Shown here piece by piece: positions 1 to 64,000 of a stretch of DNA of 64,000 nucleotides. Source of the DNA: Tubulanus polymorphus (Eukaryota > Nemertea > Palaeonemertea > Tubulaniformes > Tubulanidae); contig NC_134035.1 of NCBI RefSeq assembly GCF_964204645.1, positions 3,114,001 to 3,178,000 of the forward strand, given 5' to 3'. The notes under the pieces are model-generated. The model was not told where the DNA came from. It did no database searches and saw nothing but the letters and a program-made list of their open reading frames with translations. Every line of letters begins with the position of its first letter. Position 1 is the stretch's first letter. The position numbers and the translations under genes are program-made.

Positions 1-949
1 CTAGGGTTTGTTACGACGGTAGTACCACCACGGGGGTTAGCGGAATATTACTCTATTTACAGAGTTATTCATTAGAGAAATGATCGTTGAGAACATATAG
101 TTTCAGTAAAAATATTGACATCGAAGTTGATTATTTGAACGTTGATCGTCTGTCTGATATTTCCTCGCCTCGTGTAATGAGGAAACTTTAAAAGTGCTGG
201 AAGCTGTTGAATGCTGAACAGACTATAGAATACCCTGATGTGCCGTTCCGTTCATTTCAGCACCGACGCGTAATGATTGATGCTGATCTCAATGGAATTT
301 TCTAATGGAAATTCAGAGAAGCGAAATAAATCAAATCAGGATATAAGCCGCGATCGCACGAGCATTTTTGGCCAGTGCCAAATTTGGCAACCAATCAGTG
401 GTTTACGCTTTCAAATTCGACACGGGCCAAATTTGACTCGGGCCTGATGCGGGCCGATTCGGCCCTGGCTTAATCATCTCGTTGTGATCGTGGCTATAGG
501 TTCTCTATTCAACCTAAACTGGTCAAAGTTAAGTTATCTTTTCTCTTAAAACGTGTACTGCCAGACTTTTGCAACCAAACTAACCGAGGAACTACTGTAT
601 ATATAGCGTAAGTGAAGTTTCACTTGTGTCGTCGAGTTGTCCTTTACGTCGCGCGGGTATCATAGTGATTTTGTTGCCATATCGACAACCGTATCCTAGC
701 ATTTATCGTAATTGAAAGAGTAGGCAGCTAGCGATCCTAGGGAGGGTAGATTAAAGGTAATTAGACGAACTGGAACTTTTTCAACGCAGAGATGGGATAT
801 CAATAGTGAAATTGTTATTGCAGTAATCCACAAGGATGTAGTTTTTGATCAAATGCCAGACTCGAGGCTAGGAAATGTTATCTTCGTCGCGTTTATGTTT
901 TCCTCGTGTACTCGTCAGCAATGTTTGTCATTCAGGTTTATGCGCAGCC
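1..949. other. Upstream region of IMMP1L, no gene recognised
   Basis: I see no convincing coding exon here. The stretch contains a foldback repeat (341-500, listed separately) and probably the promoter and 5' UTR of IMMP1L. Open frames that begin at 853 and 875 are upstream extensions or shadows of IMMP1L exon 1. Confidence 0.5.
341..500. repeat. Foldback repeat, arms around TAAGCC-CGATCGCACGAG
   Basis: The left end (341-360) is an imperfect inverted match to the right end (480-500): GCCGCGATCGCACGAG against the complement of CTCGTTGTGATCGTGGC. The interior is rich in GGGCC and CAAATT. A related element lies at 49389-49648 inside the tectonic gene, with the same GATCACG ends and an internal CACGGGCCAAATT. 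The terminal inverted ends and two dispersed copies suggest a MITE-like element. Confidence 0.55.
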
Positions 950-2906
950 ATGACGGTTGGGGCTCGAACGGCCAGGCATCTCTTCAATGTAGTCAAGTAT
1001 GGCTGTATGGCTCATTGTCTAGTGGAGTTCACAGGAACCGTCGTACAGGTGAGCAGGATTCAAGCTGGCCGAATTCATAAATCGATTTCCTAGTGGTACG
1101 AATCATATGTTTGTTTGTTTCAGTGTGATGGGCCATCGATGTCGCCGACATTGAAGTCTAGGGATCTTGTTCTTGCTGAAAGGCTGTCTGTTGGTCTTCG
1201 GAAAATCGTACCGTACGTATAGGCCTACGTAACGTTAATATCTTTTCCATTTCAGGCTGTCAAGCATTATCCCTGCTTTCCAAAATTTAGCGTGATTTTT
1301 TGGTGAAGAAGGTGCTTTTTCCCTACTTACAAAAATGCAGTCCTCTTGCTGAAATTCTGAACGTCTGCGTGTTTTGAATTTCCGTATCCATGGTAAAAGT
1401 TCTGGTACTGCCACCTCAGAAGTCGATACCAATCATACCCGTGCAGCATGTTTTCAATGGTGAACGTGCCAGAAAATAAGACTTGAGAATATTGGAAACA
1501 AAGTATTTGAGAATGGAATATGTAATGGCCCCAGTGAAGCCATCGAAAATCCTGACCAAGTTGATCCTAACTCCCCACTTCACCTTTCAATGGTTCCACT
1601 TGACAGCCCGCCATTTCAATGAAACTCAGTCTCTGATCGTCATCAATTTCTATCTGAATTTCTATCTGTATTTTGAAGCCAGCTTTAATCATCTAGTCAA
1701 ATCACATGAAGTCTGTCTCAATTTGCTATTAAATCTTCTCTCTAACGTTTGCAGGGGTGACATCGTCATTTGCAAGTCGCCGACGAAGCCCGGACAACAG
1801 ATCTGCAAACGAGTGACCGCTCTAGAAGGAGAGTACGTCACAGTCAGTCATGGACCGGCGAAAGGAAAGATGTTTTACGTAAGTATATATACAGTTCCCC
1901 AAGGGTGGATCTAGGGGATGGTCTCAAGGGTCCGTCCACATGATGCCTGCGCCAACCCATTGAGGTGGCTCTTTTCGTCAAGACAGATATCATTTCGACA
2001 CGCCTCCACTCGGAAATTGCGACCTTTCAGGATGTTTCCTACACACAGATATACAGGAACCAGTTTTATAGACCGGTTATACCTTTAACCCAGGGGTTAA
2101 CTCTATTGGAAATTAATTGAGTTAGCCCCCGGGTTAAAGGTTATACCAGACTAGAAAACCATCCCAAGTATATCTTCAGAAATAACAAAACCCGAGGGTT
2201 CCCGATAGAGGTCCAAAACTTGACTGCTTTATTGGAGAAACGTCCTTTCTTTTCTTCTGGACCCCCGGCCTTCCAATTTTCTCAAACCTGCCTCTGTACA
2301 ACCCACGTACTCTTCAAAATATGATCACGTTTACGTCGATTACTGAATGGTTTTACGCTTAACGAGATGAAAATCGATCGTGACAAAATCGATCGTGATA
2401 GAAGAAATTTCCCAGCGGCGAAACGACAGACTCGAGTCTCGGTCTAGATTTTATGGTCTAGTATTGGGAAATGATTTGAGCACACAATCCTCAAATCCAG
2501 CAAAACCTAAAGACCTCATAAAGCAGCAAATTACTTTGATTTTCAAGATTTCCTTAACACGACCTCCCTATGCCAGTAGTATTAATATCATTCACTATAC
2601 CAGTCATACCACACACCACTATCTACGAATGTTGTTTACGAGAAATTAATTCCGTATTTTTTTCTCTCTTCTCTTTCGAAGGTTCCGCGGGGTCACGTTT
2701 GGCTCGAAGGCGACAACGGCGACAACTCGATCGACTCGTGTTACTACGGCGCCGTGCCGTACGGTCTGATCACGAGTCGCGTGTTCTGTCGCGTGTGGCC
2801 GCCCGCCAGTCTCACCAACAAGCAGTTCATCTTGCCGACGAACGTCACGCGCAACCCGGCCGTCTGCGACCAGAAACCGACCGGACCAGAAACCGACGAC
2901 GAGTGA
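950..2906 (+). CDS. IMMP1L: Mitochondrial inner membrane protease subunit 1 (IMP1-like signal peptidase)
   Basis: Four coding exons: 950-1048, 1124-1212, 1755-1878, 2682-2906; 178 aa, against about 166 aa for the human protein. It is an S26 serine peptidase of the mitochondrial inner membrane, where IMP1 and IMP2 remove sorting peptides from proteins delivered to the intermembrane space. The N-terminal [11 protein letters not shown] segment is the usual short membrane anchor. GPSMSPT holds the catalytic Ser (S38) and ICKRV holds the catalytic Lys (K81). GHVWLEGDN (about 108-116) and NSIDS match conserved boxes of the family. The C-terminus runs about 15 residues longer than usual and is Pro/Thr/Asp rich. 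I chose the ATG at 950 because it gives the family's N-terminal length; in-frame ATGs upstream (875 on) would add about 25 residues. An ATTAAA at 3031 may be the poly(A) signal. The intron 1879-2681 carries a foldback repeat. Confidence 0.93.
2060..2160. repeat. Foldback MITE (CCTTTAACCC-type) in IMMP1L intron 3
   Basis: The left arm (2068-2102, with CGGTTATACCTTTAACCC) pairs with the right arm (2122-2160, GGGTTAAAGGTTATACCAG) around a short AT-rich loop. A second copy with the same arms is at 44231-44339, inside another mobile element. Confidence 0.65.
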
Positions 2907-3320
2907 TTATTGCAATCGGTCCAACTGTAGAAAGTGTACAAAAAAAAGAAGAAGAACTACGAATCTATACTATAGAATAACGCGAGTTGGAAAATATACT
3001 ATAGTTCACAGTATTATTACATTTAAAAGCATTAAAAACTGCCAGTTATATGAATGAAATTCAGAATTCGAGATGCATTTCGCCGATTTCGAAGTTGCGT
3101 AGAGATCGAGTCCTGCTGAGAGAGCATTTCGTGAATATTTGGAAACTTTGTCTCGTAGAGATTGTGAAATAGAAATTAGAAAACGGTGAAAATGACTGAT
3201 GCCTTATTCGTTAGCGTTGGGATAGTTTTACATGTACAATATTGAGCAGTGTAAGTTGCAGTCGCACGGCTGCAGGTCATAATCTGGCTGTGAATTTAAA
3301 TCGGTGAAATTTAACTCCAG

Positions 3321-3473
3321 TGGAACCTCGTTACAACGATCTTTAGGGGACCAGAAAATCTGTTTGTTATATCCAGTATGCAATTAGTAAAATTGTCCTA
3401 TTTGGGGCGATATTCTAGGTTTACAATAACCGATAAATTGTTATATCAGAGGTTGTTATAATGAGGTTCTATT
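3321..3473. repeat. Foldback element, GGAACCTCGTTACAACG ends
   Basis: The left end TGGAACCTCGTTACAACGA is an inverted match to the right end TTGTTATAATGAGGTTCTA. The interior repeats the theme (TTGTTATATCCAGTATG). A partial related copy lies at about 40112-40210 (GTTCGTTATCCAGTATGG) in the subtilase gene. This is typical of a short non-autonomous DNA transposon. Confidence 0.6.
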
Positions 3474-4224
3474 ATTTCAGTTAACTCCACTTCGCTCGGT
3501 GGTTTTGGGACTGTAAATATCTCACCGACTGAGTGAGTTGACCCAGGGACATGTAAAAACAAGTTTACCGAATACTGTGCTGACAATCGGCGAAAAAGGA
3601 GGTTTTATCAAATAAGACTTTAATGCCCAAAACATTCAGTCGGTTTTGGCAGAGTTTTGGCAGAGTTGACCGGTACCCTGAGTAGGGCGGACTCTACCGT
3701 ACGCTTCCATATTGTGCATAATGTGGTTACGCAAGATTTGAAGCAATAACTGCTAAATATGAATTCGTCTGATCACTCGGGTGCGAATGGCTCCATTTCT
3801 ATGATTTGATATGGTGTACTTGTAAAAAGATTCATTTTTGTTAGAAACATTACGAAAAATTTGTAACTATCAGCCACGCAATGGTGGGATTCCGATTTAG
3901 TGGTGTTCAGCAGTTACCGATCCACCAGATGGTAGATTGCGACAGTATCGGCTCGCCCGCCGAGCGTGTTTGCCATATGACGGTCTATGTCAGTGTTTTA
4001 TTCAATAAGTAACAGTTTGAATAGACAAGCTGCATATATTGGATTGCGTGAATGAATATTTTTCCTCTAGACTGCATCTGGTGGTTTCCATGTATTAGAC
4101 TATATATAGCATGAGCCGTGCAGTCGAAGTCCGTTATAACGCTGTCATCCTTTTTAATACCACTATCACGATAGTGCCAACATTTTTCAGAGAACATATT
4201 TGCTCAATCAACCTCAAATTCAAT

Positions 4225-4290
4225 GATAAATACCATTCTGTTTAAGGCCAAAATCCATGTTTTTTGGCGTTAAACAGAATGGTATTTATC
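4225..4290. repeat. Perfect 21-bp hairpin inside a dispersed repeat
   Basis: The 21 bases at 4225-4245 (core AATACCATTCTGTTTAA) recur as an exact inverted copy at 4270-4290, with a 24-base loop. The flanks down to about 4130 also match, in reverse orientation, 36540-36710 (for example CAACCTCAAATTCAATG against CATTGAATTTGAGGTTG-like sequence). This is a dispersed repeat present twice in the window. Confidence 0.6.
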
Positions 4291-4594
4291 AACCGCGGCG
4301 TTATAGAGTACTTTTACTGTATATACCACATACCAGCTGAGCCCACGTTTACATACATGTTTGATCCGGATTTCTCATAAACTGGATGAATTGCATCTGT
4401 CCAAAATGATTCGGAATTAAGCTGGTTTTGCTGTACTAATGTCTAACACATAAATTGCACGTTATTCCCCGGTGTAATTTACATATTCGCTCGATTCAAT
4501 GAAAATGGCGTAAGGATCCAAGCTTCGTCGAAGAGGTGTAACTTTTGATAAGGGGCCATTCATAAGAGTACAATCACATCCACTGGGGAAAGGG

Positions 4595-4838
4595 TTAACC
4601 CTTTCCGTGCTGACTAATCAATACCCTATAGTGCTGGAGATAATTTGAAAATTTTTAGAAATTCCACCCTAGTGTGTTGAATAACTGGAATATCACTATA
4701 GTGCATCTACACCGCAGCGCAGTGTATCGTTAGTTACTAATATTTCACCATGTTTGACAGGTGCTGCCATTTTTCAAGAGAAATTACATCACTGATTTAT
4801 ACACCGCACTGCGGTGTAGACGCACTGAAAGGGTTTTA
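4595..4838. repeat. TTAA-flanked MITE, piggyBac-like, copy 1
   Basis: The left end is TTAA-CCCTTTCCGTGCTGAC and the right end GACGCACTGAAAGGG-TTTTAA. The interior contains near-palindromic CACCGC...GCGGTG blocks. It shares the same body with copies at 42948-43235, 44163-44498 and 51025-51220. A CCCTTT terminus with a TTAA target site is the signature of piggyBac-superfamily elements; no transposase is present. Confidence 0.75.
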
Positions 4839-7579
4839 AGGGCTACATCAAACTAAAAATGATCGAAACGAATTTTAGATGCGAGTACATACACTTTTAT
4901 GAATGACCCCTTAATTGACACCTCGTTATTTTGTTTTTGATTTGGATAAAGTTACCTGTTGTCTTGTAGGTATTAGTCAGTCAGTATGACGCATAATCAG
5001 TTGGTTTCACCTCTGGCTACAGTTCCACAGTTGTGTTGTTGTTTTGTTTGGACATTTCTCTCCGAGTTGAAGTACTAAAATTGGAAATGAGATCTAATAT
5101 TGACGCCGTTTGTAGATATCGAAATCAAAAAAACTGTCGAACTGTCCGAGAGTGTTACATCTATACCGTTTAGAATGGCTTAACCTTGTGAGATTTTGAT
5201 ATATCACTCTAACCCTATTTGAAATGTATGCGGGGCTGAGCCAGAATGTTACTTAACTGTAACTTTTCTGATGACAGGGCAATATAGATCATGTAAATAA
5301 TATCCCCAAAGCCGAGTACTGAAGGCTCAATACAAAAAAAAAATGGGTAAAGGTTCCTGCTTCAGAAAATGTTCACTATCTGAATCGTATTTGTTGCACT
5401 AATTAGGTCTTTAGGGCTTTGCTGCTTTGTAAATTGAGTTGAGAATACTTTATTTTTTGAAAGGCGCTATAAAATCTATTGTCCCTGTTGTCCAATTTAT
5501 ACCGCAAATACGGTCTGGCGTCTGTCTTGTAGATATGAATGCAATTATTGGATAAAGAATGGAAGAAATGTGCATGAAAATGAAAATAAAGAATGTTTGA
5601 AATGCTGAACACTAAAACTAGATACTGTTACCCTATTGAATACGAAAAAGAATTTCGACAAGGATTTCGATGTCACTAGCTTATCCATAAGTCCTCTCTC
5701 AAGTACCATCAGGTTAAATATTCCAGCTCTTATTGCATGTTTGACTACGATTTGAATTGATATTCGACCTGCGACTCGAGTGTATGCGAATTATGAAAAC
5801 AGTTTTAATAGTCAGGGTAAATGGGTGCTTTTCGCGCACTTTATAATATGTGTATTTTATTGTGTATATATATTTTTGAGATGCTTTTGCATTTTGCATT
5901 TTCCTTGTGTATAAGTTCTATCTCGGAGTACTCCAAAGTTCTCTATTGATGCCTTGACAGTTTTTGTGTACGCGCTGTCTTACATAAGCCGTATTTTTGT
6001 AAAAGTCTGATCCCGGTTCTTGTAATCGGCTATGTGTTTCTCTGCATGTTTTGTATGATAGTCTCTAAAAGAGTCAGTTCGTTTTGGAGTCCATGGTTTG
6101 TATGATGGACTCTAAAAATATTCGTTTTTGGAGTTCATGGTTGAATGCTTGCAAGTCGTTGGTTTTTTCTTAGTATATATGTTAGTGTATATGGTTCAAT
6201 TGCATTGATATCCTTTGAAAAAAAAGTGAATCTGAATTGTAAAAGATATTTTTCAGGTCCTGTGTATAGAAAGACATAGAATACGTAGAAACTTGTTGAA
6301 AGGTGATGAAAATACTGTAGTCAATATGAGTAGTTATCGTTTGCCTTTGATTATCGCATGTCCCGAACGAAACTTAAAACATGGTTCTCACAGTACAGGG
6401 AAATTGGGAAAAACTTGGGAATTTTGAAGTAATATTCCTAGTTAGGAAATATTTGGGAATTTGAGTAATTTTCCTCTAATCAGGCAAATATTTTGGGAAA
6501 TTAATTTACATTTCATGTATTGCATTTGCCGAGGGGAACTTTCTTCAGCAATTTCTTTTGAAAATTACCTTTAACCGGTAACCACTAAAATGTTGACTTA
6601 TAGTATGGCGATATCTGTTCATGTTTACGAAGGCCCAATTTTCTATTTGGGTAAATTGAAAAATCACCCATGAAATACTTGGGAAATTTTCATTCATGTA
6701 ACGGTGGGAACCATGTTGAATTTTGCCCAACTCTTCTTAAGTTTGAAGATTTATCAGGCGTAGTTTGTACGTATTGTAGGCATGTCGGTCAGCATCCTTT
6801 CGTCGCCAGTACAGCGACAAGTAATAAGTAGCTAGGCTTCGTTGACGACAGTAGTACACTCACTTACATTCGTTCGTGAACCAAATACATGTATTATATA
6901 GCAATACTTCTTGTAGTAAAACTGATCTAATTCATTCATTAGTAACAGGTAACCGTTTCGCGGCATTAAGGGTATGAACTGGATGTCCCATTTTAATAGG
7001 ACGATTTTTATTAAGAGTACCGGTAAAAAGCTATGTATATTTTTATGATATAATGTATGTAAATGTATGGATAATAAATTTCGTGAAAATATTCGAACTT
7101 CTTGATGAGTTTTTTTTAGGTCTTTTAGTTTTGAGGATTCATTTGACAGGAAAGACAGTAGTTCTAAGCTCATGCCCTTTGGGACCTTTTGCAGAACGAT
7201 TCCCATTCATGAAGTAAAAAAAAAAGTCTAAAGAATGAAATCATTTTTTGTTGCAACGATTGGTTAAACATTTGTCAATACAAAAGTGGAACTCTATCTA
7301 GATATATCTCTATTGCACGCTCGTATATGTGTATATACGTATGTCGTAGTGAACGGATATAACAGGTCACATATTCAACCAGTAAAGTCTATACCATTAA
7401 TACATGTAGTAAGTACGGTACATGAACTACGGGTTTAGTTTTAACGTAAATGAGTTGAATCCTATACGTTATCGATGCAACGATCCTAAATCTGGATGTA
7501 TACAAGTTTCATTCGAGCAAAAACTGATACCGTTAGTGAGTAAAATACTTCGCTTTTGTTTTCACGTATAGGTAGAATT

Positions 7580-9213
7580 ATGAGCTTTTACGATCGAATG
7601 ATGAACTCGCGGTTTGTGCTGCACACACTGTTAGGGATCGGAGTCGGTGTGCTGATATACAAGTCGAGGAAGGACAGAGCGAGAAGGAATGCTATTCAGC
7701 AGAAACTCAACTCAATACCGCCTGGTATGTGTCCAAAAGTCTTACATCTATCATATTCAAGCTTTTTCGCATTAACTGATTATTTTTATCATTTATCAAC
7801 TAATTTGCAGGTTTAAGTTATAGACAATGCGACGTAATGGAAAGCTCGCTGGACGTCGCTCACCGAGTCGGTGGTCTAATCGACACTAATGTCCTGTTTA
7901 TCGAATCAGATCGAGAAATCGGTAAAGAATTGGTGCAGAAATCCGTCGATTTGTTGTGGGATCGTTACATCATGTTGAGGTTGAAAGTCTTGACGGTGGA
8001 CACTGGCGCGCGGATACTGCCACGATTTCTGGTAGAAATGGAACGATCACCTGTGAAATGTCGAGTCGAATTACGAGACGGGAATGACTGGAAACAGGTG
8101 TTTGAGTCGGAGATTCTACGACCGCTTGACTGCGACGACGGTCCACTGTGGAGAGTGTGCATGCTGAATGTGGACGAGTTCAAATACGCGTTTGTGTTCA
8201 CGTTCCATCACGCGATCGTAGATGGCGCTGCGATCATGCAGATTTTAACCGAATTCCAACGAAACATAGATGTGTTGTTGCGAGGAGTTGAACCTCAGAT
8301 GCCAGACGACTACAGCGATCACAGCCAAGTCATAACACCTAACCTGTCCGAAATGTTGAAGAACGACCCACGGTATGCTTGGTCTATTTCTGATGTGACT
8401 ACCCCGTTACGATTAAGCAAAACAATGTCCACTCCTGACACCGGTTTGGCCGGTGAACTGAGCCGCACACTTGGACCGAAAGGGTCAATCGAATATAAAA
8501 CCAGTATCGAAGAGTTTGAACTTTCCGAAGTACAATCTTCAGCGTTGAGAAAGAAGTGTAAAGAAATGAAATGTACAGTTCATGGCGCTTGTACAGCGGC
8601 CGCTGCTTTGGCTTTGAGAAAATTGGCACAATTAAATGATATAGAAGATGAGTATCTTAGAACATTTCCAACCAGTTTAAACGTCAGTATGAGGAGATAT
8701 GTTAATGCTGCTATGAACGGTCGTTTGGGTAATTTCATTTCAATCATTGGTCTTCCTGTTATGTTGGTGAAGCCCGGCAGCCAAACTCCAGTTGAATTCT
8801 GGGAGCTAGCTCGCGAGTCTACCGAACAGGTTCATCTAGGACTGAACGACGGATTACAATTTCTCTTCACGAAGATGTTAAAGCTTATGCGTTATTTCGG
8901 CTCCGATCGTGGATTCTGTGATATGTGGTCGGGCGGCGGTGACAGTCCTCGTCATAAAATGTTCAATATATCCAATCGTGGTCTGTTCAAGAATGTTCCT
9001 GGTGAGCGTGTTACACGGATAACTGGGGTGTACTGGGCCACTGCCGAACACAGCTGCCCTATGGGCAGATTTACACATAACGTCGTCTCTTTAGACGATA
9101 AGATGTACTGGTCGGTTACTAATTACCTGAACGTAACGCGTCGAGAATCAGCGAGACAATACGCCGATCTGATCAAATCGATTTTAGTCGAAAATATAAT
9201 TCGTGTAGAATGA
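7580..9213 (+). CDS. Membrane-anchored HHxxxDG acyltransferase-like protein, array copy A
   Basis: Two exons, 7580-7724 and 7811-9213 (515 aa). Exon 1 encodes a hydrophobic anchor (about residues 12-27, FVLHTLLGIGVGVLIY) followed by a basic stretch (KSRKDRARR). Exon 2 encodes a domain of the chloramphenicol-acetyltransferase-like superfamily (condensation, wax ester synthase and alcohol acetyltransferase enzymes). The active-site motif is HHAIVDG (H181, H182, D186, G187). The later GRLGNFISIIGLPV and FNISNRGLF segments resemble the LGN..LP and SN.G motifs of wax synthase and alcohol acetyltransferase families. Members move an acyl group from a thioester to an alcohol or amine; the substrate cannot be read here. 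The start was chosen by identity with copies B and C. Copies B and C follow head to tail. Confidence 0.88.
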
Positions 9214-10220
9214 GAGAGATGCTATTAGTTCGGTTCACGAACACGAGTGTTAATTTGAATACGAAGGCTTCGTGCAATCCATTCCCTAGACTGGGAACCC
9301 GCCATTTGAATAATGTATAAATGTATAGCCAATCAGAGATCGTTTGTGATGAGACAATGTGTATATAAATGTAATGGTAAATATCTATGATAAGATCCTC
9401 AAATTCATGATAAATCACAAGTAGTTGTGTAACGATTTCTAGAACAGGGTTTCGCGTACGAACTTCCCGTCAACCGGATTATGAAAACTATGAATATGCA
9501 TGACAAGTAATGTCCAGCAAACGTTGAGTTTTGGAACTATTAAAGTAATGCTTTTTTCAGACAATATTCGATATAAAAAGCCCTTTTTGGGCTATTGGCC
9601 ATTTTGGCCTTTTTTCGTTGAATTAAAACTTTTAACTTCGGGATGTCAAGCTGTACAACGGGGTATGGGAGTCAGGACAGTCAACCGTGGTTCATGGCGC
9701 TGACGGTCGTTTCTTTACACCTGATGTTATATTATATATGTAAAAATATAAATAAAAAATTTCGGGTGAATATTCGAACTTTTATATGAGTTTTTAATTT
9801 TTTCTGTTGAGGATTCTGTGACGGACAGGGAGGCCCATTAATCTAAGTTCATGCCCATTGAGACCCTTCGCAGATCGATTTCCATCTATGATGTGAAAAA
9901 CGTCTAAAGAAAGTAATAAACTTTTGTTGCGAATCAACACAACGAATGTTTGAAAATGTAAAAGTAGAACTCCAGCTAAAAATAGCTCTATTGTGCGCTC
10001 ACGTATATAAAAATAGTGAGCGGGTAAAATAGGTCAAAATATTCAACCTATACCAGCAATACATGTAGTGGGTTCATGAACGATGTGGGTTTAGTTTAAG
10101 AGTTAAAGTATATTTGTGATCAAGGCAACGATCCTAAATCTGGATGTATACAAGTTTCATTCGAGCAAAAACTGGGACCTTTGTGAGTAAAATACTTCGT
10201 TTTCAAGAATCGGTAGCATT
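9214..10220. other. Spacer between acyltransferase copies A and B
   Basis: This holds the 3' UTR of copy A and the upstream region of copy B. From about 9740 to 10220 it is recognisably similar to 7050-7579 (shared ATATTCGAACTT, TCTAAATCTGGATGTATAC and TTCATTCGAGCAAAAACTG), so the duplicated unit includes about 500 bp of upstream DNA. A G+C-poor hairpin (AAAAAGCCC..GGGC, then TGGCCATTTTGGCC) lies at 9575-9610. Confidence 0.6.
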
Positions 10221-11849
10221 ATGAGTCTTTACGATCGTGTGATGAACTCGCGGTTTGTGCTGCACACACTGTTAGGGATCGGAGTCGGTGTGCTGATATA
10301 TAAGTCGAGGAAGGACAGAGCGAGAAGGAATGCCATTCAGCAAAAACTCAACTCTATACCGCCTGGTATGTATCTCAAGTCTTATATCTATCGTATTCAA
10401 GCTTTGTCGCAATAACTGATTAATTTTATCAAACTGTTTGCAGGTTTGAGTTACAGACAATGCGACGTTATGGAAAGCTGGCTGGACGTCGCTCACCGAG
10501 TGGGAGGTCTAATCGACACCAATGTCCTGTTTATCGAATCAGATCGAGAAATCAGTAAAGAATTGGTGCAGAAATCCGTCGACTTGTTGTGGAATCGTTA
10601 CATCATGTTGAGGTTAAAAGTCCTAGAGGTGGACACTGGCGCGCGGATACTGCCACGATTTCTGGTAGAAATGGAACGATCACCTGTGAAATGTCGAGTC
10701 GAATTACGAGACGGGAATGACTGGAAACAGGTGTTTGAGTCGGAGATTCTACGACCGCTTGACTGCGACGACGGTCCACTGTGGAGAGTGTGCATGCTGA
10801 ATGTGGACGAGTACAAGTACGCGTTTGTCTTCACGTTCCATCACGCGATCGTAGATGGCGCTGCGATCATGCAGATTTTAACCGAATTCCAACGAAACAT
10901 AGATGAGTTGTTGCGAGGAGTTGAACCTCAGGTGCCAGACGACTACAGCGATCACAGCCACGTCATAACACCTAACCTGTCCGAAATGTTGAAGGACGAC
11001 CCACGTTATGCTTGGTCTATTTCTGACATAGCTACCCCGTTACAATTAAGTAAAGTAATGTCCAGCACTGACACCGGTTTGGCCGGTGAACTGAGCCGCA
11101 CACTTGGACCGAAAGGGTTAATCGAATATAAAACCAGTATCGAAGAGTTTGAACTTTCCGAAGTAGAATCTTCAGCGTTGAGGAAGAGATGTAAAGAAAT
11201 GAAATGTACAGTTCATGGCGCTTGTACAGCGGCCGCTGCTTTGGCCTTGAGGAAATTGGCGCGATTAAACGGGATAGAAAATAAATATCTTAAAACTTTT
11301 CCAACCAGTTTTAACGTCAGTATGAGGAGATATGTTAATGATGTCGATATGAAAGGGCGCTTAGGTAATTTCATTTCACTAATCGCTCTTCCGCTTGTAT
11401 TAGTGAAGCCCGGCAGCCAAACTCCAGTCGAATTCTGGGAGCTAGCTCGCGAGTCTACCGAAAATGTTCATCTAAGACTGAACAACGGATTACAGTTCGT
11501 CTTCACAAAGACTTTAAAGCTTAGAGGTAATATCGGCTCCGATCGTGGATACCGTGATATGTGGTCGGGCGGCGGTGACAGTCCTCGACATAAATTGTTC
11601 AATATATCCAATCGTGGTCTGTTCAAGACTGTAACTCCGGATGAGCGAGTTACACGTATAACGGGGGTGTACTGGGCCACTGCCGAACACAACAGCGCTA
11701 TGGGCAGATTCGCCCATAACGTCGTCTCTTTAGACGATAAGATGTACTGGTCGGTTACTTATTACCTTAACGTCACGCGTCGGGAATCTGCGAGACAATA
11801 CGCCGATCTGATCAAATCGATTTTAATCGAAAATATATCTGAAGACTGA
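10221..11849 (+). CDS. Membrane-anchored HHxxxDG acyltransferase-like protein, array copy B
   Basis: Two exons, 10221-10365 and 10444-11849 (516 aa). It has the same architecture as copy A: anchor exon, phase-1 intron of 78 bp, then the catalytic exon with HHAIVDG intact. Exon 1 and the first two-thirds of exon 2 are almost identical to copies A and C. The C-terminal third differs more: GNIGSDRGYRDMW, an extra residue in VTPDERVTR, and VDMKGRLGN instead of AAMNGRLGN. I see no stop or frameshift, so it should be functional. It may have a different substrate preference from A and C, but that is inference only. Confidence 0.87.
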
Positions 11850-11884
11850 GAGAGATACAAGATCGGGTCCGGGACCAAATTACT

Positions 11885-11947
11885 TTAATAATAATTAATA
11901 ATAATTTAATAATAATTTAATAATAATAATAATAATAGTAATTAATA
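11885..11947. repeat. (AAT)n microsatellite
   Basis: A run of AAT and TAAT units directly after the copy B stop codon. Confidence 0.85.
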
Positions 11948-12486
11948 ACTTTACTGTATTCCGGATCCAGAAAGGTATTCTGTTCAGGGCACCTTTCTTT
12001 GGCCACTGGCCAATTAACAGACACCCGTGTGGCATCATTAAGGCTCCGAACACTAAGGTGTTGGAGAATATATGTAATCAGGTGATGAAGATGCCGCACG
12101 TGTGACTGATTCTTAGGACAGGGTTTTCGTACGATCTTCATCTCACCAAGTGACTTATAAAACTGTGGACACTATACAAGCGTTCCAGAACTATATCGGG
12201 CATATAAGGCTGTTGGGACCGTTTAAATTATCATTTTTCAGCCAAGATTCAAAAGGAACAGCCATTTCGGACTGTTTGCTAGGCTCTTCTTCGTTAGATT
12301 ACAACATCTAACATCATTATCCAGAGGAACGTATGGAAAGGAAGACGGTCAACCGGATGGTTCCTGGATTCCTATCATACCATTATGCACCATATAGATT
12401 AATGAACATTAAACGGGCCTCGATTATTGCTCGATTATATGCAGTGACTGCTAATGTACATGAATAAAAAGATGTTAATTAATAAA

Positions 12487-12518
12487 ACTTGAACTTGAAC
12501 TTGAACTTGAACTTGAAT
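12487..12518. repeat. (GAACTT)n microsatellite
   Basis: Five head-to-tail ACTTGA hexamers follow two AATAAA motifs (12464, 12481). A hexamer tail after AATAAA can mark the 3' end of a retroelement insertion, but no coding remnant is seen next to it. Confidence 0.7.
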
Positions 12519-12680
12519 TAACATAAGAATGGTTCAAAAAGTGTTGTCAAAACAAACATGGAACTCCCGACACATTCTCGCCGAGATAGCAGTAAATGAC
12601 GAGGTCAAATACGACGAGTAATTCACATGTAATAATCTACCTTCAAATACGAACACCATACATTAACTTGACACATAGGT

Positions 12681-14295
12681 ATGGGTTTGTACGATCGTGT
12701 GATGAACTCGCGGTTTGTGCTGCACACACTGTTAGGGATCGGAGTCGGGGTGCTGATATACAAGTCGAGGAAGGACAGAGCGAGAAGGAATGCCATTCAA
12801 CAAAAACTCAACTCAATATCTCCTGGTATGTGTCTTATATCTATCGTATTCAAGCTTAGTCGCATTAACTGAGTATTTTATCGAACTGTTTGCAGGTTTA
12901 AGTTATAGACAATGCGACGTAATGGAAAGCTCGCTGGACGTCGCTCACCGAGTCGGTGGTCTAATCGACACCAATGTCCTGTTTATCGAATCAGATCGAG
13001 AAATCGGTAAAGAATTGGTGCAGAAATCCGTCGATTTGTTGTGGGATCGTTACATCATGTTGAGGTTAAAAGTCCTAGAGGTGGACACTGGCGCGCGGAT
13101 ACTGCCACGATTTCTGGTAGAAATGGAGCGATCGCCTGTGAAATGTCGAGTCGAATTACGAGACGGTAATGACTGGAAACAGGTGTTTGAGTCGGAGATT
13201 CTACGACCGCTTGACTGCGACGACGGTCCACTGTGGAGAGTGTGCATGCTGAATGTGGACGAGTTCAAGTACGCGTTTGTGTTCACGTTCCATCACGTGA
13301 TCGTAGATGGCGCTTCGATCATGCAGATTTTAACCGAATTCCAACGAAACATAGATGAGTTATTGCGAAAAACTGAACCTCAGGTGCCAGACGACTGCAG
13401 CGATCACAGCCAAGTCATAACACCTAACCTGTCCGAAATGTTGAAGGACGACCCACGTTATGCGTGGTCTATTTCAGACATTGCCCTATTTCGATTTAGC
13501 AAAGCAATGTCCACTCCTGACACCGGTTTTGCCGGCGAACTGAGCCGCACACTTGGACCGAAAGGGTCAATCGAATATAAAACCAGTATCGAAGAGTTTG
13601 AACTTTCCGAAGTAGAATCTTTAACGTTGAGGAAGAAGTGTAAAGAAATGAAATGTACAGTTCATGGCGCTTGTACAGCGGCCGCTGCTTTGGCCTTGAG
13701 GAAATTAGCGCAATTAAACGCTATAGAAGATAAATATCTTACAACATTTCCAACCAGTTTAAACGTCAGTATGAGGAGATATGTGAATGCTGCTATGAGC
13801 GGTCTTTTGGGTGATTTTGTTTCAGTCTTTGCTCTGCCACTTCTGTTAGTGAAGCCCGGCAGCCGAACTCCAGTCGAATTCTGGGAGCTAGCTCGCGAGT
13901 CTACCGAACAGGTTCATCTAAGACTGAACGACGGATTACAGTTTGTCTTCATGAAAATGGCAAAGCTTAAGCGTTATTTCGGATCCGATGGTGCATCTCG
14001 TGAAACGTGGTCCGGCGGCGGTGACCGCCCTCGTTATAACATTTTCAACATATCCAATCGTGGACTGTTCAAGACTGTCCCTGGTGAGCGTGTTACGCGG
14101 ATAACTGGGATATACTGTGCAACTGCTGTTCACGGCAATAGCAACATGGCGAGATTTTCCCATAACGTCGTCTCTTTAGACGATAAGATGTACTGGTCGG
14201 TGAATACTTACCTGAACGTCACGCGTCGAGAATCGGCGAGACAATACGCCGATCTGATCAAATCGATTTTAATCGAAAATATATCTGTTGAATGA
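12681..14295 (+). CDS. Membrane-anchored HHxxxDG acyltransferase-like protein, array copy C
   Basis: Two exons, 12681-12825 and 12896-14295 (514 aa). The anchor exon starts MGLYDRVMNSRFVLH and matches A and B. The active-site motif is HHVIVDG, with Ala to Val inside the variable positions, and the catalytic His and Asp are kept. This copy is the most diverged in the C-terminal part: GLLGDFVSVFALPLLL replaces the GRLGNFIS segment, and it reads SDGASRETW and YCATAVHGNSNMARF. An AATAAA at 14517-14522 gives a good poly(A) signal about 220 bp after the stop. A longer frame that starts at 12790 reads intron 1 and is not the protein start. Confidence 0.87.
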
Positions 14296-15320
14296 GCTTT
14301 GTGTGTGCGCCGTGAATGTCGAAAATGACGGGACAAAACCACGACCAGCGGAATTCTGCAAAATGACAAACCGAATATTATATCGATCTCCCTTCGTTCA
14401 CAGTATTCGGCTAAGACCAGTAAGACATCTGAATACCTTTATCGTTATATGGTTTTATTCGTTGAAAGAAATGTAAATTTGTGTAGTTCCGAAAATAGTT
14501 GTAGTTTAATGAAAGTAATAAAGCGTGCAGAAATTGAATTTGAAATTTTATTTGACCATAGAAATGCTGAAAACCGTAAAATTGTAGTAACAACGCCGTG
14601 GGTTGTCTCACAACCGTTTCGTGCAAAACTAGACAAAATAAATGATAAAATCATTTCTTGCAAACAAGCTTACGATGCCTTTGAAGAGCCTTCACGCGCT
14701 CCTTGGCCAACTCTCACTAACACTAACACTCCGTACATCCTTCCATCAAGGATATCGCGTAGGCTTACTGTTACGTAGATGAACTACATTTGCTACATCG
14801 AAATTGATATAATACACGAACGAAACCATTTTTATTGAAACCTGCTTTTTCATCGATTATACCCACTTGCTGCTATGTACTACACCATCTTCTCTCATTT
14901 GATTGGGCGTCCACTTAATTAAAGGTTTACACGGCAAGACCTCCTGTTAACGATGCCCTTCATTCCCCTCATGACGCACCGTTGCTGCCCTGATTTTCAA
15001 ATGGTTATTCCAAGATAAAACGCGTTACGCCTTAATCGACGTTTTTAGTATGAATGATATCCGCCTCGGTATTGGATCAGCGATCAAACGCGGAATCATA
15101 TCTCATTCTAAAATCACTTCTCATTACGATACAAGCAGTAGCTCAGGACTCGGTTTAGTCATCAGCAGCACATGGTCATCGGATTGATCTTCGTCACATT
15201 TAGGTGTTATAGTTTACTTGATATTCTGGATTAGATTTACTGGTTTTCGACGCTAAGTATTAAAAAAAACATACATATAACGGTATTCTTAGCTAACTAC
15301 TCCAGGGGAATTGTACAGCA
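14296..15320. other. Spacer between the acyltransferase array and the dispanin gene
   Basis: It holds the 3' UTR of copy C, to about 14540. A 109-aa open frame (14449-14778) overlaps that UTR and has no recognisable domain. I see nothing else. Confidence 0.5.
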
Positions 15321-16907
15321 ATGGATGGTAAGTGTTTTTAAAATAGAATTTATGATAGACCCGCATTCCATCGGCATTCCGATTTTATCACGTTTTTACA
15401 ATGAAAATGTACACAGAAACGATGAGTACTCGGTACCATAGAATTCATTTCCAGCTAAAGATGAAACATCTTCCGCGGTAGCGGATGACGCGCCAACAAA
15501 AAGTGATGACGTGGCACTGTCGACAGCAAACGCCCTACAGCCGACAGCGCCCTACGACCAGACGCCAGCGGACGACTTTCTGTCGGTGCTACGACCTCCA
15601 GCCGCCGTCGCGCCAGTAGCTGGTGAAAAACCACCACCACAGCAGCCACAGCAGCAGCCGATCTTCGCTAGGACGAACATCAGTTTCCCGATGTCGAGAC
15701 CTGTAGCAGAAGCGGCACAGCCACCGTCGTATTTCGAAGCCGTAAACGCCGTAGAACCGGGTCGACCGTCGATGACGCCGCATCGCGGGGCTGAATTCGC
15801 GTCCTGGTTGAACGCGGAATGTCCCGGCGACACGCGAGTGAATCCCGACACGAATCGACTAGTAGACGTAAGGAGAATAGATCGTCGTAACTCAGAAATA
15901 CTTGTAAAATGCGTTATAAATTCGAGCTGATAAGCGTGTATCATATCTCATGCATAAAATAAACATTGTTGGCGTAATTGAAGTAATAAAGAGTCATCTA
16001 CAACATCCGTGTTCGTAACAGAAAAATACAAACGTTTTACTATAAGCTCTATTAACATTATTTAGGCCAGACATTCATTTCATGTTACTAACATTGGAAT
16101 TATTTCCCCATTTCAGAACGACTTTGAGAAACCACCCTCGTACGGATGGCTGGCCGGGGTGACGGCTTTATTTTGTTTTTTCGCCGCTATCGCAGCGTGG
16201 CATTATTCGTCGCAGGTATGGTATAGTACAGGTTGGACGATAGTTCAAACTAAATCAAAGAACTAAGATGTTTATAGCCATTAGCGCGGACATGAAAGGA
16301 ACTGTCGGTAAAAAAGAGAGTTGATAATCAGCGCAATGGAACCTTTCCTAATAATGTAAAATTTTCCCATTTATGTCAAATGCGACGACGACTCGAAAGC
16401 GGTTTAGGCGGTCTACGTCCGAATCGACCGAGTGTTGGTCTACTCCCGAGCAATCATTTCAATGATGATTGCTCGTAGCTAACTCAATGCATACAAATGC
16501 ATACAAATTATGTATCAGAAATCTGAAAGTATGCGACGTTTTGAACTGTCTCTATAGCGGACGCATCGTCAGATGTGAGAGAGTCCTTGTATTCTGATAT
16601 TAACTTTTGATTGATAAATTTCATTTCTAATCTTTTAAATTTGTATATAGTTGGTTTCGATCTTTCAATCACTTCTCCACGTCTGAGAGTGTAGGGGGTG
16701 GGGGTGGGGGCTATTCTTCTACTGTACCGCTGATAAACTTCTATATTCATACTTCAGGTTGGGCCCCTGTGGTCTCAGGGACGATACGAAGAAGCTCGCC
16801 GATATTCGAACAAAACCAAGACGATAGCACTAATCGGAATATTCATTGGCTGTGTGATAATCACTGTATTGGGCGTCTACTACGGAATACTGTTCAATGG
16901 GTTTTAG
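15321..16907 (+). CDS. CD225/dispanin-family membrane protein with PPxY motifs
   Basis: Four coding exons: 15321-15327, 15455-15867, 16117-16215, 16758-16907; 222 aa. The N-terminal 140 residues are Pro/Gln/Ala rich and presumably cytoplasmic, with PPSY at 92-95; a second PPSY lies at 146-149. PPxY motifs commonly bind WW domains of Nedd4-type ligases. The C-terminus has two hydrophobic segments (about 150-168 and 196-217) joined by a loop with GPLWSQGRYEEARRYSNK, which fits the G..A...S pattern of the CD225 domain in IFITM, PRRT and TMEM91-like dispanins. Family members are small membrane proteins in vesicle fusion or trafficking; the exact role here is unknown. The start ATG sits on a 7-nt coding exon that joins in frame. 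Exon 2 reads through its donor to a stop at 15930 followed by AATAAA signals, so a short isoform is possible. Confidence 0.84.
15958..15990 (+). promoter_or_regulatory. Two AATAAA motifs in dispanin intron 2
   Basis: AATAAA occurs at 15958-15963 and 15985-15990, 30-60 bases after the stop (15928-15930) that is reached if exon 2 is not spliced at 15867. This could produce a soluble protein of about 161 residues without the CD225 membrane part. AT-rich introns contain this motif by chance, so it is only a candidate. Confidence 0.35.
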
Positions 16908-17767
16908 CCTGAAACTCGAACGCTGGGTAGCGTGTCGTCCATTATTCATTCGATATTATTCACTGGATAATCGTCAATTTCTCATGTCAGTAATCGGAGA
17001 CAGCTGGACGTCAGACAATGAATGATAAAGATGTTCGTCGATCCAGTGAACCTGATCAATTGAGTTCCTGACATTTCTGGATTTCCCGTAATTGGAAATT
17101 ATTTCTCTGTGAAATAATTTCCGAATTTTTCTTAAAATATATACACATCATATATTGAAAAAATGGATTTTGCTAGAAATTAGTGTCAGTCAATTCTGAG
17201 CGAATCGGGCGAGAGAGTGGAACAACCACTGACTAAACTCGGACGCTTCCAGGAATACCCGCCATAGCCTAACAACTTGTACGATGAAAGCCAATCGAAG
17301 ATGATCGAAAATGCTGGTCATTGCAACGATTCTTTTCAAATATTTCTTACTAAAACATGCAAATTACATTTCAGAGACTCAAATATTGTTAATTTGCATT
17401 ACAATAAATTCCTTCACCCATCGCTGCGATGAAATTTCAAGTATTTAACTCAAGATTATTTCTTTGGGATGATGTTTTACGACACGCGAACAATAAAAAT
17501 GTCCTTAATTCGTATGTTTCAGTATTCGATTATCCTTATTCATAAACACTGTGTATTTGCGTGAACCTTTATATTAAATACCTGATAATCTACAGGCGAA
17601 CGATCAATTTATTTACGACTTATTTGACACAAATTTGTACTCGACATATTTTCTCCAATCGTTTTGCTTTACCGAACCACACTAGATGGCGTATGGGCTG
17701 TACATCTCCCTATTGAACACTTTTTTCTATCTCCCATCTGCATCTTTGGAAATGATGCTTGATCTTA

Positions 17768-17862
17768 GAATAGAGATTGACCGAATAGATTTCGTTTGAT
17801 TTGTTTTTCGATTTGGTGCCCCTTACAAGCCCACCCCACACCTGCCGGGAGCGGAAACGGAC
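17768..17862. repeat. Dispersed repeat, GGTG(C/T)CCCTTACAA type, copy 1
   Basis: AGAGATTGACC..TTTCGTTTGATTT..TTGGTGCCCCTTACAAGCCC..GCCGGGAGCG matches 20885-21000 and, on the other strand, 38085-38200. It was seen by direct comparison; the type of element is unknown. Confidence 0.6.
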
Positions 17863-19014
17863 GAAATGATGTTATTAACACGATTCTGATCTGTGACATC
17901 TACACCGGTACGATTCGCAACTTTGAGTGTCGATCCGTTTAACGTTGCTTGGACAGCTAGCCCCCCCCTCCCCCTGCACGTAATGCATTATAAAGTATAT
18001 GTATACATAGATAGAGACTAGGGAAACCTATTTAATTCTACAAAAAGGTAATCATTACGAAAATTGTATATAAACTGTATTGTATATATTTGCACTGATG
18101 ATAACCTAGGTTGCGTTACCCAAAATCAAATGCACTTGGCCAATAATCTTTGTACGACCCCTCAATGCTTCAACTTAGTCAGGGCAAAAAATAATTTCAC
18201 TCTTATCGTTTCTTATCTTATTCATTATTGGAGCGGTCGTAAGATTTCCCGAAATAGTTGGCATACCTCTCTTACAAGGGATCGTCCATTAATGTACGCA
18301 GGCCTGATGGACGACCCCTCAATACAGCGATCCGCTCGATAGTGGAGCGACCAATATTCGCATCAAGGTAATCATTTTTTTATCGTAAAGACCTGAATTC
18401 AAACGATGGGATCAAGTCTAGGTATAATGTTCGTCGCTTTTTTCGTCGAACAAGACAGCTCGAATTCGACAGGAAATTCTATGCTGCCTGTACATAGTCT
18501 TTGTTTCGAAGAACTTGAATCCGTGTCATTTGCATATTTTCAAAAGGTCTATAATCGAGAAAACTGGATCAATGTTTGTAGGCGTTATTGCCCCAGACGG
18601 CGATAGGATATCTAAAAAAGCACGTCGAACATTCGATTCTCCAATCATGAATTCAAGCGCGCGCAGAAAATAAACGAAGAATCTAAATTATACAATGGTA
18701 CAAAGTGGCTTTTGAAGAAAATCATGACCGGGCCCCGTACGAGAACTAGCCGAATGACTATATACACAGGAGGCCCCTAGATTACACAGGGCGCTTATCA
18801 AGAAACTGAAATAAATGGAACACACAGGAATCAACACCCTTCCTACAAAAGTGGTCAAAAGGGGGAAAATATCTAAAGGGGATCGGCCCAAATTAGAATG
18901 CTTCCGGATTAAAGAGGCTTAAATTGATGCACGCCATCTTGAATATATAATACATCACGTGAATTATGAATCTTAACTACAAAAAACAAAACATAAATAA
19001 AAAACAATAAATAC

Positions 19015-19148
19015 CTGGGGCCGGTTGCTCAAAAGTTGGTGAAAGATAACCGACGGATAAATACTATAGTAACAATGTACTTTTGATTGTCACATTTTCC
19101 AACTATCCACTGGTTAACTCTAACCAACTTTTGAACAACTGGCCCCAG
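19015..19148. repeat. Foldback element, GGGGCCGGTTGCTCAAAAGTTGG ends, copy 1
   Basis: The left end CTGGGGCCGGTTGCTCAAAA pairs with the right end ACTTTTGAACAACTGGCCCCAG, and GGATAAATA..TAGT and GATTGTCAC-like blocks lie inside. A sister copy is at 61606-61740 in an NCAPD3 intron. It lies directly next to the foldback at 19149-19253. Confidence 0.75.
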
Positions 19149-19253
19149 GGCCTCGTTTCACAGTTCTGAGTTAAATTTGAAAACATTGAGAACATTGAAA
19201 ATGAACTGATTTTAACTCAGAGTACTCTAACTCACAACTGTGGAACCGGGCCC
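19149..19253. repeat. Foldback element, TTCCACAGTTGTGAGTTA ends, copy 1
   Basis: The left end TTTCACAGTTCTGAGTTAAA pairs with the right end TAACTCACAACTGTGGAACC. A TTGAAAATGAACT core sits near the middle. Sister copies are at about 30037-30120, 51652-51762 and 60148-60240. Confidence 0.7.
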
Positions 19254-20884
19254 AGAGCTCTACATCGCTGCTAAACTGTACAAAAGCAGAATCGATTTCA
19301 AAATTCAAAATTCAATCATTCAACAACCGGTTCAGAGTTAAGGATATAGGAAAAACGTTAGGAAATCAGAAAAAAATAATCAGAAGTCCTAAAAGGCTAT
19401 AAGATTACACATAGAACTCAAATCAAATTTGATTTGAGTTCTATGGATTACAGTATTGTATGTGTCCAATGATTTACCGAACTAAGGCGCTTACAATTTT
19501 CCTTTTTTCAAACAACTTTTTATTTCGATTGAAAAATATGTTTTTTTTTTCGTAAAATGGCTTAACAAAAAAGGGGTTCGCGTGTAAGTATCTTGTTTTT
19601 AGGTTTTTAGGTTTTTACGCAATGAACCGCTCGAGAAATATTGACACAATCCGCAGGCCCTAGATATTCCATGTAATAGCGTGCGCTGGTGAAAATGGAA
19701 AATCCACGATTAAGTTATTTACGCGTACATTCATTTCATTCATCGTGACGACAATAAGAAAGAATGTGTATTCGTCGCGGATAAAGGACACGTCAGTAAC
19801 ACATATTTACGCGTGTGGTACTTCGAGATTTATGGCTGCAGAATACTGCAGTTTCGACGACCAGGGACCCGATTCGATTGAAAGGCGTCTTTATCGAGAT
19901 CTACTAAAAAAAGCAAAGCCAATATACGTAGATCTGAAGATCTATATTTTTCGAACTAAATCCCTCGTTGACGAATCTTTAAGTTTATGCGGGATTTTCC
20001 GCTAATGCCGATCGTCCAATCAAAACGTTTCTTACCGTCAAAACAACGCGCTATGAATAAAACCGAGAAAACCCAAACGCGTCCTTTATCTCAAGGTATA
20101 ACATTTAGCGATCTATAAAATGATAGTCGTATTTCGCGACACTTGAAATAGTCGAAGGGTTTCTCGTATTGTTCGCACGAATGTCGGCACACCTGGTCGT
20201 AACATTTCCGATGCCAAACGCGAAACAATAACAGGTACTGCTGCTGATGCAAGGGCGAATGTATCAAGAGGTAAGCCCGACGGAAGAGCTTACTTCCGGC
20301 ATTAAAGTAATTAACAAAGATGGATGACTTCGAACTCGCTTCAAAATGTCGATCAGATTTCTAAACTAATCATGAAAATGATAATAAATCGGTTTTTTTT
20401 CATACAGCGCTAAATATCATAACGACAGATAAAGATTATTCAACGCTGTAGATAGTCTGAAATAGAATATTCCCTCGAGCTAAAACATCGCAGTTGTAAG
20501 TTTCATTAGAAATAATATGTTTTAAGTATCTTCTTAAAGATTTGAAACGACTTACTCCGAATATTCGGGATATGTTTTGGTAGTAAGTTCCATAGTGTTG
20601 ATTGGCTACCAATAAGAACCGTTGGCTACCATCGAGAACCGTTTTAAGTGTTGATACTGGTATATAAAACTAACCCGTGTAGTTACTTACATTACACATA
20701 CACCAAGTAGTTTTTCAGACGAAAGACTTTTTTCACAAAATGCGAAAAAACTGCGAAAAGCGCTGGTCAAGTGGACCATTAGTTCTATTGGTATATTCTG
20801 ACTTGCTAGTACGCCTGCCCCGGGTTTGAGCACCGGTGAGCGCTAGTACAATTCTTCAGTGGTAGAATTTTCATTTTTTTAAAT

Positions 20885-21000
20885 CTTAAAATAGAGATTG
20901 AACCTGTTATTTATTTCATTGGTAAATTTCGTTTGATTTTTTTTTGAGTTGGTGTCCCTTACAAACTCATCACATTTGCCGGGAGCGAAACAGGAGGTTT
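20885..21000. repeat. Dispersed repeat, GGTG(C/T)CCCTTACAA type, copy 2
   Basis: AGAGATTGAACCTG..TTTCGTTTGATTT..GTTGGTGTCCCTTACAAAC..TTTGCCGGGAGCG matches 17768-17862 and the inverse of 38085-38200. Confidence 0.6.
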
Positions 21001-23573
21001 GATTTTGAAATCGAGATGCCGATACCGATAGATGTCCATATTATATTTAATGTTGCAAGCCAAACTAAAACCTTCAAGTTCTCTTATCGGTGTATATGGT
21101 ATTTATCCACAAAACGATCTGTGCGTATTTTTTTTCTAAATCAAAATACGTGACATACTTCAGAGCTCCACGTAGGATCGCAGTGTGAACAAGTTATATA
21201 GAATCAATAAATCAGTCTAGATTTAGTCTTTTGTTTGTTAAAAAAATTTTTATTTCAATGTCAAAAGGAGGGCACAAATAGATTTTACATAACTGCAAAA
21301 CTAGAGATTCACGCGGTTAGAATGTTGCAGAAATCCATCAAACCAAACGGTGAAATATTATGAAATGCGCATCAGAAATAGTCTTAAAAAAATAGAAAAA
21401 AACGACGGCAAAATGGCGGCTATTGTGACTGTAAAATGCCGTCCAAAAAACGTGCCGCATATTCATGCTATTATTCATTTATTTCATCGCTTTGTATTTG
21501 CTATTCTTATAATAGAACCTAAAGCACTGTTTATGTCATAAAATGTCGAAATATTTCGTCGCGTGTTCAACCGATTGAGACTTTATAATCCAATCCAATG
21601 GCGGATCCATTGGGGGATTCCCACTTTCCTGACCACGTGACCTATTGAAAATCCACGCATCTTATCTACTTTACTGACCTTGGCATATAATGTGCATTAA
21701 AATTGATAAAGATTTACCTAGATTTATCAAAATATTCAAGACACCTATGGCTACGACTATTGAGTGCCCTTTTCATATAAGGCAAACCCCCTTTCTTCCA
21801 GCCTGGATCCAACCCTGTTGTCTGTCTACCTTGAATTCTATAGTCAAAATATCAAAAGCCAGTCGGAAATAAGTTCATCATAAACACGGGGGGCCAAACC
21901 GAGAAAAATCGATCGTTTTCGGCGTTTGCCGCGTTTCTAAGGAAGTGGCTAGTTTTTTTTAAATTCCACTCGAGATAAACACGTTTCGATTGGGCATTTT
22001 TGTTCGCTCGTAAAAATGCACGTGTTCGTCGATACTCGACCGACGCGATCTCTTGTGCGAAGTGCCCGTATAATATTTGACAATGCGGGCAGCGTATCGG
22101 GACACGCGCGCGTCGCCGGCATCGCCACCAACACCGCCGCTACGACGACCAGGGCTCGAACGCGCCATCGAAATACCGGGACTTGTCAACTTCCAGGAAA
22201 CAAGCATACCGCGATGCTTTGCGTGCGTGTACAATAGGCCGAAATAACGCGCGTATAGATAAAGACTCGACATCTAAACGATATCATCATATTGAGTGGT
22301 GGTATATTGTCACCACCGCGGTCACGTTTAAAAGAAATTGAGAAACCTGGAAAAATGTTTGCCCGGACGAACATTTTAAGATGTATACATGCACCAGACA
22401 ATGGACGCGTTTGTTTCAGGGCAGGTGTGACTCTCAAGCGCGCCGGGCCTGCACCGAATGATTTACAATCTTAACGACCGTTTGTCACAGAGTCTAAGAT
22501 TTTTTCGATGATGTCATCACTAAAAGTTTATCGTCATCATCACCTGCCATACTCTTGTTTGATCTCGTATATGTAAACATGTTTGCGTGATAGAGGCGAC
22601 TGCGGTCTTGTTTTCGTGTATTTCGGCGGCGGCGCGCCCGACATTTATTCGACATCGACGTCTCAATGAGCTGTGAGAAAATGTATTTTTACGTTTGTTG
22701 TCTGGGGATGAGGTGAATTTTTGAATCTCAGAAACCGGGTATTAGTTGCGTGAGAACCTTCACAGTGTCTGTTGAGTACCGGTCGAGACACCACGTGCGC
22801 AGAGCCATCATTCGAATTCACTTTTGATAACATGCACTTCCTTGAACCAACTACATGTACTTATACCTAGAATCATGGAAATGATATAACCTCAGTCCTT
22901 GCAAAAATAAAACCAGACTCAAATTGGATATAAAATGAATAAAGTAATTCACTTGTTTCCCGAAAACAGTTACTTTAATCCGATTTAGAATTTAAACTCC
23001 GTCAAACCGTGTAAAAGTGGCGTGAATTCCACGGCTTTGCACCCTCCGGAAGGAGTAGGTTGTGACGAAGACTAGGGGTGCTCCGGTAGAAGGGGGACCG
23101 AGAACACTCTGCCACAATGGCATTTCCAGCGTAAAAAGACGATTCATTGATCTATATCATCGGACACGCAAAGCAAGCCGGGGCTTTGATTTAAGACACC
23201 CGGGTTTGCTTTTAGTATAAGAATGGCTTAACGAATAGGAATACCTTTACATAGGCGTGATGATAATATGTTCAGTATAGGTGTTTGCCTTAACTCGCTA
23301 TAGCGAATGATCGTATCAAACTTTGCGTGAGTAGATGGACGAATATAAGCTAGATTATACGTTCATAGAACTGGTCTCTTCGTTTTAGAGTGCATTTTCA
23401 GAAAATGAGGGGTGAACTATCTATGTAACGTTGACACGAATTTCCGAGAGATTTGTTTTCTTCCGACGAGGCGCCCGATGTTAAGAAGTCGTTTTATCCA
23501 GCGTAAACTAAAACCACTCAATCTCTTATTATCAAAATCTCGTAATATTTGCAGATATTTTTTTTGAAACACG

Positions 23574-26500
23574 ATGAAAGCTGAATCGCAATCACCGAAA
23601 ATCTCACGAGAGGCCGAAACCGATTTGGTCGACGACTCGGAGGATCTGAACGACGAACGTTGTTGCACAGAAGATAATCCTAAATCTATCGTAAGTATCG
23701 GTGTGATTCGCACTGGGAAATCGAATATTCTAGACAAATACTCAGCCGTGTAGTATTTCAAATTGAAACAAGAAACCTAACTTGTAAGTTAATTGACGCT
23801 CTGAAAAATGATGCATATTATATTGCCTAATATTGTCGACAATAAATGATGTAATATAGACTATATGAAATTTAGGATCAAAAACGTTATTTTCGGATTG
23901 AATATATCGATAATTGAATTGAATTGACCGGCAACCAGTCTAGCCCCGATGTATTGATGACGTAGTGCACATCCTCTCAAAAAATAACTATTAAAATCTA
24001 TCAAAAATTAATTTGGAGTTATGATTACACGGTTTTTAAGGCGTCATGAAATCAGTATTTCATATGAAGTTCAAGAGTGTATTCGTGCGCGGCGCGTTCG
24101 TTTATAGCCAAAAGCACATCAATATTCACGTCAAAACACATTTGTTCATCAAAGCTTTTAGATAAACTAGTTTTAGTTTTTCACGTAAAAGCAATGAGCA
24201 TGTTTTATATATTGTATATACATGATTCTTAGGCTGAATAGACTATCATTATCAAGTGTATTCTTTGGCAAAAAAAAAATCATTGTTGTTGAAAAGCTGT
24301 CCCAAATAGATGATATAATATATTGATATAATTCAGAAGAATAGATTTTGTATATCACCAATTGTCGGTGTTTGATTTTGTTTATCAACTTCTATAACTG
24401 CGAATTCATCAGTCTCTTCCAGTCAGGTCCTTCGCTTAACGATGAAACATATTACAAAATCATAGTTCACTTTATTCGGCAATTCGAAGCGAATTGGGGA
24501 AATCCCACAACCAATGATTACATTCGAGTGCCTCTTCACGCGAAGTGCTAAAAAATCTGAAGAATGACACGAACAATTCAAGTCGATTTTTGGGACTTTT
24601 GGGATGTCCTATGAGGAAATATCACAAGTACACTAAATCGAAAAGGTTTGGTGATAAGGAGGGAGGGATGATGAAGTACCTTGTCCATTAAACAGCCGTT
24701 CTATCGTTATTCTACTTGCTTCCTCGGGCGCGATTCCTAGAACGTTCATTTTCTAAGAAAGTGCGCTTTTTTTTCTTTTAAATTTGACCCTGGAACTACC
24801 ACTGCTATAACCATCTAAATACAGTCATTATGCGGTTATTGATAAACAGAACAGCATTTAGAAATTTCGTGAACCGAGACGCAAATATTAATATTGCTCG
24901 ACTTTCGAGAGGTTGTTCTGGGAGAAAAACTGTGTTGACGCCGAGAATTCTACCTCTTTGATAGACACCGTGCGGTTCTCGACCGCAATAGCACGCGCGC
25001 TATCAAATAAGTGGCACGACCCCGGCAAGTCAGGCTCGTGTACGGCCACGCGCCCAGGGTATCAATAGTGATTTCATTGTCGTTTTATCAAAATAAATAC
25101 CCGATTGTCATTATATCGTCTGACGCGTGCGCGTGCGCAGTGACGAGGGCGTGAGTGTAGAGCTCCGACCGCATCAGTTGTTGACACTTCGAATCAGTTC
25201 GTCCCGTAACGAGCAACGAACTAGGAAATAGTTAACGTCGATCTTTCCTGTTCAACTCTGAAATACTTCCCGAGTTTTTCTAAAAGCCTTTTGTTCGCCA
25301 GGCTTCATCGACAACACTGAACCCCTGGCGGCTTCTGATCAGGAATTGCAATTATCTTTTTTTGAAATTTACAATTTCTTCCGCATTTCAAACGTTCATA
25401 AATCAATATATACATATGAAATGGAAGTTTTCGCCAGTGGACCGTACCACCACCACCATCCGCCGGAGTTGATTTGGAGTCCGAGCGTCGCGGCCGAGGT
25501 GGATTATAACTTACACCAGGTAAAGCATATTTTCGCCTCAAAGATTAGGTAGAAAGTTCTAACTCGACGATTTCGTCTCAGAGATCTTCTATACAGATTC
25601 GACAACTGTTCATCTTTAGATAGGAATAGTTGTCACTCTTATGGCATGTGTTGGGTTGATTTTCACTATTTTCACGGGGGGTTTTCGATTTTGAAATCGG
25701 TTATCGAAGTAGAGAAGTTCACTGATCGGTCTTACGATATTTACAGCATTTTCTATATTCAAATCGAAGAATTCTAATCGGAAATTGCGTTTTCGCTTCG
25801 AATAAGGTTTCAGGAAAAAGGTGGGAAAAGCGACAACCTCTTCCCAGAAAAAAAAACTTTTTAGAACATTTATTTCGTTGAATTTGCGATTCCTGGAATA
25901 TTCGGATACGTAGTTTAGAACTCAAGCTTCAAGATTAATTTTCCTAATTCGTTCAAAAATTTGAGTAATTCGTGAGCATTCGCAAGTGCAAGAAATTCAA
26001 CTTAAGTCAAGTCCCGCAGTTGATATGAACGTACACGGAAAGATAAATCGGGATCGCGTTATTCTTTCGTTTAATTCGGATCGGAAATATTTTCAGGCCG
26101 AATGGGACGCGAGGACCGGATACGAGGAAATCGTCGGATCGACGTGTGACGCGATCAGCGACGAATCGTCTTACCCGGTCGCGGACAGCGAGACGTCGAT
26201 TCGTTCTCTGAGAAAGATCAACAACAATAACAATAACGATGAAGACGACGAAAATAGCTATTACTACCAAAAACAATTATTACAAGAACACGAAAAAACG
26301 TACATAACGTTAGAATCGAGGAAGATCAAGCAAGAAATAGGTAAGATTTTGTTATGAACGATTTCATTCCTATATAGCAGGCTCTTCTTACTAAGCCGCT
26401 TAATGTAGCTTTGAATGCAACACCTTAAAATACTGATATATCGATGCTATCGTCGTCAGCTAAGAAACCGATGATGTCTAGAGAGTGTCCGTATGAAATG

Positions 26501-29500
26501 TCCAAAATATTGAATGCCATTGCAGATTTCGAATAATATGAATGAATATAGGAATTTATCAAAACGTACGGCGTGAGGGCCATAGGTGGGTGAATGGCAC
26601 TGAAAGGGAATGAAATAAGGGAATTTATAACATATCAATGCTATATTTCCCTTTTTGATATTGTTTGTGAACAATCGCTAAGATTTCATAATGAACGATC
26701 TCGTTTCTATATAGCGGGCTCTCTTTACTTAAACGCTCGATGTAGCTTTAAATACAACCATTCGAATACTTATGTTTCTCTTTTTGATATATTTCTTGAC
26801 AATCGGTTTCATAATGAACGATCACATTTCTATAGCAGGCTATTTTTCGTCCCAAGCGCTTCACGTTAGCAGCTCATGATCTTGTAAAATCAATCCCTTT
26901 TCTATTCAAACAGCCAAAGCTTTATAAAAACAACAAGCTTCAGTTGAAGTAATAAGTCAATGCATTTCGATAAACTCATTACTTACGCGAAGCTTATTGC
27001 TTTTATATAACTTTGGCTGTTCAATCATTTGAACTTTCTACCGAAAATGTACTGTTCCATTGATATTTTGAACAATTTCTTCGATATACAACTGTGCAGG
27101 GAGCCAGCTAAGTTTTGAGGAACATTTTTTCGGGGTGGACTGAAACCAACTCCGGTTATAGGAGAAATCAGAAAATTTCAATCAGATTTCGTAATAGAGT
27201 CGATTTGTCGTAGTTTCAGATGATTATAGTCACGCGTCACCGGAATCCGGATTCGATCCTAACAACTTCCAACCCGACTTATGGACGGACTCGCAAGTGA
27301 TCGGATTTCTGTACCACGTAGGCAAACAGATGGGTTGGAATATGAAGGGTTTTCTGGGCGAGAACTTCCAGGGAGTGTCCGGACTGCAATTGTTTCAAAT
27401 GACCGAAGTGGAGATGATCTCTCGGGAGCCGCGCTACGGCGCGCTCATGTATAAGTTCATCAGCGATTTTTTCAAAGGAAAATGTAAGTTCAGTTTTTCC
27501 CTTCAATCGAACGAACTATTATATAGTGTGCGTGCGACGTCACAGCGCGTCATATCGGACGCTAGAGGCAAGGATTTAAACTACTGAAGTCCAGTTAGTC
27601 GAATGTCCGATATGACGCGTGCTTTTGCTTAACGTCGTTCGTATGTTGGTTTCCCACGATTGACAATATATTGGATTGTCCATTAACCCTAACGACTGGA
27701 CTGCGACTTGTTGACTGCACCGCAGCAGAACTCGCTTGTCACTCAGTGACGGCATCATGCCTTATTCCGCCGAAAATTTTCAAAGTGGATTTGAAGACTG
27801 AGACACAGATGGAGACTCTCTTATGAGGTCGAGATCACATTCACGTAACGTCCTAAGCGATACATGCTATAAAAATGATCCCTAAAAATATGATCTACGA
27901 GGTATTTCATTCCGAAGAGTAGGAGCTGAATAGTAAAATGACCTCCATCCAATAACCTTTTCGACTTTTATACTTCTATTACTGACAGAATTGTAAAACA
28001 ATTCTTACCACGATGAAGCTCAGAAAGCTGAACTATAAACTACATCTCTTGACATGATATCTTGAATGGCCGTCAGTCATAAATTTCACAGCTGTATTAA
28101 ATAAACCGGTTTACATAAATAACTTCACCTACACCGCGTACATGGAAATTACACCTCCGCCCAAAATAACACTCGGCACGTTTCGATTGGTCTCTACCGA
28201 TCCCGGAATTCTCTTCTGCGGCGCGATCGTTTCTCTACCTATTACGGAATCGCGGAAAATCTGTAAACCTGATAGACGCAGCCGGTATAGAGAGTTTCTA
28301 ATCCGGATTCGATATTCTTGAACTGGAATATACGACCGATCGAAACCCCTGCCTAAACGAATAGGCCGTAGGTAGTAGGTGGATTTGCTAATGAACTGAT
28401 ATCAGCGAAAATCCAAAGTTTATCGATCGAAAACATTTACAATGATTTAATACGCTATGTTCTGCGCATTTCAAGAAACTCGATTCATATTCCATGCACA
28501 CACCATTCATAAATCTATCATTTTGACTGTTTCGTTTCAGCAAGTAGTGATTGCTCGTATACATACACGTCAGCTGACGAATCGTCGCAGACGTCGCCAA
28601 GTAGTTTCTCGAATACGTGTGATTATTCAAAATTATCCGGTAAGTTTTGTCTCTTCGATTTAGTAGTTAGTTTATTTTCATTTTCGATGATCATTCGTGG
28701 ACTTTAAAAGCGAATTAGAGTCCATGAACGTTCTTAAAAGTAGCGATCGAGTTAGCGAAAACCCACGATACACAAATCTAAACAACCTGTTTTATTCCTC
28801 ACGTTTCGGCCGGAATAATTCCGCACATCTTCAGGGTTTATTTGAAATTTTTTTTCGAATTTAGAAATTCTTATTTTCTCTGTGAAGATGGGTGGAAGGA
28901 TTCCACCCGGAACGTAAGGAATAAAACAATAGCAGTTGTTTAGATTCATATTTTTGGTTTCGCCCAATGATAGTCAGAACGGTTATAATCTCAACTATTT
29001 ACAACCATGATACCCAATAGTTTCAAGTATCCGATATACGTCGAATAGTTATCATTAACTATTATTGCTGATAGGCATTAACGAGTGGTTGATAGTTTGA
29101 ATATATTCAGAATAAAACCTAACCCGAAGTTCTGTTGATTGAGGGAGGGCTATTCAGCTTTGATAGAACAGGGTTCCCTAACTTTACTGATCTAGATTAA
29201 AGAAACTTTATCTAAAATTGCGTCTGCTGACTGAATTAGTCCTGACAACGAGCACGTCAAAATGAGTTTTAATTTATAGCTAGGGGTCGAAATTGATACT
29301 TCGAAATACAACGAGCCAAACCAACCAGCGTCGAATTCAAAGTTTTAAAACAAACGACCGCTATTTTCTGTACGATAACAATATCATAATAGGTTTAGAA
29401 ATGTAACGACCCTCATCGGATGCTGGCGAAACAAGATAATGATCAGTGCGCCATTCTATTGAAATTGTTTTCAAACAATTCTATTTATGGTGTTTGTATA

Positions 29501-32500
29501 TCTAACGCGAGTCGAATTATCTGTAATTATGTTTACCACATGCACAGCGACGTCATTGAAATCCATTCAAAAGCCCTTTTCAAATTGCGGCGAAATTGGT
29601 CTTTTTTTTGTATGTGGCAATTTCGATAAAATGAAGTCTCCCCTCTCATTATTTATCATTGGTTTGTATATTAAGTACATATATATGAATTCATATATGA
29701 TGATAAAAGCTTGCACGTGATGTGGCAAAAATACTGTTATAAAATATCATGGTATTTAAGAGCGAAGATGAAAGTTCATGCGCCCTTTTCATCTAAGATC
29801 TATATTGTAATTGTCATCGGCATAATACCGTTCAAACTGCCTGGATCGGCCGATGTTGGCTCAAATTTGTTAAACTAAGAATTAAATTATACCGCGTTCA
29901 AGTTGTTTGACGACTTTCCATATGAATACTTGGAAAGAAGTCCCCGCTTTAAAGATGAAAGTTGATAATCATAATGCGCCCTCTTCACCCAAGATCAGTT
30001 TATTGCCATTATCATTGGGAAAATACTCGAATCCAGTTCCACAGTTGCGAGTTCGAGTTAACGCTGAGTTATAGTTCATTTTCAGTCAAATTCGAACTAA
30101 AAGCTGTGGAATTGGTTCCAGGTTAGTAGCAACCTATATGATCCTATGTTGTCACCTCAACTCTGTAGGGGAAAAAGATTTTAAAACTTGAGAATTTCTG
30201 TGATATCATGTTCAAGTTAATGAAAATTTGTATATGAAATATTTGAAGTCAGTATCGTGCTGTTCGGGGATCGAGTTTTGAGTTAGGAATTAACTTCGAG
30301 TTAAAATCAAACCGCTTTCAATGTTCACGTAACTCTGAGTCGAACCTCAAGAACCTCCTGAGTCGAACTGTGGGTTCAGAATTCAGAATCCAAGCTACAC
30401 TACTATAATGATAAGATAATGATGATAATAATAATTGTCATAAAATAGCGCAGGCATCCAAACCAGAGTCGGTTCAAATGCGCTCCAAATTTGGTATTAT
30501 TACCCCCAGCCTATACTATTAGACATAAATTGATTGATGATTTGGTTATGGTAAACTGTACGTGTTTTGCAGAAGAACCGATAAGCGTTTTGATCAACGG
30601 GCACAAATACGACTTCGACGCCGATCCCAACTCCTTGAATCAGCCATTCACCGGACATTTCTTCAGTTGTATCGGTGGCGGCGCTGCCGAACATCAACGA
30701 CATCTCTACGAGTACGAACAGAAATTTGATCCGCGATCGATCGAGGGACAATATCATCATCATTCTTATCAGCAGCATCAGCAACATCAGCATCAGCAGC
30801 ACCAGCACCAGCAGCAGCAGCAGCAACAACATCAGCAGCGGGCGTCGCTACCGTCGTTCACGTCGACGTATCAACCGATCTTATCTCGCGAATTCGCGCC
30901 CCGTTTCATGGACGACCGCATGGACGACCGCTGCGGCGACGCCATCTACGACGGCCTGTACGTAGACAGCGATGTGCTCCCCCTGGTGCCCGAAACCGTC
31001 AGTAAACGATGCAGACGCGGAAGCACGGGGTCGTCCAGTAAGGAGTCGATGTACGGCGACCACATTCCGACGTCGAAGAAAAAACCGAGCAATCGAGGCA
31101 GAAAACCGGGTCAGTGTAAGTAGTAGTTGATGATCTTAACTACGGAGTTCAATTTTGTTTCGTGAAATCCATGAAATCGGAAAAATCCGACCGGTCCAAC
31201 TAATACATATTCTTCCGAATTATCAGGCAAAGGAAATCATTTGTGGGAATTCATACGAGACCTGTTGGGCAACCCGGATTTCAATCCGAAAATCATCAAA
31301 TGGGAGGACCTGAGCGCCGGAGTGTTCCGCATTGTGCAGTCGCAGAAGGTCGCCGAAATGTGGGGCCGAAAAAAGAAAAACAGCAACATGAACTACGAGA
31401 AACTCAGCCGCGCTCTCAGGTGAGTTCTTCTTGAGCTTGTTCGCGTATTGCTTTATATAGCGATACTATATTCTTTCAGAAGTATCGCGTTTCTGCTTTC
31501 GGCGTGTTCCTCGCTTTAGGTTACACCGGTGGGCGACACCACCCCTGGATCTACAGCAGTTTCGCGAATCTAATCGGGCTAATTTCGAGATGAATTCGTT
31601 GAAAATGAAGAGTGTTTCGGGCAACTAATCGGAATGTGTATGTGCACGAAAATGCCAGAGAAACTTAGGATGAACGAAGAAATCCGAATGATCGTTGTTT
31701 TCTAACACATCGAAAATCTGATGAAACGTTACGCGTTGCAGATCTCAATCTTCTATCTGAAGCTAACTCCCTCAGATATTCGATGCGCATGCGTATATAT
31801 GTTCATTTATGTGCTCAGGACCTCACCTCAATCATTCTAATCTATAGATTACTTAACAAACGAACTACTAACACCAGACATTAGATATTAGAAGTTTTTA
31901 TCGGGTCACATTCAATCGTCCAGACTTAACATTGCAATTATGGTCAGAAGGTGAATTACCTGTTGCGCATTGATACCTGCATCGCCTCAAAAGACCAGGA
32001 AGATTTTGCAAGAGAGAGTTTTTTTTTCTTTATTTAATCGTCTGTTTTGATATTTTGTTTGTTAGGTTCTCGCGTACTGCTGGCTATTTTGCTGATCTTC
32101 CAAAGAATCGAAATTTCCCTAAGAAGTTATGCTTCAAATTTGGACCAAAAGCGACATTTTAGCGCAGGAATGCATGGTAGGCAAATCTAACGCTTCAAAG
32201 CAGATAAGAAATGAATGACATTGTTCAAATTCAGTGGCAGATCTAGGCCATATGTGAGATACGACAAGTGTCCTTCAAAATATGTATATATGCATAGTTA
32301 TATATAGATCAAAGTAAATCCCCAAATCAGCAATGCCCAAAAGCCTCTAATATAATGCAACAAATATGACTAGACGGAATTTTCATGTTCCAAAACACGT
32401 GCTCTACGAAGGCGGATTTAGCGTCCAAGGGTTTCGGACTATCCCCCCTCTAAATTGCGAAGCCCAGCGTAAATTATTCCTAAGTGACCAGTTTTCCGAT

Positions 32501-33567
32501 GAATAAAACCCAATTTACATTTGATATGCAATTTTAACCCTGGAAAGCCTTGAGAACGTCTTTACTTATTTCCATGCATGTAATTCACCCAAATCGTCAA
32601 CATTTTGCAGCATGTGAAGTTCTTCTAAGCAAATTGACCCAGCAAACATTCATTCGTTACCTAATTTGACTAGATTGACAACTAAAGCGCTTACCTTAAA
32701 TCTAGTAATTCCATCGGTCATGTTTGGTGCTTTCACAAACTCCTCTCGCGGTACTATACTCCTCTGTACTATCCCGAAAACGAACAACTTGGAGCAGGAA
32801 ATCCATCTAAAAGTTCAAATATAGTAACGTCACACTTTGTCATGCTGAAGACATGTTACATCATAGTGCATTCAGTTCGATTGGTTGTTACATTGTTCCC
32901 AGAATCCACACATATTGACCACATGTATATGTACGTCATATTGGCCTAAAATGGCAGTCAATCGTGGCATTTTACTTCAGGAGGTCGCTTATTACGCTTG
33001 ACGGCCATCGTGACTCCCGGTGGTGTCGCGTAGATAGGCGGGGTGGTTCCGAGGGGGTCTCGCATGAAATAAGGACCTACCAGAGCAACGATGGGGTCCT
33101 CTCTCCTACATATTTCCCGCTTTTACAACCATTGCTTGGATTACGGTTCGATTCTTACTGATATTTACTTCGCAAGTAAAACCCGTTATAAAGATACAGT
33201 TAAACACGGTTAAGTCGTCGTATATAGATATCGATGACTTACACCACGGAGTCCATGCTACACTTGATGTATTGGATATAGAAATACAAATTGGGACTTA
33301 AAATAGAGACGACCTGAGTCTTCGGTAATATCTCATCAGTTGACGACTTAACCGACTTTTACTGAGGGCCTTTACACGTGTATATTAGACGTTTCTATGT
33401 TTTATTGCAGGTACTATTATGACCGGGATGTTTTGAGACGGGTCGGCGGAAAGAGATTGGTTTTTCAGTTCGGCGATAAGGCACGCGACTGGCGACCGGC
33501 CATCTCCCCATCCGGCGGGCACGAAGTCGAATCTTATTTTCACTACAGACCTATCCATCCTGTCTAA
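23574..33567 (+). CDS. ELF3-like: ETS transcription factor with Pointed domain, ESE (ELF3/EHF/ELF5) type
   Basis: Exons: 23574-23690 (first exon b) or 25421-25519 (first exon a), then 26097-26340, 27220-27483, 28541-28639, 30573-31115, 31227-31419, 33411-33567; 538 aa (b) or 532 aa (a). Numbering for b: a Pointed/SAM domain at about 138-207 (QPDLWTDSQV..LFQMTEVEMI..ISDFF), a Ser/Thr-rich exon (209-241), a His/Gln-rich tract (CAG/CAT repeats, 30750-30838), a basic AT-hook-like SNRGRKPGQ (414-422), and the ETS DNA-binding domain (about 427-515, HLWEFIRDLLG, KKKNSNMNYEKLSRALR, YYYDRDVL). The AT-hook-like motif directly before a C-terminal ETS domain, together with a Pointed domain, is the ESE layout. 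Such factors are nuclear and bind GGA(A/T) sites, often in epithelia. It is longer than human ELF3 (371 aa) because of the His/Gln insert. An AATAAA lies at 34489-34494. Confidence 0.93.
25421..25519 (+). CDS. Alternative first coding exon a of the ETS gene
   Basis: The exon starts at ATG 25421 (MEVFASGPYHHHHPPELIWS) and ends in phase 0 at a GTAAAG donor. Exon b (23574-23690, MKAESQSPKISREAETDLVD) also ends in phase 0 at a perfect GTAAGT donor. Both therefore splice in frame to 26097, and no phase-compatible way to chain them is apparent. The sequence just upstream of 25421 has stops in this frame at about 25340, consistent with a 5' UTR and a separate promoter. Exon b has an acceptor-like TTTGCAG at 23548-23554, so it may follow a non-coding exon. 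Confidence 0.6.
26343..26870. repeat. Diverged tandem repeat in ETS intron
   Basis: Three diverged units near 26353, 26690 and 26813 share ATGAACGAT..TTTCTATATAGC.GGCT and a TGTAGCTTTAAA-like continuation. The array is intronic; no function is visible. Confidence 0.5.
26910..27021. repeat. Foldback element, ACAGCCAAAG ends
   Basis: The left arm ACAGCCAAAGCTTTATAAAA..AAGCTTC pairs with GAAGCTTATTGC..TATAACTTTGGCTGT, and an inner pair AGTAAT..ATTACT lies closer to the loop. It is flanked by TTCAA on the left and TTCAA on the right, a possible target-site duplication. It sits in the ETS intron before the Pointed exon. Confidence 0.65.
28775..28948. repeat. Long hairpin with CGTTTCGGC..CATCTTCAGG arms
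   Basis: Arms of about 60 bases: the left reads AATCTAAACAACCTG, TTTTATTCCTCACGTTTC, GGAATAATTCCGCACATCTTC; the right reads the inverse, from GAAGATGGGTGGAAGGATTCC to GTTGTTTAGATT. Each arm itself holds a small stem (GGAATAATTCC). Its layout resembles the hairpin at 40523-40649. It lies in the ETS intron 28640-30572. Confidence 0.7.
30037..30120. repeat. Foldback element, TTCCACAGTTG type, copy 2
   Basis: CCAGTTCCACAGTTGCGAGTT pairs with AAAAGCTGTGGAATTGGT around the CATTTTCAGTCAAATTCGA core. It belongs to the family at 19149, 51652 and 60148. Confidence 0.6.
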
Positions 33568-36500
33568 ATATGCGCGATATTCAAGAAAGAAATTTGCTTC
33601 TCGGAGGAGCATGGCTTCGAAATGTATACATAATAAGAGGACGATATTAGGAAGAAGAGGCGTCTTTTCTTTCCTCGTTATTATCTCGCGTTCCTCGTAA
33701 AATGTAATGGATACAGTGAAAAAGAACAGATACGTCGAGGCCGAAGCGATAAAGATGCATTTATTCTGTATAAAACACGTACGAATATACTAGAAAAGAT
33801 TTATTTTTGTATCGGAACTGAAGTTCACGAATTAACGCTTCACGTAATTGTAGGGCATTATAGCGTATAGGTACTTCACTCATAAAAGGATCTGCTTTTA
33901 ACATATTTTTGTATAGTTTACTACGGTCTATTTTGATATATCATAAGTATAATTGGTATCAAAGGTGCTTCTTGTGTAAGCTCGATATTTGCTAAAGCTG
34001 TTTTGTAAAAAGACGTTTTGAATAGCCTTGCAGTAGTTTTCGCGCGGGCTGCAGTAGTTAAATCTTTTCAAAAACTATTTAGAAATTTCAGTTTTTCCCA
34101 AAAAGCAAATTTGATCTTCTTAAATCCGATTACGTAAAACTTAACTGCGTAACTAAATCGGGGGATACCACCAATAACCATTTCGAGTTCAATGTACGTA
34201 TAGTCGGTAGTTTGAGACAAAAGTTATCATATTAACATGTAGTTTTATGTACATACGATTTCTTATTCAAGCTTTCTTTTTTTAATGCTTATTTGCGAAC
34301 GACCGTGTCACCGTATTATATAGTGTCAACCGAGTCACGCGCAGCACGCCGTGCTTTGTGTACGTACACACGCGGTGTGACCGCTTTTTCACGAATTCTA
34401 AAGATGCCATTGTGCATTGGCGAGGGATTTCCCCGAGGAATGCGCCCCGTTTTAGTATTACTCACCTGTAAATAACGATGTTCAACGCAATAAAAAGATG
34501 TACAGAATTTCTATTATATACTTTATATAGATGCTTTTATTTTAATATTGATAAAATGTAAATAGAAAATCCGTCGATGATAATAATATGAAAGAGAAAT
34601 AAACGCGAACTTAAAAAGTCAATCGAAATTGTCCGTTTCCGTTTACGTGTAGGGCTGTTCTTCCTAAGAAAAGACGAAGTTGGAGATAGTAGAGAAGATT
34701 TGAAGGGGCAGCGAAGTATTTCTAAAACCACCTAAACCCATTCTTCCGATTGCATCGGCGGTAATTCTGTTTCACGCGGACGAATCTCTTGAGGATTTGA
34801 CTTAGAAAATTTTTTTTAAATAATTAATGGAGACATCTATTTTGGATTTCATTTGAACCAATACTTTTATTTCACATCTATTCAACTATATAAGAAAAAA
34901 AATCTCAAGGTGGATTTCCCCTTTAAGACAGACATTAATCAGGACCCAGTTCCACAGTTCTGTGTCAAGTTAGTTGTGAATAAGATTTTTGAGTTTTCCA
35001 TTCAATCCAGTAAGGTTCAGCGTTTATATTTTCCGAAATGCCCTGCATTCACTTCGAGCACTGTACATATTTCACACATTATGAATGGTATCTTCTCGTT
35101 AAAACGTACATTCATGTTTTTCATGAACCCGCATGACTCAAACTATTCAAACCAACCCGAACAACAACACCTATTGATATTAGAAACACTGAATAAATTC
35201 GGGAAATACCACTCATTTCCTCTCATAACGGTCAATCGATTTTTTTCAAAAATTCAAAAATTATCAACGCTGAATAGATATATCATTTCATACATAGTGG
35301 TCTAAATGCGGCTTTATTGTAGGGAGTGTTTAATACAATGCATAGAAATGATATAGTTAGGCTTTTAAAAGCATCATTATACGTGTTGATATGAACATAC
35401 GCAAAAATGAGAGAGCCATAGATGTAAACGCGCCTACGCAGAGTCGCAAATTTTTGGTATGCAATAACTCTTACGTCTGAATGTCCTCACATTAACCCTC
35501 TCAGCTATTCGGTCTAGTAGACTTCGCTTAAGTCGGATCTTTTGGGACCGAAAACATGCGTCCGACCTAAGTGATATCCGAGTAGGATGTTATATATTTC
35601 AATATTTGGTGTAACAACAACAAATATTTCAAAACATGTCCGAGTTGTTGCAGTGAACGGTTAGAGTTGTGGGTGGAGTCCAATTATCCTTGAATTAATC
35701 ATTCGAATGCAAGTAATTACTGCAAGGTATATCAATGATTCATCAGCACGCTGTCAAAAACTGATGGTGCACCTTAACACATGTGATAAGTGCTTCACCT
35801 GAGACTTTCTAATTGAAACTGATGAACTACAAACATTAGACTATAGATTATACGTCCTTATGTGAGATTATTATAGACCAGTTGTCGTCTGCAAATCAAA
35901 TCATCTTCCTTGAAATAGACGGGGCTGTTTACGGCACCAAAAGAAATTCATTAGTTCATGCTAGCAGTTGTTGGATTAATTGTCAAACCAATGTACTACA
36001 ATGAAATCATGTAATGGAATGTATTGGAAATTGTGCAATTTGAAATTGTGTGTATCGGATATTCCATGTAAAAAGACAAATCAACTAGAAACACGTCCAT
36101 CAGTCGTTTCAAAGGCTACAGCGACTGCTCGCGAATAGTCTGTCGCACGGGCGGATCCGGGATACAAAGAAATGGATCCAGAATACAAAGAAATAAAAAC
36201 GGCGAACAGTTAGAAAGGGCAAGTTTTCACGTAGAACGAAAAGCCAAAATTCCAGTGCATTTGCATACAACTTTATTAGCCACTTGAACATTAAAGAGAA
36301 TACAAGCTAAATCTTGCGCTACACGCACTGATGCTGTCTTGTTAGTTGTGAGTGGAAAAAGTGCCCTGAGAAATATTGCCATTGTATATTCAAAAGGGCA
36401 CAGGAGAATATTGGGACGGTAGCACGCGCTGCTTGTCTGGATCCGACCCGAAAGATGGAGTTCTCACTGGGACTTTCGTGAATAAAGTAAATAGGTGATG

Positions 36501-36895
36501 AAAAAATACAGCAAAAAGTCCTTTATAATGCCACTATTGGGGTGGATGAAAAGCGATGGCGTTTAATGAATTTCGCAGCAATATAAAGAATGGTATTTCT
36601 ATTGAATTTGAGGTTGGATCGAGCAAATTTGTTGGGTGAAAAACGTTGGCGTTAAGCGAGCAATGGCATTAAAAAGGATGGTAGTGTTATAACGAACTTC
36701 GTACTATGTTTATAACTCAAAAGTTACTACGATTTCAAAAACATACACCGACAACAAACCGCACGTAACTAATGATATTATGTGTTCATATTTTTTTTGG
36801 TTGATTTTATTGATGCTGATATGAGATATTGACAAAAAGACCACGTATCTTTTGCTGGATAACTGAACATTGAATTCGATTCGTTTTCGGTTAAA
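33568..36895. other. ETS 3' UTR and intergenic region up to the subtilase
   Basis: The ETS 3' UTR probably ends just after AATAAA at 34489. I recognise no gene after it. A 150-aa open frame at 34853-35305 is AT-rich, contains a stray foldback half (CCAGTTCCACAGTTCTGTG at about 34947) and has no domain. At 36540-36710 lies the inverse copy of the repeat near 4130-4300. TTTATT at 36806-36811 reads AATAAA on the minus strand and is the likely poly(A) signal of the subtilase. Confidence 0.55.
36540..36710. repeat. Second copy of the dispersed repeat at 4130-4300, inverted
   Basis: TGGTATTTCTATTGAATTTGAGGTTGGATCGAGCAAATTT and AAAAAGGATGGTAGTGTTATAACG are, piece by piece, the inverse of the flanks of the hairpin at 4225-4290. 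This copy lacks the perfect hairpin. Confidence 0.5.
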
Positions 36896-39800
36896 CTATA
36901 AATTGCAGTCGTTGGCAAAAGCCAGTAAGTTCTCCGTTCTGCGCGGAACGTTCGTCAGCACGTCTTCCGTTGCTCTGAAACAAGACGAGATAGTGAACGA
37001 ATTATCTTCGAATTTCAGGAAAAATATCGAGACGACACGACGAGTCAACTTTTTGAAAATTATCAGTTGTCACTTACACCGATTGGAGCCACTGCGTCGC
37101 GGCGGTTTGTCCGATTTCACCGGGCTGAGATGCGATATATTTTGCCAGTATTCCCGCCTGTAACATAAGATAAAAATACTATAAACAGACACATGTCTTA
37201 CTCTCAATTCAATTCGAAATGCAATCAGTAAATAATCATAGAACGGTATATAAAAAAATTCGATACAACGAATGAGTTTAACAACAATTTAAATACAGGG
37301 AGAAAGGTGTAAAAAAAAAATTGACATATACAAACAAATGAATTGTAAAATAAGTACGTGCAAACAAATGAAAAATCAAAGTAATATTTCCATGTGTAGA
37401 CCACATTTTCTTGATACATTCTTTCACTGTATATCATGCAATATGAACGAATGTAATTATCAATTAATATAATAATGTATCCACATAATGTATAATAAAT
37501 ACTACTATACTATTAAACTAAGGATAAGAAAAGATGCATTCCTAGGTCAATATCACTGTGCAAAAGTTGTTTATAGAAAAAGTGGAAGAACTGGAAGGGG
37601 ATTTCACGGATAAAACCCCCGAAGGTCGCGAGCGCGTTCCCATCACGACTTGGCGTCCCGGAGTCGAATCCGAACGCTCTAACCACTCGCCCACAACGAA
37701 ACGATATCAAGTATTCAGACTTACGACGTGCGGTGCCGAGTATGATGTTCCTAAAATAAGAGCGGTGCAAAACAGCGTGAGCGAAATGAAAAAAAAAACT
37801 CATTCGTAACAGACGAGTGGACCGTTAAGTGTTATATGTACCCGATATAGTGGTATAGTTACAGTCGGACAGTCGAAAAGCCACGGTGATATTATCACCG
37901 GGAGCGTAGATCGACACACATCTGCCGTAGTTGGAATAAGAACAAGCTTCATCCGCCTGATTCGAACACGCTACTGTAATACTAGAAACGAAAAAACGAT
38001 ATTTCAGATAATGCACAAAAAAGTCTGTAAATTCGAACGTCGATCATACAACTAAATCTGTACTTCGATTTCCGAATTCAGAATCAAACCCCCTGTTCCG
38101 ATCCTGGCAGGAAAGGTGGGTTTGTTGTAAGGGACACCAAATCAAAAAAAAAATCAAACGAAATTTACAAATCAAATAAATAACAGGGTCAACCCCTATT
38201 TCAAGATCAAAGAAACGAAGACAACGTTCGTCAGACAATTTGTGTCCGTATCATATAGCGTGTTGAATTTTTGAACACGGGTATATGGGGTACAGGAATG
38301 TACGGTTAGATCGAATATTTTGTATCCCCTAAATATTTGTATAAGTATTGCGGCATCATAGTGATATCCAAAGATATCACCGCGACAACGGCGAAAAATA
38401 CACTAGGAACAACATGAACTAATCATTCGGCCTCGATGAGCGGGTTTTATAGAGTCTGTTTTACAGATCTGCGAATGGCGTACTGACTTTGTTCTTTTCG
38501 GATATTGAATTGAAGACGTAGTTCATAGTCAGTTATCTTACGTGATAAAACAGCGATTCACTATAGGCTCATACTTACACGTCTCTGATCCCGCCCGGCA
38601 TCGTGCGACAGGCGTCCTGCTCTCCGTTTCCAGCAACGGCTACAACAACGATTCCAGCATTCATTGCCGATTCCACGGCTCTCTTCAGTAAGTTTGACTT
38701 TCCGGCGATGAGCGAAAGGCTAGAAATTAAGATCGCAGAATTGTTTCCGCTTACCTTACTTAAGATGATACTTCAAGTGCGCGCGCACTAGAAAAAGCTC
38801 GCACGTGATGTGACGAAAATACTGTCAAGCGCGTGCTATGACGTCACAGCGTCGTCCAATGTGACGCGTATAAACGACGTATATATATCGACGCATCGCG
38901 TGTCATAATGGCCACCATCTCAGGGGCGGATCCAGGGCCAGACATCGAGCGCAAAGAAACGGACACGATACTCTATCCACGCAACGAGCGTGAAGCCTAA
39001 AGTGGGGATGTGGAAAATATGGGAATGATACAGTGCATATATCAATGCAATTTCCAGGCATTTGGGTGAGTTGAATAAGCCGCTAAGCCCAAGTCATGGA
39101 GGGCTTTAGCGGGTGGAAAAATGCCCTGTAGAAAATTGCAGTTCTTGAAAAACTCACGGAAAAATGGCGATGTGAACGCTGTCCGTATCCGACCCGGTCG
39201 TAAAAAAGCGATTCTTATAACGTCCGCAAGTTATAATTATAAATGGTACTTACTTGATTATAGATTTCCTCGGGAAAGATTTCGCTTGATGATCTGCGAT
39301 AACCCAATCTATTCCGGCGATAAGCGTCGAGATTTGGCCGGACCCGATGTTATCCGTTACTTTCACCGCTACAGCAGTAGCCTTCCTCGCCACGCCGACC
39401 GTGTTACCCACAGCAATACCTATCATTAGAAATAATGAAATGATAATAATGGTAACACCAATCTATAAAACTGGGCCCGTGACTAAGATTAATCAGTCAA
39501 TATTTTTTTCTGAAATTAAGAAAGTATCTTTTATCTCTCACTCACTTGAAACGCTGGTGCCATGGCCGTAGTCATCCGTCTGCTGAGATGGGGTATTTAC
39601 AAAATCTGCTCCCTGTACGAAAAATTACTATTATTTTCCATAATCACTCGATATATCAGCGAAATCGACTTATAACTAAAGTTTCGTGAGGTTTATGCTA
39701 TACACATACGATAAAATCTAAGAAGTTCCACCCTTACTTACTTGCTAATACACTCAATCAACCGAAACCGAATTTAAATCTACGGCTGGTCAGGGCATTT

Positions 39801-41927
39801 GGTGCGTAAATGCTTAGAGTATTTATCCGAATGATTCAGATGAACACTTCAGATGAAAATGTTAACTATAAGGATATGGGTCATCGTTTAACTTACCCAA
39901 CGTACGCGACTAGATCCTTGCGATTGGAATTCGTCGTGTGTCATAAGAATGCCGCTTTAACAGACGAACAACCAATTCACAATAGAAAACAAATAATCAA
40001 GTCATCGAATAGAAAAGGCTGAATTCATATCTTTGCTATACTTACGAGTCTAGAAAGTAAACATCAACTCCTTCTCCAAGATCTGTAAAAGTATAATTTC
40101 AAACAACGAACTTCACCAGGAGACCAGACTGTTCGTTATAACCGATGGTTCGTTATCCAGTATGGAATCATTAGAATTGTTCCATTTGTTATGTCAATAT
40201 CCGTCAGACTCATATATTGTTCCTATTTGATACTACTTACATTGCGAGTTAAAGTCGTAAGTTCCATCCAAGTCCAAGTTACGTTTTGATATTCTTTGCA
40301 GACCCTGAAACGAAGTAGCAATATCAGCCACGGCGGATCCGTAAATATGAACTATTAGAAAAAGCAACTACGAAACCTGAGACCAGCATTCTGTTCAGGG
40401 GTGGATCCAGAGGCCAACTGTGAAGGACTTGTCACATGCCAAAATAGCACTTTTATGTCCAAAAAGACAATATTATGTGTACTCCCGCATTGAAATACAC
40501 CAATGAACTTAACTTTCAGAGTATATATATATTTGCGCCACGTTTCGGCTAAAGAATATTTCGGCTAAAGACAATAAGCCATCATCAGGCGTACTGTACG
40601 CCTGATGATGGCTAATAGTCTTTAGCCGAAACGTTGCGCAAATATATATGCTCATCTATTCAAGTTTCTCGTTTTGGCTGAATTTATTGTGGGATTTCTC
40701 TCGTTATCATCTTACACGGATATTGTTTATCTTCTCGTCTCACCAATGAACATAGTTGACAAAATCAAATAGGGCACTCAAAATGAAATTAGATGGACTG
40801 GATCCCCCTCCCCGTGGCTGTTTCGATTCGTCGCATAAACTTACCCACGGAGCGTCCGACTCAGATGAACATTGGCCGGAGAATCTGAAAGAGTATTCTC
40901 AGAAATTTATTTTCAGTCTTCTTTAAGCGTAAGACCATATATCATTTTCAGGGTCCACGATGGACTTATCGTTTTAAGGTCCATGGTGACCATATGACCA
41001 AGCGAGGATCAATTTAGCTGATATATGTGTAAAGCTATGTAGATGTGTAGATTTGAGTAGATCTATGTAGATATGTAGATTTGTGTAGAGCTATGTAGAT
41101 TATAAACACAAGTCACGCGTATGTTAGTATAAAGCTACATGCGTCATATTGGACGTCAAATGGTCGTCACACCGTGGCTTATAACGCATTTGGTGGACAA
41201 TCTGACGTACTGTGACGTAACGTGTATATAAACACCCTATAGTTTAAATATATATTGTTCAACTTACTGGGCCACTTGACACGGTCCATCTTCTTCGACA
41301 TCCGTGACGAATTTTTCTTTCTCCAGCTTCGCTCTCAAACTGGAAAATAGATCGAATACGGCGTTTTAACTACCCCAGCAGAAAAGATGGCTACCTCTGA
41401 AATAGTACGATGGTTTATCGAAGTGTGTCGGTGACTTACGAGTTTGGGCCGGAGACCTTTATCAAGATCGTGTCACCGAGAGTTTTCGGGGCGAAGCGTG
41501 AATCTAACCCGCGAATGAGGTCGGCGCAGGCTAGACAATTGAGAAATATATATATACACATAAATCTGAACGTGACACGGCCAAACTGCGGATAGATATG
41601 ATACAATGCCGATGACAAAAGAGCCATTGGAAATTCATCTCAGTAAGCGAATCTACTTAAAGTATTCTCAAAAACATACGAACTATTCGAGTTGCCTAAT
41701 TTTACCTATCATTCGTATACTTACTACTGTCATTTTCCAATCCTACCAGTAAGCTGTTGCCATCAGCTGCAACGCGAAACCCACCTGAACAAAATATACA
41801 CAATAACAATTTATCTGAAGAACCCCCGTGATATGAAATATAGAAAATATCGAATCTTTTAATTTCTACCTGTCAACAAAAGCACGAGAACCGCAACTAC
41901 CATCATTCGTGAAACGGGGCTGATCAT
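36896..41927 (-). CDS. Secreted proteinase K-like subtilisin (peptidase S8, with I9 propeptide)
   Basis: Fifteen exons in transcription order: 41927-41870, 41784-41728, 41530-41440, 41339-41268, 40884-40845, 40304-40241, 40082-40046, 39954-39897, 39612-39546, 39419-39254, 38719-38579, 37981-37842, 37750-37725, 37157-37078, 36974-36896; 391 aa, close to preproproteinase K in length. Residues 1-20 are a signal peptide (VVAVLVLLLTG). Residues to about 105 form the inhibitor-I9 propeptide (LENDTCADLIRGLDSRF). The mature enzyme begins near APWGLQRIS. Catalytic residues: Asp139 (VYFLDSGI), His176 (YGHGTSV), Ser333 (SGTSYSAPHV), with oxyanion Asn268 (VAVAGNGEQ). All are present, so an active secreted endopeptidase is expected. 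Oddities: GTSYSA replaces the usual GTSMAT, and Ser333 sits on a 26-nt microexon. Every junction is phase-consistent. Introns hold a tRNA-like fragment (about 37615-37700) and a long hairpin (40523-40649). Confidence 0.93.
37615..37700 (-). repeat. tRNA-like / SINE fragment with box A and box B
   Basis: Read on the minus strand, GTGGGCGAGTGGTTAGAGCG resembles a pol III box A (D-arm) and GATTCGACTCC resembles box B. They are only a few bases apart, so it cannot fold as an intact tRNA. It is better taken as a tRNA-derived repeat with an internal deletion. It lies in the intron before the catalytic-serine microexon's downstream neighbour. Confidence 0.45.
38085..38200. repeat. Dispersed repeat, GGTG(C/T)CCCTTACAA type, copy 3 (inverted)
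   Basis: TTGTAAGGGACACCAAATC, AATCAAACGAAATTTAC and CCTATTTCAAGATC are inverse matches to 17768-17862 and 20885-21000. It lies in a subtilase intron. Confidence 0.6.
40523..40649. repeat. Near-perfect long hairpin with CGTTTCGGCTAAAGA arms
   Basis: The left arm ATTTGCGCCACGTTTCGGCT..AAGA..AAGCCATCATCAGGCGTAC pairs with GTACGCCTGATGATGGCT..TCTTTAGCCGAAACGTTGCGC, centred at about 40590. The left arm carries one duplicated TTTCGGCTAAAGA. This is intron sequence of the subtilase, and the same design is at 28775-28948. Confidence 0.75.
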
Positions 41928-42947
41928 GATCACCAGTCGACGGCAGTAAGCAACGAATTAATAAGCCTAACTTTTTGCGACTTTTATACAAATTCGGGCG
42001 ACCTTATCGGAGCAGAGAATCTGCGGGATTATTACATTTTTCGGTTTCATCCATAGAACGACTGAATTTATGTCTTTAATTTAGAATCGTCTTATTGAAA
42101 AAATCGGTATAATTCGGTGCAGAGTGAAACTTGTTAAGATGGAGAATTTTCTGATGAAATTAATCCGTGGCGACGTCAAATAACAGGCCACGTATCATGT
42201 TCAGATAACGGGTGCGGTTACTGCGGCGATCGTGTCTTATCTCAGAAACCGAGAAACTACGAGACTTATTAAAACCGTTTTTAGCCTCGAACGTTAATAA
42301 TATTGATGTTTATCGAGTTGATGAAAGATTCTAATCGTCGAAAATTAAAACTTTCGTTCATCGACAAACGAGGTCCTCGTGTAAGACGCCCGCTCTACCG
42401 GTTGCCGCAAACTGTATCTGAATTCCGCGACGATTTTGCAATTGTTTTTCATTGTTTCAACGACGAAATTTGAAGAAAATCCGACCAAAAACAAGGAATA
42501 TACACAAATCTATTTTCTTGATTTTCTACGGAATGAATACCACAATAAGTCACAAATTTCCATCTAGTGATCCTCCTTAGGGTTAGATACGGATTCAAAC
42601 CATGTGTAGTTTTAGTATGGTGAAGTATGCAGAGAGTTGGTATCTCGACTTGGCCAATCTTGGGAGTCATCTTGGAGTCATCACTGCAAGGAGTCCTGTA
42701 CAGAGAGATGCAAAGATAAACGATAGATATGGCATTGACTTCGGGGTAACCAGAAGGCTGCACAAAAAATCTCATACAAAAACAACACATTCGAGACGAC
42801 CGTTTTTCTAAAAATAATTTAATCTATTAGAAAATAGATTTCCCCATACATGTATAAACTATAAACAACGCGCGGTTTCGGTATTACAGAGTCAGTCACG
42901 CTTGTGTTTGTCCTTCGTATAAAGATAAAGAAAGTACATGCACTTAA

Positions 42948-43235
42948 CCCTTTCAGTGCTGACTAATTAATACCCTATAGTGCTGGAGAAAATTTGAAAA
43001 TTCTAAAAAATTCCACCCTAGTGTGTTGAACAATGGGAATACCACTATAGTGCGTCTACACCGCAGTGCGGTGTATCGTTAGTTACTAATATTTCACTAT
43101 GTTTGACACTTTCTGCCATTTTTCAATAGAGATAATTACAAATTACTAATTACATCAATACACCGCAGTGCGGTGTACTAGCAAAATCCATCACTGATTT
43201 ATACACCGCACTGCGGTGTAGACGCACTGAAAGGG
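42948..43235. repeat. TTAA-flanked MITE, piggyBac-like, copy 2 (best preserved)
   Basis: The ends are TTAA-CCCTTTCAGTGCTGAC and GACGCACTGAAAGGG-TTAA, a clean 4-bp TTAA duplication (42944-42947, 43236-43239). The interior has three palindromic blocks of the ACACCGCAGTGCGGTGT type, at about 43060, 43163 and 43203. It is non-coding, so mobilisation would need a transposase supplied elsewhere. Confidence 0.85.
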
Positions 43236-44162
43236 TTAATATATATACATTGTTACAAAACCTTACAAAACTACAGTCAGTCAGAAAACGATAGTAGTGT
43301 AGAACAATTGGCTGGACACGATATCATAGTTTCAGAGGACGAAATACAGAGTGGAGACTATTAATTGTTCGATCTATACATATCTACATAGCAAAATATA
43401 TGATACAAAGTGATACAAACTATACAACTAACTTCGTTATACAAAAAAACTCGAATCTACGTAAGATTCAGGACTGCTGCCAACCTCTGAAAAGTGCTAC
43501 AATAACAAGTTGATCTTTCATCTGCAGGACAATTTCATCGAAATATGACAGAAAATGTCAGTTATCAATGGTCTCTAAAGATCTTTCACGTTTTTGAAAA
43601 CTTCATCGACTTCTATAACGATGAATTGACTACTAGATCATTCTTATAATGTAACTCCGTATCCAGCGTCTATTTGAGTTGTATTTAAACAATCTCTTAA
43701 ATATCAATTTAAGTTAAGACTTCTACATTTGACTACTAAATCATTCCGACATTCTAATACTGTGAACAGCGTCTAAATTTTCCATTTCAGTTTGAATTCA
43801 ATGAAACACATGATATAAATAAACAATGATATCTACAGTAATTACGGATAACGACTACTTTGATCACATGCCCTCCAATGTATGATGGCGTGATAATGGA
43901 ACGGTCACACAATTGACGATATTCAGAATTTATTACAATCTATTCTGACTCTCGTAGCGAGCGAGAAAAAATATGCGGGTAGGTTCATTTTTAACTTGGT
44001 TGGAAATGAAGGGGGTGTGTGGTGCTCCCCGAGAAATTTTTCATGCTCAGATATGGCCTGTGAGCGATATCAGTTGGTAACAACAAAGGTAAACGAACAA
44101 ATTTGATAAACATGGGATTAAATATGTTGTAATAGCCGTAAATGTAACGTTTCTGCTTAAAA

Positions 44163-44498
44163 CCCTTTCAGTGCTGACTAATTGATACCGATAAGTGCAA
44201 GAGATAATTTTAAACTGTTAAAAAATTACCCCCCAGTTTTACAGACTGATATTACCTTTAACCCCGGGGCTAACTCAATTGAAAATGAATGAAGTTAGCC
44301 CCGGGGTAAAAGGTAGTACCAGTCCGTAAAACCGGGCCCTGTATGTCTTAAAATGGGCATACACAGTGCGGTTTATCATTAGTTAATAGAGAAAAACTTA
44401 TTGCTTATATCATCGATAAGGTGTGGTGCGGTGTACTAGCGAAGTCCATCACCGACGAAGTCCATACACTGCACTGTGGTGTAGACGCACTGAAAGGG
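44163..44498. repeat. TTAA-flanked MITE, piggyBac-like, copy 3, with nested foldback
   Basis: The left end CCCTTTCAGTGCTGACTAATTG and right end GACGCACTGAAAGGG-TTAA match copy 2. The middle is interrupted by a separate foldback element (44231-44339), which accounts for the extra length. The left TTAA has decayed to TTAAAA. Confidence 0.8.
44231..44339. repeat. Foldback MITE (CCTTTAACCCC-type), nested inside the TTAA MITE
   Basis: CAGTTTTACAGACTGATATTACC..TTTAACCCCGGGGCTAACTC pairs with GTTAGCCCCGGGGTAAAAGG..TACCAGTCCGTAAAACCGGG. This is the same family as 2060-2160. Confidence 0.75.
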
Positions 44499-44719
44499 TT
44501 AACATTTTCTTTTGAATCAAACTAAATTTTTCCCCCTTCACACACTATAAGCCTGTTATTACAATTGTACGATCGTTCCATTATCTTCTACACAGAGGAT
44601 AGATCAGATTATCCGTCAGGACGGCAGGATGATTGAATATTCGAATTCATCACACGTGGCGTAAGACAATGCGACAAATTCCATTTCTTTTAACTAGATT
44701 CTCTATCGATCAGTTCTGT

Positions 44720-47700
44720 TCACGAGGTTAGTTTTAAAGTCGCTAGGACGGCGGCGAGCAGAACGACGCCGGTCCGCGGTATCAAATTCGCGCCGGCGCC
44801 GGCGAAAAACGGATAGAAGAAATCGTACGGCAGACGCACGGTGAATAACGGGATTTCAGCTTGCAGCGATACGGCCGGGACGGACGCGTCGACGAACGTC
44901 ACCGACGTTACCAGTTCGAATTTCTGCGTCTGCGACTGTTCGGTTCCCGGCTGACAATACTGACCGATACACTGAAATATAACAATACAACGAATAAGAT
45001 GCAGACCAACCAGATACAGAACGCGTGATTTGTGTATCATTCTCCCTCTGCAAAAAACCAGACCCCGACTACCTTCACCAATCTCTTGGTAATACTTTTT
45101 TCGCATAAATGACAGAAATTTGACATCTGAAACTAGTTTTAATTGTAAATGAACTAGAAATTGACTTTTTCCCCAACTATTCCCTGACATGCACGTTGTT
45201 TACCCCGACTTGATCTGCTAAGAATCCAATCGATTAACACAGTCAAATATATAAGACATAAACAGAAACAATTTGATTTTATGCGCGATCTAGCAATCTC
45301 AACACATTTCCCTCACTTTTCCCTGATGTTTAGCTCTTTTTTTTCTACAAAATTTCCTGACTTTTCCCTGATATTTAGGTTCTTTTTTACAAAATTCCCT
45401 GATTATTCCCCAACGATTCCCTGATTTCCAGGTAAGTTGCCACCCTGTAATCGGTTTATCCTACACAAATACACCTCATAGGTATCGTAATCTTCGACTG
45501 GCAGAGTTTGCTTGCATTCTGCCCTTGTCTGCACAATCGCTCGTACCTTGAATTGTAAATTCTGTTGTTTATCCCATGTGTATTTAACGCCGAGTATCTT
45601 CGGCTGCGGGTTGCCGAGAGCGCCGACGTTCGCGTAGATTATCTCGATATGCAAACCGAGAACCAAGTTGTAACATCCTCCGCTCAGCGACACCTGCGAA
45701 ATAGATTCAAAAATGTAATTTCCTTCCGAACTAGAAAATCATAATGTAAGTAGCATCGATGAAAATATGCGATAAGTATGAAACACTAAAAACAAAAACA
45801 TTTTTCTGGCTTGTTTTGTGACTGTATGCTCCTCAGCAAGAAACAATGCTTACCAAAATACTGAGCTTCAATAACAGTTCAACTGATCATAAAAAACCCT
45901 GACACACGATAACCAATCAATGACAACTTGTGGATCACATGACTAATCAAAATCACCTCCATTTTGAATGGTATCATGTGATACAATGAATACATCGACA
46001 GGTCATGTTGAAGGTTTGTTTCAGTGTTTCTTGTTTGGCTATATACACAATAGCGGGTGAACTAAACATCGAAACAAAGCATAAACACAAAATCTGTTAG
46101 GCAGATACAGTAAACTAACCGATGCTCCTGAAGGAAGGTTGTCCTTGATAATTGGCACCCAATCACCGACGTTTTCTACGAGAGAGTTTCCAAATGTTGC
46201 CACGTAAGTCGGAGCGTCTCCGAGTAACGCGTTCGACACTGACGTCTGCAGAACCTTGCACACGTTCGTTATGTTCGCTAGCGACAACCTGTAAATGGAA
46301 GCAACGTCGATTAGATGAAGTTTTTTTGGCAGAAGAAATGCAGGTTTTCATTTTTTCTTTTCATACGAGATTTGACTTTATTTCATTAAATCATCAGTGT
46401 GGTTCACTAAGGTACATGATGTACATTAATAGCAGGGGCCGGTTGCACAGTTATGGCTTAGACTTAAGACCATTCTAAGACCAACTTAGTTCTATAACCA
46501 ATCTAACAACTTAAGACTGATCTAAAGATTTAAGACCACTTTTTGACTTAAGTCACGACTGTGCAACTGGCCCCAGGTTTTCATCTGGAGCTAATTCTTC
46601 AAATGTCTATTGTCTAGTGTCTGTAGTTCATTTTCAATGAAAAATAGTGAATTTCTGAACATATGTGAAGTTTGGGGGATCAGTTTAGGTTAAGTGTGCT
46701 GATAAAATGTCCAATATCTGGAGAATTTACTTCAGTTCCAGCTGAAAATATCTCAGGTGAAGTTCTGAACACATGCGAAGTTCGGGGGATCAGTTTTTCA
46801 ACTAGTAATCCACTCATTAGTTCAGTTTCGATTGAAAATATCTGGCATGAAAATCTGGACGATACGATTTATGAAAATCATCATCGATTGGAAGAATAGT
46901 GATAACTATGGAATATCCGAGGGGATGCGGGATCTGTACGACAGATACCTGTTTAACATACACTTACTCAAACAAACATCCGCTGCGAATATTGACTCCG
47001 AATTTCACGGATTCACGTTTGCCGATTTGCGTCAGACACGATCCGCCCGGTCCCGGTCGTATCACCGTCATCCACTGATTCCTGTCCGTATTAATCGATA
47101 TCGCCTGCGTTTATTTCGAGTTAAGGCTTATTTTCAATGTCGTCAACTTTTTTTAACGATACAGTAATACTCTGGGCCCGGTTCCACATTTGTGAGTTAG
47201 GTTTAACTATGGCCAAAAATAAAAATTGGTAAAATTTTGAGTCTTGTCCCCCCAATGATGGGGTTCCTGAAATACACAACTTAACTTCATTTTTAGTTGA
47301 AGTCAAATAAAAGGATATTTCAAGGTTCCGGTAGAATCTTGCTGGTTTACTAATTTACCGGCCATAACGGGTTCGCCGACGCGATACCCGGGATTACCGC
47401 TGTATTTAAACGCAGGAGACGCACCAGCCTGAAATAACGAAAACATCCAGAAATAAATTTCATCATAATATTGCGACCCGGACACAGTTCAAGCTTAGAA
47501 CGGTGAAGTTTTAATCATTTACTCATTGGAAACAAGAAGTTACGATTGAAATCAAAATTTGGAGTTATACATTTTGCTAAGCCCTGGCATTTCTATTTTT
47601 TACAGGGATGGGTTTAGGGGCTGGTCAAGGCGGTCCGGACCCCTGCCTTTCCATTGAGGTAGCCCCCCTTTTCGTCAAGTCAGAGAAACCTGTGACACAA

Positions 47701-50700
47701 ATCCATTCGGAAATTGCATATTTTTCTTCAAAAATACCTAACACCGAGGGTTGGACCCCGCTAGTAGCCTATGACGCCCTGCTTTATCAGAAAAGTTCTT
47801 TAGTAATTTCCTCTGTTCCCCTGCCTTCAAATTTTCCAAGATCCGCCCGACTCATACCACTAATGGTAGGAATTTAACAAGAGAAGTAGTGGTTTCATTC
47901 GAAAATGCGTTCCATATGTACCCGGTAACTACGTACATACCTGCTGCGGTCTGATATAAGTGGCTTTATAAGTCTGACTCAACGGAAGATTACTATCCGT
48001 GATATCGCCGAGAGTGAACTGCACGTTTACCGAGACGATGCCTTTCGTTCCGTTCTGCGAAATGATGTATTCGACCTTGAAATAAAAAGATTAGGATTTT
48101 TGTCAAAGCTATATAATAATAGGCCTATGATGAGTGAACTAATGCTGTACTAGTAAGAGACCGATATGTTATGTCGTTACTACATCATGTACGTAAATAA
48201 ATATGAAAAAATATGGAATATCAAAAGAAAGTCCATAAGCATATTACTGATTTAAAATATGAAAATAGGTTTCAAAAGCTTAGAACTTAGCCTGAGAGCT
48301 AGCACTACGAGGGTGGCGACTCTACTAATGTGACTATTTCGCTGACATGGACGTTGTTTTTCGTGAATCGATCTGTTAAGAATTCAATCAATTAAATACA
48401 TAAAACATAGGCAGAAACTGTTTGAATTTATATAGGATCTAGCAATCTCAACAAGTTTCCCAGATTTTTCCTGATTCATAGTTCTTTTACAAAATTTGTA
48501 GACTTTTGACTCTTTTAAAGAAAATTCCCGGATGTTTCGTGGATTTCCAGCGGCCACCCTGACTGACTACTTTTTAGAATCAGATGCCGAATTACCTCTT
48601 TCACGGCGTATCTACAAGTTTTCGTAGCGGTGTCGTACTGGGGTGTCGGCACCGAGTCCACGATTCTGCAGTTCTCGACGATTCCTTGAGCGCCGACGCA
48701 TTTCGCCGGCAATACAGGATCTATAGGCATCTGTTGGTCGTACAGCGGTGTCGTTACCCCTAAAATAGAATACCAGATAATCAGAATCAACCTGGCAAAG
48801 AGTATGGCCTTGTTTCACTAAAAACTGTTGAATCAAGTCGTAGATATTCAATTTCTGAGGCAGACGATAGGCAAATGATTTAAAAAAGAATTATTTTTTC
48901 AATTGTTTTTTTAAGTATTCCAAGGTAAATATTCTAATGAATAAGAAAAGCAAACTTTCTCAGAAGGACGCAGTCTTCTAAAGTTTAACTTTTTGTCAAA
49001 TTTCAATCAGGTTCAACTTACATGTTTCTGGATTTGAAGCGTTGTACAGTTTTGGAGCCAGCACGGACGGAATCTGAAATATAATATTGAGAATGGTGAA
49101 CCTTACGTAACGAGGACTCTACACCGCGGCAATCGAGGATTACGCTCGCGGCGAGCGAGGATCCAACAGGTGGAGCTAGCGTGTGAACGTTACGCGTTCG
49201 AAATCGACTTACGGGAATCACTCGGAATCCGGAATAGAACGTCGCGGCGTCTAAAGCGTATGACGTCTGACACGACTGAGCGAGAGGCGCAAGTTTTCGG
49301 ATACACGTAAACGATTGATCCATCATAAACGCTGTAACGAAAATAAACACGATTTGTAAACAACGCGAGGCGTACAGTAAAAACCTCTCTATAGTCGCGA
49401 TCACGCGAGCGTTTCTCATCCGAGTCAAATTCGGCTCGTGCCGAATTATAACAAGGGTCAAATTACTGCGTGCCAATGCTAACTGATTCTGGAAGTGATT
49501 CACCTCTCCTACCAGAGCGTCAGTTTGATAGCATTCTAGTAACGAGTGAGTGATTTACGTGTGAACGCGCTCACTAATTACGCACGGGCCAAATTCGAGT
49601 CTGTCCAGGCCAGTTAAACCTGTCACCTTTATGTGATCATGGCTTAAAGCGAACCCTCTTAGTTCTGGATAAAATGTTCACTACATATAGGTACAGACCA
49701 TTTCCCGATCCCTCGAAATTTTCTTATCAAATTTCAGCCACAAAGTCGGACTTTCTAAATCGTACTTAGCGGTCCATCACAAGACACTCTTTCGAGATCA
49801 GTAAAGATGCTTCCAGTACCAAAAACATGCAAACACAACAGTTTACCGTAGACAAGCAATCGATAGAACCTTACCGGCCGGATTGGTATCGTCACATTCT
49901 GAAGATATCGCCGGTCGAGGTAATCCCAGTTTCCCGAGGATATTAGTCTGATTGAACAATGTATATATCGGTTCTCCGCTCTGAGAAAAAAAAGTACATG
50001 GATCATGATAAAGCCTGTGAACAGATGAAGACTTCGAAGTTGTAATGTTAGAGACAGAGAACATAATTCAAACGCACAAAATAAATGCACAAAATAAATA
50101 CCATTTCCCTGTGTTTTCCATCCTCCCGCGGCGGGGATTCGAAACCTGATGGCATCGCTACACTCAGCCACGGCACGAACCCCTGCCACAGTAGACCGGG
50201 TGCGCGGCTATATGCGCAGGTTTACCGCATGAAAGCTTGCGGCACCAATCAGATCGCTCGTTGTATATCGCCGAGGTTAATTTCACGGAAGAACTATAAA
50301 TGGGAAAACCCGGGCTAGAATAAAACGGGATATCTGATTGGCTGATAATGACATCATCCAAGCTGCGCGTGTAGCTGCGCACTCGGTCTAGTGTGGCAGG
50401 GTGTCGTACCGTGGCAATCTCGATGCCATCAGGTTCGAATCCCTGCGGGGGGGGATGTGTATTTTCCAGTCATCAGTTTTTCAGAATTGCGGTCACCCTG
50501 CCAGTGTGTGTCACCTTTACTAAATACATTCGGCATTTAACGGTGATTTTTCTTGTCTCTTCGACGTAAGTCACGATTGCTCTCTTACCTTATACGAGTC
50601 ATAGCGAGATTGAGTTGTCGGATTCGTCGTCAAAGCTACGTTCTCGTACGAATAAAGGGGTCCCGCCGTCGATTTGTAGCCCAGGAACAGATCACGAGTG

Positions 50701-53227
50701 TTGGCGACGTTCGGTACGTAATAGTAATTTCGAGTTTGAACTGCGCAATGAAAAAGCGAGACGATTCGACATTTTCAAAATCGCGATAATCTGAATAAAG
50801 GCTTTAAGAAATCGATACCTTGTTTCTCATTTCTGCTGGGCTTAAAAGTTGACCCGCCCGGTCGCCTATCTACCCTGTACGTTACTTTTTTCAAATCATG
50901 ATCAAGCTAACAATAACTGATAACAAATTTTAGTGCAGCTACAAAAGTTGATTATGAGAAACAAGGTGTCATTATTTTCAAGCTTTAGTAAAAAGACTTC
51001 ACTTCATCGATAATAAAACTTAAACCCTGTCAGTGCATCAACAACGTCTGTTATGGACTTTGCTAGTACACCGCATCACGGTGTATCGATGTTGACAAAG
51101 TTTGACTTCACCAACTGACAATACACCGCACCGTGGAGTACATCCCCTAATACAAGTTGGATTGGAATTTTCAAATCACCTACAGCACTTAAGGGTATCA
51201 TTTAGTTTGAACTGAAAGGGTTTAATGTCATTATTTTTGCATACTTTTCGAAATATGGATATTAGTCGAAGAACAGTGATGCACTGCAATTTGTTTGTAT
51301 AGATGACCGTATTCGGATAAGCCTAGATAACAGAATCTAGAAATAGCTCGATTTTTCACGACTTACAGTTATCGGTAACAATACAAAATAGACTCGGATT
51401 TGAAACGTCGACGGTGTGCGGCGTATTCGACCGGAACACTTTCGATTGTTGTATGCAATACTGTGTACTTTGTCTGCAACGAAACGAAACAAACATATCT
51501 TGTATCATACGTAAGCAAAGGGCGTTTAGAACGAAATAACACGAACTTGTAATGCATGAAAATGAATTGGGAATGAGTTATTATGTATCATGATAAATTT
51601 GGATTTTTCCTTGAATTTTCTGAGGAGTTGTAGACATAGTGAAATTCCTGGGTCCAGTTCCACAGTTGTGAGATAGAGTTAACTTTTAAGTTCAAAATCA
51701 CTTCATTTTCAATGAGTTCGCTTCCAGTCAGATTCTAATTCACAACTGTGGAACTCAGTCCTGAATGTTAATGTGTTAAACTGTAGGACCTAGCTCTACA
51801 GATACAGGGTCCGATCTAAGGAATGAAAGCCACTTGCCCGAGGGGGGGCAAGCATATCTGAAATTTCACTTGCCCCCTCCAAAAGCTACTTGCCCTACAC
51901 AGGCGGTCCGATTGGTGGCACTATCAATCTGTAGTATCGAGTGGGGAAAAAGCTTTGTTACACAAAATTGCACTAGCTCGGGGGACAAGTGATAACGATA
52001 ACCTACTTGCCCTTATGGGGTAATACTCGTCCCGGGCAATCGGGCAAGTGCTTAGATCGGACCCCGCAGATATGAGTGATGAGTCAAACTGATCGTAAAA
52101 TAAACTAATTGAACTCTTAGAGTATGTAATTTAGCGAAGATCTGTTGAACTTGGAGGGATCCGTAGGTATTAAATTAAAATCCGATGTCGCCACAATCTC
52201 TAGCGTTTAGCAATACTCAGTACTTACAAATTCACAGACTCATCACATCGTGTAAACGCATTAAGGTCGTTAGAGGTACACGCCGGATCGCAACAACAGT
52301 TCACATCGCACACACCAGGTGTCAGGTCGCACGTACATGGACCTAGATCTACAAAAAAAAAAAATATTCAAATCTTTCTCTACATCCAACATTCTGGTTA
52401 ATGTTCCCTTCTCCTATATTATGACGTCCAGTGACAGGGTTACCACGGGTCGGCCAATATCATTTTCCATATATTTTCCACACCCAGATTATAAATTTTC
52501 CATGCCACTAAGTTATACATCGCCAACCTAGAGGATTTTTACCGGGGTAGGGAGGTACGATCCCCTCTCTGGTGTAAACAAGCTAGCATCATTATAATTT
52601 AGTCTGGATATGAAAAGGGCATGTCCTGAGTGAGTAACTGATTCAACCATATAGTTCGGTTAGCCTACTGAAACCACATTCCAGTCAGTGACTAAACTAA
52701 AATAAAGAACTGCAGTTCAGTTGGGGAAACTGTAGTTTGCTAACTGACTAAGCTGCAGCCCAGTTACTAAACAGCTACTAGCAGTACTGACTTGTGACTA
52801 CATTTAAACTACAGTCCACCACCAGTTACTACTGTCAGTGTCACTTGACAGTCCTAATAACGAATGCTAATCGGTAAATCGACAGTCAAGTTGACTGTGT
52901 GAGTATGTCTAACTGTGGACTGCAGTTTTCAAACTAAACTCTTAACCCTTATACTGCTACTGATAAAACTACAGTCACTGACTTACCTGTATTGTTTGGT
53001 ACATTAGTTGTGGTGGGTGAAATTGGAACGATAATGGTTGTTGTTGGTGGAGCCGGAGGAGGTGTAGTTGGTGCGTTTGTAGTCGGAGCTGAGGTTGGGT
53101 TTGCAGTAGATTGTGTTGCTGTTGTTGGTGACGCTGACGGGGTCGATGATGTTTGACCGTAGACGAGTAAAGTTACTCGCAGCAGCAACAGTAAAACCGA
53201 TGCGAAAAATATTTTACCGTCCGCCAT
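44720..53227 (-). CDS. TCTN: Tectonic (ciliary transition zone protein)
   Basis: Fourteen exons in transcription order: 53227-52987, 52348-52228, 51473-51367, 50740-50589, 49980-49875, 49331-49213, 49073-49022, 48759-48596, 48075-47941, 47428-47351, 47104-46968, 46288-46120, 45693-45547, 44971-44720; 659 aa. Residues 1-25 form a signal peptide ([18 protein letters not shown]), and 26-80 are Thr/Pro/Ser rich and likely O-glycosylated. Residues 83-104 carry the family's Cys cluster ([20 protein letters not shown]). [14 protein letters not shown] near the middle and [10 protein letters not shown] near the end are tectonic hallmarks. Tectonics belong to the MKS/B9 complex at the ciliary transition zone and support Hedgehog signalling and ciliogenesis. 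The C-terminus ends in small residues followed by a hydrophobic tail ([17 protein letters not shown]), either a membrane anchor or a GPI signal. Exon 10 uses donor GTAAAC at 47350; the nearer GTAAAT would break frame. Introns hold foldback repeats. Confidence 0.93.
45165..45447. repeat. Dispersed repeat ending CAGGGTGGC, hAT-like terminus, copy 1
   Basis: On the minus strand it begins CAGGGTGGCAACTTACCTGG, followed by repeats of CAGGGAA(T/A). The interior GACTTGATCTGCTAAGAATCC and CGATCTAGCAATCTCAACA recur at 48340-48563 and 62743-63003. A CAGGG terminus is common in hAT elements. It lies in the last tectonic intron. Confidence 0.6.
46432..46577. repeat. Foldback element, GGGCCGGTTGCACAGTTATGG ends, copy 1
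   Basis: The left arm GGGGCCGGTTGCACAGTTAT..CTTAGACTTAAGACC pairs with GACTTAAGTCACGACTGTGCAACTGGCCCC. TAAGACC/GGTCTTA repeats fill the interior. A sister copy is at 53396-53531. Confidence 0.7.
48340..48563. repeat. Dispersed repeat ending CAGGGTGGC, copy 2
   Basis: GATCGATCTGTTAAGAATTC, GGATCTAGCAATCTCAACA and the end TTTCCAGCGGCCACCCTG match copies at 45165 and 62743. It lies in a tectonic intron, directly next to exon 8. Confidence 0.55.
49389..49648. repeat. Second copy of the 341-500 foldback family
   Basis: The left end TATAGTCGCGATCACGCGAG and right end TGTGATCATGGCTTA are imperfect inverse ends, with GAGTCAAATTCGG and CACGGGCCAAATTCGAGTC inside. It lies in tectonic intron 5. Confidence 0.5.
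50102..50468. repeat. Inverted pair of tRNA-like (SINE-like) repeats in a tectonic intron
   Basis: The arms are 50102-50218 and 50360-50468, about 110 bp each and highly similar as inverse copies (GGTCTAGTGTGGCAGGG.., GATGCCATCAGGTTCGAATC), with a loop of about 140 bp that also partly pairs (CTGATTGG/CCAATCAG). Each arm contains GGTTCGAATCC, a pol III box B, and CCGTGGCTGAGTG, a weak box A. In the pre-mRNA this would form a long stem. Confidence 0.65.
51025..51220. repeat. TTAA MITE, piggyBac-like, copy 4 (diverged)
   Basis: The left end CCCTGTCAGTGCATCAAC and right end TGAACTGAAAGGG, with TACACCGC..GTGTA palindromes inside, match copies 1-3. It is shorter and rearranged: palindrome blocks lie near the left end, which is opposite to copy 2 and suggests an inverted insertion. 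It lies in a tectonic intron. Confidence 0.65.
51652..51762. repeat. Foldback element, TTCCACAGTTGTGAG type, copy 3
   Basis: GTCCAGTTCCACAGTTGTGAG pairs with CTCACAACTGTGGAACTCAG-like sequence at the right end. TTCATTTTCAATGAG lies in the centre. Tectonic intron. Confidence 0.7.
51805..52065. repeat. 260-bp terminal-inverted-repeat element with ACTTGCCC subrepeats
   Basis: The left end CAGGGTCCGATCTAAG and right end CTTAGATCGGACCCCG are inverse copies. Inside, CACTTGCCC/GGGCAAGTG occurs six times in both orientations. This is a single copy in this window, in tectonic intron 2; it is probably a non-autonomous DNA transposon. Confidence 0.7.
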
Positions 53228-53395
53228 GTTGTTTACAGCAACAACCACCGGCGCGGACTCATGGACCGGACAGATATTTCGGACTACGACACGGACAGGC
53301 GGGCAATAACGCCCCGTTCGAAAGTTTGACACAAGAACCATGCACCACCCAAGATTTAAGACCATTTTTGGACTTAAGTAACCCTAAGTGTTGCC

Positions 53396-53531
53396 CAGGG
53401 GCTGGTTCCTCAGCTGAGACTTAAGTCTGAAAATGGTCTTAAATTTCAAGACTGGTCTTAAGTTGTTAGATTGGTCATAGAACAAAGATGGTCTTAAGTC
53501 TCTAAGCCATGACTATGGAACTGGGCCCAGA
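53396..53531. repeat. Foldback element, GGGGCTGGTTCCTCAGCTGAG ends, copy 2
   Basis: The left arm GGGGCTGGTTCCTCAGCTGAGACTTAAG pairs with CTTAAGTCTCTAAGCCATGACTATGGAACTGGGCCC, with GGTCTTAA repeats inside. This is the same family as 46432-46577. It lies about 170 bp upstream of the tectonic start codon. Confidence 0.65.
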
Positions 53532-56229
53532 AGATTAAATTCGCCTCTCGGGGCAGGTCGCTATCTGCCAATATTCGATTATCATGTTTTTCGGCCATCC
53601 TCATCTCCGCACCATGTTGGTGGAAATCAGGCGCGGATCCAGGACTTATACCGAGGGTGGGATCTTAATAAATTTTGCCCCCAAGAAGATGCGTTTTGAG
53701 CCATCCTGGAGATGTCATGTACAGGAAACATTGAGAAGCTCAGACGGAAAATATAGTCAGTCATGGATCCTCAGGTCGTCTCAAAGCGCGAGCAATAATT
53801 TACTGAATGAATTTTGAAGAAATAAGTAAATTCGCCGCTGCAATATTTAGAACCTGTCCAAAATTGGTATTTGGCCGCAGCATCAAAAATTGCTCCAACG
53901 CGACGAAAAAACTAAACAAATAAAGAATTTCAAAGAATTATATTTACTCTCATACTACAATTATACAAATGCCAGGTGTGCTGATTTCAAAAACAATCCA
54001 ATCATGGACATAAAAACTATAAACCAGAGTTTATACGTCCGTGGTCAAACCATAGACCTTAAACAGAAACGTCTATTTTATTCTCATGACAAAAATTATG
54101 CCTCGCTAAATGACAGGTATGTACTCGAGGTATGTAATCGTGGAATTATCATGTAAGTTCCTTGTTAACAAGTGAACTGTTATTTTAAAAACAGCTCAAC
54201 ATAAAAGCATTCAAACTAGGGACAAATCCTACAAAGTCATCCTGTAAAACTTAGTATTTATTAACTTAACGTTCTAAATTTCATTTTCGTTAACATCATT
54301 TTTACTACAAAACTAGAATTTTCGCTGCACATTGTCTTAACTAAAGATTTTCAAACATTATCAGTTCACTCATTTAATACATTTAATACAAAGTTATTTG
54401 AAAACATGACAATGATTTTACTATCGATAACTAATCACGTTTATAGCTGTTTAACATTCTTTCTAGAAAAGAGTAAAATGTATCTCCCAGATATAAGCCC
54501 TAAAACGATTAACAGTTACAGCAGTGACAGGGTGTGATACATAGGTAAAAGGACGCATGATCTTTCATCAGTTATTTGAAGCATTCTATCGAAACAGATA
54601 TTTTTTAGTGTGTTTGATTTATTTAAGGTTTATGGTTATTTTTTTTGTTTATTACTGAGCCGATAGAATGCTTAAAACAACAACAGAAAGGATCTCAAGA
54701 GGTTGGGAAACACGAAAAAGGTTGTTCTATGAAAGAAGAACCTTTAATAATTAGATTAAGTTGATTAGAAAAAATGCCTGATGATGAAGGCCCTATATAG
54801 AGTATTTACTAATTGTTTGTTGGTTTTGTTTATTTCTATTACTTATATTATAATTTAATTTGTTTTTTTTAAATATTACTTATTATTGTTATTTGTTATG
54901 CATTTTTTCCTTTAATTGTTTTTTATGTATTTTTCTTTATTATGTTCTATGTATTTTGTACTACATGTATTTATTACTATCTACATCATCAGGAATTGTT
55001 TACCGGTGAGGTTATGGGCTCACTTAAAAAAAGTGCTACAAATTCACTGCTGCACCTAAATAATAGTTTATTATAAAACACCCCAAATAGTATGAAAGCC
55101 ACTCAACTTAATGATATGGAACACAATGAAAGAAGTTAAAACAGCTATGAACACAATTAAAACGATCAAAATCATTGCTGGGCATTATCATCATTCCTTT
55201 ATATCCATGTTACTCCTAGCTATACCTCTCTTATACCTCTGTGGATACAATCTACTAAGAGTTTTCATATACCTAGCTATGATTATCTATGTGGAAACTC
55301 AATGCTAAAACTCTATGTGAAAATCAAGATATTAGACTCATTAGTCAAATCGCTTTTATGGGCTTTCGAAAAAAATTAATGCCATCAAAAATACATCAAC
55401 AGTTTGGTATATATACTTATTATTTGTACCAGGGAAGTGTAATGAGTATTCCATGGGTGTAGCCAGTTTGTAATAAAGGCCCGGCCCTTCACTGTTCGGC
55501 CAAGGAGTCATTTTCAATATATCTTTATTCAAAGTCCTTAAACTTGCTGGGCGAGTTTAGGAGTCCAAACTAATTACGTTCCAACATCCTTTACTGCGGT
55601 TAAAAGTTGCAACTGTTTAACTGACTACACTCTCCCTTTTGAACATTTAGGTAATGAAAATCATTTTCAGTCACAGGAAATATAAAATGAATTACTATTT
55701 CTAATATTAATTATCGAATAAAGACTAAAAGAGTTATTCATCCTATGAACTATGTCATTATTACAAATCATGCAAAGCTATGTTTAACTAAAGTATGAAG
55801 CTTATCGGAACTATCCTGTCCATATTATATCTCAGTTTAGGTGTATTTCAACCGACCTACGAGTCGAAACCAGACGCTGTACGAGATCAATACCATGAAT
55901 TAATGGAGCGTAGATTATAATGAGACTCCAAGAACAAACTTTAAGGACTTTAATGACTCATCTGTTTACAAATCAAAAACAGTTTGCCTAAATCAATATA
56001 AAGAATCAAGAGGATGCCATTTTATTGAAATATTCAAATATGAATAGTTCCTTCTCAGGTCTAGAGCCCAAATTACCTAACTTCAATTTTCATTAATTGA
56101 CATTAAAACTATTTCTTTAGTTCATTCCGCCCCTTCAAATAGACAATGTATTTTGTAAACTCATGGTACCCATCAGGTTTGAAAAAAAGGTGATACGTAA
56201 AATAAATCAATACTTCACATATTCTACTG

Positions 56230-56412
56230 TCGTTGCTGCTCCTGAATAAGTGTTTATAGGATACGCATTGTTTCTGCTGCTCCTAAATAAGTGTTCATAA
56301 TATACGCATTGTCTCTGCTGCTCCTGAATAAGTGTTTATAATATACGCATTGTCTCTGCTGCTCCTGATTAATTGTTTATACATAAGACACGCATTGTCT
56401 CTGCTCCACCTA
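56230..56412. repeat. 41-bp tandem repeat, about four units
   Basis: The unit starts TGCTGCTCCTGAATAAGTG and continues TTTATAATATACGCATTGTC. Starts are near 56236, 56276, 56317 and 56358; the last unit is diverged. Confidence 0.8.
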
Positions 56413-56497
56413 TTGTAGAAGAAATCATTGGGCGATAAACTGATGCTGGCTGAATTTAGATTTCTAGTTGTGGTAGTTGATGAGTTCAATTCAATTT

Positions 56498-57477
56498 GGA
56501 ATCTTTTGTTGGCCGTTTTAATCAGTAGAATATAGATGACTAATTAATTTTAGGCTGAGCTTCTCTTATAGATGTTACTTAGCAAGTAAAAGAAGACATC
56601 CTGTAATTATACAATATCTTACAATATACATAATTCTTCATATATATAGCATTAATCATAATAAATTCCATGTTAAGTCAACTTACCTTGGTTTAGTATC
56701 GGCTAGCAGTTCTTAGTTGATTCAAAAGTAAAATTCAAGTTTGATTCATTCTGTTGACCGTTATAATCAGTAGATTCTAGATGGTAATTTGATCTTAGTA
56801 TGGGCTTTTTCTCATAGATGTGATTTAGCTGAAATGAGTTAAAGAAAATATATATCCTGTATTCACACAATATTTTATATAACATTAATCGTAATAATTT
56901 CCATGTAAACCAACTTACCTTTCAAGATTGCTGAGTTAAGTATCGGCTAGGATTGTCTTAGTTGGTTCATGAGTTAAATTCGTTGGACTCTTTGTTCTTT
57001 AAATCCAAGCACATTCAAACAATCTTCCAACCAGTTTAAACAGCAAACGACTGATTAGGGTTAACTTTTTCTCTGCCTATTTTAATATATCGAGATTTTG
57101 GATATCTATATTACAAGGTTAACATTTTTTTCTGCCTATTTTAATACATCTAGATTTTGGATATCTATATTACAAGGTTAACTTTTTTTCTGCCTAATTA
57201 AATAAATCGATATTTTGGATATCTATATTAAAGGTTAACCTTTTTTCTGCCTTTTTGAATACATCAAGATTTTGGATATCTATATTACAAGGTAAATTTT
57301 TTTTTCTGTCTAATTTAATATATCCAGATTCTTTATATCTATATTACAAGATGGCCTTTCCGGATTAACCTGAAATGAGCAAAAGAACGATATTCTGCAG
57401 TTACACAATCCTTTCCGTATCACGCATCGTAATTTACATGTGTATCAACTTAACTTTCAATATTGCTGAGTTCAGTG
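56498..57477 (-). repeat. Two and a half tandem copies of a ~230-bp exon-like unit
   Basis: Units at about 56498-56726, 56727-56965 and 57355-57477 (partial) share CTCATAGATGT, CCTGTA..TACACAATAT and the sequence around CCATGT..CAACTTACC. Read on the minus strand, units 1 and 2 each show a GTAAGTTG splice donor after CCGATACT..AAG, while unit 3 has lost the donor (GTTAAG). This suggests duplicated exons of an unidentified minus-strand transcript. Confidence 0.5.
57058..57350. repeat. 58-bp tandem repeat, five units
   Basis: The unit is AAGGTTAAC-TTTTTTTCTGCC then ATTTTAATA-ATC-AGATTTTGG and ATATCTATATTAC. Starts are near 57058, 57115, 57174, 57231 and 57289. It is inserted between exon-like units 2 and 3. 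Confidence 0.85.
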
Positions 57478-57541
57478 TTCTTTTTTCGGCATCGTCTTCG
57501 TTGTAGTCGCCTTCAGCATCTTCTTCATCTTGGGAGTCCTG
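57434..57541 (-). CDS. Possible acidic coding exon, unidentified minus-strand gene
   Basis: After an acceptor-like TTTTCATTTCAG, the minus strand reads DSQDEEDAEGDYNEDDAEKR then TLNSAILKVK and LIHM. It overlaps the third exon-like unit. The strongly acidic, biased composition and the good acceptor argue for a real exon. I cannot find matching neighbours in phase with confidence, and no family is recognised. Confidence 0.3.
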   Translation of the reverse strand, partial: QDSQDEEDAEGDYNEDDAEKRTLNSAILKVKLIHM

Positions 57542-57584
57542 AAATGAAAACAAGAGAAGAGCGATGAAAACCTGGTACGGAACC

Positions 57585-58390
57585 AAACTAATGTCCGAAA
57601 GCTTTTCAGCTCTCCGTCGCCAGTCACATGCCAAGAACACCAGACAATGAGCCAGCCAGGAATATACTGCCCTCTACACGCCCTCACACAGAACACAAAA
57701 ACCAGGATGACGATACCTTACTTTCACCATATACCGCCAGGGTGTGCAGGGTGACGTTAGTAACTGACAAACCTGCAAGATTGCTTGTGACAAAAATAGA
57801 GTAGCGCAACTGGATTGCCCGCACTAGCACTCAAAGGAAGACAAGACTTATCCCTGCCCGAAGCAACCCACAGGGAGTCAATGAATACTAACACTCAAAG
57901 GAAGACAGGGAAATTAATCCCTGCCCGAAGCAATCCCTTAAAAGGAATCAATGAATGCTAGCACGCAAGCGATCCCCTGTGAATCAATGAATCCTAGCAC
58001 GCAAAAGAAGACAGGGAAATTAATCCCTGCCCGAAGCAATCCCTTAAAAGGAATCAATGAATGCTAGAACGCAAAGGAAGACAAGAGACAAATCTTTGCC
58101 CGAAGCAATTCCTGAAAAGGAATCAATGAATACCAGTAGACAGTCCAGCTTTACCACTCCATTTTCACCGCAAACAATCCGACAGATCTGCCCGTCATTG
58201 ACGTCACCTAGCACACTCTGTTGATAGGTGGGGAGAGTAAGGCCTCGTCATCCTGGTTTTCGAGTTCCGTATGAGGGCATGTAGAGGGCAGCCGTTTCCT
58301 GACCGACTCTTTGTCTGACATCCTCGACACATGACCGGCAAAGGAGAGCCGACGCTTTCGGACATTAGTTTTGTTCCAGCAAACATTGAA
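57585..58390. repeat. Inverted pair of ~150-bp retroelement-like fragments
   Basis: Positions 57585-57722 and 58238-58390 are inverse copies of each other at roughly three-quarters identity (shared CTAATGTCCGAAAGC, GCCCTCTACA.GCCCTCA, AACCAGGATGACGA). On the minus strand the right copy reads NVRKRRLSFAGHVSRMSDKE, similar in style to the RRLRFAGH motif after the reverse transcriptase of many LINE-type elements. Both are short, broken remnants. Confidence 0.5.
57822..58134. repeat. ~70-bp tandem repeat, about five units
   Basis: The unit runs CTAGCACGCAAAGGAAGACA, GGGAAATTAATCCCTGCCCG, AAGCAATCCC.TAAAAGGAATC, AATGAATG. One unit (about 57956-57990) is truncated to 34 bp. The array fills the loop between the inverted fragments. 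Confidence 0.8.
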
Positions 58391-58401
58391 ATTCGACAGA
58401 G

Positions 58402-58557
58402 AAATCGGCCCTGAAAAATAGAACGAGAACAGTACAGGACAGCACGGAGACGAACAGTAACACATAAAACATAAAGACGTCGTTCCTCAGGAAGCAGGAA
58501 CAGGAGCGCAGCGAAGATCGCCAGGATCATGATCGCCAGGAGAGGAATCCACGGTAG
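58402..58557 (-). CDS. Hydrophobic open frame, possible first exon of an unknown membrane protein
   Basis: On the minus strand, from the ATG near 58560, the frame reads MLPWIPLLAIMILAIFAALL then FLLPEERRLYVLC. The first 25 residues make a strong membrane or signal-anchor segment. No family is recognised, no clean donor is seen, and the frame runs on into the retroelement fragment. It could be chance. Confidence 0.25.
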
Positions 58558-60147
58558 CATGTTCACAGTGTGAGTGTGCAGAGGTGAATGGCCTATGCTT
58601 GTGTACACCGTGGTCAGCCGGTGAAGTGTTCAATAGCGCATGAATTTTTTAACGTCGAAACTGGTTGGCAAAGCTGCTTCTGTCATGAACTGGTTACCGG
58701 TCTCTATCTTCAATTAGAATGGGACAGGCACATTGACACTATAGGCGAATTTATCTTGCCAAATCAGATTTGATTTTCCTGATCATAATTTTGCTAGTCA
58801 TGGGTTATCTAATCAAATAAGATTTGCACAACAGGATGAATTTGACTTGTTCCATCCAAACAGAGAAAATACTGCCCCGCATTTTGAAATATTATTTCAA
58901 TGAGATTCAAGTTTCTCTTTCAGTTTTGACCCCCGCGATTTTCGATTCACGAGGTGATTTGATGATTTGATAAATCGTTTTGAATTTGATACCGTGTTAA
59001 ATTCAAAAATTAGACCAAATAAAATTTGATTGTGCCAGGATGAATACGATTTTACTTAAAATCAAATTTAATTTGACGTGATAAATTTGATCTATATTGA
59101 ATGGGACAGGCAACATCTACTTCTGTCAATCCTGGCTCCAGGAAAAGTTGTCCCAGCCGCACGAATTAGGGCGACCAAAAGAGCACTGTCCAATATAAGA
59201 TTAATTCCACCAATAATTCAATGAACTAAAAGTAATTTTGTCAAACACGCCTCGTACATATCAGAAATTTGAGTTAAAACAGATTCGAGTTGAAATATCT
59301 GGTGAGCTATCAGTCAACAGTTATTATCCGCCTTTTTTCATTTTCAGTTACTTGGGATTTTATAGATTAGTGAAAATACATGTATTAATGACGTTTTTTA
59401 TTGAACCGAGTACGGTACCCAGTTTTTACTGCCTGTAAAATGCGAATTAACTCATTAGATTAGGTAAATTTCTTGAAAATTTTCTAAGCCCTTTCAATAT
59501 TAATCCAGAAAACCTCACTGGTGATGCGCGGGTTCTTAGAAATATTCAAAAAATTGATTTAGTTGAAAGGCCCATCTATGCTCGTCCTGGTTCCTTGATC
59601 AGGTATGTACAAAACTGACTGAGCTAGGCCACCTGATGTCCTCTCAAGCGAAGTTGAAATAGGTACTAGCCAGGGATAGCCCGAAACCCTTAACCGATCC
59701 TGCCCTAATTAAGTTACCCCATAGCCCGATCCTTCCAGTAAGGCACTTGACAGCCCGACCCTACCGATTTGAAATTTCACCCAATCACGTATCCATCTTA
59801 CTGTACGCATAATCGCGAAACACAGTAGTTCCACCCACTAGCTTTCTATCCACTTGATTTACATCGCGTTGCAATACTGCTTATCAGTGTATTCGCTGAT
59901 AAAACTAATTGGTATAATTGCTTTAACTGCTACATTCGACCTATAAGGTCATTACTCGAGGATCGCAGCTATATCGTCATGTTCTAGAATTGAGACTACA
60001 CAAATCGAAACCCGCCTTAGTACATGATTGGAATCGTATATAGTGTATTATACAAATATATTTCACATATTGAATTACATGTACATTTTATGACATTATT
60101 TACAGTATAAGCTAAATGCATATTTCGATGCCAGAGGTCAAGACCCA

Positions 60148-60240
60148 GATCCACAGTTGTGAGTTAGAGTTAACTCTGAGTTAAATTTAGTTCATTTTCA
60201 ATGAGTTAAATCTTAACTCACAACTGTGGAACTGGACCCT
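60148..60240. repeat. Foldback element, TCCACAGTTGTGAGTTAGAG ends, copy 4
   Basis: GATCCACAGTTGTGAGTTAG pairs almost perfectly with TTAACTCACAACTGTGGAAC; the centre is TAGTTCATTTTCAATGAG. It is the cleanest member of the family at 19149, 30037 and 51652. Confidence 0.8.
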
Positions 60241-60726
60241 TATAGATTACACATTTTCATCAATTATTGTTACGATAGATTGGCTCTTTTATATTCTTCC
60301 AGAACAAATTACCAAGGTTTTAAACATTTCTTCACGACTGATCACAACCTGGAGACAGCTAAGATTGAATTACTTCACATGAAGCTTGTTTTTCGCTAAC
60401 AATCATGATTTTTTGAGAATTATTTCAACAGAAATCCATTTTTCACTGGTTTTCACACAAATCAGGACAATTGGATCATGACTTATACTCTTTGATATTT
60501 TTTCAAAACAAATTACCAAGATTTCACGCATTTTTTAACGACAGATCACAGCTAAGATTGAATTTCTTAACCATGAGAATCTTTTAAACGGAATTACATT
60601 TTTCACAAGTTTTTACACTAATCGGACAATCAAACCATTTGATCATGACTTAAATCACCGCATTTGGGGCAATATTCAAGTAAACAGCTTCAATTCAGTC
60701 CTGTGTAACACACGCGCTCACGGTAC

Positions 60727-63700
60727 TCATTTCCTAAAGCTGGAACGCAGTTTTCTTCGAGGTCGCGGTTTTAACGACGTATGCGCTGATGTTTCCGCCG
60801 ATTCTGATTTCTCCGCGTCGGATGGCGGAACGATGTCGATGCGCGGCGGTGGTGCATCTGGTTTTCGAAAACTAAATGAAGAAAAAAGAAACAGACATAA
60901 GGCATCCGGTTAACTCGGTAAACTGCTCAGATCACAGCGGCTTAATGGGACATCGCTTAAACGCGGTATCCTAGGTTTCAGTAGTGTCGTGATATTTCAG
61001 ATATTTCACCGAGTTGAAAATCAGGCGAATAGAAAGTTGAAGAAAAACTGTTTTCAAAAAGGCTAATGTTCAAATTCAAGAAATTTCACAAAATTGAGGA
61101 TTTTCTCTCCTATTCAACTGGACTGAAGGAGTCTTTTTACCAATCCATCTAATTGGTGCAGAACTGGAATAATATCGGAGAGTCAGTTGTTGTCCGCGAT
61201 TTTTGGCATTCTGTTAAAACTTAAATGAGGTACGGTATGTACCCAAAAAGGTAAGCAAACTATCCCAGAAAAACTGGTCTCATCCATTAATAAATGGACA
61301 TTAGTCCCAACGCTACCATGTAAGGTGTAGTTTTCAGAGGAAATATCAAATTTCTACATTTACTAGATACTTACAGATTCTCGGTTGGCATCGTAAACAG
61401 TATATCAGGCTCTGTAGTATCAATCGCTGTATTATCAGATCGCAGGTTCCTTCTCTTCGAAGCGATTACGCTTCTTTTACCTGACCGAAATAAAATCAGA
61501 AAAATATTTTTTCAAAACAAATTACTTAAAATATTTCAAAATGCTGGCCCACAACTGGAAATCGAAAGCTACGGTCCATGAACCTGGTGAATTAAACATG
61601 CTGGGCTGGGGCCAGTTCACTCAAAAGTTGGTTTAAGATAACCGGCGGATAAATATCATAGTGACGACGAACTTCTATTTGTCACTATGTCAACTATCCA
61701 CTGGTTAACTCTAACCAACTTTTGAGCAACTGGCTCCTGGTACTGGTAGATCCTGTATTTTTACCTTTAGGTTTACGGGTAGTAGTCGGTATAGGTGAAA
61801 CTCCGATGTCCCCTTGATAGAACGTGATATTGTCTATAGAGCGATGTGGAGTACTTATTGCACGTAATACATTGTTGACCGGCGGCACTGTCAGCGTCTG
61901 TAACGCGGGACTCTGAAACCAACGAAAAATACAAAGGTTAAATGGGAACAATTGATGCAAACATCAATCTGCAGCCTGGCACCAAACCCTCACATATTCA
62001 TCCCTATATTGTTAAGTTTTGACGGTTAATTTTTTTACAAAGTGCGCTGATAAAATGTCTAATGTCCGGTGTTTATAGTTCATTTTCAATCAAAAATGTC
62101 TTTGGTGAAGTCCTAAACACATGTGAAGTGTGGATGATCAGTTTTTGAGAAAGTGCGCTGATAAAATGTCTGATGTCAGGTGTTTGTAGTTCATTTGCAA
62201 ATCAGAAATATCTCAGGTGAAGTTCTGAACACATGTGAAGTGTAAACGATCAGCTTATAAAAGTTTGCTGATAAAATGGCTAATGTCCAAGGAATGTCTT
62301 TTGAAGTCTATGAAAAATGTCTGAGGCAAGGTCTTGAACATAAGTGAAGTGTGGAAAATCAAAAATAAAATCTATAATCAAAGGATTTTACGATATATAT
62401 TTTACCAGTGGTTCAGATGATGGTTCGTTTATAGCTGTAGTCATCCCTGGGTTGTCATTATTTACGAGTGGACTGCGATCATTCGTTGTCCCCGGGTTGG
62501 CGTTATTTACGAGCGGACTGCGTTCGTTCATTGCGCCATGATTCATCGGTGCTGCTGCCGCCGTTGGTGAATTGCGTATCTCCGTCAATCGTTTGGCCTC
62601 TTCGACGGCCTTCTTAGCAGACGTGATCAGCTCGGCCGCCGATACCGAGGATCTGTAAATTAAACAGAGTAAAATTCACTCACAGGGAATGATCAAATCA
62701 ACGCAGCTAATATTGAGATTCATACGAAAAAAGAAAAGGGTAACTGCCACTTCTTTTTGACTCGCTTTTTCTCTGATTATTCCCCTGACATACTGTTGTT
62801 TTCCCTGACTTGATCTGCTTAGAATGCAATCAATTAACACACTCAAATAAGGAAGACATAGATGCAAACTGTTTGATTTCACGCCCGATCTAGCAATCTG
62901 AAAATTTCCCTGATTTTCAGCTTTATTTCAAAATTCCCTGACTATTCCTTGACTTTTTTCAAGAAAAGAAATTTCTCTGATTTTCGAGTAAGCGGCCACA
63001 CTGAAGAACGCTCGCAATGAACTGTGTACTGTTCAACATCGCACACAATATACCTTCGCCTCGAATTCGCCGCATTGAGTAAGTTCAGAATAGGTGGCTG
63101 TATAGCGAGCGAGTTCCGCGCCACTTGATCAGTTACAGGTGAATTCGTTCTGGCGTCCGCTGTCTGCAAAGATAAACAAACACTCTCTAATTCGGACCAA
63201 AAATATCCGACGCATTATCCATTCAAATCTTCCAACTCTAGTAGTAGATTTTACATAACATATTCCGTAGTTTTTGTTCATACAAACACGAACCTTAGCG
63301 GCCTCTTCGGCTTTACGTTGTGCGTTCAGACGATCTTGCTCGAATCGTTGCAAATCGTATTCGATTTCTTCGGCTAATTGTTTATCGGCCGACAAAATAT
63401 CTACAGTAATAAATATATACATGAACGATATGAAAATTATTTCGCGTATGAATTTTTACCGGTACTAGAAATGTACTTAGGCTCATGAAATGTGTATATC
63501 ATCCACACGGCTTTCTTTATCTAAGTAACAATCATATCAATTATGTAGGACCTCTAGATGTCAAAGCAAAATTTGTCAAAAATCTTGTACATATATTGAT
63601 GAATAAATTATATCAAATCATATTATTTGCGATCAGTTACTTCATGTTTCAAATGAGGACAACAAATTCAAACTTAACCGATTTAAGCTTAAACTTTATT

Positions 63701-64000
63701 CGGGAAACTTTTCACCAATCCACAGCAGACGATATCTTTTACTCACCTTTCACTTCGTTTTTGTAGTCTTTCATCAGTTCTTGCAAAAAGTTCATCAAAT
63801 CTTTCAACAGTGGTGAACGCTGCTTCTCGCACTGAAAAAAAAAATAGATAGACTTAAAACTATTTTCGGATTAAGCCATGATCGTGCAACTAGGCGTGAG
63901 TGATTACCATATGTTTGAGAGCTATAGCGATAGGAACGATGTTTTCGATGACGTTTTTCTTCACCACCTGAGTGATGATGTTTTTCTTCGCGGTGGCCAC
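60727..64000 (-). CDS. NCAPD3: Condensin-2 complex subunit D3, C-terminal part (runs off the right edge)
   Basis: Eight exons visible in transcription order: 64000-63908 (cut by the window edge or starting near it), 63831-63747, 63400-63294, 63163-63054, 62652-62406, 61912-61765, 61480-61375, 60871-60727; phases agree at all seven junctions. The first three encode the conserved end of the HEAT-repeat region: KKNVIENIVPIAIALKHM, SPLLKDLMNFLQELMKDYKN, ILSADKQLAEEIEYDLQRF. These match the family's signature SPLLKDLM and ADKQLA.EIEYD segments. The remainder is a low-complexity, basic C-terminal tail with NNANPGTTNDRSPLV repeats, ending KLRSSFRK before TGA. NCAPD3 is a HEAT subunit of condensin II, which compacts chromosomes in the nucleus from prophase; its tail is a phosphorylation and chromatin-binding region. 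Introns carry a foldback element (61606-61740) and a CAGGGTGGC-type repeat. Confidence 0.9.
61606..61740. repeat. Foldback element, GGGGCCAGTTCACTCAAAAG ends, copy 2
   Basis: CTGGGGCCAGTTCACTCAAA pairs with ACTTTTGAGCAACTGGCTCC. GGATAAATATCATAGTGAC inside matches 19015-19148. It sits 25 bp from an NCAPD3 splice donor. Confidence 0.75.
62743..63003. repeat. Dispersed repeat ending CAG(G)GTGGC, copy 3
   Basis: TGACTTGATCTGCTTAGAATGC, CCCGATCTAGCAATCTG and the end GTAAGCGGCCACACTG match 45165-45447 and 48340-48563. It lies in an NCAPD3 intron. Confidence 0.55.

What the first reader, a model, noticed from the sequence alone, without database searches (positions are those of the whole stretch)
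7580..14295. Three-gene array of membrane-anchored HHxxxDG acyltransferases in an animal genome
Seen: three head-to-tail genes with identical two-exon structure. An N-terminal hydrophobic anchor is alone on exon 1, the HHxxxDG motif is intact in all three, and no copy is broken. Known: HHxxxDG enzymes of this superfamily include NRPS condensation domains, WS/DGAT wax synthases and alcohol acetyltransferases, many best known from microbes and plants. Inference: a lineage-specific, membrane-bound acyl-ester or amide pathway that has expanded and may have diversified in substrate. I do not recognise a named animal family with this exact layout.
Basis: partly seen in the sequence, partly recalled or inferred. 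Interest (0 to 1): 0.7.

Follow-up and report, generated by a model that had tools for sequence, protein, structure and literature searches.

The report
Animal family of membrane-anchored acyltransferases
Three neighbouring, intact genes in an animal genome encode membrane-tethered enzymes that probably join an acyl group to an alcohol or amine, and they belong to an uncharacterised 16-gene family whose closest relatives of known structure are microbial.

Summary
Three head-to-tail, intact two-exon genes (515, 516 and 514 aa) lie at 7580-9213, 10221-11849 and 12681-14295. Each has HHxxxDG and a short hydrophobic segment alone on exon 1. They score above the curated Pfam cut-offs for Condensation and AATase. 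The predicted fold is CAT-like along its whole length, and the best solved match is stand-alone AzeD (Z 36.5), ahead of PapA5 and NRPS condensation domains (28.6). All share one phase-1 intron position, and 15 of 16 have an anchor-like first exon. The second His and the Asp-Gly are invariant in all 16, but the first His is not. Bacterial stand-alone enzymes match the family profile end to end, NRPS domains mainly over the N-terminal half. A tree separates the animal family (99/97) from NRPS domains (100/100). Most likely these are membrane-anchored acyltransferases forming esters or amides of a lipophilic acceptor. Substrate, donor and species are unknown. No paper describing the family was found in the library, and other animals could not be searched. 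This is a new variant of a known enzyme kind, of moderate interest.

The parts
7580..7724 (+). Gene A exon 1: start codon and hydrophobic anchor segment followed by KSRKDRARR
7811..9213 (+). Gene A exon 2: CAT-fold acyltransferase domain, HHAIVDG, stop included
10221..10365 (+). Gene B exon 1: anchor
10444..11849 (+). Gene B exon 2: acyltransferase domain, HHAIVDG, stop included
12681..12825 (+). Gene C exon 1: anchor
12896..14295 (+). Gene C exon 2: acyltransferase domain, HHVIVDG, stop included
7725..7810 (+). Phase-1 intron of gene A (86 bp); the equivalents in B are 10366-10443 (78 bp) and in C 12826-12895 (70 bp)
   Evidence: the same position and phase in the paralogues

Best explanation
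The three genes are recent tandem copies within a 16-gene animal family of single-domain, N-terminally membrane-anchored acyltransferases with the chloramphenicol-acetyltransferase-like (CAT/condensation) fold, of the stand-alone AzeD/PapA type. Shown: intact two-exon genes, predicted fold, family-wide conservation of the catalytic His and Asp-Gly, exon layout, paralogue number, and separation from NRPS condensation domains. Inferred: a membrane-tethered enzyme (by charge distribution the catalytic domain faces the cytosol, at the ER or mitochondrial outer membrane) in which the second His of HHxxxDG acts as general base on a hydroxyl or amine of a lipophilic acceptor. That acceptor attacks an acyl thioester, most likely acyl-CoA, to give an ester or amide. 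The copies share the catalytic half and differ more in the C-terminal half, so they may differ in acceptor or donor.
For: Pfam Condensation and AATase over their cut-offs for all three; 14 and 13 of the 16 members match at E<=0.01. AlphaFold2 model pLDDT 80, pTM 0.85, with full-length matches to AzeD (Z 36.5, 421 aligned, 3.5 A), PapA5 (28.6), CDA condensation domain (28.6), Tri3 acetyltransferase (26.5), MEL acyltransferase (25.0) and WS/DGAT (24.7). A model from the other half of the family (pLDDT 85.4, pTM 0.88) gives the same top match (AzeD 37.6, next 29.4). Invariant in all 16: Arg51, Leu55, Arg56, Pro111, Trp113, His133, Asp137, Gly138, Phe148, Trp330, Asn388, Gly390, Asp428 of the exon-2 protein. 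A hydrophobic exon 1 plus phase-1 Gly-splitting junction was found in 15 of 16 genes. Stand-alone bacterial proteins match the family profile end to end (96.9 and 87.1 bits); NRPS domains match mainly the N-terminal part (<=64 bits). Tree: animal family 99/97, NRPS domains 100/100.
Against: No activity, localisation or expression data. The window copies' anchor is borderline in hydrophobicity. The first His is lost in most paralogues, so activity across the family is assumed. A fold does not give a function: the best match is titled a dehydratase in its PDB entry, and condensation-fold proteins include epimerases and cyclases. The tree has long branches and no eukaryotic outgroup.
Confidence: 0.72

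Rival explanations
1. Lipid-storage enzymes: wax-ester or diacylglycerol synthases of the WS/DGAT type, doing bulk neutral-lipid esterification.
For: Same fold (6chj Z 24.7); a weak WS_DGAT_cat match in two members; a membrane anchor suits lipid substrates.
Against: The WS_DGAT_cat match is below its cut-off in every window copy. The genome has one separate gene over that cut-off that does not appear among the family's matches. Structural matches to AzeD and PapA5 are higher.
Confidence: 0.12
2. Free-standing condensation enzymes that work with a carrier protein (peptidyl or acyl carrier) in a nonribosomal or polyketide-type pathway of the animal, forming an amide, or acting as a dehydratase as the title of the AzeD entry says.
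For: Condensation is the best-scoring Pfam family; AzeD and the free-standing SgcC5 are structural neighbours; one bacterial relative is fused to a stretch that reads like a carrier domain (sequence).
Against: All 11 Condensation matches in the genome are family members, so no canonical C-domain NRPS was seen; no biosynthetic partner was recognised among the 20 neighbouring ORFs scanned; the membrane anchor is unlike soluble NRPS systems.
Confidence: 0.12
3. Catalytically dead or repurposed binding proteins kept for a non-enzymatic role.
For: The first His is replaced in most paralogues.
Against: The second His and the Asp-Gly are invariant in all 16, and the window copies keep the full motif under purifying selection.
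Confidence: 0.04

Closest known systems
AzeD (PDB 8s6l, Pseudomonas aeruginosa; molecule name phthiocerol/phthiodiolone dimycocerosyl transferase, entry titled AzeD dehydratase)
   Same: Single stand-alone CAT-fold domain, matched over its whole length; best in sequence profile (1.6e-12) and in structure (Z 36.5 and 37.6).
   Different: Only 16-17% identity; bacterial, sits in a peptide pathway, and no N-terminal anchor was seen in the aligned chain.
PapA5-type acyltransferases
   Same: Fold (1q9j Z 28.6), stand-alone architecture, partial PapA_C match in 8 of 16 members.
   Different: PapA_C is below the curated cut-off in the window copies; 10-12% identity; anchor present here.
Yeast-type alcohol acetyltransferase (Pfam AATase)
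   Same: Above the Pfam cut-off in all three copies; membrane association and ester chemistry are known for yeast Atf1 (from memory).
   Different: Matches only part of the profile; the anchor type differs; no acceptor is known.
NRPS condensation domain
   Same: Fold and HHxxxDG; over the Pfam cut-off.
   Different: Not part of a multidomain synthetase; NRPS domains form a separate clade (100/100); matched mainly over the N-terminal half.
WS/DGAT wax synthase
   Same: Fold and motif.
   Different: Below the curated cut-off; a distinct WS/DGAT gene exists in the same genome.

Membership tests
CAT-like (condensation/AATase) acyltransferase superfamily | CAT-like two-subdomain fold over the whole protein | tested here: met
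   and for a paralogue (predicted models)
CAT-like (condensation/AATase) acyltransferase superfamily | HxxxD catalytic motif (HHxxxDG) | tested here: met
   HHAIVDG/HHVIVDG in all three; His133, Asp137, Gly138 invariant in 16 of 16
CAT-like (condensation/AATase) acyltransferase superfamily | acyl transfer activity | not testable with these tools
   needs an assay
NRPS condensation domain | domain of a multidomain C-A-T synthetase | tested here: not met
   single-domain genes; all Condensation matches in the genome are of this family
NRPS condensation domain | groups with NRPS C domains in a tree | tested here: not met
   (NRPS set from one bacterial class plus two further loci, long branches)
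WS/DGAT | Pfam WS_DGAT_cat above the curated cut-off | tested here: not met
   17.5, 18.6 and 14.8 bits against 23.6
PapA/AzeD stand-alone acyltransferases | PapA_C above the curated cut-off | tested here: not met
   25.7, 17.7 and 18.4 bits against 30
PapA/AzeD stand-alone acyltransferases | stand-alone single domain with full-length sequence and structure match | tested here: met
Alcohol acetyltransferase (AATase) | Pfam AATase above the curated cut-off | tested here: met
   34.6, 36.9 and 36.6 bits against 22
Alcohol acetyltransferase (AATase) | acetyl-CoA:alcohol transfer | not testable with these tools
   needs an assay

The most novel reading that the evidence does not exclude
An animal-encoded specialised-metabolite route: a 16-member membrane-bound enzyme family, with recent tandem bursts, that makes a diverse set of lipid-like esters or amides (defence, signalling or surface chemistry) without any NRPS or symbiont.
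Probability: 0.3. Interest if true: 0.7.

Novelty: new variant of a known kind. Interest (0 to 1): 0.42.

Why it matters
The acyltransferases of this fold that were found here with solved structures are microbial enzymes of lipid, toxin or peptide pathways. A large, intact, anchored family in an animal would be a ready set of candidate genes for esters or amides made by the animal itself, and the near-identical tandem copies offer a natural experiment in substrate change.

Tried and rejected
Search for close bacterial relatives with conserved peptide patterns: the first scan found none; the second found only a WS/DGAT and an NRPS sharing the motif region. A scan of viral contigs found none. 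Identification of the animal: no COX1, no Rfam hit in the window, no 18S core (the Rfam 18S search failed); absence of Chitin_bind_4 (no positive control) and TTAGGG arrays suggest a non-arthropod animal but do not name it. Paper searches for the family in animals found none. The sponge acyltransferase OroG (PMC12833800) was considered as a precedent for animal amide formation, but the section read does not state its fold. Gene conversion among the copies: weak clustering of shared sites (p = 0.015 for runs, 0.07 for longest run), not claimed.

Full report
What is there. Three head-to-tail genes on the + strand fill 7580-14295. Each has a 145-nt first exon, a short phase-1 intron that splits a Gly codon, and one long second exon. 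The proteins are 515, 516 and 514 residues and 87-89% identical. All carry HHxxxDG. Pairwise dN/dS is about 0.3-0.36. Silent divergence of about 0.18-0.23 marks the copies as fairly young but not newborn (inference). A and B share about 63% of the 300 bp upstream; the sequence upstream of C is unrelated, so its expression may differ (inference).

What family. Pfam places all three above the curated cut-offs for Condensation and AATase; PapA_C and WS_DGAT_cat match below theirs. AlphaFold2 on an alignment of the genome's own paralogues gives a confident model (pLDDT 80, pTM 0.85). Against solved structures it aligns from end to end with stand-alone AzeD (Z 36.5), then with PapA5 and NRPS condensation domains (28.6), Tri3 (26.5), a mannosylerythritol-lipid acyltransferase (25.0) and WS/DGAT (24.7). 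A second model, for a paralogue from the other half of the family, again puts AzeD first by a wide margin. A profile search of PDB sequences also ranks AzeD first.

The wider family. The genome (267.8 Mb, 77 contigs) holds 16 genes of this type with an open exon 2: three here on C11, four on C5 (three in tandem), two each on C2, C3 and C10, and one each on C1, C4 and C6. There is one decayed copy at C3:24.32 Mb and two small remnants. The intron position and phase are shared. A hydrophobic first exon ending in a phase-1 Gly-splitting donor was found for 12 of the 13 others; with the three here that makes 15 of 16. So the anchor-plus-catalytic-exon layout is ancestral to the family, not special to the array. 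The second His, Asp and Gly of the motif are invariant in all 16; the first His is kept in the three copies here and in the C1 and C4 genes only.

Relation to microbial enzymes. In 274 genomes from the class of a Lysobacter genome, the best matches are stand-alone proteins, which match the family profile almost end to end (96.9 and 87.1 bits), while NRPS domains match mainly over the N-terminal half with at most 64 bits. A tree of 37 sequences groups the animal proteins (99/97) apart from the NRPS domains (100/100); the exact place of the stand-alone bacterial sequences is unresolved because of long branches. A separate WS/DGAT gene exists in the genome. No canonical NRPS condensation domain was seen: all 11 Condensation matches are family members.

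How it most likely works. The exon-1 segment is a short hydrophobic stretch followed by KSRKDRARR; positive charge on its C-terminal side favours a cytosolic catalytic domain (inference from the positive-inside rule). In this superfamily the second His of HHxxxDG is the general base and the Asp is structural (established knowledge). The invariant Asn and Gly of the SN-x-G motif, the Trp of the FW motif and the Asp of the DG/DD motif near the C-terminus are the likely channel and active-site residues (inference). I expect acyl-CoA as donor and a lipophilic alcohol or amine as acceptor. Amino-acid change among the copies is concentrated after codon 240 (70 aa-changing and 41 silent variable codons against 18 and 24 before; p = 0.03), which would fit changed substrate preference but is weak evidence, and recombination among copies could contribute.

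Context. Neighbouring ORFs include an inner-membrane-protease-like signal peptidase, a SAM/Pointed domain, a tectonic-like domain and a weak CD225-like protein; no biosynthetic partner was recognised among the 20 ORFs scanned. The SAM_PNT and tectonic-like genes and TTAGGG arrays fit an animal.

Novelty. No paper found in the held library describes such an animal family. I recall that uncharacterised condensation or AATase proteins are listed for several invertebrates, but this was not tested. The survey of NRPSs in animals (PMC10531068) concerns multidomain enzymes. I file this as a new variant of a known enzyme kind.

Noticed in passing
G000 C3:24324117-24326234 (-), and C3:23997174-23997362, 24003855-24003977: A decayed copy of the family with many stops, and two remnants, near the two intact C3 genes: birth-and-death turnover.
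   Followed up: partly
L036 (G000 C1:27870884-27871324, -): A separate WS/DGAT-like gene with a 616-aa open frame, a hydrophobic stretch ahead of the catalytic part and an HPSLTDG motif.
   Followed up: partly
window 9921-10220 against 7280-7579 and 12381-12680: Upstream regions of A and B are about 63% alike; that of C is unrelated, so C may have a different promoter.
   Followed up: no
just before the start codons at window 7580, 10221, 12681: An AG lies within a few bases of each start codon (e.g. CACATAG-GTATG in C), as expected for a 5' UTR intron or spliced-leader acceptor.
   Followed up: no
G000 C4:25817-64566, C7:21563989-21571725: Several separate TTAGGG arrays spread over kilobases rather than one terminal block.
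   Followed up: no
window 15442-16266 (+): Pro-rich PPSY exon and a small membrane exon with a weak, sub-threshold CD225 (IFITM-like) match.
   Followed up: no
L069 (bacterial), ORF from 1174: A full-length bacterial relative that reads as fused to a carrier-like domain at its C-terminus.
   Followed up: no
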